This document shows, in pieces, positions 1 through 64,000 of a stretch of DNA of 64,000 nt. Numbering within the stretch: position 1 is the first letter of the stretch; every line of letters begins with the position of its first letter. This DNA comes from Bacteroidetes bacterium GWF2_33_38 (GTDB lineage Bacteria; Bacteroidota; Bacteroidia; Bacteroidales; GWF2-33-38). The notes below the pieces were generated by a model that searched no databases, had not been told where the DNA came from, and worked only from the letters and a program-made list of their open reading frames with translations. Made by a program: the position numbers and the translations under genes. Where the stretch lies: the NCBI GenBank assembly GCA_001769505.1, contig MEOF01000053.1:1-64000 (forward strand). Reading direction: 5' to 3'.

Positions 1-107
1 CTATGACTCCAAAGTTCGAACGGCTTTTGCTTGCGATTTACAAAGTTATATGATATTATCATTTTAAATCGTTTTTATAGGGGCTTTGCAATAGTTCAGC
101 ACCTGAA

Positions 108-461
108 ATGATTTCGGGAACTTGGATAAAAGGAGAGTTGGTTTATGTTGCGAATAATGCAATAAACGAAATTAATGATGTTTGTTCGGAATATCCTTGC
201 GTAGGAAAAATAAAAATCATACAAGTCAATAAAATCAATGGAAATACACCTAATTGGCTTGTCGAAAACGATACAATTACAGCCATTTTTAAATATACAC
301 TTGCACCAACCCCCGAAAAGTATTTTCCAAACATATCAAAAAAGTATTCAGGCTTAAAAATTAATGATATTTTTGACGCTAGAATAGAATATAGAATCAC
401 GAGCGATGTGAATGAAATTTGTTGGGTAGTTTACGAATATTATCTCGAAAATGAAAAATAG
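108..461 (+). CDS. Hypothetical protein, 117 aa
   Basis: I do not recognise this family. The product is a soluble-looking protein of 117 residues with no signal peptide or membrane segment. It contains two cysteines in an early CSEYPC stretch and alternating short hydrophobic strands, suggesting a small beta-rich fold. An in-frame stop lies at 78-80 and no ATG occurs between it and 108, so 108 is the first ATG. Because related-looking small proteins in this phylum are often lipoproteins, an N-terminally truncated copy is possible. The next gene begins about 40 bases downstream on the same strand. Function unknown. Confidence 0.5.
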   Translation: MISGTWIKGELVYVANNAINEINDVCSEYPCVGKIKIIQVNKINGNTPNWLVENDTITAIFKYTLAPTPEKYFPNISKKYSGLKINDIFDARIEYRITSDVNEICWVVYEYYLENEK

Positions 462-501
462 AGTTTAAAAATCAGGTAAAAATAAAGCCTTAAAAAAAAC
501 C

Positions 502-3234
502 ATGAAAAAAATATTATTTATTGCAATCGTTTTTTGTTTGAGCATAGTTAGCTTTTACATTATCAAAAATGTTAAAACAAATGGAATAAAAATTGGAAAA
601 ACGATTTATGTTGAAAAAAATGCGGCGTATTTAGAAAGTCGTTTTCGTTGGATTTTAAACCGACTTAAAGATCCCGAAACAGGTAAAATTCCCGAAGGCA
701 TTCGACGCAAAGAACTCGAATTTGCAAAAACGCTTCCCAACGATTCCGAAAAAGGTTTAAAATCATCGGGTACTTGGGTAAATAGAGGTCCTTTCAACGT
801 TGGTGGGCGAACACGAGCAATGGCTTTGGATGTTGAAAACGAAAATACAATACTAGCAGGTGGCGTTTCGGGTGGAATGTGGCGTTCGACTAATTCAGGT
901 CAAACTTGGGCAAAGGTTACCGGCGACGAGCAACTTCACAGCGTTACATGTATTACACAAGACACAAGAGCAGGAAAAACCAACAACTGGTACTACGGAA
1001 CTGGCGAAATATATGGGAATTCGGCAGGAGAATCCTTTACGGCTTTTTATTTTGGCGATGGCATTTATAAATCAAGCGACAATGGTATGAGTTGGTCGCC
1101 CATAGAAGCAACTTTATCGAATACACCACAAATTGGAACCGATTTCGACCTCACATGGAATATTGCCATAAACAATGCTGTCGATACCGCCGATATTATT
1201 TATGCGGCTCTGAAAGGAAAAATTACTCGCTCAACCGATGGCGGTGAAACATGGACACAAGTACTTGGAGGTGGAGCTGTTCAATCGTATTTTACCGATG
1301 TTAAAATTACGTCTGACGGAGTTGTTTACGCAGCACTTAGCGATGAGGGCGATAAAAAAGGAATTTGGCGTTCGGCAAATGGTATTGATTGGACTAATAT
1401 TATGCCTTCATCTTTTTGCAGCACCTATGATAGAATTGTAATCGGGTTGAATCCTTCAAATGAAAATGAATTGTACTTTTTTGCGGTTACTCCAAGTTGC
1501 GGACAGGCTAGCTATACTTTCTCGAACGAATACGAATATGCAAGTCTGTGGAAATATACCTACGAAACTGGTGATGGTGCTGGCACAAACGGAACGTGGG
1601 TTAATTTAACTTCAAATCTTCCAAACAATTTAGAATCGAATTTCGATAATTTGAATTGTCAAGGTTCTTACAATATGGTGGTTAGCGTTCAACCTGGGAA
1701 TAACGATGTAGTAATTCTCGGAGGTACAAATCTATATCGTTCTACCGATGGTTTTACAAGCCAAAATAATACGAAACAAATAGGAGGGTATAAACCCGGA
1801 ACAAATTTTCCGGATTTCAAAATTTACGAGAATCATCATCCCGATCAACATGTTTTAGCATTTTTACCATCAAATTCCAATGTGCTTTTTTCGGCAACCG
1901 ATGGTGGAGTTTTTAAAACAAGTGATTGTTTAGCCGAAAATGTTGTTTGGGAATCCTTGAATCAAGGATACTTAACAACTCAAGTTTATGCTTTAAGCAT
2001 CGACGAAAATAACGAAAATGATGTAATTATTGCCGGATTTCAAGATAATGGTAATTTTTATGTAAACTCGTCTGACCCAACGAGCAGTTGGGTTATGCCA
2101 TTGAATGGAGATGGCTCGTTTAGTGCAATCTCAAGCGATGGTGGAACATATTATATGTCGATTCAAAACGGTAAAATATTTAAAATGACATTGGATAATG
2201 GCGGTTTACCGACAGCTTTTGCTCGAATTGACCCAATTGGTGGAGAAAGTTATCAATTTATTAATCCATTTGTGATTGATCCAAATAACGATAATGTTAT
2301 GTATGTTTCTGCTGGTAGTAAAATATGGCGAAATGACAGTTTAACTTATATTCCTTTAGCTGGAAACTACGATTCTATTTCAACAGGTTGGTTTAAAATG
2401 GGAGTAGTCGGAAATTATAATTCTACTGAAATTTCAGCTTTAGCTGTTTCTAAAAATCCTGCAAATAAATTGTTTTACGGAACCATTGCTCGAAAAGTAT
2501 TCAGAGTTGACAGTGCCAATACTGGAGACCCTATTCATACTCGAATAAACGATTCCATTATTTTCCCGAATTCCAACGTAAGTTGCATTGCTGTTGACCC
2601 CCGTGATGCCGATAAAATTATGATTACCTATTCAAATTACAATACATATAGTTTGTTTTATACCGAAAATGGCGGAAAATGGTGGAATAAAGTAGGCGGA
2701 AACCTCGAATATAATATTTATGGAACTGGAAATGGACCTTCGTGTCGTTGGGCATCGATTATTCCGGTTGGCGATTCAACTATTTACTATGTTGCTACAA
2801 GCACTGGCTTATATTATACTTACCATATTCAAGCCGACTCAACAGAATGGACGAATGTAAGCAGTATCGGAAATGTTGTTACCGAAATGATTAAATTTCG
2901 AGAATCTGATGGATTGGTTGTAGTTGGAACTCACGGAGGAGGAATTTACAGCACTAAACTATCGGATAATGCTATAAATAATCAAGTATCTGACAATCAA
3001 TATGTAAACTTATTTCCAAATCCTGCGAATGGGGTAATTAATCTTGAATTTAATGCGACTGAAACACCTGAAAAGGTATTGATTTTAGATATCAACGGTA
3101 AAGTAATTAAATCAATTTTACATATTTCGAAAATACAAAAAATTGATTTGATGAATATTCCACAAGGAGTTTATTTTTGCATTAGCCAATTTAAAACCCA
3201 TAAAGAAATAAATAAATTTGTGATTCTTAAATAA
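502..3234 (+). CDS. Secreted BNR/sialidase-repeat propeller protein with T9SS type A sorting domain
   Basis: A 910-residue exported protein. Residues 1-21 form a hydrophobic signal or anchor segment after MKK. From about residue 95 the protein carries BNR/glycosyl-hydrolase-type repeats of the form WRSTNSGQTW, YKSSDNGMSW and TRSTDGGETW, as in VPS10/sortilin-like beta-propellers. The last 80 or so residues hold a typical T9SS type A domain, beginning near residue 833 with NLFPNPANG and ending with a KFVILK tail, which predicts passage through the Por secretion system and surface attachment or release. BNR repeats alone do not show enzymatic activity, so adhesion or polymer binding is as likely as hydrolysis. 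The domain calls are firm, the biological role is not. Confidence 0.85.
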   Translation: MKKILFIAIVFCLSIVSFYIIKNVKTNGIKIGKTIYVEKNAAYLESRFRWILNRLKDPETGKIPEGIRRKELEFAKTLPNDSEKGLKSSGTWVNRGPFNVGGRTRAMALDVENENTILAGGVSGGMWRSTNSGQTWAKVTGDEQLHSVTCITQDTRAGKTNNWYYGTGEIYGNSAGESFTAFYFGDGIYKSSDNGMSWSPIEATLSNTPQIGTDFDLTWNIAINNAVDTADIIYAALKGKITRSTDGGETWTQVLGGGAVQSYFTDVKITSDGVVYAALSDEGDKKGIWRSANGIDWTNIMPSSFCSTYDRIVIGLNPSNENELYFFAVTPSCGQASYTFSNEYEYASLWKYTYETGDGAGTNGTWVNLTSNLPNNLESNFDNLNCQGSYNMVVSVQPGNNDVVILGGTNLYRSTDGFTSQNNTKQIGGYKPGTNFPDFKIYENHHPDQHVLAFLPSNSNVLFSATDGGVFKTSDCLAENVVWESLNQGYLTTQVYALSIDENNENDVIIAGFQDNGNFYVNSSDPTSSWVMPLNGDGSFSAISSDGGTYYMSIQNGKIFKMTLDNGGLPTAFARIDPIGGESYQFINPFVIDPNNDNVMYVSAGSKIWRNDSLTYIPLAGNYDSISTGWFKMGVVGNYNSTEISALAVSKNPANKLFYGTIARKVFRVDSANTGDPIHTRINDSIIFPNSNVSCIAVDPRDADKIMITYSNYNTYSLFYTENGGKWWNKVGGNLEYNIYGTGNGPSCRWASIIPVGDSTIYYVATSTGLYYTYHIQADSTEWTNVSSIGNVVTEMIKFRESDGLVVVGTHGGGIYSTKLSDNAINNQVSDNQYVNLFPNPANGVINLEFNATETPEKVLILDINGKVIKSILHISKIQKIDLMNIPQGVYFCISQFKTHKEINKFVILK

Positions 3235-3248
3235 AATCTTTTTGTCAA

Positions 3249-3710
3249 ATGATTTTTGAAATTCCTAATGGTGAAATAATTCAGATTGAAACAATCATTC
3301 TCGATTTAAACGGAACGCTTTCGGTTTACGGTAAAGTTGCTGAAAGCACAGTTAAATTAATCCAAGAGCTTAAAAAATTGGATTATAAATTATATCTTAT
3401 TTCGGGCGATATTCGTGGTGATGCAAAACGAGTAAGCGACGAACTTGGATTAACTCTTTATATTGCCAAAACAAGCGATGAAAAAGCTAAAGTAGTCGAA
3501 AACTTAAATCCGGAAACTTGTGCCGCAATTGGAAATGCTCGGATTGATATAGGAACTTTTAAGAAATCAAAAATTGCGATTGCTACGCTTCAAAGCGAAG
3601 GAATTCACACGGGTATTTTTCCTTATGTAGATATTATTGTTCCCTCTATTGACGATGCTCTTCGGCTTTTTATCGACAAAGAGAGTTTGTCTGGCACATT
3701 GAGAACTTAA
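3249..3710 (+). CDS. HAD-superfamily soluble P-type-ATPase-like protein (COG4087 type)
   Basis: A 153-residue HAD-fold protein. Motif I reads DLNGTL (residues 19-24); the usual second aspartate of DxD phosphatases is asparagine, a pattern seen in the soluble P-type-ATPase-like proteins of COG4087. A GDIRGDAKR segment (motif II region) and an IGNARID segment (acid-loop region) follow in order. Altered motif I suggests phosphoryl chemistry different from ordinary phosphatases, or a regulatory role; the substrate is unknown. The gene starts 14 bases after the preceding stop and is followed 12 bases later by a DNA-repair glycosylase, so cotranscription is plausible. Confidence 0.75.
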   Translation: MIFEIPNGEIIQIETIILDLNGTLSVYGKVAESTVKLIQELKKLDYKLYLISGDIRGDAKRVSDELGLTLYIAKTSDEKAKVVENLNPETCAAIGNARIDIGTFKKSKIAIATLQSEGIHTGIFPYVDIIVPSIDDALRLFIDKESLSGTLRT

Positions 3711-3722
3711 TAAAATCAAAAA

Positions 3723-4151
3723 ATGAGAATTTGGTCGCTTCATCCAACATATATCGATAGCAAAGGATTAGTTGCACTTTGGAGAGAAACTTTGTTGGCA
3801 AAGAACGTCTTAGAAGGAAAAACAAAGGGCTATCGAAATCATCCTCAATTAAATAGGTTTAAGCAATGCAAGCGACCGATTGACAGTATTAATCAATATT
3901 TATCAATTGTTTATCATGAAGCATCGGAAAGAGGCTATAAATTTGATGTTGGGAAAATTAATTTGAATTTTATACCGACATCAATATCTGTTACCAAAGG
4001 ACAGTTAATGTATGAAAAACAACACTTGCTTAATAAATTAAAGGTCAGAGATACAGATAAATACAATAAATTATTGAATATTGAAAACGTATTAGCTCAT
4101 CCAATTTTTAATATCGTGAAAGGAGAAATTGAAAGTTGGGAAATTCTTTAA
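3723..4151 (+). CDS. Pyrimidine dimer DNA glycosylase (Pyr_excise family)
   Basis: The 142-residue product starts MRIWSLHPTYID and continues with LVALWRETLLAKNVL and GKTKGYRNHPQLNRF, the N-terminal signature of the Pyr_excise family related to T4 endonuclease V. Members remove cyclobutane pyrimidine dimers by N-glycosylase and AP-lyase action, or are annotated as such. Length fits the family. The C-terminal half is lysine-rich and less conserved. It lies closely behind the HAD protein on the same strand, with no sign of a DNA-repair operon around it. Family assignment is good; enzymatic activity is inferred from the family. Confidence 0.85.
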   Translation: MRIWSLHPTYIDSKGLVALWRETLLAKNVLEGKTKGYRNHPQLNRFKQCKRPIDSINQYLSIVYHEASERGYKFDVGKINLNFIPTSISVTKGQLMYEKQHLLNKLKVRDTDKYNKLLNIENVLAHPIFNIVKGEIESWEIL

Positions 4152-4271
4152 TTTCTCTACAAAATATTTAACAAATAACTCCGTTTTTAATCCGACTCGT
4201 CTAAATATTGGATTAAAAAATAAAAAAAAAACGTAACTTGCGGCAAATATTAATTATTAAATAAATTTAAG

Positions 4272-4790
4272 ATGGAAATTAAAAAAGATTGTGCTGTTTC
4301 ATTGATTTATGAATTAAGAATTAATGATGAGAACGGTGAATTGGTCGAAAAAATTGATGAACAAAACGCGCTTGATTTTGTTTTTGGCTCAGGATCTTTG
4401 CTAAAAGATTTTGAAAGCAATATTAAAGGCTTAAAAAAAGGTGGCAATTTTCAATTTTCCCTAACCAGTATTCAAGCATACGGTGAATATAACGACGAAG
4501 CTTTAGTCGAAATACCAAAAGATGTATTTAAAGACGAAAAGGGAAAGATTAATGATAAAATGTTGGTTTTAGGAAGTTTCGTTCCTATGCAAGATGGGCA
4601 AGGAAACATGTTTAATGGTAAAATTATTGAAATTAACGATAATGCGGTTCATATGGATTTTAATCACCCATTGGCTGGTCAAAATTTGTTTTTCAAAGGA
4701 GAAATAATTGAGGTTAGAGAGGCAACACAAGAAGAATTATCACATGGTCATATTCACAAAGACGGTTGTTCAAGTTGTGGCTGTCATTAG
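4272..4790 (+). CDS. FKBP-type peptidyl-prolyl isomerase, SlyD-like
   Basis: A 172-residue cytoplasmic FKBP of the SlyD class. The N-terminal half has FKBP strands with the VFGSGSLLKDFESNIKG segment, followed by an inserted-flap region in the middle (about residues 75-130) and the conserved MDFNHPLAGQNLFF stretch typical of SlyD. The C-terminus ends in a His/Cys-rich tail (HGHIHKDGCSSCGCH), which in SlyD proteins binds nickel or other metals. It probably acts as a folding chaperone and metal-binding isomerase. The gene has a start-proximal AT-rich leader and its 3' end overlaps the start of the next gene in another frame. Confidence 0.9.
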   Translation: MEIKKDCAVSLIYELRINDENGELVEKIDEQNALDFVFGSGSLLKDFESNIKGLKKGGNFQFSLTSIQAYGEYNDEALVEIPKDVFKDEKGKINDKMLVLGSFVPMQDGQGNMFNGKIIEINDNAVHMDFNHPLAGQNLFFKGEIIEVREATQEELSHGHIHKDGCSSCGCH

Positions 4791-5703
4791 AATATTTTGG
4801 ATTTTTATATTGATTTTTGGGCTTCAAGTAAACAAACTTGAGGCTCAAAATTCTCAATATTCTCACGAGTTGGATTCCATTCTCGGAATCGATTATCTTT
4901 TTAAAGAAAGCATTAACCCTATCGACGTTCAGTACAAAGAATTCATTACTAAAGCAAATGCATTGTACAAAGAACAAAAATTTGCCGAGTCTGTAGTTTA
5001 TTTTCGTAAAGCATTGAAAATAAAACCTCAAGAGCGATTACCTCAATATAAAATTGAAGATATTTACACCCTGTTTTTAGTTAACGATGTCGTAAAAACT
5101 AAAGAAGAAGCTAATCGACTTGTTTCCGAAATTGAAATGAGCTTGGATAACATTGGTAATGAAGAGGTATTTATTCAAGAGTCAAACAAAATTGAACCGA
5201 TTGCTGATGTGGTAAATAAAGAAACACAGCCTATAAGTGAAACGCTTGTTACAGAAGTTAAAAAAGAACCTGTATTGGTTCACCCCTCTATAGGTGTAGA
5301 ACAAAAACCGATTACAGAAGTCGAAAAAATTGAAGTGAGTGAAGTTCAGACAAAAGAAATAAAAGCAAACGAAAATTTAGAAACACGTGTAATCAAGCCA
5401 GAAGAAGTTAAAGTAGTTGAATCAAAACCTATTACGAAAGTTGAAGCCCCGACTATTAATCCCGTAATTGTTGAAGACGAAAATCGCAAGTTACAAGTTC
5501 AATATCCAAACGAAAAGACAGTTGAAGTAACCGAAGATGTGAATAAAAAAGTTATCACTATCATCATTAATCGCGGTGGCGAAGTAGTAATATATACAAA
5601 GGTTAAACACAGTTGGGGAGGGATTTTCTTTTTTGCAAAATATCCTGGTTTACCAAAGAAAAATATTAGTGAACAACATTTTGTTAAAAGCACTCAAGAT
5701 TAA
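4777..5703 (+). CDS. Exported hypothetical protein with TPR-like N-terminus and Glu/Lys/Val-rich linker
   Basis: The frame is open from a TTG at 4708. A GTG at 4777 gives a conventional signal peptide (MAVIRIFWIFILIFG, cleavage near LEAQ-NS); an ATG at 4744 is the alternative. Either start overlaps the end of the slyD-like gene, implying coupling. After the signal peptide a TPR-like helix pair (ANALYKEQKFAESVVYFRKA) is followed by about 130 residues rich in Glu, Lys, Val and Pro that resemble a spacer through the periplasm, and then a compact C-terminal region with GGEVVIYTKVKHSWGG. No known family recognised; the layout suggests a periplasmic or envelope scaffold. Confidence 0.65.
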   Translation: MAVIRIFWIFILIFGLQVNKLEAQNSQYSHELDSILGIDYLFKESINPIDVQYKEFITKANALYKEQKFAESVVYFRKALKIKPQERLPQYKIEDIYTLFLVNDVVKTKEEANRLVSEIEMSLDNIGNEEVFIQESNKIEPIADVVNKETQPISETLVTEVKKEPVLVHPSIGVEQKPITEVEKIEVSEVQTKEIKANENLETRVIKPEEVKVVESKPITKVEAPTINPVIVEDENRKLQVQYPNEKTVEVTEDVNKKVITIIINRGGEVVIYTKVKHSWGGIFFFAKYPGLPKKNISEQHFVKSTQD

Positions 5704-5708
5704 AACAA

Positions 5709-6203
5709 ATGAAATTAATTAAAACCTTATTATTGATTCTGTTTATTCAAATAACAACATTTGCACAAAGCGATAAGCCGGTTATTTACAATCCGTTGGC
5801 AAATGCTAAAAAAGATGTCCAGAATGCAATTATTCTTGCCGATTCGCTGCAAAAGCATGTCTTGTTACAGATAGGAGGGAATTGGTGTCCATGGTGCCTT
5901 CGCCTAAATAAATTTTTATACGAAGATGAAGTATTGGATTCTATGATTCATCACAATTTTGTGATTGTAAAAGTAAATTATAGCAAAGAAAATATGAATC
6001 TTGAATTGCTTAAAACCCTAGACTATCCTCAACGATTCGGATTTCCTGTTTTAGTAGTTCTTGATGCTAATGGAACCCGAATTCATACACAAGACTCTGG
6101 TTACTTGGAATATAGCGACGGATACGACCGAAAAAGAGTAATATCTTTTATCAAAAATTGGTCGCCAAATGCGTTAGATGCAATTAATTACGAAAAACCT
6201 TAA
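5709..6203 (+). CDS. Exported thioredoxin-fold protein with CPWC active site
   Basis: A 164-residue protein with a signal peptide (residues 1-20, ending FAQ) and a thioredoxin-like domain. The sequence GGNWCPWCLRLN puts two cysteines at 60 and 63, matching the DUF255/Thioredoxin_7 type of periplasmic thiol protein. A cis-proline-like FGFPVLVVLDANG stretch follows near residues 103-116. It is likely to reduce or exchange disulfides outside the inner membrane. It starts 5 bases after the preceding gene, so both probably share a transcript. Its stop overlaps the stop of a convergent small lipoprotein gene by four bases. Confidence 0.82.
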   Translation: MKLIKTLLLILFIQITTFAQSDKPVIYNPLANAKKDVQNAIILADSLQKHVLLQIGGNWCPWCLRLNKFLYEDEVLDSMIHHNFVIVKVNYSKENMNLELLKTLDYPQRFGFPVLVVLDANGTRIHTQDSGYLEYSDGYDRKRVISFIKNWSPNALDAINYEKP

Positions 6204-6373
6204 AAGGCTCTTTGTTCGTACAAATAATCTCTTTCTGTTATTGTTTCGTATCTTGATTTTCGTTGCTTCTTCTTTTTCTTTGCGTAGGCTTTACATTGGC
6301 TTTTTGGAGCACACGAAGGAAGTGCAATTAGCCCCCCCAATACAATCGATAATAATAATAATCCTTTTTTCAC
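6200..6373 (-). CDS. Small lipoprotein, 57 aa
   Basis: Reading the minus strand from a GTG at 6373 gives MKKGLLLLSIVLGG followed by a lipobox-like ALPSC (Cys21). The mature part is very short, strongly basic (AKKKKKQRKSRYE), and ends with DYLYEQRAF. This design, a lipobox plus a tiny lysine-rich tail, is common among unnamed Bacteroidota lipoproteins. The same frame stays open upstream to 6463, but the extra residues would spoil the signal peptide. The gene converges on the thioredoxin-like gene with a 4-base overlap of the stop codons. Function unknown. Confidence 0.6.
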   Translation of the reverse strand: MKKGLLLLSIVLGGLIALPSCAPKSQCKAYAKKKKKQRKSRYETITERDYLYEQRAF

Positions 6374-6522
6374 AAATCTAGTTTTATGTTTTTTTGAAAT
6401 ATTTACCAAAATTATAAAAAATATTTGGGATAAAATCGAGTTCGAAAAGTGAAATATTAACAAAACACATAGCTAGCTAAAAGAATATTGAATTAATAAA
6501 TATAGATGTTTTCATATTTTGC

Positions 6523-6530
6523 TATATTTG
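6523..6530 (+). promoter_or_regulatory. Bacteroidota -7 element (TATATTTG)
   Basis: TATATTTG matches the TAnnTTTG -7 consensus of the main Bacteroidota sigma factor. It lies 20 bases before the ATG of the anchored thioredoxin gene. No clear TTTG -33 box at the usual spacing was found. Confidence 0.45.
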
Positions 6531-6549
6531 CAAAAAAATAAAAACAAAT

Positions 6550-6969
6550 ATGAATATTACATTAATCGTTGTACTTGTCGTAATAGTAGCATTTATTGGC
6601 TTCATTGTCTTCAATTATTACAAAATGAAAAACAAGCCAGCAGCCTCTGATAGCAAAAAAATATTCCAACTAAGTAATAAAAATTTTAAAGCTGTTACTG
6701 CGAAGGGTGTTATTTTGGTCGATTTTTGGGCTTCGTGGTGCATGCCATGCAAAATGGTTGTTCCAATATTAAATGATATTGCCGAAAATGAATCGGATAA
6801 AGTTAAAGTTGGGAAAATAAATGTAGAGTATCAACAAGCTCTTGCTCAGAAGTTTAAAGTAAGAAACATTCCTACTTTAATAATCTTTAAAGATGGAAAA
6901 GAAGAAAAACGTTTTGTTGGTGTTAAAACCAAGAAGTTTTTGATGAAAGAAGTCGAAGAACTTTTGTAA
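6550..6969 (+). CDS. Membrane-anchored thioredoxin
   Basis: A 139-residue protein. Residues 3-24 are a hydrophobic N-terminal segment (ITLIVVLVVIVAFIGFIVFN) likely to anchor it in the inner membrane; a short linker follows. The thioredoxin domain carries VDFWASWCMPCKM with redox cysteines 64 and 67 (CMPC instead of the classical CGPC), then the conserved RNIPTLIIFKDGK cis-proline region. Total length fits a thioredoxin with an added anchor. It probably supplies reducing equivalents at the membrane. It is monocistronic by appearance, with its own -7 element. Confidence 0.9.
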   Translation: MNITLIVVLVVIVAFIGFIVFNYYKMKNKPAASDSKKIFQLSNKNFKAVTAKGVILVDFWASWCMPCKMVVPILNDIAENESDKVKVGKINVEYQQALAQKFKVRNIPTLIIFKDGKEEKRFVGVKTKKFLMKEVEELL

Positions 6970-7101
6970 TTTTTCACAAAACCCTTGTTCAACCATTCAT
7001 TGGAGGAATCTTTGAGTTTATAAATTCGAAAATTTTTCAAGAAGATGAACAGATTATTAACCTTATTTATTGTTAGTTAAACTGTCAATCGTAAAAAAAG
7101 C

Positions 7102-7109
7102 TATATTTG
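7102..7109 (+). promoter_or_regulatory. Bacteroidota -7 element (TATATTTG)
   Basis: A TATATTTG copy ends 7 bases before an ATG at 7117 and 19 bases before the ATG at 7129. Since transcription should begin only a few bases after the element, it favours 7129 as the start of the acyl-CoA ligase gene. Confidence 0.45.
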
Positions 7110-7128
7110 GATATAAATGGTTGATTGC

Positions 7129-8916
7129 ATGAAAGTTCAAAAAATTACCGATTTACTCGAAAATTATAAGCAAAATTATCCCAATAAAGAAGATGCTTTT
7201 GCTGGTAAAGCAAAAGGAAAATGGTATAAATATTCCACCAAAGATTTTCTCGAAATGGTTGATGCTTTTAGTTGTGGATTGCTGGAACTTGGTTTCTATA
7301 AAGGCGATAAAATAGCTACATTAAGCAACAATCGTCCCGAATGGAATGTTTTTGACCACGGTATAATGCAAAATGCACTGGTTCACGTTCCAATTTATCC
7401 AACTTTAGGTGTTGATGACTATAAATACATACTAGAACATTCTGAAGTAAAGGCTGTTATTATCTCTGATAAAGCTATATATTCTAAGCTGATTCCTGTA
7501 ATTTCTGAAATTTCTACCATTAAATTTGTATTTTCAATCGACGAAATTGAAAATGTAAGAAATTGGTCTGAAATATTAGAGCTTGGTCGCAAGTTTAAAG
7601 ATAAATACATCAAAAAAGTTCGTGATATTAATAATTCAATCAAGCCAAACGATTTGGCAACTCTGATATATACTTCAGGAACAACTGGAGTTCCAAAAGG
7701 AGTGATGCTTTCGCATTCAAATATCGTTTCAAATTTTGTAGCTACAACCGATATACAACCCATGACATCCGTTGACAGAGCCTTAAGTTTTTTGCCTCTT
7801 TGTCACGTTTACGAACGCATGATGAATTATCAATACCAATATAAAGGAATTAGTATTTATTATGCCGAAAATATGGGAACCATTGCCAACGACATAAAAG
7901 AAGTGAAGCCTCACGGTTTCAATACAGTTCCTCGTTTACTCGAAAAAGTTTACGATAAAATTATTGCTACTGGTAAAGATTTACCGAGCATAAAGAAAAA
8001 AATGTTTTTTGGGGCTTTAAATCTTGGTTTAAAGTACGATATAGATGGGAATAATGGACGTTGGTATGATATACAACTTTGGTTGGCACAAAAACTCGTT
8101 TTGGTTAAATGGCGTAAAGCATTAGGTGGAAATTTAAAACTTATTGTATCGGGTGGAGCGGCATTGCAACCTAGACTCGAAAGAATATTCTGGGCGGCAG
8201 GCATAAAACTCGTCGAAGGATACGGACTAACAGAAACTTCTCCAGTAATCGCCGTAAATTATCCACACAAACCCGATATTAAATTCGGTACGGTTGGGCT
8301 TGTTTTAAAAGGAGTTAGTGTAAAAATTGCCGATGATGGCGAAATTTTATGCAAAGGCGATGGAGTTATGCTTGGCTATTATAAAAATCAAGAAGCTACC
8401 AATGAAGTTATTGATGCTGATGGTTGGTTTCATACAGGCGATATAGGAGTTTTTGAAGACGAGCGTTTTCTGAAAATAACCGACAGAAAAAAAGAAATTT
8501 TTAAATTATCGAGTGGCAAATATATTTCCCCACAAGTAATCGAAAATAAATTTAAAGAATCTAATTTTATAGAACAAATAATGGTTATTGGTGAAAATGA
8601 AAAATTTGCAAGTGCTCTGATTTCACCTAATTTCGACTATTTGCATTTTTGGGGAGCTAAGCATAAAATTCATTATCGCGAAAATAGCTTATTGGTAAAA
8701 GATTCAAATGTAATTGCTCGTATTCAAAAAGAAGTGTCGGCTTACAATAAGACCTTGGGACAATTTGAGCAAATCAAACGATTTCGATTAGTATGCGAAG
8801 AATGGACTCCTGCTTCTGGTGACTTATCGCCAACATTAAAACTTCGTCGAAAAATTATTTCCGAAAAGTATAAACATATCATTCAAGAAATATACAGAAG
8901 TGGTGACGAGGAGTAA
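7129..8916 (+). CDS. Long-chain fatty acid--CoA ligase (AMP-binding)
   Basis: A 595-residue adenylate-forming enzyme that activates fatty acids with ATP and CoA. Core motifs are present in order: the P-loop-like TLIYTSGTTGVPKGVML, SFLPLCHVYER, the VEGYGLTETSP adenylate-binding motif, GWFHTGDIG and the hinge KITDRKKEIFKLSSGKY. The insertion around 7980-8140 and the overall length fit the FadD15/long-chain class used by Bacteroidota. A second ATG at 7117 would add four residues (MVDC); 7129 is preferred because of the -7 element just upstream. The gene ends five bases before the convergent truA stop. Confidence 0.93.
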   Translation: MKVQKITDLLENYKQNYPNKEDAFAGKAKGKWYKYSTKDFLEMVDAFSCGLLELGFYKGDKIATLSNNRPEWNVFDHGIMQNALVHVPIYPTLGVDDYKYILEHSEVKAVIISDKAIYSKLIPVISEISTIKFVFSIDEIENVRNWSEILELGRKFKDKYIKKVRDINNSIKPNDLATLIYTSGTTGVPKGVMLSHSNIVSNFVATTDIQPMTSVDRALSFLPLCHVYERMMNYQYQYKGISIYYAENMGTIANDIKEVKPHGFNTVPRLLEKVYDKIIATGKDLPSIKKKMFFGALNLGLKYDIDGNNGRWYDIQLWLAQKLVLVKWRKALGGNLKLIVSGGAALQPRLERIFWAAGIKLVEGYGLTETSPVIAVNYPHKPDIKFGTVGLVLKGVSVKIADDGEILCKGDGVMLGYYKNQEATNEVIDADGWFHTGDIGVFEDERFLKITDRKKEIFKLSSGKYISPQVIENKFKESNFIEQIMVIGENEKFASALISPNFDYLHFWGAKHKIHYRENSLLVKDSNVIARIQKEVSAYNKTLGQFEQIKRFRLVCEEWTPASGDLSPTLKLRRKIISEKYKHIIQEIYRSGDEE

Positions 8917-8921
8917 GAATA

Positions 8922-9680
8922 TTAACAATATGTGGTTTCACAATATTCAATATCGGTTAAATACAAAGCTTTTGCCGGCATCGAAGAACCTGCTTCGCAT
9001 CGGTTTTTGGCTTCTATTATGTTTCTAAAATCTTGAATTGAAAGTTTGCCAAGTCCAACGTCTAAAAGAGTTCCGGTAATAGCTCGTACCATGTTACGAA
9101 GAAAGCGGTTTGCCCGAATTTTAAAAACAAGTAAACTATCATCTCGCTCTTCCCATTTGGCATATATTATTTTGCACAAATTTGTTTTTGTGTCGGTATG
9201 TAGTTTTGAAAAACTGGTAAAATCTTCGTATTCAAACAATATGTCTGCTGCCTCATTCATTTTTTTTACATCAATTTTTCCATAAACATAATGTGAATAT
9301 TCGGTTAAAAACGGATTTTTAATTCTACTTATGTGATATTCGTAAGTTCGAGAAATAGCATCAAATCGAGCATGTGCATCGTGCTTAACCTTATATATCT
9401 TATATATGCTGATATCTGGTGAAAGAAAACGGTTGCATTTAAAAATCAGATTTTCTTGTTGATCTAAATCGTGTTGTTTTGAGTCGAAATGTGCAATAAA
9501 AAAACGAGCATGAACACCTGTATCAGTGCGACCTGCACCAGTAATGCTAATTTCTTCTGCCAGCAAAATCGATATACATTTTGTAAGTTCAGCCTGAACC
9601 GAAACGCTGTTAGGTTGAATTTGCCAGCCAAAATATTTTGTGCCTTTATATGCCAATTCTATGAAATATCGAGTGTTCAT
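8922..9680 (-). CDS. truA: tRNA pseudouridine synthase A
   Basis: The 252-residue product converts uridines 38-40 in the anticodon arm of many tRNAs to pseudouridine. The catalytic aspartate is Asp53 in GAGRTDTGVHAR. Other TruA hallmarks are YKGTKYFGWQ near the N-terminus, SRTYEYHI in the middle and FLRNMVRAITGTLLDVG near the C-terminus. The frame continues one codon to a TTG at 9683, but ATG at 9680 is the natural start. Convergent with the acyl-CoA ligase gene and divergent from the Bat cluster. Confidence 0.95.
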   Translation of the reverse strand: MNTRYFIELAYKGTKYFGWQIQPNSVSVQAELTKCISILLAEEISITGAGRTDTGVHARFFIAHFDSKQHDLDQQENLIFKCNRFLSPDISIYKIYKVKHDAHARFDAISRTYEYHISRIKNPFLTEYSHYVYGKIDVKKMNEAADILFEYEDFTSFSKLHTDTKTNLCKIIYAKWEERDDSLLVFKIRANRFLRNMVRAITGTLLDVGLGKLSIQDFRNIIEAKNRCEAGSSMPAKALYLTDIEYCETTYC

Positions 9681-9707
9681 CAATTTGTATTAACGAATTT
9701 TAACGGT

Positions 9708-9715
9708 CAAACTTA
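9708..9715 (-). promoter_or_regulatory. Probable truA -7 element (TAAGTTTG)
   Basis: On the minus strand TAAGTTTG fits TAnnTTTG and lies 27 bases upstream of the truA ATG. No well-spaced -33 box was seen. Confidence 0.4.
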
Positions 9716-9759
9716 ACAAAAATTAACAAAAATTTGATTCAATAAACTTAACAAAATTA

Positions 9760-9767
9760 TACTTTTG
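9760..9767 (+). promoter_or_regulatory. Probable Bat-cluster -7 element (TACTTTTG)
   Basis: TACTTTTG fits TAnnTTTG and lies 71 bases before the moxR-type ATG. A TTTG at 9733-9736 could serve as the -33 box, although the 23-base spacing is a little long. Confidence 0.4.
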
Positions 9768-9838
9768 AACTTCTTTTAAAGAATCGAATAATCTTTGCTA
9801 AAATACAAGTTAAATTAATAATAAACAATTAATTGAAT

Positions 9839-10834
9839 ATGAACGAAACAGTTGACATTAAGGAATTAAACGAACGAATACAGAAGGAGAGTGCCTTTAT
9901 CGACATTGTTACCATGGAAATGAATAAGGTAATTGTTGGTCAAAAGCATTTAGTAGAAAGTCTTTTGATAGGCTTGTTATCAAACGGACACATTTTGTTG
10001 GAGGGAGTTCCTGGTTTGGCTAAAACCCTAGCTATTAATACTCTTGCAAGTGTAATTGATGCTAAATTCAGTCGAATTCAGTTTACGCCAGATTTACTTC
10101 CAGCCGACTTGTTGGGTACGCTTATTTACAGCCAAAAGAAAGAAGAATTTGTGGTAAAAAAAGGACCAATTTTCGCTAATTTTATTTTAGCCGACGAAAT
10201 TAATCGTTCTCCAGCAAAAGTTCAAAGTGCTTTGCTAGAAGCAATGCAAGAAAGACAAGTTACAATTGGTGACCAAACTTATAAATTAGAAGACCCTTTT
10301 TTAGTTTTGGCTACTCAAAACCCGATTGAACAAGAAGGAACTTATCCACTACCCGAAGCTCAAGTCGATAGGTTTATGCTAAAAGTTGTAATCGACTATC
10401 CCAAAAAAGACGAAGAAAGAATGATTATTCGCCAAAACTTATTGAAAACTTTTCCAAATGCGAACTCTGCTCTAAAACCCGAAGACATAAACAAAGCTCG
10501 TAATGTTGTGAAAGACGTTTATATGGACGAAAAAATCGAGAAATATATTATTGATATTGTTTTTGCTACTCGTTATCCTGAAGAATACAATTTAGGTAAA
10601 TTTAAAAATATGATTAGCTATGGCGGCTCGCCTAGAGCAAGCATAAATTTGGCGATGGCAGCAAAAGCATATGCTTTTATTAAACGAAGAGGATATGTTT
10701 TACCTGAAGATGTTAGAGCTGTTTGTCACGATGTTATGCGTCATCGTATTGGCTTAACATACGAAGCAGAGGCAGAAAATATTTCTACCGTAGAAATCAT
10801 AAATGAAATACTTAATACTGTTGAAGTACCATAA
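9839..10834 (+). CDS. MoxR-family AAA+ ATPase of the Bat cluster
   Basis: A 331-residue MoxR ATPase, first gene of the Bat (Bacteroides aerotolerance) cluster. Walker A reads GVPGLAKT (56-63), the variant normal for MoxR; Walker B is FILADEINR (Asp119-Glu120); SALLEAMQERQVTIG and LATQNPIEQEGTYPLPEAQ complete the family signature. MoxR proteins act as chaperone-like ATPases with von Willebrand factor A (VWA) proteins, here BatA and BatB. The frame opens at a TTG (9833), but ATG at 9839 is a better start. Confidence 0.93.
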   Translation: MNETVDIKELNERIQKESAFIDIVTMEMNKVIVGQKHLVESLLIGLLSNGHILLEGVPGLAKTLAINTLASVIDAKFSRIQFTPDLLPADLLGTLIYSQKKEEFVVKKGPIFANFILADEINRSPAKVQSALLEAMQERQVTIGDQTYKLEDPFLVLATQNPIEQEGTYPLPEAQVDRFMLKVVIDYPKKDEERMIIRQNLLKTFPNANSALKPEDINKARNVVKDVYMDEKIEKYIIDIVFATRYPEEYNLGKFKNMISYGGSPRASINLAMAAKAYAFIKRRGYVLPEDVRAVCHDVMRHRIGLTYEAEAENISTVEIINEILNTVEVP

Positions 10835-10849
10835 TCTTTACTATATTTG
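10821..10849 (+). promoter_or_regulatory. Internal promoter in the Bat cluster (TTG-N18-TATATTTG)
   Basis: TTG at 10821-10823 and TATATTTG at 10842-10849 are 18 bases apart, near the spacing expected for the Bacteroidota vegetative promoter. It lies at the 3' end of the moxR-type gene and could drive the small exported protein and the downstream Bat genes separately. Confidence 0.5.
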
Positions 10850-10865
10850 AAATAAAAACTTTATC

Positions 10866-11273
10866 ATGAAAAAGCTATTCATTTCTATAGTAATTATTTT
10901 TGCGAACTTGACTTTTGTTGATGCTCAAATTCTGATTGGACACAATGTTGACGAGATTAGAAGCATGATGAAACGCATACGTCCGAATTTTCGTGAAGAT
11001 AATTCAACGGTCAATGCAAAATCAATTAAATACGTTGATAAAGCAAAAGATAATACCTTGATATTTTTTCTTTCACCTGAAGGTAAATGCTTATATTCAA
11101 AGTTTATGCTTGATGTTTCGTATGCAAAAAGTGCTGTTGATTCATTATCAAAAAAATACAAATATCTCGACAATCTTACATGGTACGCAGAAAAAGATGA
11201 TAAAGAATTTTCAATTAAAATGGTAAACAACGAATATTATTTTACGATTGTGATATCAGATAAAGAAGATTAA
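10866..11273 (+). CDS. Small exported hypothetical protein inside the Bat cluster
   Basis: A 135-residue protein with a clear signal peptide (MKKLFISIVIIFANLTF, cleavage after VDAQ). The mature part has no motif I recognise; it contains an FFLSPEGKCLYSKF strand pair and ends acidic (VISDKED). It sits between the MoxR ATPase and the DUF58 gene, 31 bases after the former and 19 before the latter, so it may be cotranscribed with the Bat genes. A promoter-like sequence precedes it. A link to Bat function is suggested only by position. Confidence 0.6.
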   Translation: MKKLFISIVIIFANLTFVDAQILIGHNVDEIRSMMKRIRPNFREDNSTVNAKSIKYVDKAKDNTLIFFLSPEGKCLYSKFMLDVSYAKSAVDSLSKKYKYLDNLTWYAEKDDKEFSIKMVNNEYYFTIVISDKED

Positions 11274-11292
11274 GAAAAATTTATTTTTCAAC

Positions 11293-12156
11293 GTGGAAGC
11301 AACCGAATTATTAAAAAAAGTTAGAAAAATTGAGATTAAGACTCGCGGACTGTCAAAACATATTTTTGCAGGTGAGTACCATAGTGCCTTCAAAGGTAAA
11401 GGTATGGCTTTTAGCGAAGTTCGAGAATATCAATACGGCGACGATATAAGAAGCATCGATTGGAATGTCACCGCTCGATTCAACCATCCATACATCAAGG
11501 TTTTTGAAGAAGAAAGGGAACTTACGGTTATTCTTTTAATAGACCTTAGTGCCTCAAAAGATTTTGGGACTCATGTTCAACTAAAACAAGATTTGATAAC
11601 CGAACTTGCAGCAGTTCTTTCATTCTCAGCAATCCAAAATAACGATAAAATAGGAGTCATATTTTTTACCGATAAAATCGAAAAATTTATTCCACCCAAA
11701 AAGGGAAAAACACATATTTTGAGAATTATTAGAGAATTACTCGATTTTAAACCCGAAAAGAAGAATACCGATATTTCAGGAGCATTAAAATATTTTAATA
11801 ATGTTATCAAAAAACGAAGTGTCGCTTTTGTAATTTCTGATTTTATTGATAAAAATTTTGAAGATGCACTTAGAATTGCAAATCGTAAACACGACGTAGT
11901 TGCTCTTCGAACTTACGATAAAAGAGAAACAGAACTTCCGTCAATGGGATTGATAAAAATGAAAGACGCTGAATCGGGAAACGAAACTTGGGTCGATACT
12001 TCTGATGCCGAAACTAGAAGTTCGTATAAAAAATGGTGGCTCGACACAGAAAAACAACTCAACGAAACTTTCAAAAAATCGGGTGTTGACTATGTTTATT
12101 TAAGGACAGATGAAGATTATGTACGTCCTTTATTAAACTTATTTAAACGTAGATAA
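11293..12156 (+). CDS. DUF58 protein of the Bat cluster
   Basis: A 287-residue DUF58-domain protein, the usual partner of MoxR ATPases. It has the hallmark GKGMAFSEVREYQYGDDIR followed by SIDWNVTARF (about residues 36-63) and a VWA-like second half with ILLIDLSASKDFG. Translation starts at GTG 11293; no ATG exists between the previous stop and the conserved part. The next gene begins four bases after its stop. DUF58 proteins are thought to work with MoxR in assembling or regulating metal-dependent envelope complexes; the precise function is not established. Confidence 0.9.
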   Translation: MEATELLKKVRKIEIKTRGLSKHIFAGEYHSAFKGKGMAFSEVREYQYGDDIRSIDWNVTARFNHPYIKVFEEERELTVILLIDLSASKDFGTHVQLKQDLITELAAVLSFSAIQNNDKIGVIFFTDKIEKFIPPKKGKTHILRIIRELLDFKPEKKNTDISGALKYFNNVIKKRSVAFVISDFIDKNFEDALRIANRKHDVVALRTYDKRETELPSMGLIKMKDAESGNETWVDTSDAETRSSYKKWWLDTEKQLNETFKKSGVDYVYLRTDEDYVRPLLNLFKRR

Positions 12157-12160
12157 ATTT

Positions 12161-13147
12161 ATGAGCAAAATAAGAAATTTAATCCTGTTAAGCATTAGTG
12201 TTTTGATGACAAATTTGTCAATTTCACAAAACATTACATTAAATGCTTTTTTAGATACCAATCACATTTTGATTGGTGACCAAATCAATTTGAACTTCGA
12301 AATTACTTGTCCTGAAAATGCAAAAATCGTTTTTCCTTTTTTTAAGGACACAATTATCAAAGAAGTCGAAGTGGTTAGTCAATCAAAAATTGATACAAGT
12401 CTGGCAAATGGGCTGATGACGTTGAAACAAAAAATATTGTTAACCTCTTTCGATAGTGGAGTTCATACAATTCCGGCTTTGTATTTTAAACTCAACATTG
12501 ACACATTAACTGACACAATAAGTTCATATCCATTGTATTTGAATGTTTACACAGTGCCCATTGATACTACACAACAAGCAATAATGGACATAAAGCAGCC
12601 TTACGATGCACCTATAACATTTAAAGAAATTTTACCTTATATAATTTATTCTTTATTAGCAATATTGATAATTTTTGCAGTTTATTATGTAATTAAGAAA
12701 TTAAAGAAAAATGAACCGATTTTAAAAGTTATTTCTAAACCTAAAGAGCCTGCACACGTTATTGCTATTAGAGAGTTGGATAAATTGAAAGAAAGCAAAT
12801 TGTGGCAACAAAATAAAACAAAAGCTTATCACAGCGAACTTTCCGAAATAGTTAGAAAGTATATTGAAAATAGGTTTAATGTTATGGCACTCGAACAAAC
12901 CACCGAAGAGATTTTGTTAGCTTTCAAAAAGTATTCATTCGTTGAACATTCAACCTACGAAAATTTGTATCAAATACTTCAACTTGCCGATTTGGTAAAA
13001 TTTGCAAAAGTAAATCCATTGCCCGACGAAAACGATATAAGTATTAAGAATGCTTACCTTTTTGTTCACGAAACAAAATTGGAAGTAAAACCCGAAGAAC
13101 AAAATCAAATAACAGAACAAGAAAAGATTAACGAAAATGTTGAATAA
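12161..13147 (+). CDS. Exported single-pass membrane protein of the Bat cluster
   Basis: A 328-residue protein with an N-terminal signal peptide (through NLSISQ), a beta-rich extracytoplasmic domain of about 130 residues resembling the immunoglobulin-like modules of BatD, a transmembrane helix near residues 160-182 (LPYIIYSLLAILIIFAVYYV) and a cytoplasmic helical tail with the ELDKLKESKLWQQ...YHSELSEIVRKYIE pattern seen in BatD-associated proteins. It occupies the slot between DUF58 and BatA found in other Bacteroidota clusters. Its 3' end overlaps the batA start by 11 bases, indicating translational coupling. Confidence 0.75.
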   Translation: MSKIRNLILLSISVLMTNLSISQNITLNAFLDTNHILIGDQINLNFEITCPENAKIVFPFFKDTIIKEVEVVSQSKIDTSLANGLMTLKQKILLTSFDSGVHTIPALYFKLNIDTLTDTISSYPLYLNVYTVPIDTTQQAIMDIKQPYDAPITFKEILPYIIYSLLAILIIFAVYYVIKKLKKNEPILKVISKPKEPAHVIAIRELDKLKESKLWQQNKTKAYHSELSEIVRKYIENRFNVMALEQTTEEILLAFKKYSFVEHSTYENLYQILQLADLVKFAKVNPLPDENDISIKNAYLFVHETKLEVKPEEQNQITEQEKINENVE

Positions 13148-14132
13148 TTTAGAATTTGCACATCCGAACTTTTTCTATTTGTTGTTGGTGTTGTTACCAA
13201 TGATTGTGTGGTATATTTTTCGCCAAAAGCAAGCAAATGCAAGTGTCCAAATTTCATCGCTACAAGGTTTTGAAAATTCAAAAAAAACAATGCGACTATA
13301 TTTGAGACATTCGTTATTTGTATTACGTTTAATCACAATTGTTTTTTTAATTTTTGTATTGGCCCGACCCCAATCAACAAATAGTTGGAAAAATGTTACA
13401 ACCGAAGGAATTGACATAATAATGGCAATGGATATTTCGAGTAGTATGCTTGCTGTTGATTTTAAGCCAGATAGATTAGAAGCCGCTAAAGAAGTTGCAT
13501 CTCAATTTATTTCTGGAAGACCTAGCGATAGAATTGGCTTAGTTGTTTTTAGTGGCGAAAGCATCACACAATGTCCATTAACTACCGACCATAATGTACT
13601 TTTAAATCTCTTTAAAGATATAAAAAGCGGAATGATTGAAGATGGAACAGCCATTGGATCTGGTTTAGGAACTTCAGTAAATCGTCTGAAAGATAGCAAA
13701 GCAATAAGCAAAGTTATTATTTTACTTACCGATGGTGTTAACAATTCAGGTGACATTGCTCCGACAACTGCTGCCGAAATAGCCAAAGCATTCGGAATTC
13801 GAGTTTATACAATCGGTGTTGGCTCAATGGGAACAGCTCCTTATCCAGTTCAAACTCCATTTGGATTACAATATCAAGATATGCCAGTTGAAATTGATGA
13901 AGATGTATTGACACAAATTTCATCAATCACAGGAGGAAAGTATTTCAGAGCAACCAATAAAGCAAAATTGGAGGAAATTTATTCTGAAATCGATAAACTA
14001 GAAAAATCGAAAATTGATGTAAAAGAATTTAGTAAAAGACACGAAGAATTTTTACTGTTTGCTTTTATCGCATTTGGAAGTTTTATTCTTGAAATGTTGT
14101 TAAAATATACTTGGCTAAAAAATATTCCATAA
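13137..14132 (+). CDS. batA: BatA, von Willebrand factor A membrane protein
   Basis: A 331-residue protein with two N-terminal transmembrane segments (about 11-27 and 58-76), a VWA domain and a C-terminal hydrophobic helix. The metal-ion-dependent adhesion site is DISSS (99-103), followed by a conserved threonine (DGTAIGSGL region) and LTDGVNNSG. The C-terminal helix (FLLFAFIAFGSFILEMLL) anchors it. BatA is one of the proteins linked to aerotolerance in Bacteroides fragilis. ATG 13137 lies within the 3' end of the previous gene. Confidence 0.9.
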   Translation: MLNNLEFAHPNFFYLLLVLLPMIVWYIFRQKQANASVQISSLQGFENSKKTMRLYLRHSLFVLRLITIVFLIFVLARPQSTNSWKNVTTEGIDIIMAMDISSSMLAVDFKPDRLEAAKEVASQFISGRPSDRIGLVVFSGESITQCPLTTDHNVLLNLFKDIKSGMIEDGTAIGSGLGTSVNRLKDSKAISKVIILLTDGVNNSGDIAPTTAAEIAKAFGIRVYTIGVGSMGTAPYPVQTPFGLQYQDMPVEIDEDVLTQISSITGGKYFRATNKAKLEEIYSEIDKLEKSKIDVKEFSKRHEEFLLFAFIAFGSFILEMLLKYTWLKNIP

Positions 14133-14147
14133 ATTAAAATTGAGTTT

Positions 14148-15182
14148 ATGTTTAGATTTGAACATCCAGAATATTTGTATGCTTTAGCATTAATACCTTT
14201 GCTAGTATTGCTCTATTGGCTTGCAGCTCAAATACGTAAAAAAGCATTGAAGCGTTTTGGCGAAAGTAATGTCATTTCTCAATTAATGCCCGAAATTTCA
14301 AAAAGTCGCCCCATGTTAAAATTTGTATTTTTAATTATTGGGTATATCTTTTTGGTTTTAGGAATTGCAAATCCACAAATTGGCTCAAAACTAGAAGAAG
14401 TAAAACGAGAAGGAGTAGAGTTAATGATTGCTCTTGACGTTTCAAATAGCATGATGGCCGAAGATATTCAGCCAAGCAGATTGGAGAGAGCAAAACAAGC
14501 AATATCTAAATTGGTTGACCGATTAAGTAGCGATAAAATAGGCTTAATCATATTTGCTGGACAGGCGTATGTGCAATTGCCGATTACTACTGATTATGCA
14601 TCGGCTAAAATGTTTTTATCGATGATAAATACAAATATGATTCCTGTTCAAGGCACTGCAATTGGAAAGGCTATTGAAATGTCAATGACATCTTTTTCTC
14701 CCGATAATGATAAAAACAAAGCAATCGTAATTATAACCGATGGCGAAAATCACGAGGATAATGCAATTGAAATTGCAAGTAAAGCGACTGAAAAAGGAAT
14801 AAAAGTTCACACCATTGGCATGGGATTACCCGAAGGTGGTCCTATACCTGTTGTTGGGAAATATGGACAACGTGATTTTAAAACCGATAGAGAAGGGAAT
14901 GTGGTTATTTCAAAATTAGATGAAACTATGTTACAGCAAATTGCTTCGGCAGGTGGTGGCATATATATTCGAGCAAACAATACAACCGTTGGGTTAAATA
15001 CTCTTTTTGAAGAATTAAGCAAGATGGAAAAAACCGAATTTGAATCTGAAATGTATTCCGATTACGAAGATAGATTTCAATATTTTATAGCTGTTGCTCT
15101 ATTTTTCTTTTTGCTCGATTTTATAATACTAAATAAGAAAAATAAAATGTTTAAAAACGTCAATATTTTTAAAGTAAAATAA
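14148..15182 (+). CDS. batB: BatB, von Willebrand factor A membrane protein
   Basis: A 344-residue paralogue of BatA that directly follows it (15-base gap). The topology is the same: N-terminal helices at about 9-27 and 57-75, a VWA domain with the metal site DVSNS (97-101), GTAIGKAIEMS and ITDGENHEDNA, then a C-terminal membrane helix (FIAVALFFFLLDFIIL). BatA and BatB together probably form the membrane-bound VWA core recognised by the MoxR ATPase. The lysine-rich tail after the last helix would face the cytoplasm. Confidence 0.9.
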   Translation: MFRFEHPEYLYALALIPLLVLLYWLAAQIRKKALKRFGESNVISQLMPEISKSRPMLKFVFLIIGYIFLVLGIANPQIGSKLEEVKREGVELMIALDVSNSMMAEDIQPSRLERAKQAISKLVDRLSSDKIGLIIFAGQAYVQLPITTDYASAKMFLSMINTNMIPVQGTAIGKAIEMSMTSFSPDNDKNKAIVIITDGENHEDNAIEIASKATEKGIKVHTIGMGLPEGGPIPVVGKYGQRDFKTDREGNVVISKLDETMLQQIASAGGGIYIRANNTTVGLNTLFEELSKMEKTEFESEMYSDYEDRFQYFIAVALFFFLLDFIILNKKNKMFKNVNIFKVK

Positions 15183-15239
15183 AAAATCACATAAATTGAT
15201 GAACTATTTTTTGAATATCATTAACAATTTTCAATTAAG

Positions 15240-15947
15240 ATGAAGACCTTAATTTTATTAATATCAATGTCTATTTCAATTGTAGTTTTGGCTCAGGAAG
15301 AGCGAAAACACATTCGCGATGGAAACAAAAGCTATAACGATTCTAAGTTTGAAGAATCCGAAATTTCGTATCGAAAAGCGATTGACAAATCTCCCAATTC
15401 GTTTAATGCAGCATTTAATTTGGGAGATGCTCTTTATAAACAAGAAAAATACGAAGAAGCTGCAAATCAGTTTCAAGCATTAGCTAGTAGAGATTTATCG
15501 AAGGAAGATCTTGCCAAAGTATATCATAATTTAGGAAATTCGTATTTACAAGCAGGAAAGTATCAAGAAAGCATTGATTCATATAAACAGGCTCTTCGAA
15601 ATAATGCTAATGATTTGGAAACAAAATACAATTTATCGTATGCTATGCGAATGATCCAACAACAGCAACAGAACAAAGATCAAAATCAAGAAAACGACGA
15701 TAAAAATAAAGAGCAACAAGAACAGCAAAATAAAGATAAACAAGAGCAAGAAAAAGAACAACAAAATCAGGAGCAGCAAAAAGAAAAGGAAAATAAAGAG
15801 CAACAAGAACAACAAAACCAAGAAATTTCGAAAGAAGATGCTCAACGTATGTTAGATGCTATGCAGAACGATGAAAAAGAAGCTCAAGAAAAAATGAAAA
15901 AAGCACAAGTCAGAACGCAAAAAGTTAAAGTTGAAAAAGATTGGTAA
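15240..15947 (+). CDS. batC: BatC, TPR protein with Gln/Glu/Lys-rich tail
   Basis: A 235-residue exported TPR protein. After a signal peptide (cleavage near VLAQ-EE) three tetratricopeptide repeats run to about residue 135 (for example AAFNLGDALYKQEKYEEAA and AKVYHNLGNSYLQAGKYQES). The next 60 residues are almost entirely Gln, Glu, Lys and Asn, a strongly biased tract conserved in kind in BatC proteins. The C-terminus (DAQRMLDAMQNDEKEAQEK) is helical. It is preceded by 57 bases and followed by batD. Its role as a scaffold between BatA/B and BatD is inferred. Confidence 0.85.
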   Translation: MKTLILLISMSISIVVLAQEERKHIRDGNKSYNDSKFEESEISYRKAIDKSPNSFNAAFNLGDALYKQEKYEEAANQFQALASRDLSKEDLAKVYHNLGNSYLQAGKYQESIDSYKQALRNNANDLETKYNLSYAMRMIQQQQQNKDQNQENDDKNKEQQEQQNKDKQEQEKEQQNQEQQKEKENKEQQEQQNQEISKEDAQRMLDAMQNDEKEAQEKMKKAQVRTQKVKVEKDW

Positions 15948-15994
15948 AATTCCGAAACGATATTTAATAATAGACAATTAATGATATTTATCAG

Positions 15995-17818
15995 ATGAAA
16001 AAACTACTTGGATTCATATTAGTATTATTTGTATCAATACCTTTAGTTGTTGCACAAAATATTTCTTTCAAAGCATCTGCTCCAAAGGCTGTATCTATTG
16101 GAGAAGCATTCCGACTTACTTATTCCTTAAATTCAAAAGGTTCAAATTTAAGAATGCCCAATCTCGATGAATTTAATGTATTATCAGGTCCAAATACTTC
16201 ATCGAGCAGTAGCGTAAGCATTGTAAATGGACAAATGTCGCAAACGGTAGAATATACATATACCTTTATTTTACAGGCTAAAAAAGCAGGAAAATTTAAA
16301 ATTCCGGCTTCAACTATTTCTGCAAACGGAAACGATTACACATGCAACGAACTTAACATTGAAGTTGTGCAAGGAAAAGTAAATAACGCTCAAGCAACTA
16401 ATTCGGAGACACCTCAAGCAACTACATCTGAAATAAGCGGCGAAGATTTGTACATAAGAGTTCATGTCAGTAGAAATAGTGTATATCAAGGCGAACATAT
16501 TTTGGCTACCATAAAAATATATACCAAACTCGATTTAGCAGGATTTGAAAATAGTAAACTTCCCGATTTTAATGGATTTTGGACTCAGGATTTAGAAATT
16601 CCAAATCAAATCTCGTTACAACAAGAAAACGTTGGTGGCGAAATATACAATGTTGGGGTAATTAAAAAAATGCTCTTGTATCCACAACATGGAGGCGATA
16701 TTGTAATAGAACCTTGCGAATTCGATTGCATTGTGAGACAACGAATACAAGGACGAAGAAGAAGTATGTTTGATGATTTTTTTGGAGGTTCGTACCAGAA
16801 CATCGTAAAAAAAATATTAAGTCCGAAAGTAACCATAAACGTAAAATCATTGCCTGCTAATAAGCCTGAGAGTTATACCGGAGCAGTTGGCGATTTAAAA
16901 ATGACGGCAAGTATTGATAAATTGGAGGTAAATACCAATGATGCCATTACCATGAAAGTTATTATTTCAGGAAATGGAAATCTTAAATTAATCGAAGAAC
17001 CTAAAATTGATTTTCCTCCTGATTTCGAAGCCTATGATCCTAAATTATCAACTGATATTAAGAATAGCGAAAATGGAAGCTCGGGAAGCAAAATATATGA
17101 ATATTTAATAATTCCTCGTCATGCTGGAAAATTTAGAATCCCTCCATTCGAATTTTCATATTTCGATGTTAAGAGCAAAAGCTACAAAACCATTTCGTCA
17201 GAAGAATATGAAATAACGGTTAATAAGGGAGAAAATGATGAAGGCGGAACGGTGGTTTCAAATTTTTCAAAAGAAGATGTTAAATACATAGGAAGAGATA
17301 TTCGCTTTATAAAAACAGCAGGTATTCGCCTATCGAAAAAAGACAATTATATTTTTGGTTCATTGTTCTTTAATATTCTGTACCCGTTGGCTACAGTGCT
17401 TTTTGTAGTTTTACTTGTGTTAAGGCGTAAACGAATTCGCGAAAATTCAAATCTAGTGCTGGTAAAAAACAAAAAGGCAAATAAAATGGCAAAAAAACGC
17501 TTGAATTTGTCCAATAAATATTTAAAAGAAAATAACAAAGAACAATTCTATACCGAAGTTTTAAGAGCTTTATGGGGATATTTAAGCGATAAATTAGGAA
17601 TTCCTTTAGCTGAACTTTCAAAAGACAATGTGGTTGATGCCTTGCAACAATTTTCTATTTCAGATGAAGAACAATCACAACTTTCGAGTTTAATCGATAA
17701 TTGCGAGTTTGCTCGATTTGCTCCTGAAGCAAGTTCAATTAGCATGAACGAAATGTACGAAAACACTATCCAAATGATTAGTTTGCTAGATAATAAAATT
17801 AAAAAAGTTAGAAGCTAG
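15995..17818 (+). CDS. batD: BatD, large exported immunoglobulin-like membrane protein
   Basis: A 607-residue protein of the BatD (oxygen tolerance) family. It has a signal peptide (cleavage near VVAQN), several beta-sandwich modules with family features such as SVSIVNGQMSQTVEYTYTF, FWTQDLEIP and IPPFEFSYFDVKSKSYKT, a transmembrane helix near residues 452-472 (FFNILYPLATVLFVVLLVL), and a cytoplasmic helical domain (FYTEVLRALWGYLSDKLGIP) typical of the family C-terminus. Probably the periplasmic sensor or substrate-contact part of the Bat complex. A short AT-rich repeat follows its stop. Confidence 0.88.
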   Translation: MKKLLGFILVLFVSIPLVVAQNISFKASAPKAVSIGEAFRLTYSLNSKGSNLRMPNLDEFNVLSGPNTSSSSSVSIVNGQMSQTVEYTYTFILQAKKAGKFKIPASTISANGNDYTCNELNIEVVQGKVNNAQATNSETPQATTSEISGEDLYIRVHVSRNSVYQGEHILATIKIYTKLDLAGFENSKLPDFNGFWTQDLEIPNQISLQQENVGGEIYNVGVIKKMLLYPQHGGDIVIEPCEFDCIVRQRIQGRRRSMFDDFFGGSYQNIVKKILSPKVTINVKSLPANKPESYTGAVGDLKMTASIDKLEVNTNDAITMKVIISGNGNLKLIEEPKIDFPPDFEAYDPKLSTDIKNSENGSSGSKIYEYLIIPRHAGKFRIPPFEFSYFDVKSKSYKTISSEEYEITVNKGENDEGGTVVSNFSKEDVKYIGRDIRFIKTAGIRLSKKDNYIFGSLFFNILYPLATVLFVVLLVLRRKRIRENSNLVLVKNKKANKMAKKRLNLSNKYLKENNKEQFYTEVLRALWGYLSDKLGIPLAELSKDNVVDALQQFSISDEEQSQLSSLIDNCEFARFAPEASSISMNEMYENTIQMISLLDNKIKKVRS

Positions 17819-17821
17819 ATG

Positions 17822-17869
17822 TTGGAAATTAGAAATTGGAAGTTAGAAATTGGAAATTGGAAGTTAGAA
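17822..17869 (+). repeat. Short tandem-like repeat (TTGGAA/TTAGAA units)
   Basis: The segment is built of alternating TTGGAA, ATTAGAAATTGG and AAGTTAGAA units, imperfectly repeated over 48 bases between batD and batE. It resembles a degenerate microsatellite and could vary in length by slippage. Confidence 0.6.
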
Positions 17870-17934
17870 TGAAAAACAATTATTTTACTTGATATTATAA
17901 TATGTTTATAACACTGAAAAAAGAAATTTGGAAT

Positions 17935-18693
17935 ATGAAAAACTTAGCCGCTATATTATCACTTTTATTGATGATAACTTTTCACCATTCGTTTGCAAAT
18001 GTTGATGTAAAACTCGATAGTGCCAATGTTTTTTATTCAAAAGGTGAATATGAAAAAGCAATTCGCGAATACGAAAATATTATCAATGCCAATATGGTTT
18101 CGTCAGAAATTTATTACAATTTGGCTAATTCATACTATAAATCAAATAAACTAACCAAAGCAATTATAAATTACGAAAGAGCCTTGAAACTAAATCCCAG
18201 CGACGATGATATAAAATACAACCTTGAATTGGCAAATACCTACATAACCGACAAAATTGAAATAATGCCAACATTTTTTCTAACATCGTGGATTAATAGC
18301 TTTTATAATCTTTATTCGACAGACACCTGGGCGATAATAAGCATGATTAGTTTTGTGATATTCTTAGTTTTATTAGCTATTTTCTTTTTAACACGAATGC
18401 TTTTTTTAAAGAAAATATCTTTTTATTTTTCACTATTTATTATACTTATTTCGATAATTTCGTTTTGGTCGTCGTATAAACAAAAGCAATTCATTGTTGC
18501 ACAAAATACTGCTATAATAACAAACCCTTCGATTACCGCAAAAAGTTCTCCCGACGATAGTGGAAACGATTTATTTCAACTTCACGAAGGAACAAAAACT
18601 TATCTTGAAGAAAAAGTTGGTAATTGGCAAAAATTCAGGTTGACCGACGGAAATGTAGGCTGGTTGCGTGAAAAAGATATTGAAATCATTTGA
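17935..18693 (+). CDS. batE: BatE, TPR protein with two membrane helices and SH3-like domain
   Basis: A 252-residue protein. The signal peptide is clear from ATG 17935 (MKNLAAILSLLLMITFHHSFA); an upstream ATG at 17902 would place 11 polar residues before it and is less likely. TPRs follow (ANVFYSKGEYEKAIREYENI; YYNLANSYYKSNKLTKAI). Two transmembrane helices occur at about residues 138-165 and 169-186. The C-terminal 55 residues form a bacterial SH3-like domain (KSSPDDSGNDLFQLHEGTK, VGNWQKFRL, GNVGWLR). Last gene of the Bat cluster. Confidence 0.88.
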   Translation: MKNLAAILSLLLMITFHHSFANVDVKLDSANVFYSKGEYEKAIREYENIINANMVSSEIYYNLANSYYKSNKLTKAIINYERALKLNPSDDDIKYNLELANTYITDKIEIMPTFFLTSWINSFYNLYSTDTWAIISMISFVIFLVLLAIFFLTRMLFLKKISFYFSLFIILISIISFWSSYKQKQFIVAQNTAIITNPSITAKSSPDDSGNDLFQLHEGTKTYLEEKVGNWQKFRLTDGNVGWLREKDIEII

Positions 18694-18737
18694 TTTGGAA
18701 AACAAATGAATAGCAAATGCTAAAAGAAATAAATAAA

Positions 18738-18753
18738 CGAAGCGAATGCTTCG
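18738..18753. repeat. Small perfect hairpin (CGAAGC-GAAT-GCTTCG)
   Basis: A 6-bp perfect stem with a GAAT loop. No T-run follows, so it is not an intrinsic terminator. It resembles the short palindromic repeats scattered in intergenic DNA of this phylum. Confidence 0.5.
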
Positions 18754-18831
18754 CCAAACAAGCTACAAAGAACAGAGAGAGTATCTGTTGGAAAGACAGA
18801 AACAAAAGTGTTAATACCTTAAATATTTATA

Positions 18832-19212
18832 ATGAACTTATATAATAAAATAAATTTTGCTTCAGGAATATTTGTCATATTAAGTGTAATTGCTTTTATA
18901 ACTTACGGGTATATTAATCAAAGTGCAAGTATAATCGAGAAAGAGTTTTGTGGTGTTGTTGAAAGCGTTACAAAAAGTGAAAAAGGATATGATCAATTTA
19001 GATTAAATAATAGCACTGAATATATTTCAACATTCACTCTAAGAGTCCCTGTTCAAGTAAAAATTGAAAGAGGAGATTCACTTATAAAATATAAAAATAG
19101 TAATCTTGTTAGATTCTATGAAAAAATCGATAAGGATAATTATAAAGGATTTTATTTCAGAATAATAAATGGAAGATATCCCCAGCTACAGCAAGGCTCT
19201 GCCTTGTGGTAA
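18832..19212 (+). CDS. Hypothetical single-pass membrane protein, 126 aa
   Basis: An unrecognised 126-residue protein. Residues 10-27 are a transmembrane helix (ASGIFVILSVIAFITYGY); the rest is a beta-rich extracytoplasmic domain with CGVVESVTKSEKGYDQF and a KIERGDSLIKYKNSN turn, the pattern of small unnamed Bacteroidota proteins that carry a surface-exposed strand domain. The last few codons run through a 6-bp hairpin (19192-19206), so the C-terminus LQQGSALW may be derived from an inserted palindromic repeat. Another hairpin lies 80 bases upstream of the start. Confidence 0.5.
   Translation: MNLYNKINFASGIFVILSVIAFITYGYINQSASIIEKEFCGVVESVTKSEKGYDQFRLNNSTEYISTFTLRVPVQVKIERGDSLIKYKNSNLVRFYEKIDKDNYKGFYFRIINGRYPQLQQGSALW
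19192..19206. repeat. Small perfect hairpin (CAAGGC-TCT-GCCTTG)
   Basis: A 6-bp perfect stem at the very 3' end of the preceding coding region. The stem is not followed by a T-run. Palindromes of this kind resemble REP-like repeats. Confidence 0.45.
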
Positions 19213-19292
19213 ATAAAAAAAGATTAAACGTTTAATTTCAATTCGTCGAAATCATTTTTTTCAATTCATTTTATTTAAAGCAAAATAGTTTT

Positions 19293-19300
19293 TAAGTTTG
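19293..19300 (+). promoter_or_regulatory. Bacteroidota -7 element (TAAGTTTG)
   Basis: TAAGTTTG fits TAnnTTTG and ends 21 bases before the ATG at 19322. A competing TTG start at 19298 lies inside the element, which argues for the ATG. Confidence 0.5.
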
Positions 19301-19321
19301 CAAAAAATACTAGAAAAAAAT

Positions 19322-19837
19322 ATGGAAGAGTATAATGAAGTATTATATTCAAAAAATGTAATTGAATTTGTTACCGTAGCCAAAGAATATTGTTTGTTTG
19401 TTGAAGATTGCACCAACAAACCAAAATCACAAATATTAGCTTCCATGCAAAAGTTTTTACCTCTTTTGTATTTAAAGGCTTCTATGCTTCCTGCCTTGGA
19501 ATCGATTAATGACGAGGGAAACGAAAAATTTGTATCAGAAACTCATTGGAATAAAATCAATACGATTTTTTCGGCTAAGTTTGGCGACGACGATACTTAT
19601 CGTGATATTTTCGATACAACAATGAACGAGCTTAACGAATCGTTTACATTAAGCATTTCGGAAGATTTTACAGACATATATCAAGATTTAAAAGACTTTA
19701 TTTCATTATTTAGTTACGGAACTTCAGAAATTATGCTCGAAGCATTATGGGAATGCAGAAACAATTTCGAAATCTATTGGGGACATAGAGTATTGTCGGC
19801 TTTACGAGCAATCCATTTAATTTTATATAAAAAATAA
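19322..19837 (+). CDS. DUF5063 family protein
   Basis: A 171-residue soluble, largely helical protein whose start (VLYSKNVIEFVTVAKEYC) and YGTSEIMLEALWECRNNFEIYWGHR near the C-terminus match the DUF5063 family of Bacteroidota. No catalytic motif is visible and no function is established. The stop codon is separated from the following exonuclease gene by a single base, so the two are almost certainly coexpressed; this pairing hints at a nucleic-acid-related role, but that is an inference from context only. Confidence 0.75.
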   Translation: MEEYNEVLYSKNVIEFVTVAKEYCLFVEDCTNKPKSQILASMQKFLPLLYLKASMLPALESINDEGNEKFVSETHWNKINTIFSAKFGDDDTYRDIFDTTMNELNESFTLSISEDFTDIYQDLKDFISLFSYGTSEIMLEALWECRNNFEIYWGHRVLSALRAIHLILYKK

Positions 19838-19838
19838 A

Positions 19839-20408
19839 TTGACCGATTTAAAAACCACTATAACAAAGGAAGAAATTACTGAACTTCCCTTAATTAGTTT
19901 TGCCGGAGACATTCTTGTTATCGACTCACTCAACGGAATTGACGAAATTATTGACGAAATTAAAACCCAACGTGTATTAGGATTTGATACAGAAAGTAAA
20001 CCTGCTTTTAAAAAAAATGTTCCAAACAAACTTTCTTTAATTCAAATTTCAAGTGAATTCAAAGCATACCTTTTTCGAGTCAATAAAATTGGATTCCCCG
20101 ATAGCCTAATCAGACTATTGTCGGAAAAACACATTATCAAAATAGGTTTGGGAATACAACAAGATTTATCGCTTTTAAAAAAAATAAGAAATTTCGAGCC
20201 AGGAGGTTTTATCGAGCTTAAAGAAATATCGCAAAAGGCAGGTGTTGAAGACTTTAGTTTGGTTAAACTTGCGGCAATTATTTTAAATCATCGAGTTTCT
20301 AAATCACAACAATTATCAAATTGGGATCGCGAAATGCTAAGCGAAGCACAAATCAGATATGCTGCAACCGATGCTTGGTTATGCTTGAAAATTGCTAACG
20401 AACTTTAG
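19839..20408 (+). CDS. 3'-5' exonuclease, RNase D-like DEDD family
   Basis: A 189-residue DEDD-type exonuclease without the HRDC domain of full RNase D. Exo I is GFDTESKP (Asp and Glu ligands), Exo II is in GLGIQQDLSLLKK, and Exo III is RYAATDAWLCL, with the tyrosine that defines the DEDDy subgroup. It probably trims structured RNA or DNA 3' ends using two metal ions. The start appears to be TTG at 19839, one base after the DUF5063 stop; no in-frame ATG precedes Exo I. Downstream lies the accessory region with the NACHT gene. Confidence 0.88.
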   Translation: MTDLKTTITKEEITELPLISFAGDILVIDSLNGIDEIIDEIKTQRVLGFDTESKPAFKKNVPNKLSLIQISSEFKAYLFRVNKIGFPDSLIRLLSEKHIIKIGLGIQQDLSLLKKIRNFEPGGFIELKEISQKAGVEDFSLVKLAAIILNHRVSKSQQLSNWDREMLSEAQIRYAATDAWLCLKIANEL

Positions 20409-20590
20409 ATAAGATTATTACAACATACGTTTTCTTCAAACTTACAAAACGACATTAGGTTAAACTATTCAGAATATCGTTTACACAATATAGCTTTCTT
20501 ATATTAGGGTTTATACCGAATAATTTTTTAGAGAAAAATTCAAATAGTTCGACCACTTTGGAGCCATACAAATCTTTAAATTTTAGCATA
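20409..20590. other. AT-rich intergenic DNA, no gene seen
   Basis: About 180 bases between the exonuclease stop and a MITE-like repeat. I see no convincing coding frame, RNA or terminator in it. Confidence 0.5.
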
Positions 20591-20741
20591 TAATACCAAT
20601 TCTATTTCCATATGACACGTATGTGATTTTTTAGATTCCCTTTTTCAAGGGAATGTGCCTCAAAAAATTACCACATACCCGCAAAAGCGGGTATCTTATT
20701 TTTAAATTGTGTCGGTCACATTGAATCGTAATTGGTATAAT
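20591..20741. repeat. MITE-like palindromic element with imperfect terminal inverted repeats
   Basis: The left end TAATACCAATT...ATGACAC and the reverse complement of the right end TTATACCAATT...GTGACC agree at roughly 20 of 28 positions. Inside are two perfect 8-bp hairpins: ATTCCCTT/AAGGGAAT (20635-20654) and ATACCCGC/GCGGGTAT (20675-20694). There is no coding capacity, so any transposition would need a transposase supplied elsewhere. It marks the left side of the NACHT gene region. Confidence 0.6.
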
Positions 20742-21071
20742 TTTTTATGCGGTATAATGTCTATTGTTTATGCCATAAGCTAGTAATTGTTTTTAGAAAC
20801 AAACTGTTGAAAAGGGTTATATATGTTTACTCTTGTGTATCTATAAAAAAAATAAGGATTTCAAAAAACTCTGAAACCCTTGTTTATCTAAGTCGGCTCA
20901 AGGGTGCACATTTCGAACGATTTTATAAGGGATTTAAAGCTAATAGAAACATTTTGCGACATGTTTTTGCGTTAAGCTACAAACACAAACTTATTCGGCA
21001 ATACAAATGTTCGAAATGAAAATTGGGTTAAATATAATATTTTTGATAGCTTGCAATAAAAAGATTCAAAG
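20742..21071. other. Leader region upstream of the NACHT gene
   Basis: About 330 bases without a supported gene. A 90-codon open frame (20747-21019, plus strand) has an unusual basic, Arg/Lys/Tyr-rich composition, no signal peptide and no recognisable motif; I do not consider it coding. No TAnnTTTG promoter was found close to the NACHT start. Confidence 0.45.
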
Positions 21072-24000
21072 ATGAAATACATTGAACCAAATTTTCGCTT
21101 ATTAGATTCTGTTAATGATTTGAAGATTAATTATAATGAAGTTTTATTATCATTAAGTCAGACTAATAGTTTTCTAAAATTTAAAGATTTTTATAATCAT
21201 CAATATATAGTTTTTTTATCTGACCCTGGAAATGGTAAAAGTAGGGTACTGAAAGAAATAATTAAGAATGCCAATAAATACGGAAAAGAAGGAATTTATA
21301 TTGATTTAAAGAAAATAAAAAAAAATATTTCAATTAAAGACTATATTTTAGAGGTTCAAAATGATGCAAAAGTCATAACTGATAATTTTGAAAATAAGTA
21401 TGGTTTAAGCTTAAAAACGGACTATTTTAAATTTGAAGATGATAAAAAAAACATTGTTTGTTTGGATGCTTTAGATGAAGTACAAAATAATCAATACGAA
21501 ATTATAGAAAAAATCGAAAAATTTTGTAATGATTGTCCAAATGTTTCTGTTTACATTTCATGCAGGTCTTATATTTATGAAAAATATTCTATTTTATTTA
21601 ATGGATTATTTCCAATGTTAATAGATATAAAACCATTAACTCATGAGCAAATAAAGAATTATTTAACAGCAGAATCAATAAACGAGACCGAAATAAATAA
21701 AATAATAAAATCCTTCTTTAAAAATGGAAGGATTGAAGTGATAGATTCGCCAAGAGTTCTTGAGATTTTTGTTTCATTATTTAAAACCGAAGGAGTTGAT
21801 AAGGTACTTTCCAAATCAAAAGCTGAATTACTTGAAACATTTATTTATAAAAAATTATATATTGAGGACGAAAAATTTGAAACTAATTATAAGGAAATAA
21901 TTAAAAGAGTATTGGAAACACTTGCATTGACAATGCAAATCAATCAAAAACATGTAATTACAAAAGAAGAATTAATGTCTTTTTTTATTGATGCAAAATC
22001 AAACCTTAGTAATAGCTTTTTACATCAGGTAAAAATTGATGTTTTCTATGACCATAGCCTTTTGATTCCTTCGGACAATACCATAAAATTTGAAAATGTT
22101 GAATTTCAGGAATATCTTGCTGCAAAAGAAATTGTTAGATTTGGAAAAGCGGATCAAGTGCTTTATGAGTTAATTTTTGATAAAGAATTAAATGAGTTTT
22201 ATCCTTTTTGGAACAATACTGTAAAATATGTAATCGACTTTGATTTAACTATTCACGACAAAATAATTGAATTTATTTATAAAAGGAAGAATAAATTAGA
22301 TGCAAGCATTTTAAACTATTGTATAAGAACAGAAAAAAAACAATTAGCAAGTGTTCAGGATAACATAAAAGAAAAAAACTTTAAATACATTTTTGAATAT
22401 TATTTAGAATGCTTAAAATCATTTGATTATCATATCATTTTCAATTTGCAGCATTACTATACAGATGAAATAGATAAATATTTAATTGACTACTATAAAG
22501 AACAGAAAGAGGAATATCAGGTTAATCTCATCTTAGGAATCGTCAAAAATTTATTATCAAGCGAGTTGATTGCCGATAAAAACTATTGGAAAAATGAAGC
22601 TTTAAAGCTTATTAAGAAATATAAGTCAGATAATGGAATTGGAATACAAATGAATTGCATTGAAATATTGTCTTGCTTTAAAAATATAAACTTAATAACT
22701 GAAAACTTTAATTATGAGGATTTACGGGATTCACTAAAAAATACGTTTATAGAAGCTTGTGTAAAAGTAGCTCCAAATGATATATCTGTAATTAAAAGAA
22801 CAATAGATTATTATGTAAATCATGATAATTATGTTCGTCTTGAGAACTTATTTTCAAACTCAAAAGAATCGAAAAGTATTATTACGATTCTAAATAACTT
22901 AATCTCAAATAGAGAGTTCCGAAATAAAATTGGTTCAGATTCCCAATTTACAGATAGTTTTTTAGATAACATTAAAAATGTTTGGGACAAAAAAATTGAG
23001 AAATTGATAATTAAGCTATTGGTTGAATCTCACGATTTTGTGTTTTGGGACGAATTTGCTAAAAAATTCTCGTGCTTATTACAGGAAAAAAATAGCAACT
23101 TTATTTATAACTTGATTGATGAAATTATTAAAAATACTGGAAAAAGCCATCAATTTGATTTGATAAATTTACTCATAGAATTAATAACTTTAAATAATGC
23201 GACACAAATAGCGGAAATATTTATTGAAAAAAAGCAAAAAGAAATAGGAGCAAAAGTATTTTCTTGGTTAAATTATAATAAATCTGGGTTCTATGAAATA
23301 GGAAATAGGTATTTTTTAGATATATACTCAAAATATCATTCGAATACAATTGATAAATTAGAACAAGTAAGCTTTAATCCATACAAAATATTTTTAGAAA
23401 ATTTAAAAACCAAATCTGGAGATATTTTCAGGTTTTATAATACTCATAAAGTAAAAATAAAAGAAAATATTAGTCCTGCAGAAAGTACCGAATTAAAAAA
23501 TTTAATTGTCAATATTATTCTTAAATATGATTTTAGTAAAGCATCAATAACACAAGAAGGCAATACTATTTATCGTGCCGACATAATTCGTTATTTTGAA
23601 GATGCTTTGTCATTGTTTGAAGACCTAAAAATTGAACAAGCATTATATAGAAAAAAAATAATTGAATTTTTTCCTTTTGCTTTTACGAATGATGATTCTA
23701 AAATTTTCGATTTGCTACCAAATTTAACCAGCGATGAAATTGATAGTATTGTCGAATTTTATTCAACTGAACGAACCGATGATTTATTAACAGTAAATAT
23801 TGGAAAACTATTTTCGTTTTGCAGAAGATATAACACTGAAAAAGTACTTATGTTGCTAAAATCATTTGTTTTAAATGATAAGATAAGAGGGAATGATAGA
23901 ATACAATCAATAGAAATTAATAATATTATTAAACCCGATAAAGATTTTTTTAATGAGGTTTTTAATTTATACAAAGATTTCTCTAATGAAACAGAAAAGA

Positions 24001-24956
24001 TTTTAGCATATAGAGCAAATGAATATTTAATTTATTTAAACGATTCTAATGCTATAAAATGGCGACTGAATGAGATAAAAACTACGACAAAAGACTTAGG
24101 AATTTTACATTTGCCTTTAACGAAGGTAACTGATTCTTCGTTTTCAAAAGACTATTTAGACCTTCTTGAATTTGCTACAAAATTAGATTCTTCAAAATCT
24201 GGTCAAGTATTTTCAATATGTGGTACTGTAATAAGCTATTTCGACAATTTGAAAATTTATAAATCAACTCAATATTTAAAGCAATTAGATGATTTTATTT
24301 CAAAGTATCAAGATTTGAAATGGATTTATAACTTAACCGAAGGGTATAATAGAATAAGAGTAAACTACTTAAATTATGCCTGTGTACCATCATCTTTTTC
24401 AGAATGTATTCAAAAATATAATTTATTAAAAGAAAAGCAATTTTTAACCGTTAACTCGCCAGAAACACTTTGGTATATTATTCAAGATGCAATTGATAAA
24501 GATATTAGAAATTGGGTTGAAAATGAAGGTGCTTATAAGGTAATAAAAGATTTAAGTGAAAAAGGAGAGACACTAATTCAAAAGACTTTAAAAGGGCAAT
24601 TAGAACTTGCATTAATTAAAAGAGGTTTTAGACCAAACGAATTACGCATAAAAAGAGAAGAACAGTTACTAAATGACAAAAAGCCAGATTTTACAATTTG
24701 TTACGGATTTATTGGTCAAATTCTAATTGAAATTAAGAGAAATTACATTAAAGATGTTAATTCAGGAAGTGAAGATTATAAAAGTATACTCGAACAATAT
24801 ATTACGGGTTCTAGTTCTAATTATGGTATCTTTTTAATATTTCAAACAGATGAAGAAAATAAATTAAGTAAGATTTTGCCCAAACTAGAAAAAACATACT
24901 CTGGAAATCATAATATAAAGATAATAGGGATTGATTGTCTCTGCGAAAAACAATAA
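21072..24956 (+). CDS. NACHT-family NTPase with C-terminal PD-(D/E)xK nuclease-like domain
   Basis: A 1294-residue solitary protein. Residues about 45-220 form a NACHT/STAND NTPase: a P-loop FLSDPGNGKSR (first Gly of the classical motif replaced by Ser), Walker B with the NACHT-type acidic cluster VCLDALDEV near 128-137, and SCRSYIYEKY as the sensor-like motif. Residues about 230-1150 are helical and look like an extended repeat solenoid, expected for ligand sensing. The last 130 residues contain KGQLELALIKRGF, KKPDFTI and ILIEIKRNY, matching the E...D...ExK pattern of PD-(D/E)xK nucleases (Asp near 1205, Glu-x-Lys near 1219-1221). NACHT proteins act in bacterial anti-phage immunity; activation of the nuclease upon phage sensing is inferred. 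There is no partner gene, and base composition looks more A+T-rich than its neighbours. Confidence 0.8.
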   Translation: MKYIEPNFRLLDSVNDLKINYNEVLLSLSQTNSFLKFKDFYNHQYIVFLSDPGNGKSRVLKEIIKNANKYGKEGIYIDLKKIKKNISIKDYILEVQNDAKVITDNFENKYGLSLKTDYFKFEDDKKNIVCLDALDEVQNNQYEIIEKIEKFCNDCPNVSVYISCRSYIYEKYSILFNGLFPMLIDIKPLTHEQIKNYLTAESINETEINKIIKSFFKNGRIEVIDSPRVLEIFVSLFKTEGVDKVLSKSKAELLETFIYKKLYIEDEKFETNYKEIIKRVLETLALTMQINQKHVITKEELMSFFIDAKSNLSNSFLHQVKIDVFYDHSLLIPSDNTIKFENVEFQEYLAAKEIVRFGKADQVLYELIFDKELNEFYPFWNNTVKYVIDFDLTIHDKIIEFIYKRKNKLDASILNYCIRTEKKQLASVQDNIKEKNFKYIFEYYLECLKSFDYHIIFNLQHYYTDEIDKYLIDYYKEQKEEYQVNLILGIVKNLLSSELIADKNYWKNEALKLIKKYKSDNGIGIQMNCIEILSCFKNINLITENFNYEDLRDSLKNTFIEACVKVAPNDISVIKRTIDYYVNHDNYVRLENLFSNSKESKSIITILNNLISNREFRNKIGSDSQFTDSFLDNIKNVWDKKIEKLIIKLLVESHDFVFWDEFAKKFSCLLQEKNSNFIYNLIDEIIKNTGKSHQFDLINLLIELITLNNATQIAEIFIEKKQKEIGAKVFSWLNYNKSGFYEIGNRYFLDIYSKYHSNTIDKLEQVSFNPYKIFLENLKTKSGDIFRFYNTHKVKIKENISPAESTELKNLIVNIILKYDFSKASITQEGNTIYRADIIRYFEDALSLFEDLKIEQALYRKKIIEFFPFAFTNDDSKIFDLLPNLTSDEIDSIVEFYSTERTDDLLTVNIGKLFSFCRRYNTEKVLMLLKSFVLNDKIRGNDRIQSIEINNIIKPDKDFFNEVFNLYKDFSNETEKILAYRANEYLIYLNDSNAIKWRLNEIKTTTKDLGILHLPLTKVTDSSFSKDYLDLLEFATKLDSSKSGQVFSICGTVISYFDNLKIYKSTQYLKQLDDFISKYQDLKWIYNLTEGYNRIRVNYLNYACVPSSFSECIQKYNLLKEKQFLTVNSPETLWYIIQDAIDKDIRNWVENEGAYKVIKDLSEKGETLIQKTLKGQLELALIKRGFRPNELRIKREEQLLNDKKPDFTICYGFIGQILIEIKRNYIKDVNSGSEDYKSILEQYITGSSSNYGIFLIFQTDEENKLSKILPKLEKTYSGNHNIKIIGIDCLCEKQ

Positions 24957-25018
24957 TAACCATCATTCGTAAAAAAATCCCATTTCGAACAATAAAAGTG
25001 AATTCTGTATTTTCTGCA

Positions 25019-25039
25019 ATCGCCCAACCAGTGGGCGAT
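25019..25039. repeat. Perfect 8-bp hairpin downstream of the NACHT gene
   Basis: ATCGCCCA-ACCAG-TGGGCGAT, a strong stem 63 bases after the NACHT stop. It has no T-run on the plus strand, so it may stabilise the 3' end of the mRNA or be a small repeat. Confidence 0.5.
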
Positions 25040-25048
25040 ACAGAGAAT

Positions 25049-25091
25049 AAAAAAAGCCGGACAAATTCAAGTTTTTTGAATCAGTCCGGCT
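25049..25091 (-). terminator. Rho-independent terminator of tRNA-Pro(GGG)
   Basis: On the minus strand, directly after the tRNA, AGCCGGAC and GTCCGGCT form an 8-bp GC-rich stem with an inner ATTCAA/TTGAAT pairing, followed by a run of seven T. Confidence 0.8.
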
Positions 25092-25168
25092 TGGTCGGGG
25101 TGAGAAGACTCGAACTTCCGACCCCTTGCACCCCATGCAAGTACGCTAGCCAACTGCGCCACACCCCG
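25092..25168 (-). tRNA. tRNA-Pro, anticodon GGG
   Basis: Reading the minus strand, the acceptor stem CGGGGTG/CACCCCG is perfect, with discriminator A and an encoded CCA end. The D stem is GCGC/GCGT, the T arm GGAAG-TTCGAGT-CTTCT. The anticodon stem CTTGC/GCAAG encloses the loop ATGGGGT, so the anticodon is GGG. C1-G72 and the A32/U38 pair are features of tRNA-Pro(GGG). Its 3' end faces the NACHT gene. Confidence 0.92.
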
Positions 25169-25288
25169 ATTTTGTTACAAAAGTATATCAAGTATAATTA
25201 ATCTGCAAAAAAAACAGTAGATTTACGCTTGGTATATTTTTTGAAAACATACCTGCGAAAAGGTTAAAATTACAGCGAAAACACTAGC

Positions 25289-27646
25289 ATGTCCGTAAAA
25301 ATAATAATTCTTCTAATTACATTAACTGCCATTTGTTCAGTATTATTTGCCCAAAAATATACAATTAGTGGCTATGTTCGTGAAAAATCGTCAGGTGAGG
25401 ATTTGATAGGTGCAAATATTTATGCAAAAGAAATTTCTAAAGGAACAACCAGCAATCAATACGGTTTTTATTCATTATCTCTTGAAAAAGGAAAATATTC
25501 CATCGTTTATTCTTTTATTGGATACGATGATTTTGTCGAAATTATAACTTTAGATAAAGACATTAAAAAAAATATTGAGTTATCGAGTTCTGTAATAACC
25601 ACCAAAGAAGTGGTAGTTGCCGCCGATAGAATCGAAAATATTGAAAGTACACAAATGGGACAAGTTCGATTACCAATCGAAAAAGTAAAAGTTATTCCTG
25701 CTTTTTTGGGCGAGATTGACGTGTTGAAAACAATTCAACTATTGCCAGGTGTAAAATCAGGAGGAGAGGGGAGTTCAGGTTTTTATGTCAGGGGTGGCGG
25801 ACCTGATCAAAATTTGATTTTACTCGACGATGCTACTGTTTATAATGCCTCGCATCTTTTTGGATTTTTTTCGGTTTTTAACGCCGATGCTGTTAAAGAT
25901 ATAAATCTGATTAAAGGTGGAATGCCTGCTCAGTATGGAGGAAGGCTCTCGTCGGTTCTTGATATTACCATGAAAGATGGAAATAACAAAAAATACGAAG
26001 TTGACGGAGGTATTGGAGTTATTTCATCGCGACTTACGGTTCAAGGACCCATAAAAAAAGATACAAGTTCGTTTATAGTTTCGGCTCGACGAACATATAT
26101 TGATATTTTGGTCGATCCATTTATTAAAAAAACAGCTAAAGCTAAAGGTTCTGGTTATTATTTTTACGATTTAAATGCGAAAGCGAGTTATCGATTTTCT
26201 GATAAAGACCGATTATTTATTAGCGGATATTATGGTCGCGATGTTTTTACTTTCAAAAATAAAGAAGCTGGATTTGATGTACAAATACCTTGGGGTAATG
26301 GTATTTCGGCTTTGCGATGGAATCATTTATTTTCCGATAAGCTATTCCTAAATACAACAGCGACTTTTAGTAGCTATAAATTTAATTTTGAGGCATCTGA
26401 CGAGGATTATGAATTTAACATGTTTTCGGGAATTACCGATTATAGTATTAAGTCTGATTTCAATTATTTGCCATCGGTTCGTCACAATCTAAAATTTGGA
26501 ATATCGTACATTAAACATGTGTTTGTACCAAGTTCGGCAACAGCAAAGATTAATGAAACATCTTTTGACACTGGCGAAATTATTAAGCAACATGCTCGTG
26601 ATGCTGCCATATATATAAATGAAGATTTTGACGTAAACGAAAAATTAAAAATAAGCGGAGGAATCAGAGGAACATTTTTTCAACAAGTTGGTCCGTTTAC
26701 CCGATTTGTTAAAGATGAATACGATAAAACAATTGATACACTTTATTTCGATAAAGGAGATAATGTAAAATGGTATAAACACCTTGAACCTCGATTTTCG
26801 CTTCGATATTCAATTAACATGACTTCTTCAATAAAAGCATCGTTTACTCAAAATTATCAATACATTCATTTGGCAACCATATCTTCAGCTTCGATGCCTA
26901 CCGATTTGTGGATTCCGAGTTCAGAAATTGTTCAGCCTCAATATGGCGTTCAATATGCATTGGGATATTTTCGAAATTTCAAAAATGATATGTTTGAAAC
27001 CTCAATTGAAGTATATTATAAAGAACTCGAAAATCAGATTGAGTACAAAGATGGAGCAAATCCAATGAATACATTTGGCGATAATTCTGATAATTTTTTC
27101 GCTTTTGGAAGCGGACAATCATACGGACTTGAATTGTTCTTAAAAAAACGGTTGGGAAAAACTACCGGTTGGATTGGATATACTTGGTCGAAAACATATC
27201 GAACATTCGAAAATTTAAATAATGGAGAGTCGTTTCCTGCAAAATATGACCGAAGACATGACATTTCTTTCATTGCAACTCATGAATTAAATGAAAAATG
27301 GGTTTTTGCAATGGTGTTTGTTTATTCTACCGGAAATGCACTAACCTTACCCGAAGGCAAATATTACATTAATGGAATGCTAGCAAATCAATACGGAAAA
27401 ATCAATTCGTACAGAATGGCTCCTTATCATAGACTGGATTTGTCGGCAACGTATTATGTTAAGAAAAACAAGAAGATTGAATCGTCGTGGAACTTTGCAG
27501 TTTTTAATGCTTACAACCGGTATAATCCATATTTTATTTATTTTGTTACCGAAGGAACATTAGCTGAAGGAAATCTTGAAACAAAAGCAAAACAAGTTTC
27601 TTTATTCCCAATTTTACCATCAATAACCTGGAATTTTAAATTTTAA
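25289..27646 (+). CDS. TonB-dependent outer-membrane receptor with carboxypeptidase-like N-terminal domain
   Basis: A 785-residue receptor. A signal peptide (through LFAQK) is followed by a CarboxypepD_reg-like beta-sandwich (ISGYVREKSSGEDLIGANI, about 25-100), the plug domain (VLKTIQLLPGVKSGGEG, FYVRGGGPDQNLILLDD) and a long beta-barrel ending in a C-terminal aromatic residue (SITWNFKF), as required by the Bam machinery. It imports an unknown ligand with energy from TonB. The next gene starts on the last base of its stop codon (TAATG), so the two form a receptor/lipoprotein pair. A SusD homologue is absent, so glycan uptake is less likely than for SusCD pairs. Confidence 0.93.
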   Translation: MSVKIIILLITLTAICSVLFAQKYTISGYVREKSSGEDLIGANIYAKEISKGTTSNQYGFYSLSLEKGKYSIVYSFIGYDDFVEIITLDKDIKKNIELSSSVITTKEVVVAADRIENIESTQMGQVRLPIEKVKVIPAFLGEIDVLKTIQLLPGVKSGGEGSSGFYVRGGGPDQNLILLDDATVYNASHLFGFFSVFNADAVKDINLIKGGMPAQYGGRLSSVLDITMKDGNNKKYEVDGGIGVISSRLTVQGPIKKDTSSFIVSARRTYIDILVDPFIKKTAKAKGSGYYFYDLNAKASYRFSDKDRLFISGYYGRDVFTFKNKEAGFDVQIPWGNGISALRWNHLFSDKLFLNTTATFSSYKFNFEASDEDYEFNMFSGITDYSIKSDFNYLPSVRHNLKFGISYIKHVFVPSSATAKINETSFDTGEIIKQHARDAAIYINEDFDVNEKLKISGGIRGTFFQQVGPFTRFVKDEYDKTIDTLYFDKGDNVKWYKHLEPRFSLRYSINMTSSIKASFTQNYQYIHLATISSASMPTDLWIPSSEIVQPQYGVQYALGYFRNFKNDMFETSIEVYYKELENQIEYKDGANPMNTFGDNSDNFFAFGSGQSYGLELFLKKRLGKTTGWIGYTWSKTYRTFENLNNGESFPAKYDRRHDISFIATHELNEKWVFAMVFVYSTGNALTLPEGKYYINGMLANQYGKINSYRMAPYHRLDLSATYYVKKNKKIESSWNFAVFNAYNRYNPYFIYFVTEGTLAEGNLETKAKQVSLFPILPSITWNFKF

Positions 27647-28551
27647 TGAAAAAAATATTTTACATATTCTCAACTCTAATATTATTCGTTTCTTGCGAAA
27701 AGGACATTACAGTTGATTTACCGCAACCCGAAGAAAAATACGTGGTTGAAGGTTACATTGAGCAATATCAGCACCCTTATGTATTTATTTCGAAAAACTC
27801 GGCATATTTTGAAGAAATTTCTTTATCCTCAATCATGGAGAAAATGGTGCTTGATGCCGAGGTTACAGTCTCTGATGGGTTTACTACCGAAGTATTGGAA
27901 TTAATTTATGATTCCTTACAATTTCCATATTACAAATATGTTGGCTCCACAATTATTGGTGAAGCAGGTAAAAAATATGATTTAACAATTAAGATTGGTA
28001 GCGAAGTGTTAACGGCTTCAACTTTTATTCCAAATCCTGTTCAGTTGGATAGTATTAAATACATTTGCGAAACAGATTATGAAATAGGAAACGATACAAT
28101 CGACTCTCTCGGACTTGGCTTTCTTTGGTTTTATTTTACAGACCCCGATACCTTGGGAAATTATTATAAAATGTACACAAAAGTATTGGGCGAGGATTCA
28201 ATTTTTTATCCTCCATTCGCTTCAGTTTCCGAAGATAAAATTATTAACAATCAGTTTGTTGAATTTTCGACTTACCGAGGACAAGACCCATTAATTGAAA
28301 TTCCGGACGACGAATATTATAAATGGTTTTTTAAAGGTGGAGATACAATTATTTTTAAGTTTCAGACTATCGATGTTCGAACCTATCAATTCTGGTACAC
28401 ACTAGAGATGGACAACAGCAGTGGAGGACCATTTTCTACACCAATTACTGTGAGAACTAATATTGATGGAGGACTTGGAATTTGGGGCGGGTATGGAGTC
28501 TTTATTGACACTACCATTGCAAAATTAAAAAATGATTTTTTAGCAAAATAA
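27646..28551 (+). CDS. DUF4249 surface lipoprotein, partner of the TonB receptor
   Basis: A 301-residue lipoprotein. The signal ends in a lipobox LFVSC (Cys17) and the mature start CEKDITVDLPQPEEKYVVEG is typical of DUF4249 proteins, which are regularly encoded directly after CarboxypepD_reg TonB receptors. The rest is beta-rich (for example FTDPDTLGNYYKMYTKV). Start and preceding stop overlap in TAATG, indicating translational coupling. It probably caps or assists the receptor at the cell surface; the ligand is unknown. Confidence 0.88.
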   Translation: MKKIFYIFSTLILFVSCEKDITVDLPQPEEKYVVEGYIEQYQHPYVFISKNSAYFEEISLSSIMEKMVLDAEVTVSDGFTTEVLELIYDSLQFPYYKYVGSTIIGEAGKKYDLTIKIGSEVLTASTFIPNPVQLDSIKYICETDYEIGNDTIDSLGLGFLWFYFTDPDTLGNYYKMYTKVLGEDSIFYPPFASVSEDKIINNQFVEFSTYRGQDPLIEIPDDEYYKWFFKGGDTIIFKFQTIDVRTYQFWYTLEMDNSSGGPFSTPITVRTNIDGGLGIWGGYGVFIDTTIAKLKNDFLAK

Positions 28552-28594
28552 AATATAGAATTATTGAAATAAATAACGATTAATTATAAATACT

Positions 28595-29578
28595 ATGAAT
28601 TTTTTTAGTAAAATGGGCGATTTGAATGCAGAAAAAGAAAACACAAACACTGCAGTTGAAAAAACAAAATGTTTAATAATAGGTTCAGGTCCTGCTGGAT
28701 ATACCGCAGCAATATACGCTTCAAGAGCTGGACTAAAGCCGATAATTTATCAAGGACTTCAACCCGGAGGTCAATTAACAACAACTACCGAAGTTGAGAA
28801 TTTTCCTGGTTACCCAGAAGGTGTTACGGGACCGCAAATGATGGAAGATTTACAAAAACAAGCCGAACGTTTTGGTGCTGATAATCGTTGGGGAATTGCA
28901 ACAAAAGTCGATTTTTCAACTGATACACATAAGGTTTGGTTCGACGATGGTAAAATAATCGAGGCAGATGCTGTGATAATTGCAACTGGAGCGACTGCAA
29001 AATATTTAGGATTAGAATCAGAAAAAAAATATATGGGTTTTGGTGTTTCTGCTTGTGCTACTTGCGATGGTTTCTTTTATCGTAATCAAGATGTTGCAGT
29101 AGTTGGTGGAGGCGATACTGCCTGCGAAGAAGCAACTTATCTTTCGGGTATTTGCAATAAAGTTTACTTAATTGTTCGTAAAGATTATTTACGTGCGTCA
29201 AAAGCTATGCAAGAAAGAGTTTTAAGAAATCCAAAAATCCAAGTTTTATTTGAGCATAATACAAAAGAAATTTTTGGAGATAAAGCTGTAGATGGCGTAA
29301 AACTGATTGATAAGAACGGAACAGAAAAAGATATTAAAGTTACTGGTTATTTTGTTGCAATAGGTCATCAGCCTAACTCGGAAATATTTAAGCCCTACAT
29401 CGACATGGATGAAACTGGCTACATAAATACAATAAAAGGCAGTACCAAAACAAACGTAAAAGGTGTATTTGCAGCAGGAGATGTACAAGACAAACATTAT
29501 CGTCAAGCAATTACCGCCGCAGCATCGGGTTGTATGGCTGCTTTAGATGCTGAACGATATTTAGGAGAAAAAAATTAA
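28595..29578 (+). CDS. trxB: Thioredoxin reductase
   Basis: A 327-residue flavoprotein that reduces thioredoxin with NADPH. FAD-binding GSGPAGYTAAIYASRAG lies at residues 30-46, the redox centre is CATC (154-157, in VSACATCDGFF), the NADPH site is VVGGGDTACEEA, and the C-terminal FAD motif is GVFAAGDVQDKHYRQA. About 24 extra residues precede the usual start of the family; ATG at 28613 (MGDLNAEKEN) is an alternative start. It probably serves the thioredoxins encoded at 6550 and elsewhere. A strong terminator follows. Confidence 0.95.
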   Translation: MNFFSKMGDLNAEKENTNTAVEKTKCLIIGSGPAGYTAAIYASRAGLKPIIYQGLQPGGQLTTTTEVENFPGYPEGVTGPQMMEDLQKQAERFGADNRWGIATKVDFSTDTHKVWFDDGKIIEADAVIIATGATAKYLGLESEKKYMGFGVSACATCDGFFYRNQDVAVVGGGDTACEEATYLSGICNKVYLIVRKDYLRASKAMQERVLRNPKIQVLFEHNTKEIFGDKAVDGVKLIDKNGTEKDIKVTGYFVAIGHQPNSEIFKPYIDMDETGYINTIKGSTKTNVKGVFAAGDVQDKHYRQAITAAASGCMAALDAERYLGEKN

Positions 29579-29603
29579 CGAAAATTCGGGTATTTGAAAA
29601 TTT

Positions 29604-29630
29604 AAGGTCGCTAATGGCGACCTTTTTTTA
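29604..29630 (+). terminator. Rho-independent terminator after trxB
   Basis: AAGGTCGC-TAATG-GCGACCTT, an 8-bp perfect stem followed by TTTTT, 25 bases after the trxB stop. Confidence 0.88.
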
Positions 29631-29806
29631 TGGAATAAATTTAATGATTCAATTAAAATATTTGATGGTTTGTAAAATTTGAGAATGGTATTAATAAGTT
29701 GTTGATAATACTTTATTCGCATGTCGATTTGTTTTAGTAATTTTACCGTTCGATTTTGATTGAAAATAAACTAAATTAAATATAATAATAACTAAATCAA
29801 TTAATT

Positions 29807-32800
29807 ATGAAACAAATCCTACTTTCTTTATTAATGCTGATTTTTGTAAATACATTGAGTTTTTCTCAATTAATTATAAGTCAGTATATCGAAACAAGTT
29901 CAGGTAGTAATCCAAAAGGTATTGAACTATGGAACAATTCAGGTGCTACCATTGACTTTTCAGTTACTGAACTTGTTGTTATGAAAGGTTCTGCTGGAGG
30001 AGCCGCAACAACAACAGATTTTACATTGAATACTGGAACATTGGCTAATGGTGCAGTAATGGTAATTGGAACTGCTCCTGATGTGTTAGGTACTGGGACA
30101 GGCTTTCAGGATTTTGTGACTGCAAACGGTTCCGCTTTCTATGTTAAAGCATTTACATTTAATGGAGATGATGCTCTAGAAATATATTTAGGTGGAGTTA
30201 TGCAAGACATTTTAGGAGATGTAATTGGAGTAGACCCAGCAGGAACTGGTTGGGCAGGCAACGGAGTTCAAACCTACAATCAAAATATTACATTGTTGTC
30301 TGGAATTACAACTGGAGCATCTACGGGTTGGACAGATCCTAGCTTACGATTTGAAGTAACAACGACTGATAATTCTTTAACTGGTTTTGGAATTGCACCA
30401 GTTACTGCATCAACAGAAACAGCTGATTGGAATAATTTGCAATGGCCAAATACAGGAACAATTTTAACCGAAGAAACGTTTGATGTTTATGCTCAGGTTT
30501 ATGAAGCAGGTGTTACCGAAGCTGCTGGTCAAGGAGCTGATATTGAAGCTTGGATAGGTTACAGCACAGATAATACTGACCCAAGCACTTGGACTAACTG
30601 GATTGCTGCAACATATTATACTGATGCTGGAAATAATGATGAATATAAAGCAAATATCGGTGCAGTTTTATCTTCTGCCGGAACTTATTACTACGCAAGT
30701 AGATTCTCAGTAGATAATGGTCCTTATACTTATGGAGGATATGTTGGAGGTACTTGGGATGGAATAACGAATGTCAGTGGAGTATTAACTGTAAACGCTC
30801 GTTGTGCAGACCCTTCAGATTTGACTATCGTTGGAACAACTACAACGTCAGCTCAAATAACATGGACTGAAAATTCTACGGCTAATGTATGGAGTGTTAA
30901 ACATGGTACAACAGGATTTGACCCGGCTACTGAAGGCACATTGCACATGGGAGCAACTGTAAGACCTTATACTATTTGGGCTTTAACTCCGGGGACAGAT
31001 TATGAATTCTATGTTGAAGCTACATGTACAACATCATGGGTTGGTCCAAAATCTTTTAGAACCATCAATACAGCAACAGATATTACAGACTTCAGTTTTG
31101 CCGAGCAAACAGGACTTGCTGTATTTAGTAATGATACAATATATATTGAAGTTACTGGAGGAACAGACCTAACAAATCTTGTTGCAACATACACATTGGC
31201 TTATGGAGCAACTGCTGATATTTTAGGTACACTTCAAGTTAGTGGTTCAACCATAAATAATTTTTCTTCATACGTTACTTACACTATAACAGCAGAAGAT
31301 GGAACTTCTACTCAAGATTGGATTATTGCTACATCTGTAGAAGGAGTTCTGTCAAGTGAAGCAAATATTTTAGCTTATTCTTTTACAGAACAAATGAGTC
31401 CTGCAGTATTTAGCAATGACACAATTTATATTACAGTGAATTCAGGAACAGACTTAACTAATCTTGTTGCAAGTTTCACACTTTCAGTAGGAGCAACAGC
31501 TGAAGTTTCTCTTAATCCTCAAGTTAGTGGAGTTACAGTAAATAATTTTTCTAGCTTTGTAATATATACGATTACCGCTGAAAATGGAACTACAACTCAA
31601 GATTGGGTTATAGCAGTATCTGAATTTGTAATTCCATACTTAATTATTAATGAAGTTGATATTGATCAAACTTCGACTGATACAAATGAGTTTATTGAAT
31701 TATTCGATGGTGGAACAGGAAATACTTCGCTTGATGGTTTTGTTATCGTTTTATATAACGGAAGTGGTGATGTTTCTTATAATGCTATTGATTTAGATGG
31801 TTACAACACTGACAATAATGGATATTTTGTAATTGGAAGTGCAACTGTATCAAATGTCGATTTAGTATCTTTCACATCAAGTAATTTACAAAATGGACCT
31901 GATGCGGTTGCATTGTATTATGATGATGCTACTAGTTTCCCAACTTCAACTCCAGTTACAGCGATTAATCTTATTGATGCAATTGTATATGGAACAAGCG
32001 ATGCACCAAATTTAACAGCAGTTCTATTAAATTCAGGAGAGCTATTCGTTAATGAAAATATGAATGGAAAAAGTACTACTGAATCAATGCAACGTATTCC
32101 AAATGGAACAGGAGGAGAAAGAAATACTTCAACCTATTTGGCAGTTTATCCAACACCTGGAACTGAGAATTTATTTCCTGAAGTTGATTGGTGTAACCTA
32201 CAATGGCCTGAAAATGGAGCAATTGCTTCAGGTACAAGTTTTAATGTATATGCACAAGTTTATGAGCCAGGTATTACCGACGCAGTTGGAGCAGGTACAG
32301 GTATTGAAGCATGGATTGGATACAATTCAACTAATATAAGTCCTGATACTTGGACAAATTGGATTCCTGCTACTTTTAATAAAGACACTACAAATAATGA
32401 CGAATTTATGTCAGAAATTGGTTCAACTTTGACAGTAGGAACATATTATTATGCAAGTAGATTTAAAGTAAACGGAGGAACATATAAATACGGCGGTTTT
32501 AATCTTGGAGGCGGAGGATTTTGGGATGGCTTCGCAAATGTAAATGGAGTTCTAACAGTTTTGAATAATGAAACAGCTGTTTTGGACTTTTCGTTTGCCG
32601 AACAAACAGGTTCAGCAACATTTAGCAACGACACCATTTATATTGAAGTTGACGCTGGGACAAATCTTTCAAACCTTGTTGCATCATTTACCTTATCTAA
32701 TGGAGCAACGGCATCTATTTTAGGAATTAATCAAGAAAGTGGTGTTACAACTAATGACTTTATTAATTTTGTTACATATACTATATTGGCAGAAGATGGC

Positions 32801-35800
32801 ATTGCAACCCAAAATTGGGTAGTATCCGTAAGTGAATATGTTTATCCGTTAGGAACTGATTGTACAAACCCATTTATGGCAATGGCAGGAACCAATACTA
32901 CTGATAATAGTGCAGGAGGTCAATGGTTTGCATATACAGCTCCCGATAATGGAGTAATTAATATTAGCTCGTGCTGTTGCACAGCTGTAGATACAAGATT
33001 ATTTGTATATCTTGACAATTGCTCCAATTTAATTATTGACGAAGATGATACAGATGGTTGTCCAGCAAATACCGAAGATGTAAATTTCTTGATTAATGCA
33101 GGAGAAACAATATATATACTATGGAATGATGATTATACAACTGCAACTTATAATTGGGAACTTTCATACAATTTGTTAAATACAGAAGCAAACATTTTAT
33201 CATTTAATTTTCCAGAAGCTACTTCGGTTGCTGTAATTGATAGCATTAATGCAAAAGTCAACATTGAGGTTGATTACCAAACTAATTTTACCAATTTGGT
33301 TGCTAATTATACTCTTTCTAACGGTGCGATAGCTGAAGTTTTGGGAGTAGAACAAGAAAGTGGTGTAACATCCAACGATTTTAGTTCTTCAGTTATATAC
33401 AAAGTAATTGCACAAGATACTACTTATCAAAGAGATTGGACTGTTAACGTAAGCGAAAGAGTACCTTCTTCGGAAGCAGAAATCTTATGGTTTTCTTTCC
33501 CTGAAGCACTTAACCCAGCTACATTCGACTTTATTAATCATACGATTAATATTGAAGTGGGTATGGGAACTAGTTTAACAGCTTTAACAGCATACTTTAA
33601 CTTATCAAATGGAGCAACAGCAGAAATAGCAGGAATTCCTCAGACTAGCGGAACAACACAAAACGATTTTTCTGTTCCGGTTACATATATCATTACAGCC
33701 GAAGACGGAATCGCATTTAATGAATGGCTTGTTACCGTTACTGTTGCAACATCATTGAACGATCAAGCAGATATTCTTTGGTTTAATTTAAATGAAGCAA
33801 CGGGTACTGCTGTTATGGACAACATGAACCATGAAATTTCAATCGAAGTTACTTGGGATACCGATTTATCAAATCTTGTTGCCGACTTTAATTTGTCTTA
33901 CGGTGCTACTGCAAGCATATTGGGAATATCACAAGAATCGGGTGTTACGGTAAATAATTTTAGTTCTCCGATAACTTATACAGTAGTTTCTGAAGATGGT
34001 ATGGTAACCAATGATTGGGAAGTAACAGTTTACAATGCTCCAATTCCAGCTGGTATCGTTTGCGAATCGGCAGTTGAAGCTTATCAGGGAATGAATTATG
34101 CAAGCCATGCAAATGCAACCGATGAATGGTTCTTCTTTGTTGCTCAAGAATCAGGGTATTTGACGTTAAATACTTGTGGACTTGCAATTTTTGATACATA
34201 CGTAATTACTTATTCTGATTGTGGAACTTATTTAAGCGAATCAGATGACGATTGTGGAGGTACATACCAATCTAATCTAACTGTACCTATGGTTGCCGGC
34301 GATACAATCTGGATTGAATGGGATTACGATACTTATAATCCGGATGGTTATAATTGGGAATTAACGTATTATGTTCCAAATACCGAAAATGATATTATTT
34401 CATTTAGTTTTGCCGAGCAAACTAGTCCTGCAGTAATTGATTATAATAACAATACAATTGCGGTTGAAGTAGTTTATGGGACAGATGTTACAAACTTAAT
34501 TGCAAGTTTTGATTTATCAAATTATGCTAGTGCAAATATTGGAGGCGTACCTCAAAATTCGTCAACAACCATAAACGACTTTACAAATACGGTAATTTAT
34601 ACTGTTGTTGCTGAAAACGGCGATATTCAAGATTGGTCGGTTAATGTTTCTGTACGTCCTTTAACCAATGATTTGATGGTTATATTCCCAGAAGGAGGAA
34701 ATAATACGATGTGTGATTTAACAACAATGAATGTTCCTCTAGGAATTTTTAACAATGGAGATTTTTCAGTTCCAATGGGAGATAGCATATTTGTTTATTA
34801 CAATGTTAATGCAGAACCTAATGTTGAAGATACAATTGTTTTGGCAGCAGATTTTGCTGTTGGCGACACTATGTTTTTTCAATTTCCAGACGCTTACGAT
34901 TTTTCTGCATTAGGTTTTTACGATTATGCAATAGGTTTTGAATATGAAAATGATACTATCGCAACAAATAATGTTACTATAGGTCAAATCAATCATATCG
35001 TATTAACTGTAAGTATTAACGAAGGAGATTCAATACAAATACATGCATCTAGTTTCCCTTATACCTTAACACTTAGTGATAATTACAATGATTATCATTG
35101 GTACAATAGTAATATGACCATGAACGGAAACAACAACCAATTTGAAATTTATGATTTTGGTTGGTATTATATTGAAGTAGATAATGGAGACGGATGTAAT
35201 GCAATAGACTCGATTTTTGTAGAATCTACACCGCCATTTGTTGATTTAGCTATATCTCAACCAAGTCATGGAGAATATTATCAAGCTTGCGAATTAACCG
35301 ATAATCAATCTATAGATTTTAGAATACGAAATGTTGGAGAAGTCTCTATTAATGCAGGAGAAACTATTGAATGTTCATATTTTATTACTGGAAATTCCTT
35401 GGTGTCAGAACAATTTATATTACCAACGAATTTAAATCCTGGTGATGAAATCTCGTATTTATTTACTCAAACTGCAGATTTGTCGGCAATAGGAGTGTAT
35501 GCTTGGACATTTGGAATAAGTTATGTTAACGATATGGATGAAAACAACAATCATGTACAAGGAGCAACTGAGCATGTTCAATACACTGTTGAAATTGAGC
35601 AAGGCGACACCATCTATGCTTATGGTTTTGAACTTCCTATTCGATTAAACACAACTGAATGGAATGACAATTATCTTTGGTATGATGAAACCTTAGCTTC
35701 TGTTACAACATCAGAATATTATGCAAATTCATTTGGTTGGCATTATGTTGAAGTATCGAGCAATAATATGTTTGGTTGTACTGCTATTGATTCGGTTTTA

Positions 35801-37822
35801 ATTATTGAAAGATCTCAAGTAAATTTAGACGTGGCATTGGTTGGAGATATACCATCAGGAATGTTTTCATTTTCGACTTGTCCCGATTTAGTTGAAGATT
35901 TGAGCTATATGATTGCGAATGCAGGTTTAACTACAATTCCAGCAGGCGATACTATATATTTTGAATCGCAATTAGATATAGAACCTATGTTATTCGATAC
36001 CTTGATTTTATCTTCAGATTTACTTTCGGGTGAAACATATGAATATCAAACTCAGCATGTTTTAGATATAACTGCACTTGGTTCTCACACTTTTACTTTA
36101 AATGTAATTTTTGAGGGAGATCTTGATTTATCAAACAATACAGCAATAATTAATTTAGAAGTTGTAAATGCTCCTACAGTTGAAATTGCAAATGTTGTTG
36201 GCGATACACTAGAAGTATATGCATATCAATATCCTATTGAATTATCGTTGACAAACGTATTCGATTGGTACAATTGGAATGGAAATTCAGGAAATGGAAA
36301 CGAAACATCTTATGAAGTTTCTTCCGAAGGCTGGGTATATGTTAGAGCTGGACTAAATAATATTGATTGCAACAGTCAAGACTCTATTTTTATTTCAACT
36401 ATTTCGCCTATTTCTTTAGATTTAGCTATATTCCAACCTCAAAGCAATGATTATGTTGGTTGTGATTTAGGTGTTGATTCTATGGAGTTTACATTCATTA
36501 ATGCAGGAATAAATACGATTCCTTCAGGTACATTAATAAGTCTTGGTTATCAAATAGACTCAAATCTTGAAGTAATTGAAAATGTAACTTTAACCGAAGA
36601 TTTAACCTCTGGAAGTACATATGATTATCAGTTTAGTCAACCATTTGATTTTTCTGCTATTGCAATATATGATTGGAAATTCTTTGTAAATGTTGCAGGA
36701 GATTTGAATTTTGCTAACGATACAACCATGGGAACATACGAACACACAACAATTGATGTTCAAATCGATGCTCCTGACACTATTTACGCTGATTTGACAG
36801 ACTTTCCAATACATCTTTCATCGTTGAATATACATGATCAATATACATGGTTTGCCAATGGAAATCAAGTAAGCAATGCTGCTGAAATGGATGTTTATGC
36901 ATATGGAGTATATCATTTATATGCTCAATTCGATAACAGCAATTGTAGTGGAATGGATTCGGTTTACATTATGCCAACTCCGCAATTGAGTTATGATATT
37001 GGATACGATAGTGAAAGTTACAGTCTATTTGAATGTGGATTATCAACTCATCAAATACCTTTCCCAATTATTAATTATGGAGAAGAAGATATTCAAATTG
37101 GGGATACCATTTACATTAGTATTCAACTTGATGGCGGTGCTGTTGTAAACGAAGAGTTTGTTTTAGATACTATTTTCCCTTCAAATAGCTATATTTTTTA
37201 TGAAACACAAAACATGTTTGATTTAAGTGCCGCATTGCATACTTATCATTTTGATATCGAAATGAATATGACGAATGATGAAAATTTATCGAATAATATT
37301 TTTAGCATTGAAATCACAAATGCTATTTATGACCTTGATTTAGATGCAATTAATGGAGGCTCAAATGATACCTTAACTGTTTCTTCATTTCCTGTTACTT
37401 TAGACGCAGGTGCTGGATATGAATCATATTTATGGAGTACAGTTGAAACAACTCAAACAATCGAAGTTAGTGTAAATGGCTGGTATTATGCTGAAATTTA
37501 TAACGATGGAAATTGTTATTCAGAAGATTCAATTTATGTGAATTTATTTGTTGGAATTAATGAATTGATAGCTAAATCAGCAATCGGTTTATATCCAAAT
37601 CCAAATAATGGAAACTTTGTATTGAATATTAAAAATGCAAAAACATCTGATATTAGAATCGAAATGCTTGATTTTATTGGAAAAGTAATTTCTGTTAAAG
37701 AAATATCAAATGTTGATACTCATATCGAAGAATTTGATGTAAATATTTTACCAAAAGGAATTTATTTTGTTAAAGTTTCAAATTCAAGTGATGTTATGAT
37801 TGAAAGAGTAATTATTCAATAA
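29807..37822 (+). CDS. Giant modular secreted protein (2671 aa) with LTD, seven DUF5018-like modules and T9SS sorting domain
   Basis: A signal peptide (through SLSFSQ) is followed by a lamin-tail-like domain (IISQYIETSSGSNPKGIELW, residues about 20-130) and a fibronectin III-like region near 340-425. A second LTD-like domain (LIINEVDIDQTSTDTNEFIE) starts near 608. Seven copies of an approximately 85-residue module with the pattern FSFAEQ, GTDLTNLVA, YTITAEDGT and QDW occur at about 425, 520, 927, 1130, 1225, 1320 and 1528; they resemble DUF5018. From about 1618 five larger units of about 190 residues repeat (DLAI..., YDFSALG, DTIYA..., WYY.EV). The C-terminus from about 2590 (GLYPNPNNGNFVLNI, KGIYFVKVSN) is a T9SS type A domain. 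Probably a surface adhesin or filament; no catalytic domain seen. Confidence 0.88.
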   Translation: MKQILLSLLMLIFVNTLSFSQLIISQYIETSSGSNPKGIELWNNSGATIDFSVTELVVMKGSAGGAATTTDFTLNTGTLANGAVMVIGTAPDVLGTGTGFQDFVTANGSAFYVKAFTFNGDDALEIYLGGVMQDILGDVIGVDPAGTGWAGNGVQTYNQNITLLSGITTGASTGWTDPSLRFEVTTTDNSLTGFGIAPVTASTETADWNNLQWPNTGTILTEETFDVYAQVYEAGVTEAAGQGADIEAWIGYSTDNTDPSTWTNWIAATYYTDAGNNDEYKANIGAVLSSAGTYYYASRFSVDNGPYTYGGYVGGTWDGITNVSGVLTVNARCADPSDLTIVGTTTTSAQITWTENSTANVWSVKHGTTGFDPATEGTLHMGATVRPYTIWALTPGTDYEFYVEATCTTSWVGPKSFRTINTATDITDFSFAEQTGLAVFSNDTIYIEVTGGTDLTNLVATYTLAYGATADILGTLQVSGSTINNFSSYVTYTITAEDGTSTQDWIIATSVEGVLSSEANILAYSFTEQMSPAVFSNDTIYITVNSGTDLTNLVASFTLSVGATAEVSLNPQVSGVTVNNFSSFVIYTITAENGTTTQDWVIAVSEFVIPYLIINEVDIDQTSTDTNEFIELFDGGTGNTSLDGFVIVLYNGSGDVSYNAIDLDGYNTDNNGYFVIGSATVSNVDLVSFTSSNLQNGPDAVALYYDDATSFPTSTPVTAINLIDAIVYGTSDAPNLTAVLLNSGELFVNENMNGKSTTESMQRIPNGTGGERNTSTYLAVYPTPGTENLFPEVDWCNLQWPENGAIASGTSFNVYAQVYEPGITDAVGAGTGIEAWIGYNSTNISPDTWTNWIPATFNKDTTNNDEFMSEIGSTLTVGTYYYASRFKVNGGTYKYGGFNLGGGGFWDGFANVNGVLTVLNNETAVLDFSFAEQTGSATFSNDTIYIEVDAGTNLSNLVASFTLSNGATASILGINQESGVTTNDFINFVTYTILAEDGIATQNWVVSVSEYVYPLGTDCTNPFMAMAGTNTTDNSAGGQWFAYTAPDNGVINISSCCCTAVDTRLFVYLDNCSNLIIDEDDTDGCPANTEDVNFLINAGETIYILWNDDYTTATYNWELSYNLLNTEANILSFNFPEATSVAVIDSINAKVNIEVDYQTNFTNLVANYTLSNGAIAEVLGVEQESGVTSNDFSSSVIYKVIAQDTTYQRDWTVNVSERVPSSEAEILWFSFPEALNPATFDFINHTINIEVGMGTSLTALTAYFNLSNGATAEIAGIPQTSGTTQNDFSVPVTYIITAEDGIAFNEWLVTVTVATSLNDQADILWFNLNEATGTAVMDNMNHEISIEVTWDTDLSNLVADFNLSYGATASILGISQESGVTVNNFSSPITYTVVSEDGMVTNDWEVTVYNAPIPAGIVCESAVEAYQGMNYASHANATDEWFFFVAQESGYLTLNTCGLAIFDTYVITYSDCGTYLSESDDDCGGTYQSNLTVPMVAGDTIWIEWDYDTYNPDGYNWELTYYVPNTENDIISFSFAEQTSPAVIDYNNNTIAVEVVYGTDVTNLIASFDLSNYASANIGGVPQNSSTTINDFTNTVIYTVVAENGDIQDWSVNVSVRPLTNDLMVIFPEGGNNTMCDLTTMNVPLGIFNNGDFSVPMGDSIFVYYNVNAEPNVEDTIVLAADFAVGDTMFFQFPDAYDFSALGFYDYAIGFEYENDTIATNNVTIGQINHIVLTVSINEGDSIQIHASSFPYTLTLSDNYNDYHWYNSNMTMNGNNNQFEIYDFGWYYIEVDNGDGCNAIDSIFVESTPPFVDLAISQPSHGEYYQACELTDNQSIDFRIRNVGEVSINAGETIECSYFITGNSLVSEQFILPTNLNPGDEISYLFTQTADLSAIGVYAWTFGISYVNDMDENNNHVQGATEHVQYTVEIEQGDTIYAYGFELPIRLNTTEWNDNYLWYDETLASVTTSEYYANSFGWHYVEVSSNNMFGCTAIDSVLIIERSQVNLDVALVGDIPSGMFSFSTCPDLVEDLSYMIANAGLTTIPAGDTIYFESQLDIEPMLFDTLILSSDLLSGETYEYQTQHVLDITALGSHTFTLNVIFEGDLDLSNNTAIINLEVVNAPTVEIANVVGDTLEVYAYQYPIELSLTNVFDWYNWNGNSGNGNETSYEVSSEGWVYVRAGLNNIDCNSQDSIFISTISPISLDLAIFQPQSNDYVGCDLGVDSMEFTFINAGINTIPSGTLISLGYQIDSNLEVIENVTLTEDLTSGSTYDYQFSQPFDFSAIAIYDWKFFVNVAGDLNFANDTTMGTYEHTTIDVQIDAPDTIYADLTDFPIHLSSLNIHDQYTWFANGNQVSNAAEMDVYAYGVYHLYAQFDNSNCSGMDSVYIMPTPQLSYDIGYDSESYSLFECGLSTHQIPFPIINYGEEDIQIGDTIYISIQLDGGAVVNEEFVLDTIFPSNSYIFYETQNMFDLSAALHTYHFDIEMNMTNDENLSNNIFSIEITNAIYDLDLDAINGGSNDTLTVSSFPVTLDAGAGYESYLWSTVETTQTIEVSVNGWYYAEIYNDGNCYSEDSIYVNLFVGINELIAKSAIGLYPNPNNGNFVLNIKNAKTSDIRIEMLDFIGKVISVKEISNVDTHIEEFDVNILPKGIYFVKVSNSSDVMIERVIIQ

Positions 37823-37843
37823 TCAATTCTTATTTTTTAAAGT

Positions 37844-37879
37844 AAAGGGCAGTCTGTTTAGATTGCCCTTTCTTTTTTA
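37844..37879 (+). terminator. Rho-independent terminator after the giant T9SS protein
   Basis: AAAGGGCA and TGCCCTTT form an 8-bp stem (extended inside by TCT/AGA) followed by CTTTTTT, 22 bases after the stop. Confidence 0.88.
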
Positions 37880-37890
37880 GCCATATATTT

Positions 37891-37920
37891 TTTGCTAGTT
37901 AAATATCAGTAGTATATTTG
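37891..37920 (+). promoter_or_regulatory. Promoter of the transketolase C-terminal gene (TTTG-N18-TATATTTG)
   Basis: TTTG at 37891-37894 and TATATTTG at 37913-37920 are 18 bases apart, close to the Bacteroidota consensus, and end 25 bases before the GTG start. Confidence 0.65.
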
Positions 37921-37945
37921 TAGAAATAATTAAAATCATACGAAA

Positions 37946-38899
37946 GTGAAAAAATATACATCATCAGGAAATAAAGACACTCGTTCAGGTTTTGGTGCTG
38001 GTTTATTAGAAGTAGGACGCAAAAATCCAAATGCAGTTGCATTATGTGCCGATTTAATTGGTTCGTTAAAAATGAACGATTTTATCAAAGAATTTCCAGA
38101 TCGTTTTATTCAAACTGGAATTGCTGAAGCAAATATGATTGGAATTTCGGCTGGTTTAACAATTGGTGGAAAAGTTCCATTTGCTGGCGGTTTTGCTGGT
38201 TTTTTAACAGGTAGAGTTTACGATCAAATTCGTCAATCGGTAGCATATTCAAACAAAAACGTGAAAATTTGTGCATCTCACGCAGGTGTAACTCTTGGCG
38301 AAGATGGTGCAACTCACCAAATTTTGGAAGATTTAGGAATGATGAAAATGTTACCAAATATGGTAGTTTTATGTCCTTGCGATTATAATCAAACAAAAGC
38401 TGCAACCATTGCAATGGCTGAACATGTTGGTCCAGTTTATTTGCGTTTTGGACGTCCAGTTGTTCCAAATTTCACTTCACCTGACGAAAAATTTGAAATT
38501 GGAAAAGCTCAAATGATTAATGAAGGTAAAGATGTAACAATCTTTGCAACAGGACATTTGGTTTGGAAAGCAATTGAAGCTTGTGAAATTTTAGAAGCAA
38601 AAGGAATTTCTGCTGAAATAATAAATATTCACACAATTAAACCTTTGGACGAAAAAGCAGTCTTAGAGTCTGTTAAGAAAACAAAAGCAGTTGTAACAGC
38701 TGAAGAACACATGATGAATGGCGGTTTGGGCGATTCAATTATGCAATTATTGGGACGCAAACTTCCAACGCCAGTTGAAATGGTAGCCGTAAACGATAAA
38801 TTTGGAGAAAGTGGAACTCCAGAACAATTGTTAGAAAAATACGGTTTAGATACCAAAGATATAGTTGTAGCTGTGGAAAGAGTTTTGGAAAGAAAGTAA
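37946..38899 (+). CDS. Transketolase, C-terminal subunit (pyrimidine-binding and C-terminal domains)
   Basis: A 317-residue split-transketolase half. It has the pyrimidine-binding domain (AVALCADLIGSLKMNDF, the catalytic glutamate region GIAEANMIGISAGL, SHAGVTLGEDGATHQ) and the C-terminal domain (VTIFATGHLVWKAIEACE, VTAEEHMMNGGLGD). Together with an N-terminal thiamine-diphosphate-binding subunit it would run the non-oxidative pentose phosphate reactions. Translation starts at GTG 37946. Unusually, the N-terminal subunit is not next to it: upstream is the giant T9SS protein with its own terminator, and the gene has its own promoter. Confidence 0.9.
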   Translation: MKKYTSSGNKDTRSGFGAGLLEVGRKNPNAVALCADLIGSLKMNDFIKEFPDRFIQTGIAEANMIGISAGLTIGGKVPFAGGFAGFLTGRVYDQIRQSVAYSNKNVKICASHAGVTLGEDGATHQILEDLGMMKMLPNMVVLCPCDYNQTKAATIAMAEHVGPVYLRFGRPVVPNFTSPDEKFEIGKAQMINEGKDVTIFATGHLVWKAIEACEILEAKGISAEIINIHTIKPLDEKAVLESVKKTKAVVTAEEHMMNGGLGDSIMQLLGRKLPTPVEMVAVNDKFGESGTPEQLLEKYGLDTKDIVVAVERVLERK

Positions 38900-38971
38900 A
38901 ACTAAACTAAAAGTTTAAAACTAAAAGTGAAAAGTTGAGAATGAAATTTTTGATTTTTCACTTTTTTTATT

Positions 38972-39035
38972 GTCATGCCTTTGAAAATAGGCATCTTTAT
39001 GAGTTTTTAGATTCCTGCCTACGCAGGAATGACAT
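38972..39035. repeat. Palindromic repeat with two hairpins
   Basis: Two stems lie within GTCAT...ATGAC flanks: ATGCCT/AGGCAT (38975-38994) and ATTCCTGC/GCAGGAAT (39011-39030). The segment TTTTTAGATTCC before the second stem and GGAATG after it are shared with the element at 20626-20656, which suggests one repeat family. No T-run follows the strong stem. Confidence 0.6.
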
Positions 39036-39070
39036 CTAGTGTAGTATAAATATTTGTGTAAAATTTCAAA

Positions 39071-39619
39071 TTGAAAGAAATTTCCGACCATACAATTTTA
39101 AACCAGTTCAGAAATTCTGAAACTCGCGAGTTTGCGTTTAATTTGTTGGTATCAAAATATCAACAAAAATTGTATTGGCACATTCGTCGTTTGGTTATTT
39201 CGCACGAAGATGCTGACGATGTTTTGCAAGAAACTTTCATAAAAATTTGGAACGCACTTGAAAATTTCAGAGAAGCTTCGCAACTTTACACTTGGCTTTA
39301 CCGCATTGCAACCAACGAAAGCATTACACATTTAAACAAAAAACGAAAACGCTTTTTCATTCCTTTGTTCGATAGCGAAAATCCGTTAATTGAAAAACTC
39401 GAAAGCGACACAAGTTTTGATGGCGATGAACTTCAAAAAGCATTTCAAAAAGCAATTTTAACTTTGCCCGAAAAACAACGCATTATATTCAATATGAAAT
39501 ACTACGATGATTTAAAATACGAGGAAATTTCTGAAATTTTAGGAACTTCGGTTGGAGCATTAAAAGCATCATATCATATTGCAGTAAAAAAAATTGAAAA
39601 AATAATTCAACCCGATTAA
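39071..39619 (+). CDS. RNA polymerase ECF-type sigma factor
   Basis: A 182-residue sigma-70 family factor of the ECF group. Region 2 includes YQQKLYWHIRRLVISHEDADDVLQETFIKIW and LYTWLYRIATNESI; region 4 includes LPEKQRIIFNMKYYDDLKYEEIS and GALKASYHIAVKKI. No ATG precedes region 2, so translation appears to start at TTG 39071. The next gene, a single-pass membrane protein 34 bases away, is a candidate anti-sigma factor. The regulon cannot be predicted from this window. Confidence 0.92.
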   Translation: MKEISDHTILNQFRNSETREFAFNLLVSKYQQKLYWHIRRLVISHEDADDVLQETFIKIWNALENFREASQLYTWLYRIATNESITHLNKKRKRFFIPLFDSENPLIEKLESDTSFDGDELQKAFQKAILTLPEKQRIIFNMKYYDDLKYEEISEILGTSVGALKASYHIAVKKIEKIIQPD

Positions 39620-39653
39620 ACCTTTTACAAAAACAAATGTCAAACCAAACGTT

Positions 39654-40082
39654 ATGAATGAAAAAATAAACATAGACGAAAAGTTTAAAAAGAACAATTT
39701 TCAAGTTCCTGAAAACTATTTTGAACAATTTTCATCTAAAATATCTGAGCGAATAGTTGCTTTAGAGTCTTCAGAAAAAAATAAAAAATCTAAATTTTCA
39801 TATCGTTCTCAATTGAAACTTGCTGCATCAATATTGATATTTATTTCATTATCATTTGCTGGATATAAATTCTTTTTTAATGAAAATCCACAAGTTCTAA
39901 ACAACATTCAAATTAGCGAACTAATCGAAAATGATTATGTAAATATTGACGATGAATATTTATTATATGAATTATTATCTGAAGAAAATGTAGATTTGCA
40001 ATTGAATAGCATTGAAGACCAAGATGTGATTTCATATCTTGAAGATGAAAGTATCGACGAATCAATTTTACTTAACGAATAA
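39654..40082 (+). CDS. Single-pass membrane protein, possible anti-sigma factor
   Basis: A 142-residue protein with a hydrophilic N-terminal portion of about 55 residues (PENYFEQFSSKISERI), one transmembrane helix (LAASILIFISLSFAGYKFFF, about 58-77) and an acidic periplasmic tail with many Asp and Glu. This layout and its position directly behind an ECF sigma gene fit an anti-sigma factor or co-regulated sensor, but I see no zinc-binding HxxxCxxC motif, so this is an inference from context. Confidence 0.6.
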   Translation: MNEKINIDEKFKKNNFQVPENYFEQFSSKISERIVALESSEKNKKSKFSYRSQLKLAASILIFISLSFAGYKFFFNENPQVLNNIQISELIENDYVNIDDEYLLYELLSEENVDLQLNSIEDQDVISYLEDESIDESILLNE

Positions 40083-40091
40083 TTAGAAATT

Positions 40092-40577
40092 ATGAAAAAT
40101 ATATTTATAACTATTTATCTTATTGTTGCAACATTTTATCTTACAAATGCACAAGGACCACATCATCATGGAAATTACGAGCAACTTAAGGCTCAAAAAG
40201 TAGCATTTATTACCGAACGATTAGATTTAACTCCTAATGAAGCTCAACTTTTTTGGCCATTATATAACGAACTTGAGAAAAAAATCGATGCATTAAAAGA
40301 TGATCGACGCTCGTTGAAACAAGTCTGTGGAAAAGAATTGGAATCTTCAACTATGTCAGACAAAGAAATTGAAGTAATTGCCGATAATTTTGTTAAAGGA
40401 CAACTTCAAGAAGCTAAGTTATTAGAAGAATATCATCTTAAGTTTAAGAAAATACTTCCGCCTAGAAAAATTTTATTATTATATCACACCGAAAATGAAT
40501 TTAAACGTCATTTACTTCATCAAATCAAGGGTGGTGGAGGTAAAGGACATGGTGCGAATATAGGTGGCGTTGAATAA
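40092..40577 (+). CDS. Exported Spy/CpxP-like protein
   Basis: A 161-residue periplasmic protein with a signal peptide (through YLTNAQ) and a histidine-rich mature start (GPHHHGNYEQ). The segment ERLDLTPNEAQLFWPLYNELE is the LTxxQ-like motif common in Spy/CpxP-type and heavy-metal-sensor proteins of Bacteroidota. The mostly helical remainder is followed by a glycine-rich tail (KGGGGKGHGANIGG). Encoded 9 bases after the membrane protein, so it is the third member of a sigma-factor operon that probably senses envelope stress or metals. Confidence 0.75.
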   Translation: MKNIFITIYLIVATFYLTNAQGPHHHGNYEQLKAQKVAFITERLDLTPNEAQLFWPLYNELEKKIDALKDDRRSLKQVCGKELESSTMSDKEIEVIADNFVKGQLQEAKLLEEYHLKFKKILPPRKILLLYHTENEFKRHLLHQIKGGGGKGHGANIGGVE

Positions 40578-40612
40578 AACAGTAGCAATTCTTGCGGAAT
40601 TCTATTTATAAA

Positions 40613-41122
40613 ATGCAGGATCTTCAATATATCCCGAACTTAATTTTAGTTGGGTCAACAGCACGAAAACAAGGTAAAACTTCTTTTATGTGTGACTTTA
40701 TTCGTTATTTTAATAGCGATGAATTGATAACTATAAAAGTTACGAATTATATTTTTGATAAAGATGTAAAAGAGTATTCGTACAGAAGAGAAGCTTTTTC
40801 GACTGCACAAGGCGATACTTTACGAATGTTGAATGCAGGAGCAAAAAATGTTTTCTATGCTCAAATGAAAGAAATAAAATGGAATCTATTGGTTGAAGAA
40901 ATACTGAGATTTACTAACAAACCCATTATTTGCGAATCGGCATGGTTGAGAAATTATGTTCAGCCCCAATTATTTGTCATGTTTGATAGTCAGGAATCAA
41001 CAAGTAAAAAATTATACTCGGCACAAATGCTTGAACTTGCAAACATGATTACCTCGTTAGAAGACTATAAAAATATAATTCCCAACTTTAAGTTTGAGGA
41101 TGGTAAGTGGATTTATGCCTAA
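40613..41122 (+). CDS. P-loop protein, MobB-like, beside the molybdenum-cofactor genes
   Basis: A 169-residue P-loop NTPase-like protein. The N-terminus has LILVGSTARKQGKTSFMCDF, close to the loop of the MobB/molybdopterin-guanine-dinucleotide group (GSxxRxxGKT), followed by an ITIKVT strand. A TTG at 40592 would extend it by seven residues; ATG 40613 is the more natural start. It lies upstream of moeA and other molybdenum-cofactor genes, which supports a role in cofactor synthesis. The assignment rests on the loop and on position, not on full-length similarity. Confidence 0.55.
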   Translation: MQDLQYIPNLILVGSTARKQGKTSFMCDFIRYFNSDELITIKVTNYIFDKDVKEYSYRREAFSTAQGDTLRMLNAGAKNVFYAQMKEIKWNLLVEEILRFTNKPIICESAWLRNYVQPQLFVMFDSQESTSKKLYSAQMLELANMITSLEDYKNIIPNFKFEDGKWIYA

Positions 41123-41227
41123 TCGATTTAAGCCGTAGGATTTTTAAAATAATATCTGCAATTTTGCATTAGTTCATTAATTTTTCAATGCGAATTGAAC
41201 ATTTTATACAAATTACTAGGTTAAATC

Positions 41228-42406
41228 ATGATTTTATTTGAAGATGCATATAAAAAAGTTACTGAAGTCGACGGCTTTCAATTTAAAGTAGAAACGGTAG
41301 AACTTCTAAGTTCGAATACTCGAATTTTAGCCGAAGACGCAATTTCTGATGTTAATATGCCTCCTTTTGATAAAGCTGCAATGGACGGTTATGCTTGTCG
41401 AAAGCAAGATATTGAAAACGAACTCTCAGTTCTTGAGGTTATTCAGGCAGGAAAAGTTCCTCAAAAAAAAATTTCAGCGAATCAGTGTTCAAAAATTATG
41501 ACGGGTGCCATGTTGCCCGAGGGAGCAGATACTATTATAATTGTTGAAGATGTTGATGAACTTGGAAATGAAAAAATAAAATTCAGAGGTAAATTGCATC
41601 GTTCGAACTTTGTTAAAAAAGCCGACGATGTTAAAATTGGTGATGTACTCATAAAAAAAGGCACGTTGATTAAACCACAACACGTTGCTATTTTGGCTTC
41701 TATTGGGTATTCAAAAGTAAAAGTTTATAGAAAAGTGAATGTCGCAATTATTTCAACTGGAAGCGAATTGGTTGAGCCAAATCAAAAACCAGGGTTGTCG
41801 CAAATTCGTAACAGCAACGCTTATCAATTGTTTTCGCAAATACAACGAATTGGAGCCGAACCTACTTATTTTGGAATTGCTGAAGATACGAAAGAATCAA
41901 CTACAAAAATTTTAAAACAAGCATTCGACAATTGCGATGTTGTTTTACTTACAGGTGGGGTTTCAATGGGCGATTTCGATTTTGTTCCCGAAGTATTGTC
42001 GGAAATGGGAGTTAACCAAATTTTTCATAATATTGCAATTCAACCTGGAAAACCAACCATGTTTGGGCGAATTGGAAACAAATTCTGCTTTGGCTTACCG
42101 GGAAATCCAGTGTCGTCGTTTACCATATTTGAATTATTGTCTAAGCCTTTGATATATAAATTGATGGGATATGAATATACTCCATTAAAAATTTCACTTC
42201 CTATGGGAATTGATTACAAGCGGAAACGAGCCGAAAGAATGTCGTGGATTCCGATAATAATAAATGAAATCGGCGAAATTATGCCGATTGATTACCATGG
42301 TTCTGCACATACTCATGCACTTAATATTGCCGATGGATTAATTGCGATTCCAATTGGTAAAACTGAAATTTTGAAAGGAGAAAAATTTGATGTTCGACAG
42401 ATTTAA
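41228..42406 (+). CDS. moeA: Molybdopterin molybdotransferase
   Basis: A 392-residue MoeA. Hallmarks are MPPFDKAAMDGYA near residue 45, IMTGAMLPEGADTIIIVED, the catalytic-domain motif TGSELVEP, VVLLTGGVSMGDFDFVPE and FGLPGNPVSSF. MoeA inserts molybdate into adenylated molybdopterin made by the Mog/MoaB-type domain encoded at 44471. The moaA start overlaps its 3' end by 17 bases, implying translational coupling. About 105 bases separate it from the MobB-like gene. Confidence 0.95.
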   Translation: MILFEDAYKKVTEVDGFQFKVETVELLSSNTRILAEDAISDVNMPPFDKAAMDGYACRKQDIENELSVLEVIQAGKVPQKKISANQCSKIMTGAMLPEGADTIIIVEDVDELGNEKIKFRGKLHRSNFVKKADDVKIGDVLIKKGTLIKPQHVAILASIGYSKVKVYRKVNVAIISTGSELVEPNQKPGLSQIRNSNAYQLFSQIQRIGAEPTYFGIAEDTKESTTKILKQAFDNCDVVLLTGGVSMGDFDFVPEVLSEMGVNQIFHNIAIQPGKPTMFGRIGNKFCFGLPGNPVSSFTIFELLSKPLIYKLMGYEYTPLKISLPMGIDYKRKRAERMSWIPIIINEIGEIMPIDYHGSAHTHALNIADGLIAIPIGKTEILKGEKFDVRQI

Positions 42407-43190
42407 TCGAAAAATAAATTACCTGCGTATTTCGGTTACCGATCGTTGCAACCTTCGATGTCAATATTGCATGCCAGCTGAAGGAGTAAAAATGTTAAGC
42501 CATCAAGATATTCTAAGTTTCGATGAGATTTTAGAGGTGATAAAAGTTGCTGTGAATTTGGGACTTGAAAAAGTCCGAATCACAGGCGGAGAGCCTTTGG
42601 TGCGAAAAGGGATTGTCGATTTGCTTGCCATGATTTCAAATGTTGCGGGAATCAAAGATTTGTCGATGACAAGCAATGGTATTTTTTTGGATAAATATGC
42701 AGATGATTTACGAAAAGCAGGACTTCAACGAATAAACATCAGTCTTGATACAATAAATCCAATAAAATATAAAGAAATAACTCGTGGCGGAGATATTCAA
42801 AAAGTTTTTGATGGAATTAAGGCTGCCAAAAATGCGGGATTATACCCGATAAAAATAAATACTGTAATCCTAAATTCTCGCAAAGAAAAAGATGCAATCG
42901 AAGTTGAAGAGTTTTGTAGAGAAAATGATTTGCAAATTCGTTTTATCCATTTAATGAACCTAGAAAAAGGCGAATATACAGTGGTTGAAGGAGGAGAAGG
43001 AGGAAATTGTATTGCATGCAATCGTTTGCGTTTGACAAGTAACGGATTGATAAAACCCTGTTTGTTTAGCGATATTGCGTATTCAGTTAGAGAACTTGGA
43101 GCTGAAAATGCAATTTTAAAAGCAATTGAGAATAAACCTCAGTGCGGAACAACAAATACTAAAAGTAATTTTTATAATATTGGAGGATAG
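42390..43190 (+). CDS. moaA: GTP 3',8-cyclase, short form
   Basis: A 266-residue radical SAM protein. The N-terminal cluster ligands are CNLRCQYC (Cys20, 24, 27), the SAM motif is RITGGEPLVR and the C-terminal cluster is CIACNRLRLT...KPC (Cys207, 210, 224); the essential terminal glycines are present (YNIGG). MoaA converts GTP to the cyclic intermediate in cofactor synthesis. The protein is about 50-60 residues shorter than typical MoaA (about 330), because the segment between the radical SAM barrel (FIHLMNLEKGEY) and the second cluster is missing. Frame opens at a TTG (42387), but ATG 42390 is the start. Overlaps moeA. Confidence 0.9.
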   Translation: MFDRFNRKINYLRISVTDRCNLRCQYCMPAEGVKMLSHQDILSFDEILEVIKVAVNLGLEKVRITGGEPLVRKGIVDLLAMISNVAGIKDLSMTSNGIFLDKYADDLRKAGLQRINISLDTINPIKYKEITRGGDIQKVFDGIKAAKNAGLYPIKINTVILNSRKEKDAIEVEEFCRENDLQIRFIHLMNLEKGEYTVVEGGEGGNCIACNRLRLTSNGLIKPCLFSDIAYSVRELGAENAILKAIENKPQCGTTNTKSNFYNIGG

Positions 43191-43193
43191 CAA

Positions 43194-43649
43194 ATGTCAA
43201 AATTTTCACATATCGACGAACATGGAAAGGCTAACATGGTTGATGTTGGCGATAAACCAAATCAATTTCGTGTAGCGAAAGCTGAAGGAAAAATATTTCT
43301 GAATCCCGCAACGGTAAAATTGATTCAAGAAAATCAATTGAAAAAAGGTGATGTTCTCACTATTTCTGAAATAGCAGGAATTCAAGCAGCTAAACGAACC
43401 AGCGATTTAATTCCGCTTTGCCACCCTTTACAAATTACAAAGGTTGGTGTTAAAGCTGAATTGCTTGCCGATGGTGTGTATGTAACAAGTGAACTTCGTT
43501 GTATCGGACAAACAGGCATTGAAATGGAAGCTTTGATGGCGGTAAGTGTTGCATTATTAACAGTTTACGATATGTGTAAAGCGGTGGATAAAGAAATGGT
43601 AATGGGAGAGATTAAGTTGGTTGAGAAAACAAAGCAGGATATTTTTTGA
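43194..43649 (+). CDS. moaC: Cyclic pyranopterin monophosphate synthase
   Basis: A 151-residue MoaC, which converts the MoaA product to cyclic pyranopterin monophosphate. Conserved segments are [45 protein letters not shown] and [10 protein letters not shown] (catalytic lysine region). The C-terminus ends [12 protein letters not shown] and lacks the GGKSG motif usual in this family, so it may be slightly truncated. It follows moaA by three bases. Rhs remnants begin about 25 bases downstream. Confidence 0.92.
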
Positions 43650-43674
43650 GTTTGTAAAGTTAACAAGCTTGTAA

Positions 43675-43800
43675 AGTTCAGAAAACTTTGATTACGATTT
43701 TGTTAATAGATTAAGAACTGCTACGCTTGATGAAAATGTAATGTCTGATGTTACTTATGATGACAATGGGAATATTAAAAAAAGAAACAAGTCTTCATAA
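43675..43800 (+). pseudogene. Rhs/YD-repeat protein fragment
   Basis: This 41-codon open stretch lacks a start. It reads FDYDFVNRLRTATLDEN and then VTYDDNGNIKKRNK, the YDxxNRL...YDxNGNI rhythm of Rhs/YD-repeat proteins, before a stop. It is a remnant of a large Rhs gene, cut off upstream by a stop at 43672-43674. Confidence 0.65.
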
Positions 43801-43801
43801 A

Positions 43802-43894
43802 TACCAGTGGTTTGAAATGTTTGCAACAGGTAGAACTCACAGGTTTTATGGTAGATACTCAAAGTTGAGGAACAGACCACAATATAACTACTAA
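43802..43894 (+). pseudogene. Possible C-terminal remnant of the same Rhs gene
   Basis: A second open stretch in another frame reads YQWFEMFATGRTHRFYGRY and then KLRNRPQYNY before TAA, four bases ahead of the next ATG. Its aromatic, basic composition would fit the end of an Rhs toxin tip, but no family was recognised. The frame change relative to the preceding fragment shows decay. Confidence 0.4.
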
Positions 43895-43898
43895 CAGC

Positions 43899-44354
43899 AT
43901 GAAATACATACTGATTCTATTTATAATACTCTTGGTAATTGGATGTGATCCTATTGATGATAAATTCAGGATTGCAAACAATTCTGGTCACAAGGTATTT
44001 ATCTTAGAATCACATGACACTCTTGAAAGCTCATTTGGTTATATGAAATATAATTTCAGGCAATTTCAAAAGGGATTAACCCGTAGAATATCAGGGAATT
44101 TTATCGAACCAAATGATACAAGTTATTTAGGGTATATGGGAGGAAAATGGGAAATGGCAATGATTGACGATTATAAGAACAGCATACACGTTTTTATTAT
44201 TGATTCTGCAAAATTTTACCATGCAGTTTTGAACAACGAGGAAGATTTCAGGCATACATACAAGCGATATGATTTGAATTTACTGCAGCTTATGAAAATA
44301 AACTGGTTGATTGTTTACCCCGAATCTTCGCTACTGCAAGTAGACAACAAGTAA
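43899..44354 (+). CDS. Small lipoprotein, possible orphan Rhs-associated immunity protein
   Basis: A 151-residue lipoprotein with signal MKYILILFIILLVIGC (lipobox VIGC, Cys16). The mature part is beta-rich and includes NNSGHKVFILESHDTL and GYMGGKWEMAMIDDY; no family recognised. It begins four bases after the last Rhs-like remnant, in the place where the immunity gene of an Rhs toxin usually sits. Since the toxin is broken, it may be an orphan immunity gene or an unrelated passenger. It interrupts the molybdenum-cofactor cluster. Confidence 0.55.
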   Translation: MKYILILFIILLVIGCDPIDDKFRIANNSGHKVFILESHDTLESSFGYMKYNFRQFQKGLTRRISGNFIEPNDTSYLGYMGGKWEMAMIDDYKNSIHVFIIDSAKFYHAVLNNEEDFRHTYKRYDLNLLQLMKINWLIVYPESSLLQVDNK

Positions 44355-44404
44355 AGAGCTACCGCAAGTTTAACGTAGTGTAACTCGTGGTAATAGAAAT
44401 TTTA

Positions 44405-44412
44405 TAAATTTG
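44405..44412 (+). promoter_or_regulatory. Probable -7 element (TAAATTTG) for the MOSC-Mog gene
   Basis: TAAATTTG fits TAnnTTTG and lies 58 bases before the ATG at 44471. A separate promoter would be needed here because the Rhs relic separates this gene from moaC. Confidence 0.4.
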
Positions 44413-44470
44413 CATAATGAGTAGAAATTATAAATTTCATAATAAAGAGGGTTTTAACTAATAAAAAAAA

Positions 44471-45406
44471 ATGGAAAAAGGATTTAAAGTAATATCAGTA
44501 AATATTTCGGAGAAAAAAGGAACCATTAAAAAGCCGGTCGAGTATATCGATTTATTTGAACGAGGAGTAAAAAACGATGCTCATTCAGGACTTTGGCATC
44601 GACAAGTTAGCTTGCTCGGGCTTGAAAGTTTCGAGAAATTTTCGGCTTTGGCAGGACGAGAAATCGCTTTTGGCGAATTCGCTGAAAATATTACTACAAA
44701 AGGGCTTACACTCTATAAAACTTCTCCTTTAGATAAGTTTATAAACGAAAATGTAATTTTAGAAGTTACTCAAATTGGCAAAAAGTGTCATGGCGACAGT
44801 TGTGCTATTTATCGTGAAGTTGGGAATTGTGTAATGCCCAAAGAAGGAATTTTTGCTCGAGTACTCAAAAACGGTGTTGTAAAAGAAGGCGATGAGTTTA
44901 TGTATGAACCTAAAGTTTTCAAAACAAAAATTATCACATTGAGCGATAGGGCAAGCATTGGCGAATATGAAGATCGTAGTGGTCCTAGAATTTCGGAATT
45001 ATTGGAATCGCATTTTGAAAAAGTCAATAAAAAATTTCAAATCAACAGAGTTGTAATTGCTGACGAAGAAACAAAGTTGAAAGAAGAAATTAACAAGGCG
45101 ATTTTTGAGAAAAATGATTTCATTTTTACAACCGGAGGAACAGGAGTGGGAGCTAGAGATATTACGCCTGACGTAGTAAAATTGATGCTCGACAAAGAAA
45201 TACCTGGCATAATGGAACTCATTCGTACGAAATATGGACAAGAAAAACCAAATGCTCTGCTAAGCCGTGGTATTGCCGGCGTTATTGACAAAACACAAGT
45301 TTATACATTGCCAGGAAGCGTAAAAGCTGTAAATGAATATATGAAAGAAATTTTAAAAACCATCGATCATTTAGTTTTGATGCTGTATGGAATTGATGCT
45401 CACTAA
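44471..45406 (+). CDS. MOSC domain fused to a MogA/MoaB-type molybdopterin adenylyltransferase
   Basis: A 311-residue fusion. Residues 1-150 form a MOSC domain (GVKNDAHSGLWHRQVSLLG, FGEFAENITTKGL, KKCHGDSCAIY with the conserved cysteine); residues 155-311 form a Mog/MoaB domain (TLSDRASIGEYEDRSGP, FIFTTGGTGVGARDITPD, TLPGSVKAVNEYM). The second half adenylates molybdopterin before MoeA inserts molybdenum; MOSC domains handle sulfur or the finished cofactor. The fusion couples the two ends of the pathway. It belongs to the same cluster as moeA, moaA and moaC. Confidence 0.92.
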   Translation: MEKGFKVISVNISEKKGTIKKPVEYIDLFERGVKNDAHSGLWHRQVSLLGLESFEKFSALAGREIAFGEFAENITTKGLTLYKTSPLDKFINENVILEVTQIGKKCHGDSCAIYREVGNCVMPKEGIFARVLKNGVVKEGDEFMYEPKVFKTKIITLSDRASIGEYEDRSGPRISELLESHFEKVNKKFQINRVVIADEETKLKEEINKAIFEKNDFIFTTGGTGVGARDITPDVVKLMLDKEIPGIMELIRTKYGQEKPNALLSRGIAGVIDKTQVYTLPGSVKAVNEYMKEILKTIDHLVLMLYGIDAH

Positions 45407-45410
45407 ATTA

Positions 45411-45445
45411 ATGTGCTAATGTATCAATGTGCTAATGTGCTAATG
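45411..45445 (+). repeat. Short direct repeat (ATGTGCTAATG units)
   Basis: Three copies of the unit ATGTGCTAATG or close variants lie in tandem between the MOSC-Mog and HD genes; probably a slippage-prone microsatellite. Confidence 0.6.
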
Positions 45446-45499
45446 AAAAAAAAATAATAACTTTATAACTTCATTACTTTATTTAAAAAACTTTCTACT

Positions 45500-46075
45500 A
45501 TGACTATGAATGCAGGAATCTCGAGAGAAAACGCAATGAAGCTACTTAAAGAGTATGTGAAAAATGAGAACATGATTAAGCACAGTTTAGCTTCGGAAGT
45601 CGTGATGAAAGCAATAGCCGTAAAACTAGGTGAAAATTCGGATGTATGGTCGATTGCGGGCTTGTTGCACGATATTGATGTTGAACTTACCAATGCAGAC
45701 TCCAAAACACATGGAGTTGTGGCTGTTAAAATACTTAAAGAAAATGGTGTATCCGACGAAATTATTGATGCCATAACTCGACATAACGAAGAAGCCGACA
45801 ATGGATTAATCCGTGAAGATAAATTCCATTTCGCCTTGGCTGCAGGCGAAACTATTACAGGCTTAATAACAGCCACCACACTAGTTTACCCAGATAAAAA
45901 AATAAAGTCGATAAAACCAAAATCAGTTGTAAAGCGAATGAAAGAAAAAGCCTTTGCTGCTTCGGTTAAAAGAGAATCCATAATGGAGTGTGAAAAAATA
46001 GGTATTCCTCTTAACGAATTTGCTGAACTTGCCATTAATGCAATGTGCGAAATCGATAATGAATTAGGCTTATAA
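45500..46075 (+). CDS. HD-domain phosphohydrolase, HDIG type
   Basis: A 191-residue HD-domain protein. Metal ligands lie in HSLASEVVMKAIA (first His), AGLLHDIDVELT (His-Asp pair) and DAITRHNE. The remainder is helical (FAASVKRESIMECEKIGIPL). Proteins of this size are annotated as HDIG phosphohydrolases; the substrate, perhaps a nucleotide, is unknown. ATG 45506 is an alternative start two codons later. The next gene follows after three bases, so they form a two-gene unit. Confidence 0.85.
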   Translation: MTMNAGISRENAMKLLKEYVKNENMIKHSLASEVVMKAIAVKLGENSDVWSIAGLLHDIDVELTNADSKTHGVVAVKILKENGVSDEIIDAITRHNEEADNGLIREDKFHFALAAGETITGLITATTLVYPDKKIKSIKPKSVVKRMKEKAFAASVKRESIMECEKIGIPLNEFAELAINAMCEIDNELGL

Positions 46076-46078
46076 AAT

Positions 46079-46342
46079 ATGACTCAATTAACCGATTTGC
46101 CAAATATTGGAAAAGAACTCGCTAAAAAATTAGTCGAAGTCGGGATCGAAAATGCTGAAGCCTTGAAGTCAACAGGTAGCGAACGAGCATTTATCTTGAT
46201 TTCTGCTATCGATAGTTCAGCTTGTATAAATATGCTTTATGCACTTGAAGGTGCTGTTCAAGGAATTCGTTGGCATCAACTTTCGCTTGAGCGAAAACAA
46301 GAATTGAAAATATTCTTTAATATGTTGAAAAAGAAGAATTAA
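46079..46342 (+). CDS. TfoX C-terminal-domain protein
   Basis: An 87-residue protein consisting only of a TfoX C-terminal domain: LPNIGKELAKKLVEVGIEN (helix-hairpin-helix-like), then CINMLYALEGAVQGIRWHQL, as in the family, with a helical end. Full TfoX/Sxy proteins regulate competence, but stand-alone C-domains are common and have no firmly known role. It follows the HD gene with a three-base gap. A palindromic element lies immediately downstream. Confidence 0.88.
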   Translation: MTQLTDLPNIGKELAKKLVEVGIENAEALKSTGSERAFILISAIDSSACINMLYALEGAVQGIRWHQLSLERKQELKIFFNMLKKKN

Positions 46343-46354
46343 CTTGATAATAAC

Positions 46355-46490
46355 AATAGTTTGGTATATTTTTATAAAGCACTATTAATCAATAGATTGC
46401 TTCACTACGTTCGCAATGACGTAACTTGCAGACAGCTAGCCACTTCGTCATTGCAAGGAACGAAGCAATCTCAAAATATACCGAACTATT
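46355..46490. repeat. Nested inverted-repeat element, MITE-like (136 bp)
   Basis: The outer arms AATAGTTTGGTATATTTT (46355-46372) and the reverse complement of 46473-46490 match at 17 of 18 positions. An inner pair, 46394-46421 and 46446-46471, also inverted, has the core AGATTGCTTC and GCAATGACG. The middle (46422-46445) separates the arms. It has no coding capacity. The structure is too large and lacks a T-run for a terminator. Confidence 0.7.
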
Positions 46491-46536
46491 ATAATAAGAT
46501 AATTGATTATTATTAATTGAAAATTGATATTTGAAA

Positions 46537-46881
46537 ATGAGTAAAAACAAAAAACAAAAAATAAACATTGTATATTCTACAAACCCGGACTTTAAATTTG
46601 ATTTTGAAGAAGGAGAAGAACTTGTAACCCTTCAGCCAAATCAACAAAAATTATATCTTTCGCTCGATAAAAAACAACGAGCAGGAAAAGCAGTAACTTT
46701 AATTGAAGGATTTGTCGGTACCGAAAACGATTTGAAAGAATTGGGCAAAATGCTCAAAACCAAATGTGGAGTGGGAGGTAGCGTGAAAGATAACGAGATA
46801 CTTATTCAAGGCGACTTTCGACAAAAAATTCAAGAAATTCTTGTAAATCAAGGATATAAAGTTGTAAGAAAAGGTGGATAA
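46537..46881 (+). CDS. SUI1/eIF1-like translation factor (YciH type)
   Basis: A 114-residue protein with a basic N-terminus and a SUI1 fold in the second half. Key segment: AVTLIEGFVGTENDLKELGK, then KCGVGGSVKDNEILIQGDF and QGYKVVRKGG at the end, all characteristic of bacterial SUI1 (YciH) proteins. Family members affect start-codon selection in archaea and eukaryotes; the bacterial role is less clear. A TTG at 46531 could add two residues; ATG 46537 is used here. The tRNA-Pro(UGG) gene follows. Confidence 0.9.
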   Translation: MSKNKKQKINIVYSTNPDFKFDFEEGEELVTLQPNQQKLYLSLDKKQRAGKAVTLIEGFVGTENDLKELGKMLKTKCGVGGSVKDNEILIQGDFRQKIQEILVNQGYKVVRKGG

Positions 46882-46948
46882 ATAAAAAACGATAAATTAG
46901 TTTGAGTATTCATAATTTTTTGTAATTTTGCACTCGCTTTAATGCATA

Positions 46949-47023
46949 CGGGGTGTGGCCCAGTCCGGTTAAGGCGCCTGGTTTGGGACCAGGAGACCGC
47001 AGGTTCGAATCCTGCCACCCCGA
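46949..47023 (+). tRNA. tRNA-Pro, anticodon TGG
   Basis: The acceptor stem CGGGGTG/CACCCCG is perfect, with discriminator A; the following bases are CTA, so CCA is not encoded. The anticodon stem CCTGG/CCAGG encloses the loop TTTGGGA, giving anticodon TGG. The T arm GCAGG-TTCGAAT-CCTGC is perfect. It shares its acceptor stem with tRNA-Pro(GGG) at 25092-25168, on the opposite strand. Confidence 0.93.
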
Positions 47024-47027
47024 CTAA

Positions 47028-47055
47028 GCCTCTGATTTTCAGAGGCTTTTTTGTT
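47028..47055 (+). terminator. Rho-independent terminator of tRNA-Pro(UGG)
   Basis: GCCTCTGA-TTT-TCAGAGGC, an 8-bp perfect stem directly followed by a run of six T, five bases after the tRNA. Confidence 0.9.
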
Positions 47056-47154
47056 TTTGTAAGCCAACTTTCCGAAAGTTTAAAAATATTGCCGTAATTT
47101 TTTTCTTTTTTTTATTGGAGTAAATTGTGGAGTAGCCTGAAAAAACACATTTTT

Positions 47155-47604
47155 TCACAATTCGGTATAATCAGGAATTTCTTTCAAAAAAACATACGAC
47201 GAATCAAGAAAATTTATTTTACAACAAAAATGTGAAATGCCATTAGTAACAATCAAATATGGTACTTTTAACAGAATATTGTAAGTGCCAATTTGCTCAA
47301 AAACAGTTTGTTCTATTTTTACACTTGCAGCTTTGCATTCAACCAACAAAATTGGCTCTGCATTTTTGTTATAAGCAACGATATCGGCACGAAACGAATT
47401 TTGATTGATAATCAAGTTTTTTTCGACCGAAATTAAGCTTTTCGGATAATGTTTTTCGACTACCAAAAAATTTAAAAAATGTTGTCGTACCCACTCTTCA
47501 GGTGTTAATATTATGTATTTTCGTCGAAAATTATCGAAAATGTAATTCTTTCCGTCAATAAATTTTGTTTTGAAACTATAAGTTGGTAAATTTAGTTTTT
47601 CCAT
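47155..47604 (-). CDS. HsdR N-terminal-type (HSDR_N_2) single-domain protein
   Basis: A 149-residue protein made of the type I restriction HsdR N-terminal module. The start KLNLPTYSF leads into LTPEEWVRQHFLNFL and then FRADIVAYNKNAEPILLVECKA, which supplies the D...ExK-like catalytic residues of the PD-(D/E)xK fold. The helicase part of HsdR and partner HsdM/HsdS genes are absent here. Single-module proteins of this type are widespread in Bacteroidota; the activity is unknown. Upstream codons (to 47730) are a poor continuation, so ATG 47604 is taken. It is divergent from the AMP nucleosidase gene, with 34 bases between. Confidence 0.85.
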   Translation of the reverse strand: MEKLNLPTYSFKTKFIDGKNYIFDNFRRKYIILTPEEWVRQHFLNFLVVEKHYPKSLISVEKNLIINQNSFRADIVAYNKNAEPILLVECKAASVKIEQTVFEQIGTYNILLKVPYLIVTNGISHFCCKINFLDSSYVFLKEIPDYTEL

Positions 47605-47638
47605 ATTTTGGTAAATTCTTCTCAAATTAAAGCAAAAA

Positions 47639-48409
47639 ATGAAAACAAAAAAAGAAATTGTCGAAAACTGGTTACCTCGATACACCGATACTGAACTAAA
47701 AGACTTCGGTAAATATATAATTTTGACCAACTTTCAGCTATATGTCGATTTGTTTGCAAAATGGAATAGTGTTGAAGTTGTTGGTAAACATCGACCTATG
47801 CCAAATGCTACGGCAAACGGTATAACCATTATCAATTTTGGAATGGGCAGTCCGAATGCGGCTACTGTTATGGATTTATTAAGTGCTATAAAACCCGAAG
47901 CGGTTCTTTTTCTTGGTAAATGCGGAGGTTTAAAAAGAAAAAATAATGTTGGCGATTTAATTTTGCCAATTGCTGCAATCAGAAGCGAAGGAACATCAAA
48001 CGACTATCTGCCTCCCGAAATACCTGCTTTACCTGCTTTTAACCTCCAACGTGCGGTTTCTACTGCCATTCGTAATAAGCAACGCGACTATTGGACAGGA
48101 ACGGTTTTAACTACCAATAAACGAGTTTGGGAGTATGACGAGCGGTTTAAAAAATACTTGCGAAAATCAAGAGCTATGGCAATTGATATGGAAACGGCAA
48201 CTATTTTTATTGTTGGTTTTTACAACGAAATCCCATCAGGAGCCTTATTATTGGTTTCTGACCAACCAATGATTTCCGACGGGGTTAAAACCGATAAAAG
48301 CGACAAACATGTTACCGAGCAATATGTTACCGATCATTTAAAAATTGGAATCGATGCTTTGACTGTTATAAAAGATAACGGTCAATCGGTAAAACACTTA
48401 AAATTTTAA
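47639..48409 (+). CDS. amn: AMP nucleosidase
   Basis: A 256-residue enzyme of the phosphorylase-like nucleosidase fold, in the short form found in Bacteroidota. It hydrolyses AMP to adenine and ribose 5-phosphate. Visible signatures are TIINFGMGSPNAATVMDLL, LGKCGGLKRKNNVGDLILP and the substrate-binding AIDMETATIFIVGF near residue 183, with a late VSDQPM stretch. The gene starts 34 bases from the divergent HsdR_N gene, and DNA polymerase III delta follows 19 bases later. Confidence 0.9.
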   Translation: MKTKKEIVENWLPRYTDTELKDFGKYIILTNFQLYVDLFAKWNSVEVVGKHRPMPNATANGITIINFGMGSPNAATVMDLLSAIKPEAVLFLGKCGGLKRKNNVGDLILPIAAIRSEGTSNDYLPPEIPALPAFNLQRAVSTAIRNKQRDYWTGTVLTTNKRVWEYDERFKKYLRKSRAMAIDMETATIFIVGFYNEIPSGALLLVSDQPMISDGVKTDKSDKHVTEQYVTDHLKIGIDALTVIKDNGQSVKHLKF

Positions 48410-48428
48410 TTTTTTGTAAATACAAACG

Positions 48429-49433
48429 ATGACTTTTGAACAGATTATAAAAGATTTAAAAAACAAAATTTACAAACCGATATATTTTTTAATGGGCGAT
48501 GAGCCTTATTATATCGATAAGATTTCAAATTTCATTCAGCAGAATGTTTTAAACGAAACCGAACGAGATTTTAATCAGACAATTTTGTACGGAAAAGATT
48601 CAGAAATTTTAGATATTATCTCTGCAGCGAAACGTTTTCCAATGATGGCAAATCATCAGGTCATTATTGTAAAAGAAGCTCAGGAACTGAAAAAGTTTGA
48701 GGATTCATTGCTCATGTATGTCGAAAATCCATTAAGTTCAACCATTCTAGTTTTCAATTACAAGTACAAAACTATAAAAAAAACGACTAAGCTCTACAAA
48801 AGGCTCGAAAAAGTCGCTTGTACATTTGAATCAGAAAAATTAAAAGACTACCAAGTACCCAAATGGATTGAGCAATATATGCAATCGAACAATATTGAAA
48901 TCACGCCCGAAGGCGTTATGATGTTGTCTGATTTTTTGGGAACCGACCTTGCGAAGATTGTTAATGAAGTAGAAAAACTACTGATTTCGCTACCCGAAAA
49001 TGAGAAAAAAATTACTCCTGCACATATTGAGAAGAACATTGGTATCAGTAAGGATTTCAATCAATTTGAATTAACCAATGCACTTAGCAATAAGAATATT
49101 TTAAAATCAAATCAAATTGTAAATTACTTTTCTAAAAACGAGAAGAATTATCCATTAGTTTTGACACTTCCTGCCATTTTTAATTTTTATGCTAAACTGT
49201 TGGTCTATTATGGAATTAAAAATAATTCAAAACAGGAAATTGCTGCTGCACTTGGTATAAATCCATATTTTATCAATCAATACGAAACTGCTGCTAAAAA
49301 ATATTCGGCAAACAAAACAATGGAAATAATTTCACTGATTCGTGAGTACGATATGAAATCAAAAGGGGTAAATAGTTTATCGGCAAGCGATGGAGAACTT
49401 TTGAAAGAATTGGTTTTTAAAATTTTGCATTAG
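48429..49433 (+). CDS. holA: DNA polymerase III subunit delta
   Basis: A 334-residue clamp-loader subunit that opens the sliding clamp. It begins with the family pattern KPIYFLMGDEPYYIDKISNFI, followed by AAKRFPMMANHQVIIVKEAQ, the middle domain (DFLGTDLAKIVNEVEKLL) and the C-terminal region (FELTNALSNKN, LGINPYFINQY). Length fits the family. It lies 19 bases after the amn-type gene and ends before a strong bidirectional terminator. Confidence 0.92.
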   Translation: MTFEQIIKDLKNKIYKPIYFLMGDEPYYIDKISNFIQQNVLNETERDFNQTILYGKDSEILDIISAAKRFPMMANHQVIIVKEAQELKKFEDSLLMYVENPLSSTILVFNYKYKTIKKTTKLYKRLEKVACTFESEKLKDYQVPKWIEQYMQSNNIEITPEGVMMLSDFLGTDLAKIVNEVEKLLISLPENEKKITPAHIEKNIGISKDFNQFELTNALSNKNILKSNQIVNYFSKNEKNYPLVLTLPAIFNFYAKLLVYYGIKNNSKQEIAAALGINPYFINQYETAAKKYSANKTMEIISLIREYDMKSKGVNSLSASDGELLKELVFKILH

Positions 49434-49456
49434 CAATTGTGTGAAAGTATAAAGTG

Positions 49457-49501
49457 AAAAAAGAATAGCCAACACATCGATGTATTGGCTATTCTTTTTT
49501 T
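49457..49501. terminator. Bidirectional rho-independent terminator
   Basis: AAGAATAGCCAA and TTGGCTATTCTT form a 12-bp perfect stem, extended by an A-run on one side and a T-run on the other. It separates holA (plus) from the DUF3332 gene (minus), ending transcription from both sides. Confidence 0.92.
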
Positions 49502-49513
49502 GGGTAATTTCGT

Positions 49514-50080
49514 TTAATTCATGGCAACATTTGCTTGTAAAGAATTACGCATATAATCAATGCTTTGAACATTTGCATCGAAAACCATTTCTTGATTTCC
49601 TTTTAAGAATTTCACTATACCTGTTCGTTTGTTAAAGTTAACTAAATCAATTGATTCTGTTCCGTTATTTGCAGTCCATGTTGAAGTTTCAGGATTGTAA
49701 ATAATATCTAATTCTTTACCAACTTCAGGACCTACGGTTTGCTTGATATTGTACTTGTTTTTAGTTGCTGTAATTTGGTAGATTTTCTCACCCGATTTTA
49801 CAATTTTTTGCTCCATATCGCTATCGTTCATGGCAACAGGATTGGTTCCTGTCCAAAACTCAATTGAATTTAGTACAAATGCATCGATAAAAAAAGCAAT
49901 TGTATAAACTTGTATACATCCAAAAGCCAGAAAAACTAGTTCTTGAACCCATTGGTCGCCCATTTCTTTATTGAAATCATAAACTTTCATGGTTAGTCCA
50001 AATGAACCAAAACAGCCTGTTTGAGTTGTTAATATTGACGATGTCAATAAAATTGCTACAAAAATTTTCAATTTCTTCAT
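49514..50080 (-). CDS. DUF3332 family lipoprotein
   Basis: A 188-residue protein of the DUF3332 family. The signal ends with TTQTGC (Cys23), followed by FGSFGLTMKVYDFNK and a membrane-associated hydrophobic stretch (LVFLAFGCIQVYTIAFFIDAF), then the conserved SIEFWTGTNPVAM. The C-terminal half is beta-rich with repeated charged residues. No function is known for this family. It is transcribed on the minus strand behind the uridine-kinase-like gene, 27 bases away. Confidence 0.88.
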   Translation of the reverse strand: MKKLKIFVAILLTSSILTTQTGCFGSFGLTMKVYDFNKEMGDQWVQELVFLAFGCIQVYTIAFFIDAFVLNSIEFWTGTNPVAMNDSDMEQKIVKSGEKIYQITATKNKYNIKQTVGPEVGKELDIIYNPETSTWTANNGTESIDLVNFNKRTGIVKFLKGNQEMVFDANVQSIDYMRNSLQANVAMN

Positions 50081-50107
50081 TGAGTTATTATCTATAAGTT
50101 TAACATT

Positions 50108-51787
50108 TTAATATTTAAAACTGCTTCCACCCAAGAATTCTCTAATAATCGAGGTTGGAGGAATTTCTTTTTCCATTTCTTCGGGTATATCGTTGAAATA
50201 GGATAAAAATTTAAGCAACCTTATGGCTTCACTATATTCGTCGGCACTTTGTGGAACTTCGTTTAAAATTGGTACTGCTCTGCGTTTTAAAATGGCAATT
50301 TCGTACAATAGTGCTGAGTTGAATACAGCATCGGCATTTTCTTGGAATGGAAAAATATTTAATTCTTCGCCTTTTCTAACGCTTGGCCAACGTTTTATAG
50401 TAGCTAAAGCAGAATATCCACGATATTTATAGTCTCTAACCATTCGTCGAATCAATCGATTATCGGTTGTAGGAATTCGATTATGATTATCGATTGAAAT
50501 TTGAGTTAATGCCGAAACGTAAACTTTATATTTAAAATCTTCGTTAATATCAGGTGTTAAGCCTGGATTTAAGCCGTGAATCCCTTCTACAATGAAAAGT
50601 GTGTTTTTGCAAACTTTCTTTTTGTTTCCTAAATAAGTTCGTTGCCCGGTTGTAAAATCGAATTTAGGTATTTCGACTTCTTTACCATCCATTAAAGCCA
50701 ACATGTCGGTATTAAATTGCTTAACATCTATAGCTTCTAAGCATTCAAAATCATATTCTCCATTTTCGTCGAGTGGAGTAAATTCACGATTTACAAAATA
50801 ATCGTCGAGTGAAATCAACATGGTTTGAAAACCGAGTACTTGTAATTGAATCGACAATCTTTTGCAAAACGATGTTTTTCCTGACGACGATGGACCTGAA
50901 ATTAAAACGAGTTTTACTTTATCGCTTTTTGTATGGATATCATCTGCTATTCTTGCAATTTTTTTCTCATGTAAGGCTTCCGAAATTTTGACTAAATCTC
51001 CAACTTTTTTGCTGCTTGTAAGCTGATTTAGACTGCCAACATTTTCAACACCTAAAATTTTTGCCCAATGCTTATGTTCTTTAAATATTTCGAACAATTT
51101 ATCTTCTTTTACTATGTCTTCAAGTTCCTCTGGCTTAGATACTTTTGGGAATCTTAACAGCAATCCTTCGTGATATTTTACCAAATCGAAGTTGGTTATA
51201 TAGCTAGTCGAAGGGACTAGGTATTCGTAGAAATAATCAACCGTCTCGTCTATATAGTAAACCGAAGTATAAAGTATTTTTCGATCTTTAAATAATTTGC
51301 ATTTGTCTGGTTGATTATTTTTTTCGTATATTTTCAATGCCTCATCGTTTACCATTTCTTCTCTTTTAAAAGGAATATCGGCTTTTACAATTTCGTGCAT
51401 TCGTGTTTTGATTTTTTCAACGTCTTCGGCATAAATCACTCCGTCTAAGCCCTCAATTTCGCAATATAAACCTTTAGAAATTGAGTTAGCAATTTTTAGC
51501 GTTGCATTAGGAAATCGCTCGTTAAAGGCTTTGATTAAAATAAACGACAACGAACGTACGTACATTCTAATTCCCATTGACGAAGTTATGTCGATAAATT
51601 TAACGTGTTTTGGTTTGAACATTTCATAACTTAACTCTTGAAGCTCGTTATTCACTAAAGCTCCTAATACTGGGTATTTCAATGTGGGTTTTACTGTTTT
51701 GAGAATCTCTTTTAAACTAACTCCCGCAGGGAATTTAACTTTTTCATAATTGTTGTTTACACAGGTTATTGAAATTGTTTTTGTCAT
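50108..51787 (-). CDS. Uridine kinase-like protein with TGS-like N-terminal domain
   Basis: A 559-residue nucleoside-kinase-type protein. The N-terminus (TKTISITCVNNNYEKVKFPAG) resembles a TGS ubiquitin-like domain; the following 200 residues look like the second additional domain of threonyl-tRNA synthetase. The kinase half has the P-loop LVLISGPSSSGKTSFCKRL near residue 295, LISLDDYFVNREFTP and FIVEGIHGLNPGLTPDI. It would phosphorylate uridine or a related nucleoside with ATP. This domain combination is recurrent among bacteria. It ends five bases before the thioredoxin gene upstream of it (minus-strand order). Confidence 0.88.
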   Translation of the reverse strand: MTKTISITCVNNNYEKVKFPAGVSLKEILKTVKPTLKYPVLGALVNNELQELSYEMFKPKHVKFIDITSSMGIRMYVRSLSFILIKAFNERFPNATLKIANSISKGLYCEIEGLDGVIYAEDVEKIKTRMHEIVKADIPFKREEMVNDEALKIYEKNNQPDKCKLFKDRKILYTSVYYIDETVDYFYEYLVPSTSYITNFDLVKYHEGLLLRFPKVSKPEELEDIVKEDKLFEIFKEHKHWAKILGVENVGSLNQLTSSKKVGDLVKISEALHEKKIARIADDIHTKSDKVKLVLISGPSSSGKTSFCKRLSIQLQVLGFQTMLISLDDYFVNREFTPLDENGEYDFECLEAIDVKQFNTDMLALMDGKEVEIPKFDFTTGQRTYLGNKKKVCKNTLFIVEGIHGLNPGLTPDINEDFKYKVYVSALTQISIDNHNRIPTTDNRLIRRMVRDYKYRGYSALATIKRWPSVRKGEELNIFPFQENADAVFNSALLYEIAILKRRAVPILNEVPQSADEYSEAIRLLKFLSYFNDIPEEMEKEIPPTSIIREFLGGSSFKY

Positions 51788-51792
51788 AAATA

Positions 51793-53244
51793 TTAATTTG
51801 TTATTAGATTTATTATTTCGTTGTATATTTCTTCTGTTTGACTAGGTCGCTTTGCATTATTATCAACTACTTTTCCACTTTTGTCGATTAGCAAATATCT
51901 TGGAATGCTTCTTATCTGAAAATGCTTGGTTACATCGGAATTCCAGCCACCAGGAGAAAGTAAGTTTGTTCCATGAATTTCAATTTTTTCGAGTGCATTT
52001 TTCCATATTGTTTCATTTTCGTCAATCGAAATATAAAGAAACACTATTTTTTCTTTTTCTTTATCAGTAAACTTTTTCTGTAAATCTTTAGCATAAGGAA
52101 ACTGTTGACGGCAGGGACCGCACCAGCTCGCCCAAACATCAATGTAAATAACTTTTCCTTTAAAGTCAGATAGTCGAATTTTCTTTCCTTTTGTGTCAAT
52201 TAAGCTAAGTTTGTTTGAGCTAGAGTTAGAATTATCCTTGTTTGATTCTTTTTCTTTTAATTCGGGTTTGCTTTTTTCTAACTCTTGAACCTTGTAAAAC
52301 GTATTCTTTTTAATTGTGTTTTCAATACTTGTTTTATAATTTATGTAGCTTGAATCAGAGCTAATTAACTTAACATAATTGGTAAAAGTTTCTTCGCTGA
52401 TAAATGTGTGATATTTTGTTAAAATATTAGCAATATAGTAGGTTTTTGTTTGTCCGTTTAGTTGCGAATATGCTTGAACTAAAATGCTTTTAATTAATTC
52501 AAATCTATCGTTAATAGGACTGAATTCATTTTCTTTAAACGTACTGTAAACCATATATTTATCGAGAAATAATCGGTAATTTTCTATGTATAAAGCAGCA
52601 TCGTTACTTACTAAATCGGGTTTAATTATATTTAGCATTATAGTGGGTAAAGACTTTATGCTTTTTGGGTGTGTATCTTGAATAGAATATGTAAATAATC
52701 TGTTTAAATAATTGTATTTGACTAAATTATACAAATATGATTTACTGCTTAAACTTAAATCTTTCGCATTGTTATAATTGTTAATAAAATCAATTTGTTG
52801 CTTCATGTTTAGATATAAGCTATTTTCGTATTCGTCAATTCCAACTTCAATAGGTTGTTTGGAGTAGGAAAATAAGTCGGAATATTTGAATTGAAATTCG
52901 GACAGCAACTTTGCTTTGTCAGTATTTTTGCCCTCAATTAAAGGCATTTCGCTAAGATTGTAAAAATGCAGAAAAAATTCATCTTCATTTTCAACATGAA
53001 AAGTATAATACGAGTTTTTATGCCGCAATCTAATTTCTGTTTCTGTGCGATTTATTTTCTTTATCTCTATTGGATTTTGAAAAATAATTGTGGTGTCAAA
53101 ATTCACAAATGAAAGGCTGGGAGTGAGAACTTGAATAGTATCTCCTTTGTTAAATTCGTTTACATCAATCTTTATATCAACTTTATGCTGACTAAAAATC
53201 GACAAACTATTAAAAATAAAAACGATATAAAGTATGTAACGCAT
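51793..53244 (-). CDS. Exported TlpA-like thiol-disulfide oxidoreductase
   Basis: A 483-residue exported protein. It has a signal peptide (through SIFSQ), about 320 residues of a helical and beta-rich N-terminal domain without a recognised family, a Ser/Asn-rich linker, and a C-terminal redoxin domain. The active site is VWASWCGPCRQQ (Cys near 375 and 378) and the cis-proline region is IRSIPRYLLIDKSG. Large N-terminal extensions of this kind occur in Bacteroidota TlpA proteins that work outside the inner membrane. Its stop precedes the uridine-kinase-like gene by only five bases. Confidence 0.88.
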   Translation of the reverse strand: MRYILYIVFIFNSLSIFSQHKVDIKIDVNEFNKGDTIQVLTPSLSFVNFDTTIIFQNPIEIKKINRTETEIRLRHKNSYYTFHVENEDEFFLHFYNLSEMPLIEGKNTDKAKLLSEFQFKYSDLFSYSKQPIEVGIDEYENSLYLNMKQQIDFINNYNNAKDLSLSSKSYLYNLVKYNYLNRLFTYSIQDTHPKSIKSLPTIMLNIIKPDLVSNDAALYIENYRLFLDKYMVYSTFKENEFSPINDRFELIKSILVQAYSQLNGQTKTYYIANILTKYHTFISEETFTNYVKLISSDSSYINYKTSIENTIKKNTFYKVQELEKSKPELKEKESNKDNSNSSSNKLSLIDTKGKKIRLSDFKGKVIYIDVWASWCGPCRQQFPYAKDLQKKFTDKEKEKIVFLYISIDENETIWKNALEKIEIHGTNLLSPGGWNSDVTKHFQIRSIPRYLLIDKSGKVVDNNAKRPSQTEEIYNEIINLITN

Positions 53245-53274
53245 GTAATTGTAATTCGTAAGATTTTGGTAATT

Positions 53275-53313
53275 TTTTTAAAAGAACTCCAAGTACTATT
53301 TTGTACTTGGAGT
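53275..53313 (-). terminator. Terminator-like hairpin between the SPOR and TlpA-like genes
   Basis: ACTCCAAGTAC and GTACTTGGAGT form an 11-bp stem with a 6-base loop. On the minus strand it is followed by TTCTTTT, placed just after the SPOR gene and before the TlpA-like gene. Confidence 0.65.
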
Positions 53314-53321
53314 ATATTTTT

Positions 53322-54581
53322 TTAATCTTTCAAAATCCAAGCAACTTTACCCTTTGCTTTAAGATTTTCGAGTTCGGTTTTTGCTTCATTTTCGGTTGCG
53401 AATGAACTGAATGTAACTCTATACCAGCCACTACCACTAATATCTAAAACTTTAGCATCGAAACCTTCTGATATAATTTTTTGTGCGTATTTGTCGGCTT
53501 GACTTTTTACCTGAAAACTTCCGGCAATTAAATGAACATTTAGCCCTGATTGATTCGAAACACTAGATGCTGGAGCGACTTCTGTTGTTTTTTCAACGAT
53601 AACTTCTTCTTTTACTTCGATTGCTTCTTCTATTATAGTTTCAGTTTTTGCTATTGTATCAACAACTTCTGTTACTTCAGTTGAGTCAAATGTTTCTATG
53701 TTTTTGTCAACAGTAATATTTTTAGTGATGGTAATACTTTCTTTATGCAAAAATTTAGCATAATAAGCCTTAACATGTTCTTTAAACATGAATCCTAAAA
53801 CTCCCGCACCAATTACTAGAACGCCAACAATAACAAGAATTATCAATAGTTTATTCGATTTTTTAGCAATTGCTTTTTCAGGTTTAACTGGTTTTTGTTT
53901 TTCAATTTTTGCCTTAATTTCATGATGTTCGATATGTTTTTCGGGAAGTATTTCCTCTATAACTTTTTCCGATTCTTTTTTAGTTGGCTCTATTATAATT
54001 TCTTTCTTTTCTTCAATCTTAATTTCTGGAATTGGAGGGAGTATTATTTCTTCTTCAATTATATTTTCAACTTTTGGTACATTTTTTTCATCTTCTTTGT
54101 GGTCAATAAGTTCCATAATTTCATTTTCGTTGATAGGTTCATCTGAAACGAAATCTTCTACTTTTTCATTTGAAATAGAAATATCTTCATCAATGAGTTC
54201 CATTACGGTTGGAACTTCTTGTTTTTCAATAATTTCTGTAATTGTATTTATTTCTTTTTCTTCTAAAATTAACACAACATACCCTTTTCCATCTTTTTGA
54301 AGATTCCCAACCGTCTCAATTTTAACTTTTTGTCCTGTTGATAATAATTCGCTAGACTCATGAACAAATTCAGAAATGTGTCGAACAGCTTCGTCGTAAA
54401 CAATATTTTCTTTAGTAGCTATGAAATTTGCAAAAGTGTTGTCGTTAAACTTAATAACATCGTTAAATGTTATGCTTCGGCTATTATCGTCGTGGTTAAT
54501 TTTTACAATAAATGCTCCTAGTTCAGGAATAATAAGTCGATTATTTTCTTTTAAAAAATCTACAATATATTTCGCTATCAT
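53322..54581 (-). CDS. HU-type (CCDC81-like) N-terminal domain protein with SPOR C-terminus
   Basis: A 419-residue membrane protein. Residues 1-100 match the HU-like (CCDC81-type) domain found in Bacteroidota (LIIPELGAFIVKINHDD; SELLSTGQKVKIETVGNL). A long acidic region, rich in Glu, Ile, Val and Lys, runs to about 240; a transmembrane helix follows (LLIILVIVGVLVIGAGVLGF) and then a Val/Thr/Glu-rich periplasmic linker. The last 75 residues are a SPOR domain (HLIAGSFQVKSQADKYAQKI; GWYRVTFSSFATENEAK), which binds denuded peptidoglycan at division sites. It may link nucleoid or DNA-related contacts to the septum; this is inference. Confidence 0.9.
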   Translation of the reverse strand: MIAKYIVDFLKENNRLIIPELGAFIVKINHDDNSRSITFNDVIKFNDNTFANFIATKENIVYDEAVRHISEFVHESSELLSTGQKVKIETVGNLQKDGKGYVVLILEEKEINTITEIIEKQEVPTVMELIDEDISISNEKVEDFVSDEPINENEIMELIDHKEDEKNVPKVENIIEEEIILPPIPEIKIEEKKEIIIEPTKKESEKVIEEILPEKHIEHHEIKAKIEKQKPVKPEKAIAKKSNKLLIILVIVGVLVIGAGVLGFMFKEHVKAYYAKFLHKESITITKNITVDKNIETFDSTEVTEVVDTIAKTETIIEEAIEVKEEVIVEKTTEVAPASSVSNQSGLNVHLIAGSFQVKSQADKYAQKIISEGFDAKVLDISGSGWYRVTFSSFATENEAKTELENLKAKGKVAWILKD

Positions 54582-54799
54582 ATTTTTGTAATTAAAATTT
54601 GCTTCAAAATACTAAGTTTTTGCGAATGGTAATATTCTCATCCGTATATTTTTTATAAGTCATAAAAACAAATGGATAGTAAAGTATTGATAATTAGTTG
54701 AATATGACTAAATATATGTTGATAACTTTTGTTTATTAGCTTTTGAATTTTTAAACAACCTCTTATCGAAAAACTTGGAATACCTTAAAATAAAATTGA
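54582..54799. other. Intergenic DNA upstream of the HU-SPOR gene
   Basis: About 220 A+T-rich bases separating the HU-SPOR gene from a regulator remnant. No gene, RNA or strong palindrome was seen; the minus-strand promoter of the HU-SPOR gene should lie here, but no clear TAnnTTTG box was identified. Confidence 0.4.
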
Positions 54800-54967
54800 A
54801 AAATATTCGGATTTCCGATTATTGAAAGACAAGGTGGCAGAAAAACAGTTTTAACACTACAAGGACACGAAGTTGTATCCGCATTTGATAAATTTCACGA
54901 AAAATATGTCCAAATTATTACCCAAACTCTTCAAGAAATTCTCACTGAAATGAAACATAAAATTTAG
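54800..54967 (+). pseudogene. Remnant of a winged-helix (ModE/LysR-like) regulator
   Basis: A 55-codon open stretch without a start begins after a stop at 54797. It reads FGFPIIERQGGRKTVLTLQG and then HEVVSAFDKF, which is the wing of a ModE/LysR-type winged helix (…RxGGrkt.LTxxG). The remaining residues form a helix to the stop. The N-terminal helix-turn-helix is lost, so this is a truncated gene. A ModE relic would fit with the molybdenum genes at 41-45 kb, but a LysR-type origin cannot be excluded. Confidence 0.55.
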
Positions 54968-54975
54968 ATATTGGA

Positions 54976-55005
54976 TTGGTTAAGAAAAATTAAATATTAC
55001 TTTTG
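54976..55005 (+). promoter_or_regulatory. Promoter of the P5C dehydrogenase gene (TTG-N19-TACTTTTG)
   Basis: TTG at 54976-54978 and TACTTTTG at 54998-55005 are 19 bases apart, matching the Bacteroidota promoter consensus. The ATG follows 56 bases after the -7 element. Confidence 0.6.
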
Positions 55006-55061
55006 TATGCGAGTTGCAAACAAATTCAACTCGGTAAAAATAAACATAAAATTCAGTAAAT

Positions 55062-56690
55062 ATGAACAATGCAATTTTTAAATTCGACAGTCCACAAAAC
55101 GAACCGATTTTACAATACGGTAAGGGCAGTAAAGAAAGAGAACAAATAATTTCAGAATTAAATCGTATTAGCAACGAACAAATTGAAATTCCGTTAATTA
55201 TTGGCGGTAAAGAAATTAGAACAGGCAAAACGGCAAAAGTTGTAATGCCACATAATCATAGTAAAACATTAGCTATTTATCACCAAGCAACCGAAAAAGA
55301 AATTCACCTTGCAATCGATGAAGCCTTGAAAGCAAAAGAAATGTGGGAAAATCTTTCATGGATTGAACGTTCTTCTATTATGCTTCGTGCAGCAGAATTA
55401 TTATCAAAAAAATATCGTAATTTAATTGTTGCATCTACAATGCTCGGTCAAGATAAAAATGTTTATCAAGCCGAAATTGATGCGGCTTGCGAAGTAATTG
55501 ATTATTTAAGATACAATGTTTACTTTGCTTCAACAATTTATAATGGTCAACCAAAATCAGAATTTGGACAATTAAACAGAATGGAATACAGAGCGTTAGA
55601 AGGTTTTATATTCACTGTTACACCTTTTAATTTTACAGCAATTGCGTCAAACTTAAATATGTCAGTTATTTTAATGGGAAATACAACGGTTTGGAAACCT
55701 GCGTCAACATCTTTGTTATCAAGTTATTATTTGATGAAAATATTTATAGAAGCAGGGCTTCCGGCAGGTGTAATAAACTTTGTTCCGGGTTCGGGTTCAT
55801 TAATAGGCAATACTGTATTGAAAAACAAAGATTTAGCAGGTATTCATTTCACTGGTTCTAACGCAACTTTTAATAAATTGTGGCAAGGAGTAACTGAAAA
55901 TCTTACAAATTATGTTTCATATCCAAAACTTGTTGGAGAAACAGGCGGAAAAGATTTTATTTTTGTTCATAATTCAGCAAACCCGATTGATGTTGCAACA
56001 GGAATAATTCGTGGAGCATTTGAATATCAAGGACAAAAATGTTCAGCCGCTTCACGTTCCTATATTCCTAAATCACTTTGGAACGAAATTAAACAACATA
56101 TGTTGAATCAAGTTTCGCAAATAAAAGTTGGTGGAGTAGAAAATTTTGAAAATTTCATGAACGCAGTAATAGATGAAAATTCATTTGACAATATTATGAA
56201 TTACATCGAATTAGCCAAAAAATCGAAAGAATGTGAAATTTTAGCAGGTGGAACAGGTGATAAAACTGTTGGTTATTTTATTCAACCAACAATCATTCAA
56301 ACAACAAATCCATATTTTACAACAATGCAGGAAGAAATTTTCGGTCCTGTGATGACAATTTATGTTTATGATGACAAAGATTATCAAGAAACTCTAAATA
56401 TTTGCAATAAAACATCTCCTTATGCTTTGACAGGTTCAATTTTTGCAAACGATAAATACGCAATGATACAAGCATGTAAAACATTAAGATACGCAGCAGG
56501 TAATTTTTACATCAACGATAAACCATCGGGTGCAATGGTTGGCTTACAACCTTTTGGCGGTGCTCGTGGTTCAGGAACAAACGACAAAGCAGGTGGAAGT
56601 TTGAATTTATTACGTTGGATAAGCCCAAGAACGATAAAAGAAACATTTTTACCTTCACAAGATTTTAAATATCCTTTTATGGAAGTTTAA
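55062..56690 (+). CDS. pruA: L-glutamate gamma-semialdehyde (1-pyrroline-5-carboxylate) dehydrogenase
   Basis: A 542-residue aldehyde dehydrogenase of the P5C type. It oxidises glutamate semialdehyde to glutamate with NAD in proline degradation. Hallmarks are FTVTPFNFTAIASNL, NTTVWKPAS, LVGETGGKDF (glutamate base) and FEYQGQKCSAASR (catalytic cysteine), with FGPVMTIYVY near the C-terminus. N-terminal residues (ILQYGKGSKEREQI) are typical of the long mitochondrial-like form. It stands alone with its own promoter; no proline dehydrogenase is present in the window. Confidence 0.95.
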   Translation: MNNAIFKFDSPQNEPILQYGKGSKEREQIISELNRISNEQIEIPLIIGGKEIRTGKTAKVVMPHNHSKTLAIYHQATEKEIHLAIDEALKAKEMWENLSWIERSSIMLRAAELLSKKYRNLIVASTMLGQDKNVYQAEIDAACEVIDYLRYNVYFASTIYNGQPKSEFGQLNRMEYRALEGFIFTVTPFNFTAIASNLNMSVILMGNTTVWKPASTSLLSSYYLMKIFIEAGLPAGVINFVPGSGSLIGNTVLKNKDLAGIHFTGSNATFNKLWQGVTENLTNYVSYPKLVGETGGKDFIFVHNSANPIDVATGIIRGAFEYQGQKCSAASRSYIPKSLWNEIKQHMLNQVSQIKVGGVENFENFMNAVIDENSFDNIMNYIELAKKSKECEILAGGTGDKTVGYFIQPTIIQTTNPYFTTMQEEIFGPVMTIYVYDDKDYQETLNICNKTSPYALTGSIFANDKYAMIQACKTLRYAAGNFYINDKPSGAMVGLQPFGGARGSGTNDKAGGSLNLLRWISPRTIKETFLPSQDFKYPFMEV

Positions 56691-56860
56691 TAACGAACTA
56701 TTGTACTTTTCGATTTCACTAAATTTATAAATCGAAATTTTCTGTTCTACAAACTTTATATTTAAAACTTGTTTAAAATACATTCGTCATAACTTAAAAT
56801 TGGTTTATCATTTTTTTTGAAAAGATTTAAGTCGAGTTACTGTTAGATAAAATAAAGAAT

Positions 56861-56868
56861 TATATTTG
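56861..56868 (+). promoter_or_regulatory. Bacteroidota -7 element (TATATTTG)
   Basis: TATATTTG lies 40 bases before the ATG of the small lipoprotein gene at 56909. No clear -33 TTTG was found at the correct spacing. Confidence 0.45.
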
Positions 56869-56908
56869 CAGTCAGTAAAAACTTTGTCTAACTAAAATTA
56901 AATTAATT

Positions 56909-57331
56909 ATGAAAATGTTCAGATTATTATTTGTAGTAGCAGTTGTAGCAGCATTCTTTACAAGTTGTACAATTCAATCTCGTTCGATGAAAACTCCAAA
57001 CAATCACGTTCAGTTTGTGAAAGACGATTTTGATTTTTCAAAACAAGTAACAGGAGAAGCCACATCAACAACTATTTTCGGAATTGACTTCGCAAGATTA
57101 TTCTCTAAAAGTTTGGGAGAAAATATCGAAGCTAACACAATGCAAATACCTATTATTGGTAGTTTAATAGCCAATAAAACAAACATGTATGCATTATACA
57201 ATGCAATGGTTGATAATCCTGGATACGATGTTGTTTTCTATCCTCAATTCGAAACTAAAAAAACTGGTATTCCTTTAATTTTTGTAACAACAACCGTTAA
57301 AGTAACAGCTAGATTGGCTAAGATTAAATAA
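56909..57331 (+). CDS. Small lipoprotein, 140 aa
   Basis: A 140-residue lipoprotein. The signal MKMFRLLFVVAVVAAFFTSC has lipobox FTSC (Cys20). The mature part contains VTGEATSTTIFGIDFARLF and MYALYNAMVDNPGYDVVFYPQFE, ending in a strand-rich TTTVKVTARLAKIK. The TSTTIFGIDF and AMVDNPGYDVVFYP patterns recur in small Bacteroidota lipoproteins, but I do not know a named family. It is preceded by a -7 element and followed by a terminator, so it is a single-gene unit. Confidence 0.7.
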   Translation: MKMFRLLFVVAVVAAFFTSCTIQSRSMKTPNNHVQFVKDDFDFSKQVTGEATSTTIFGIDFARLFSKSLGENIEANTMQIPIIGSLIANKTNMYALYNAMVDNPGYDVVFYPQFETKKTGIPLIFVTTTVKVTARLAKIK

Positions 57332-57355
57332 ATTTAAGAATATTCAATAAGCAAG

Positions 57356-57384
57356 AAGGGAGGCTAGTTTTTAGCTTCCCTTTT
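57356..57384 (+). terminator. Rho-independent terminator
   Basis: AAGGGAGGCTA and TAGCTTCCCTT form an 11-position stem with one mismatch, followed by a short T-run, 24 bases after the lipoprotein stop. Confidence 0.8.
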
Positions 57385-57409
57385 GTATTTTAATTTAGAC
57401 TTTATCAAC

Positions 57410-58684
57410 ATGTCTCTAATAAATTATATACTTTCATTTTTGCTTTTGGCATTAATCTATGGTTGTGCTCCTCAAAATATAATTCCTATTACTGATATTC
57501 AAAATAGGAATAGCCATAAAGTAGATGAAAAGTATATATTGGAACAGTCTGACTTTTTTGTTGCTCAAATTAAAGAACATGGGCTTATTTATTACGACGA
57601 CTCGTTAAATAATTTAATTCAAAATTTAAAAGAAAGAATAATAACAGATGATATTGAAAAATATGTGAATTTTAACTTCTATATTGTTAAAGACCCAACC
57701 ATTAATGCATTTGCTTTAGATAACGGAAATATTTTTATTCATTCGGGGCTTATTTGCAATGTCGAAAACGAGCATCAATTAGCTTTTATCATGGCACATG
57801 AAGCTGCTCATGTAATAAAAAGACACATGTTAAGAGGGTTTATTAACTTTAAAAGAAAAACAATAGCTTACAAGTTTGCTGATATAATATTAAGTCCACT
57901 AACTGTTTACAGTCTAGGTCTATCATCAGCCGTGGTACAACTAACTATTATGTATTCAATTAACGGATATGGTCGAGAAATGGAAGATGAAGCTGATAGA
58001 TTGGCATTTGACCTTTTTAGAAGTGCTGGATTTAAACAAGATGAAGCAGTGTTAGTTTTTGATCAATTGAATGAAGTTGATGATATGGGAGGGCTCGAAT
58101 ATTTCTTTTACAGTACTCACCCTACTAATATAATGAGAAAAAACGTATTGCAAACGCTTATAAACGATAGTATACTTAATAAAAATATTAATAACGAGAA
58201 TTTTAAAAATTTGACAAAAGAATTGCAGTTGTATAACATTTCGCTTCGCATAAATAAAAAACATTACCAATACGCATTGTATGAAGTTTTAAATCTTGAA
58301 AAAAGCAGATTTTTAGATGATGATTATCGTATAAAATTAATGACTCTTAAGGGTGATATTTATCAAAAAATGTATACCAATATCGAAGATGTGGCATTTG
58401 AGTATGCACTCAAAACTAACCGTAAGTATACAGCAAAATTAGTAGTAGAATTTAAATCAAAACAAGAAGAATATAAAAAAAATGCAATGCTAATATTTAA
58501 CGAAATGCTTAATAAAAATATTGCTATTGATAAAGCATACAGAGGACTCGGGCATATTGCTTATCAGGACAAAAAATACAATGAAGCTAAAGCATACTTA
58601 ACTAAATATCTTGAATTTAATGAAAATGCCGAAGATTATAGATATATAAATAGCATAATTAAAAAAATCGATAGTGCACAATAA
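57410..58684 (+). CDS. M48-family metallopeptidase lipoprotein with TPR tail
   Basis: A 424-residue lipoprotein peptidase. From ATG 57410, MSLINYILSFLLLALIYGC gives a lipobox (LIYGC, Cys19). The M48 zinc motif is AFIMAHEAAHVIKRH (HExxH) with a third ligand in EMEDEADRLAFDLF; the active domain spans about 45-240. The C-terminal region has TPR-like helices (AYRGLGHIAYQDKKYNEAKAY). M48 members such as BepA and LoiP degrade misfolded envelope proteins. An earlier TTG (57383) lies in the terminator and is unlikely. The next gene overlaps by 11 bases. Confidence 0.9.
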   Translation: MSLINYILSFLLLALIYGCAPQNIIPITDIQNRNSHKVDEKYILEQSDFFVAQIKEHGLIYYDDSLNNLIQNLKERIITDDIEKYVNFNFYIVKDPTINAFALDNGNIFIHSGLICNVENEHQLAFIMAHEAAHVIKRHMLRGFINFKRKTIAYKFADIILSPLTVYSLGLSSAVVQLTIMYSINGYGREMEDEADRLAFDLFRSAGFKQDEAVLVFDQLNEVDDMGGLEYFFYSTHPTNIMRKNVLQTLINDSILNKNINNENFKNLTKELQLYNISLRINKKHYQYALYEVLNLEKSRFLDDDYRIKLMTLKGDIYQKMYTNIEDVAFEYALKTNRKYTAKLVVEFKSKQEEYKKNAMLIFNEMLNKNIAIDKAYRGLGHIAYQDKKYNEAKAYLTKYLEFNENAEDYRYINSIIKKIDSAQ

Positions 58685-59387
58685 ATCAGTTGTAATTATA
58701 TTTTTAGTAATGGCGTTAGTTAATACTTCTTGTCTTACGATGATAAGAAGAAGTAATGATGCTGGTAAATTAATTAAAGAATATAAGCATGTAGCCGTAT
58801 TTCCAAGCTTTACAGAAATAGAAAAGCGAAGATTCAGTGGGCGAAATGAACGATTGTCGGAATTAGAAACTCAAATTTCCATTGAATTTGATACTGCAAT
58901 CACAAAATTATTTAAAGACAGTGCATTTTATACCACCTTAGCTAAGGTTGAAGAAAATGATTTAAAATTCGAATTAAACTATATTTCAGAAGAAATCGAT
59001 AAATATTTGTATCTGATGTACAAAAAAGATGTTTTTATACCGATTAATTCAAACGTAATTGATTTTTCAGTCGGACATAAGGTAAACTTGTTTGCTGACA
59101 AATTCGAATCAGACATACTTGTATTCTCAAAAATTTACGGCTATAATAATACATTTAGTGAGCAATTAAAAAATATTTTCAAAGGAATGATATTTACTTT
59201 ATTCTCAGGCAATGTTGCCTATTTATATTCATATAATCGGGGAGGTATAATTACAACAATTGTAATAGATGGCAACTCAGGAAATATTATATTTGTAAAT
59301 AAAAAAAATGTTGTTGGAAATTTTAAAGAAAAAAAAGTTCAACGAAAGGTTAAAAATAGTTTCAAACGACTCTTTGTTGAATATTAA
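58674..59387 (+). CDS. Lipoprotein encoded with the M48 peptidase
   Basis: A 237-residue putative lipoprotein of no known family, starting at GTG 58674 inside the end of the peptidase gene. Its signal (HNKSVVIIFLVMALVNTSC) places a lipobox Cys near residue 20; an internal ATG at 58710 would remove it. The mature part contains FDTAITKLFKDSAFYTTL and a GGIITTIVIDGNSGNI strand region and ends in basic residues. The 11-base overlap implies coupled translation, so it is probably a partner or substrate adaptor for the peptidase. Confidence 0.6.
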   Translation: MHNKSVVIIFLVMALVNTSCLTMIRRSNDAGKLIKEYKHVAVFPSFTEIEKRRFSGRNERLSELETQISIEFDTAITKLFKDSAFYTTLAKVEENDLKFELNYISEEIDKYLYLMYKKDVFIPINSNVIDFSVGHKVNLFADKFESDILVFSKIYGYNNTFSEQLKNIFKGMIFTLFSGNVAYLYSYNRGGIITTIVIDGNSGNIIFVNKKNVVGNFKEKKVQRKVKNSFKRLFVEY

Positions 59388-59463
59388 TCCAACTCCTAGT
59401 AAATACTTTGTAAAAGTGAAAACAAATGAAAATGTATTTGTTGAAAAAGTGTTGTTTGAGTAA
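59386..59463 (+). pseudogene. Remnant of a T9SS type A sorting domain
   Basis: Read in the frame of 59386, the sequence is NPTPSKYFVKVKTNENVF followed by VEKVLFE and a stop. This is the last third of a T9SS type A domain (YFVKV...KVLFE) with nothing upstream, so it is the cut-off end of a lost secreted-protein gene. It overlaps the last codon of the preceding gene by two bases. Confidence 0.7.
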
Positions 59464-59494
59464 AATATCTCATAATTTTAATCTGTTTTTTACC

Positions 59495-59530
59495 AAAGGG
59501 AAGTTATCGTTGATAACTTCCCTTTTTTTG
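59495..59530 (+). terminator. Strong rho-independent terminator
   Basis: AAAGGGAAGTTATC-GTT-GATAACTTCCCTTT, a 14-bp perfect stem followed by a T-run. It closes the transcription unit of the M48 peptidase and/or the lost T9SS gene. Confidence 0.92.
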
Positions 59531-59613
59531 TAGGTTATTTTTGGCAAAAATATTGTCGTAAATAAATTCTAAATTGTATATTTACAGAGTGTTTTAAATA
59601 AAAACTTTTAAAA

Positions 59614-60951
59614 ATGAAACTAAAAATAAGTTTATTGATTGTATCCTTGCTTTTTTCATCGATAAGCATTTTTTCGCAAGAAGAAGTAAAAAAAGAAGAT
59701 TATGCAATCATCTATGTTTATAGGTTGAAAAAATCAACCGACAGTAATGTTGATTTTAATGTTTTATTTGACGATGTAACTATTGGGAAATTGACTGGTT
59801 CAAATTCTACATTTACAGCAAATTATTCAGGCAAATGGCTTGTTTCTAAAAGAGAAAAAACAGGTAGTTGCCTAATAAAATTAACTGGTAAAAAAGATGC
59901 ATTACGAGCAAAAATGTTGATTAATGTATATGCCGGAAAGCGTTATTTTGTCGAATTTGACCCATCTGCCGCATATGGAGAGAATCCACTACGAGTTATG
60001 CCAAATAGTGAAGGTTATGAGTTATTGTTGACTGCAGACATGGAAAATATTGATATTGTTAACCCTGATATCAGAATAACGGTAAAAAACGAAAAGGATA
60101 ATGGTTTTGTAGAAGAAGAAGGAATCGCCGATGCACAAACCGAAACTGAAACAAATGTTACTTACAGAGGAGGAGGCGATCCTCTTAAAGGATTAAACGT
60201 ATCGAGTGCTAAAAGCGAAATGACCATTGGAAATTATTATGCTCTAATTGTTGGTGTTGATAATTACACAGGAACTTGGAGCCAATTGCAAAATGCTGTA
60301 AATGACGCAAAAGCCATTGAAAAATTATTACGAGAAAAATATAAATTCGATCATTTTAAAGCTTTGTACAACGAAAGTGCTACTCGTTCAAATATTATAA
60401 ATGAGCTTGAGTGGCTAGTTGCAAATGTAAAAGAAAACGATAATGTTTTTATTTATTATTCGGGACATGGCGATTACAAAGAACAATTAAACAAGGGTTA
60501 TTGGGTTCCGGTAGATGCAAATACAAAATCTACTTCGCAATTTATTTCTAACAGCGATATTCAAACATTTTTAGGAGGTATAAAGTCAAAACACACCCTG
60601 CTTGTTTCAGATGCTTGCTTCAGCGGTGATATTTTTAGAGGAACAACGGTTTCAGTACCTTACGAAGATACAGAAAAATATTATTCAAAAGTACATAATT
60701 TAACCTCTCGTCAAGCTATTTCATCAGGAGGGATTGAACCTGTTATGGACGGAGGACAAGAAGGTCATTCAGTTTTTGCGTATTACTTGCTAAAAACACT
60801 GCGAAGTAATACTAGCAAATATTTTGATGCTAGTCAACTTTATACTACAATCAAAATACCTGTAACTAATAATTCAGACCAATCTCCAAACTTTTCGCCA
60901 ATTAAAAATACGGGCGACGAAGGAGGTCAATTTATTTTCATCAAAAAGTAA
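59614..60951 (+). CDS. Exported caspase-like peptidase (C14 family)
   Basis: A 445-residue exported protein with a signal peptide (through IFSQ), an N-terminal DUF2846-like domain (residues about 28-140: AIIYVYRLKKS, YAGKRYFVEFD) and a caspase-like peptidase domain (205-445). The catalytic dyad is intact: His285 in FIYYSGHGDY and Cys335 in LLVSDACFSGD. The first helix-strand region reads YYALIVGVDNYTG. Bacterial C14 peptidases act in regulated proteolysis, and some work in anti-phage defence or cell death. The downstream gene encodes its inactive paralogue, six bases away. Confidence 0.9.
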   Translation: MKLKISLLIVSLLFSSISIFSQEEVKKEDYAIIYVYRLKKSTDSNVDFNVLFDDVTIGKLTGSNSTFTANYSGKWLVSKREKTGSCLIKLTGKKDALRAKMLINVYAGKRYFVEFDPSAAYGENPLRVMPNSEGYELLLTADMENIDIVNPDIRITVKNEKDNGFVEEEGIADAQTETETNVTYRGGGDPLKGLNVSSAKSEMTIGNYYALIVGVDNYTGTWSQLQNAVNDAKAIEKLLREKYKFDHFKALYNESATRSNIINELEWLVANVKENDNVFIYYSGHGDYKEQLNKGYWVPVDANTKSTSQFISNSDIQTFLGGIKSKHTLLVSDACFSGDIFRGTTVSVPYEDTEKYYSKVHNLTSRQAISSGGIEPVMDGGQEGHSVFAYYLLKTLRSNTSKYFDASQLYTTIKIPVTNNSDQSPNFSPIKNTGDEGGQFIFIKK

Positions 60952-60956
60952 TTCGA

Positions 60957-61787
60957 ATGAGAAAAATATTCACGTTAAGTTTGATATTCATTTTTTTGCT
61001 TCCGATAGGATATACAGCATTTGCACAGAAATCAAATAAAGCAATTGTTTATCTTAATCGTTTAAAAAAATCGACTGAAAGTTATACCGATTATTCGATT
61101 TGGGTTGACGACAAAAAGATTCATGTTTTTGAAGGAACTAACCCTGTTGTTACCCAAAACTATTTTGAAAGTTGGGTTGTTTTTACTGTCGAAGCCAAAA
61201 ATAAGTCAATCTTCGAGATTAAGAAAAACACAGAAACTGTTGCCAAGTTAATTGTAAATATTAAAGCCGGCGACAAATATTTTATAACTTTCAATTCAGG
61301 TGCAACATACAACAATAATCCATTGACTCTTATTGATAAAAAAGACGGCTTCGAAGCATTATTTCAATCAAGCAATGAATCGATTAAAATACTTGACGAG
61401 TCAATACGAGAAGATGTTTTTAAAGATAAAAAATTAGGATATTTAGATTTTGTTGAAGTTGAAAATAAAGATGATGTGAAAAAAGATTCAAGCATTGTTA
61501 CTACAAAAGATACTTATGCGTTTATTATTAGCAATAAATCTGATAAGGTATTTGAAAAACTACAAGACGCTTTGAGTTACAACGAAAAAGTAAATAGGCT
61601 AATAAAGGAAGAAAAGTTTGACTATTATAAATCGTATAGTTTTGAACCAAGCAAAGAAAACACGATAATGAGCGAACTTAAAAAAGCTATGTCGGAATTT
61701 AATGATAGTGATAATGTGTTAATTTACTATTTCGATTCCGAGAAACGAATATATGTTGCTGTAAATCATTTAGCTGCAAAACTATAA
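60957..61787 (+). CDS. Inactive caspase-like paralogue (pseudo-caspase), exported
   Basis: A 276-residue exported paralogue of the preceding caspase. The signal peptide ends near TAFAQ, and the N-terminal DUF2846-like domain is clearly related (AIVYLNRLKKSTESYTDY and IKAGDKYFITF against AIIYVYRLKKS and YAGKRYFVEFD). In the peptidase part, YAFIISNKSDKVFEKLQDAL aligns with YALIVGVDNY...LQNAV, but the segment that carries the catalytic His in the caspase (FIYYSGHGDY) reads LIYYFDSEKR. The protein stops soon afterwards, before the Cys region. It therefore cannot be a caspase and may regulate the active partner. Confidence 0.85.
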   Translation: MRKIFTLSLIFIFLLPIGYTAFAQKSNKAIVYLNRLKKSTESYTDYSIWVDDKKIHVFEGTNPVVTQNYFESWVVFTVEAKNKSIFEIKKNTETVAKLIVNIKAGDKYFITFNSGATYNNNPLTLIDKKDGFEALFQSSNESIKILDESIREDVFKDKKLGYLDFVEVENKDDVKKDSSIVTTKDTYAFIISNKSDKVFEKLQDALSYNEKVNRLIKEEKFDYYKSYSFEPSKENTIMSELKKAMSEFNDSDNVLIYYFDSEKRIYVAVNHLAAKL

Positions 61788-61808
61788 AAATTTATAAATT
61801 AAGAACTG

Positions 61809-64000
61809 ATGAAACATTTGAGTTTAAAGACACTATCTTTAATTTTTGTTTTCATTAGTACACTAGCCGTTTCACAAAACAATAATTTTCGCACTTTTTC
61901 GATTGAAAAGGGTTTATCCCAATCAACTATTTACAGTATGATTCAGGATAAAAATGGATATTTGTGGCTTGGTACTGATGGTGGAGGCGTTTGTGTATTC
62001 GATGGAAAAGAGTTCAAAGTTTACAATAAGAGAAATGGAATATCTGGAAATATTGTTCGCTCATTATTTCAAGATAAAAACCAAAATATTTGGCTAGGAA
62101 CAGAAGAAGGCATTACAATCTACGATGGTTATACCTATACCAAAATTGATACTTCAAAGGGATTTCCGCAATGTACAGTTTTAAATATTTATCAAGATAA
62201 ACAAAGCAATATTTGGGCTGCTACCGATAATGGTCTTGTTAAACTTGTCTTGAAAAATAAAGAATACATTGTTTCTCGAATCTATACTACTGAAGATGGG
62301 CTCGAAACAAATTTTGTTTTTGATATTTACGAAGACGATGAAAGCAAACTCTGGTTAGCAATGTACGGAGGAATTAATATTCTTTCTTTTTTCGAAAACG
62401 ATAGCATTAATATCAGCCTTCTCAATAAAGATAACTATTTGCCTAGTAGTATTATAACAAGCATTAAACCTGATGCTAACGGACTTTTTTGGATTGGAAC
62501 GTATGATTCGGGTATTTTTAGTTTAAACCCAAAGAATATTTCTCGCGACAATATTCAAAGTTATTCCACTCTTAATGGATTGAATGATAATACAATTTGG
62601 GATATTATGTTGGATAATAATCATGATATTTGGTTTAGTACAAACAATGCTGGTATATATCAAATACATAATAAAATAATTGTAAATTATTCAGAAAAAC
62701 AAGGTTTACCTAGCAATCAAGTACTGTCATTATTGCAAGACAGCGAACAAAATATTTGGCTTGGAACTATGGGAGCGGGCTTGGTTAAACACATGGGGAA
62801 TCACTTTTCGCATTATTTACTCGACGATGGAATGTTTAAAGAGCAGATATCAGATATTGAAAAGGACTCTTCATATTATTGGCTTTCGACTTATGGCGAA
62901 GGTTTATTTGGAGTAGAGAATTTTTCTGACACATCAAAAATTATTAGGATAACAACTGATAATGGACTTGCCGATAATATTGTAAACGATGTTTTTATTT
63001 CGAAAGACAATAAATTATATATTTCTACTCAGTCTGGTTTAAGCGTTTATTCTGATGGGAAAATTACAAATATTACTGAAGCTGATGGTTTACCCGATAA
63101 TCGTATTAATTGCACGTACATAGATTCTAAAGGTATAATTTGGATTGGAACAGGAGCGGGGTTAAGCATATATAACAACGATAAATATTTGAACGTTACC
63201 AAAGAAAGTCAATATCAAATACCAAACGACGATATTCAATCAATTATTGAAGATAAAAAAGGAAATGTATGGATTGCTACATTATCTGGTTTATTGAAGT
63301 TTTTTGAAGGTCAAATGACTTCTTTCGATGAGGAAGAAGGCTTATACGAAAAAGCAATTCATTCACTAGCAGTTGATCAAAAAGGTGATGTTTGGATTGG
63401 TACATTTGGAGGAGGAATATATAAATTGAATGTGTATGCATTAGATTCAATTTCGATTAAACAGGTCGCGAACGGAGATATACTTTCGTCCGTGAACGTG
63501 TATTCTCTTCAATTTCTATCCAACGATATACTAATTGTCGGAACTGATAAAGGTTTTGATAAGCTATATCTTAGTGAAAACAGCGAGATCACAAAAGTTA
63601 AAAGCTACAATCAAACCAATGGTTTCATTGGTGTTGAAAACAAACTCAATTCTATTTTACAAGATGACTTTGGAAACGTTTGGTTTGGAACAATAAAAGG
63701 TTTAACTAAATATTCCCCTGACTTAGAAAATGAAATCAAAAATACACCTCAAATTCATCTTTCGGCTATTGAACTATTTTACGAAAAGGTTAACTGGTTA
63801 GATTATGCTGATTCTGTTTCCCCTTGGTTTGGGATACCTCAAAACCTAGAATTGCCTTACAACAAAAACCATTTAACTTTTAAATTTAATGCAGTTTCTC
63901 TATCCAATCCCGAAAAAGTTAAATATAGATATATGCTAGAAGGGCTTGATGAAAGTTGGTCTCCAATTCGACAAGAATCAGAAGTAGTATATTCAAGCTT
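61809..64000 (+). CDS. Two-component-regulator propeller (Reg_prop) sensor protein, truncated by window end
   Basis: The frame stays open from ATG 61809 to the end of the window (730 codons). A signal peptide (MKHLSLKTLSLIFVFIS) is followed by about 14 Reg_prop-type repeats (GYLWLGTDGGGVCVFDG, NIWLGTEEGITIYDG, DVWIGTFGGGIYKLN), forming two extracellular beta-propellers. Near residue 690 the Y_Y_Y-like domain starts (NHLTFKFNAVSLSNPEK, YRYMLEGLDESWSP). The cytoplasmic output domain, typically a histidine kinase, LytTR or SpoIIE, lies beyond the window. It follows the pseudo-caspase by 21 bases in what looks like one operon. Confidence 0.9.
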   Translation, partial: MKHLSLKTLSLIFVFISTLAVSQNNNFRTFSIEKGLSQSTIYSMIQDKNGYLWLGTDGGGVCVFDGKEFKVYNKRNGISGNIVRSLFQDKNQNIWLGTEEGITIYDGYTYTKIDTSKGFPQCTVLNIYQDKQSNIWAATDNGLVKLVLKNKEYIVSRIYTTEDGLETNFVFDIYEDDESKLWLAMYGGINILSFFENDSINISLLNKDNYLPSSIITSIKPDANGLFWIGTYDSGIFSLNPKNISRDNIQSYSTLNGLNDNTIWDIMLDNNHDIWFSTNNAGIYQIHNKIIVNYSEKQGLPSNQVLSLLQDSEQNIWLGTMGAGLVKHMGNHFSHYLLDDGMFKEQISDIEKDSSYYWLSTYGEGLFGVENFSDTSKIIRITTDNGLADNIVNDVFISKDNKLYISTQSGLSVYSDGKITNITEADGLPDNRINCTYIDSKGIIWIGTGAGLSIYNNDKYLNVTKESQYQIPNDDIQSIIEDKKGNVWIATLSGLLKFFEGQMTSFDEEEGLYEKAIHSLAVDQKGDVWIGTFGGGIYKLNVYALDSISIKQVANGDILSSVNVYSLQFLSNDILIVGTDKGFDKLYLSENSEITKVKSYNQTNGFIGVENKLNSILQDDFGNVWFGTIKGLTKYSPDLENEIKNTPQIHLSAIELFYEKVNWLDYADSVSPWFGIPQNLELPYNKNHLTFKFNAVSLSNPEKVKYRYMLEGLDESWSPIRQESEVVYSS

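What the first reader, a model, noticed from the sequence alone, without database searches (positions are those of the whole stretch)
21072..24956. Solitary NACHT NTPase with a C-terminal PD-(D/E)xK nuclease-like domain
The sequence shows a NACHT core (FLSDPGNGKSR; VCLDALDEV) and, at the far C-terminus, KKPDFTI...ILIEIKRNY, the pattern of a PD-(D/E)xK nuclease. In the characterised bacterial NACHT/Avs proteins I know of, the effector is mostly N-terminal and the C-terminal repeats sense phage proteins. Here the order appears reversed, and there is no partner gene. It may be an anti-phage system with an unusual layout, in which the long helical middle senses and the C-terminus cuts DNA.
Basis: partly seen in the sequence, partly recalled or inferred. 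Interest (0 to 1): 0.8.

Follow-up and report, generated by a model that had tools for sequence, protein, structure and literature searches.

The report
NACHT immune receptor with C-terminal nuclease
A Bacteroidales genome carries a lone gene for a large immune-receptor-like protein (a relative of animal NLR proteins) whose DNA-cutting part sits at the tail end instead of the usual front; the same layout is present in two recently named anti-phage protein families, so this is a new, third family of a known kind of defence protein rather than something without precedent.

Summary
One intact 1294-codon gene (21072-24956, +) encodes a NACHT NTPase at the very N-terminus, about 820 residues of helical HEAT-like solenoid, and a C-terminal PD-(D/E)xK domain. 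Across ten sequences (23-35% identity to the window protein) from several phyla and a plasmid, the invariant residues cluster in the NTPase and the C-terminal domain, while the middle is nearly free to vary. AlphaFold2 gives the restriction-endonuclease topology for the tail. For residues 1-1165 the best structural match is Avs4 bound to a phage portal, followed by NLRP3 and NOD2. There is no N-terminal effector domain. The claim that the layout is unusual needs correcting: NCBIfam's named anti-phage NACHT proteins HyoA and EruA have the same order of parts when read directly. The window protein is related to both but falls far below their cut-offs, so it belongs to a separate, sparse, widely scattered family. 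Most likely mechanism: the solenoid senses an infection signal, the NACHT oligomerises, and the clustered C-terminal nucleases cut DNA. Phage protection and nuclease activity were not tested. Verdict: a real feature and a new member of a known kind.

The parts
21072..24956 (+). Whole gene, 1294 aa: NACHT NTPase - helical solenoid - C-terminal PD-(D/E)xK
   Evidence: ORF list; single copy in genome; ten-sequence full-length alignment
21072..21200 (+). Short N-terminal leader (residues 1-43), no room for an effector domain
   Evidence: NTPase strand 1 begins at residue 45 in the model; the aligned relatives have similarly short leaders
21213..21245 (+). Walker A, FLSDPGNGKSR (residues 48-58; G53, G55, K56 invariant)
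21459..21479 (+). Walker B / NACHT signature CLDALDE (residues 130-136, all invariant)
21564..21566 (+). Invariant Arg165 (sensor-like, in SCR)
21819..22121 (+). NACHT helical and winged-helix part (about residues 250-350), ending in EFxNxEFQEYLAA-like motif
   Evidence: alignment; helices and beta hairpin 331-340 in model
22098..24560 (+). Helical HEAT/ARM-like solenoid (about residues 343-1163), fast evolving between 401 and 850; proposed sensor
   Evidence: secondary structure of model, pLDDT 82; conservation by 50-residue blocks; solenoid matches CAND1, SF3b, Kap121
24567..24953 (+). C-terminal PD-(D/E)xK nuclease domain (residues 1166-1294)
   Evidence: AlphaFold2 topology; HyoA profile match; alignment with HyoA and EruA tails
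24657..24659 (+). Glu1196, invariant acidic residue at the end of nuclease strand 1
24687..24689 (+). Asp1206, predicted catalytic Asp of PD
24729..24737 (+). Glu1220-Ile-Lys1222, predicted catalytic ExK
25092..25168 (-). tRNA-Pro (ggg) whose 3' end faces the gene; possible insertion landmark, no duplicated 3' end found

Best explanation
The gene encodes a single-protein, NLR-like anti-phage receptor with an inverted layout. The N-terminal NACHT NTPase is the switch, the fast-evolving helical solenoid recognises a sign of infection, and the C-terminal PD-(D/E)xK domain is the effector. On recognition the NACHT exchanges nucleotide and oligomerises, bringing several C-terminal nuclease domains together; these then cut DNA, stopping phage replication and probably costing the cell. 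Shown here: the domains, their order, conservation of the NTPase and nuclease active sites, the solenoid's variability, the absence of an N-terminal effector, and kinship to named anti-phage NACHT families. Inferred: the trigger, oligomerisation, DNA as the substrate, and phage protection.
For: Invariant Walker A, LDALDE and R165, and invariant E1196, D1206, E1220, K1222 and Y1243, in ten sequences with 23-35% identity to the window protein. Residues 1-1165: best PDB match Avs4 with phage portal (E 3.3e-7), then NLRP3 and NOD2. Tail: restriction-endonuclease topology, pLDDT 79, with EcoO109I, MUS81, XPF, FokI and a Pyrococcus repair endonuclease among its weak Foldseek matches. Related by profile to EruA (1.3e-10) and HyoA (6.8e-7, matching the C-terminal domain). 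Scattered distribution: one of 395 genomes of the phylum, the window's own, yet relatives in several phyla and on plasmids. Some relatives lie in defence neighbourhoods: between HsdS and HsdM genes (L030), and beside SocA/Panacea, HNH and PIN genes (L028).
Against: No experiment. Foldseek matches of the tail are weak (best nuclease E 8e-3) and clamp-loader AAA proteins rank first. No Pfam nuclease family reaches its cut-off. The window's own neighbourhood holds no recognised defence gene. EruA members L014 and L015 have Ala where the catalytic Asp is expected, so nuclease activity is not guaranteed throughout the wider class. I found no paper describing HyoA or EruA.
Confidence: 0.7

Rival explanations
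1. Same receptor architecture, but the main target is plasmids or other mobile DNA rather than phage (or DNA ends and modifications recognised directly by the C-terminal part), so it works more like an NTP-dependent restriction enzyme than an abortive-infection receptor.
For: One relative (L034) carries a HARE-HTH-like module after the nuclease, a domain found with restriction endonucleases; PMC10853773 proposes that HARE-HTH fused to REase discriminates modified DNA. Another relative sits between HsdS and HsdM genes.
Against: No target-recognition or methylase partner is linked to the window gene. The HARE-HTH match is below Pfam's cut-off and seen in one of ten members. The variable part is a protein-binding-type solenoid, not a DNA-recognition domain.
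Confidence: 0.15
2. The C-terminal domain keeps the nuclease fold but acts on RNA, or only binds nucleic acid; the response is RNA damage or signalling instead of DNA cleavage.
For: PD-(D/E)xK-fold proteins with other substrates are known (own knowledge). Two EruA members lack the catalytic Asp.
Against: All catalytic residues are invariant in this family, including relatives at 23-26% identity. Among the weak matches of the tail are DNA nucleases such as EcoO109I, MUS81, XPF and FokI. N-terminal PD-(D/E)xK domains of bNACHT25 and bNACHT32 degrade DNA on activation (PMC12169576).
Confidence: 0.1
3. The gene is a general stress or regulatory STAND protein of the host with no role in defence.
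For: Its immediate neighbours in the window are housekeeping or surface-protein genes.
Against: Missing from the two genomes of the same family and from almost all genomes of the order and phylum, while relatives occur in several phyla and on plasmids. G+C is 24-25% against 30-35% around it. Kin to named anti-phage proteins.
Confidence: 0.05

Closest known systems
HyoA, NACHT domain-containing antiphage protein (NCBIfam NF058534)
   Same: NACHT NTPase near the N-terminus, long helical middle, C-terminal PD-(D/E)xK with the EE..KKPD...ELK...QL..Y...GIF pattern, read in a full-length member (L071, 1723.6 bits). The window tail matches the HyoA profile.
   Different: The window protein scores 27.3 bits against a cut-off of 1200; its NTPase and middle are too divergent to belong to the same equivalog.
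EruA, NACHT domain-containing antiphage protein (NCBIfam NF058535)
   Same: Same order of domains; profile match E 1.3e-10, present in all ten members of the window's family; profile-profile alignment over residues 33-680.
   Different: 40.1 bits against a cut-off of 1000. The two EruA members above the cut-off have Ala in place of the catalytic Asp.
Avs4 / AVAST receptors
   Same: Best structural match of residues 1-1165 is Avs4 bound to a phage portal protein (8dgf, E 3.3e-7); STAND switch plus long helical sensor.
   Different: Avs effectors are N-terminal (own knowledge; general statement in PMC10907252); here the effector is C-terminal and the N-terminus is the NTPase itself. PADLOC gives no hit for the window protein.
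bNACHT25 / bNACHT32 (clade 6 bNACHT with N-terminal PD-(D/E)xK)
   Same: NACHT plus PD-(D/E)xK DNase effector in one protein; DNA degradation on activation shown (PMC12169576).
   Different: The nuclease is N-terminal there and C-terminal here.
[quoted passage not shown]
   Different: Different NTPase branch by that description; the window protein has NACHT signatures and a long HEAT-like middle. Not compared by sequence here.

Membership tests
NACHT clade of STAND NTPases | Walker A and Walker B with a small residue after the Mg-binding Asp and paired acids (LDALDE) | tested here: met
   Invariant in ten sequences
NACHT clade of STAND NTPases | Match to Pfam NACHT model above its cut-off | tested here: inconclusive
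   Window protein itself only NPHP3_N at 0.013; seven of the ten aligned sequences match PF05729 (best 1e-7)
NACHT clade of STAND NTPases | Fold of NACHT plus winged helix | tested here: met
   Avs4, NLRP3 and NOD2 among top structural matches, E 3e-7 to 9e-6
PD-(D/E)xK nuclease superfamily | Catalytic Asp and (D/E)xK conserved in relatives | tested here: met
   D1206, E1220, K1222 invariant in ten sequences
PD-(D/E)xK nuclease superfamily | Alpha-beta-beta-beta-alpha-beta core fold | tested here: met
   Predicted topology
PD-(D/E)xK nuclease superfamily | Significant match to a solved nuclease or curated nuclease family | tested here: inconclusive
   Foldseek best nuclease E 8e-3; no Pfam family at cut-off; no sequence match in PDB
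PD-(D/E)xK nuclease superfamily | Nuclease activity | not testable with these tools
   Needs biochemistry
HyoA (NF058534) | Curated full-length score of at least 1200 bits | tested here: not met
   27.3 bits
EruA (NF058535) | Curated full-length score of at least 1000 bits | tested here: not met
   40.1 bits
HyoA/EruA-type layout (N-terminal NACHT, C-terminal PD-(D/E)xK) | Order of domains and alignable C-terminal catalytic domain | tested here: met
   Alignment of tails; profile matches to both ends
Avs/AVAST and bNACHT with N-terminal effector | Effector domain N-terminal to the NTPase | tested here: not met
   NTPase strand 1 starts at residue 45; short leaders in the aligned relatives; no PADLOC match
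Anti-phage defence system | Protection against phage | not testable with these tools
   Needs plaque assays

The most novel reading that the evidence does not exclude
Bacterial NACHT receptors with the effector at the C-terminus form a broad class (this family, HyoA, EruA and the further protein L017) in which activation must be transmitted through, or around, the sensing solenoid to its far end, a different activation geometry from the Avs/NLR rule that effectors sit N-terminal to the NTPase and assemble at the hub.
Probability: 0.4. Interest if true: 0.62.

Novelty: new member of a known kind. Interest (0 to 1): 0.42.

Why it matters
Literature read here describes STAND defence proteins by one rule: effector at the N-terminus, sensor at the C-terminus. 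This family, with HyoA and EruA, is an exception that recurs across phyla and on plasmids. It makes a concrete question testable: how a NACHT oligomer switches on a nuclease placed at the other end of its sensor. It also gives annotators a third profile, because neither Pfam nor PADLOC detects the window protein as a nuclease or a defence protein.

Tried and rejected
A hidden N-terminal effector: rejected, the NTPase begins at residue 45 and the leaders are short. A chance PD-(D/E)xK look-alike: the loose motif is indeed at chance level, but invariance across relatives and the predicted fold reject chance. Pseudogene: rejected, one intact 1294-codon frame. Partner gene: the neighbours of relatives listed by ORF show no gene shared with the window; inspected by eye, not a formal test. 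The 90-aa ORF just upstream (20747-21019) matches no Pfam or PADLOC family and only a weak, meaningless NCBIfam one. Insertion by a tRNA-targeting element: no duplicated tRNA 3' end in 20300-25350. Empty site in same-family genomes: not resolved; the flanking genes lie on separate short contigs and the receptor gene of G001 follows a tRNA-Ser. Viral carriage: none found in phage or viral collections. Tree for horizontal transfer: too few starred branches to decide; the Bacteroidota rows need only one change. Literature on HyoA/EruA: none found. A first genome-collection scan with the single sequence failed; the three-sequence alignment found twelve loci.

Full report
OBSERVATION. The ORF list gives one intact frame at 21072-24956 on the + strand, 1294 aa. 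It is the only such gene in its genome. The gene lies in a G+C trough of 24-25% against 30-35% around it, between a 3'-5' exonuclease gene (ends 20408) and tRNA-Pro (25092-25168, minus strand), followed by a TonB-type receptor. The genome is placed in Bacteroidales because the same-order genome G083 holds the contig that the public collection titles Bacteroidales bacterium UBA6680.

IS IT MORE THAN CHANCE? The loose motif is not: the protein has 19 D-x(8-22)-[DE]-x-K matches and shuffles average 19.1. A strict form occurs once, at 1205, and appears in the last 150 residues of 0.15% of shuffles. The real test is comparative. A three-sequence alignment retrieved twelve loci from genomes labelled Bacteroidota, Nitrospirota, Planctomycetota, Calditrichota and Clostridiales (and one weak Dehalococcoidia match); two Arcobacter plasmids carry another relative. 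In the ten-sequence alignment (window plus nine relatives) Walker A, CLDALDE, R165, E1166, E1196, D1206, E1220, K1222 and Y1243 are invariant. Invariant positions are 6.4% in residues 42-400, 0.8% in 401-1147 and 9.5% in 1148-1294, and identity drops to 11-21% between residues 401 and 850.

STRUCTURE. AlphaFold2 on the tail (residues 1090-1294, nine sequences) gives pLDDT 79 and helix 1166-1183, strand 1191-1195, strand 1207-1211, strand 1216-1223, helix 1234-1246, strand 1251-1258: the PD-(D/E)xK core, with D1206 entering the second strand and E1220/K1222 in the third. Foldseek matches of this model are weak; they include EcoO109I, MUS81, XPF, FokI and a Pyrococcus repair endonuclease, but also clamp-loader AAA proteins at the top, so the fold call rests on topology plus conserved residues. 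The model of residues 1-1165 (pLDDT 82) is an NTPase with winged helix followed by helices to the end. Its best PDB match is Avs4 bound to a phage portal, then NLRP3 and NOD2, then HEAT solenoids such as CAND1 and SF3b. No domain precedes the NTPase.

KIN. NCBIfam matches are EruA (40.1 bits, cut-off 1000) and HyoA (27.3 bits, cut-off 1200). All ten family members match EruA and six match HyoA at E 0.01 or better. Reading HyoA and EruA themselves shows the same order of domains: HyoA L071 (1723.6 bits) ends in EEELADAKKPDLRFHGMGFDGPVPGELKLAD; the EruA-like L016 and L072 end in DKRADIRISYESDIAIPIEIK and EKRADIAIYYKHMKLPIEIK; L017, related to both, ends in EKPDIIVE...LIIEVK. The two EruA members above the cut-off (L014, L015) have Ala at the Asp position. 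Profile-profile comparison with the EruA set aligns residues 33-680 (E 7.4e-8). So the window's family is a third branch of C-terminal-nuclease NACHTs, not a member of either named family.

CONTEXT OF RELATIVES. L028 sits with SocA/Panacea, HNH and PIN genes and L030 lies between HsdS and HsdM genes of a type I system. HyoA L071 is on a Rhizobium plasmid with a SIR2-family gene nearby. The family is rare: the window's genome alone in 395 of the phylum, two of 99 relatives, three of 393 genomes of the order with the tail profile, one of these a 468-aa protein without NACHT. No phage or viral contig matched.

MECHANISM. Shown by sequence and model: order of domains, conserved active sites, variable solenoid, no N-terminal effector. 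Inferred by analogy with Avs and bNACHT25 (the latter degrades DNA through an N-terminal PD-(D/E)xK domain, PMC12169576): recognition by the solenoid, NTP-driven oligomerisation, DNA cleavage. The open mechanical question is how the far end of the solenoid is activated.

LITERATURE. PMC12169576 and PMC10907252 state the usual N-terminal-effector layout. [quoted passage not shown] I found no paper on HyoA or EruA in the library, so their anti-phage role rests on NCBI's family names.

VERDICT. New member of a known kind, interest 0.42.

Noticed in passing
window 20590-20747: A MITE-like element of about 155 bp with imperfect terminal inverted repeats (20590-20616 / 20715-20741), present in at least 40 copies at 93-99% identity across this genome; the search stopped at 40 scored of 93 candidates. 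It lies upstream of the NACHT gene.
   Followed up: partly
L034 4685-4891: The Bacteroidales UBA6680 relative carries a HARE-HTH-like module after the nuclease (E 1.8e-4, below Pfam's cut-off), a domain found with restriction endonucleases.
   Followed up: partly
L014 and L015, C-terminal domain: EruA members above the curated cut-off have Ala at the position of the catalytic Asp (KRAAIRI), while the lower-scoring L016, L025 and L072 keep Asp.
   Followed up: no
L012 7932-11977 and L013 7932-11978: Two near-identical Arcobacter plasmids: the relative is one ORF in DSM 115972 but annotated as two ORFs in AZ-2023, so one copy is probably broken or holds a sequencing error.
   Followed up: no
L080 424-1830: A 468-aa protein without NACHT matches the tail profile (3.5e-6) and shows GELDFKF...VIIEVK, suggesting that the nuclease domain also occurs in other contexts.
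   Followed up: no
window 29807-37822: A 2671-aa secreted repeat protein with DUF5018, fn3 and a type IX secretion C-terminal sorting domain.
   Followed up: no
L072 14284-15591: An EruA-like gene on a Vibrio campbellii plasmid lies about 4 kb from a site-specific integrase gene.
   Followed up: no
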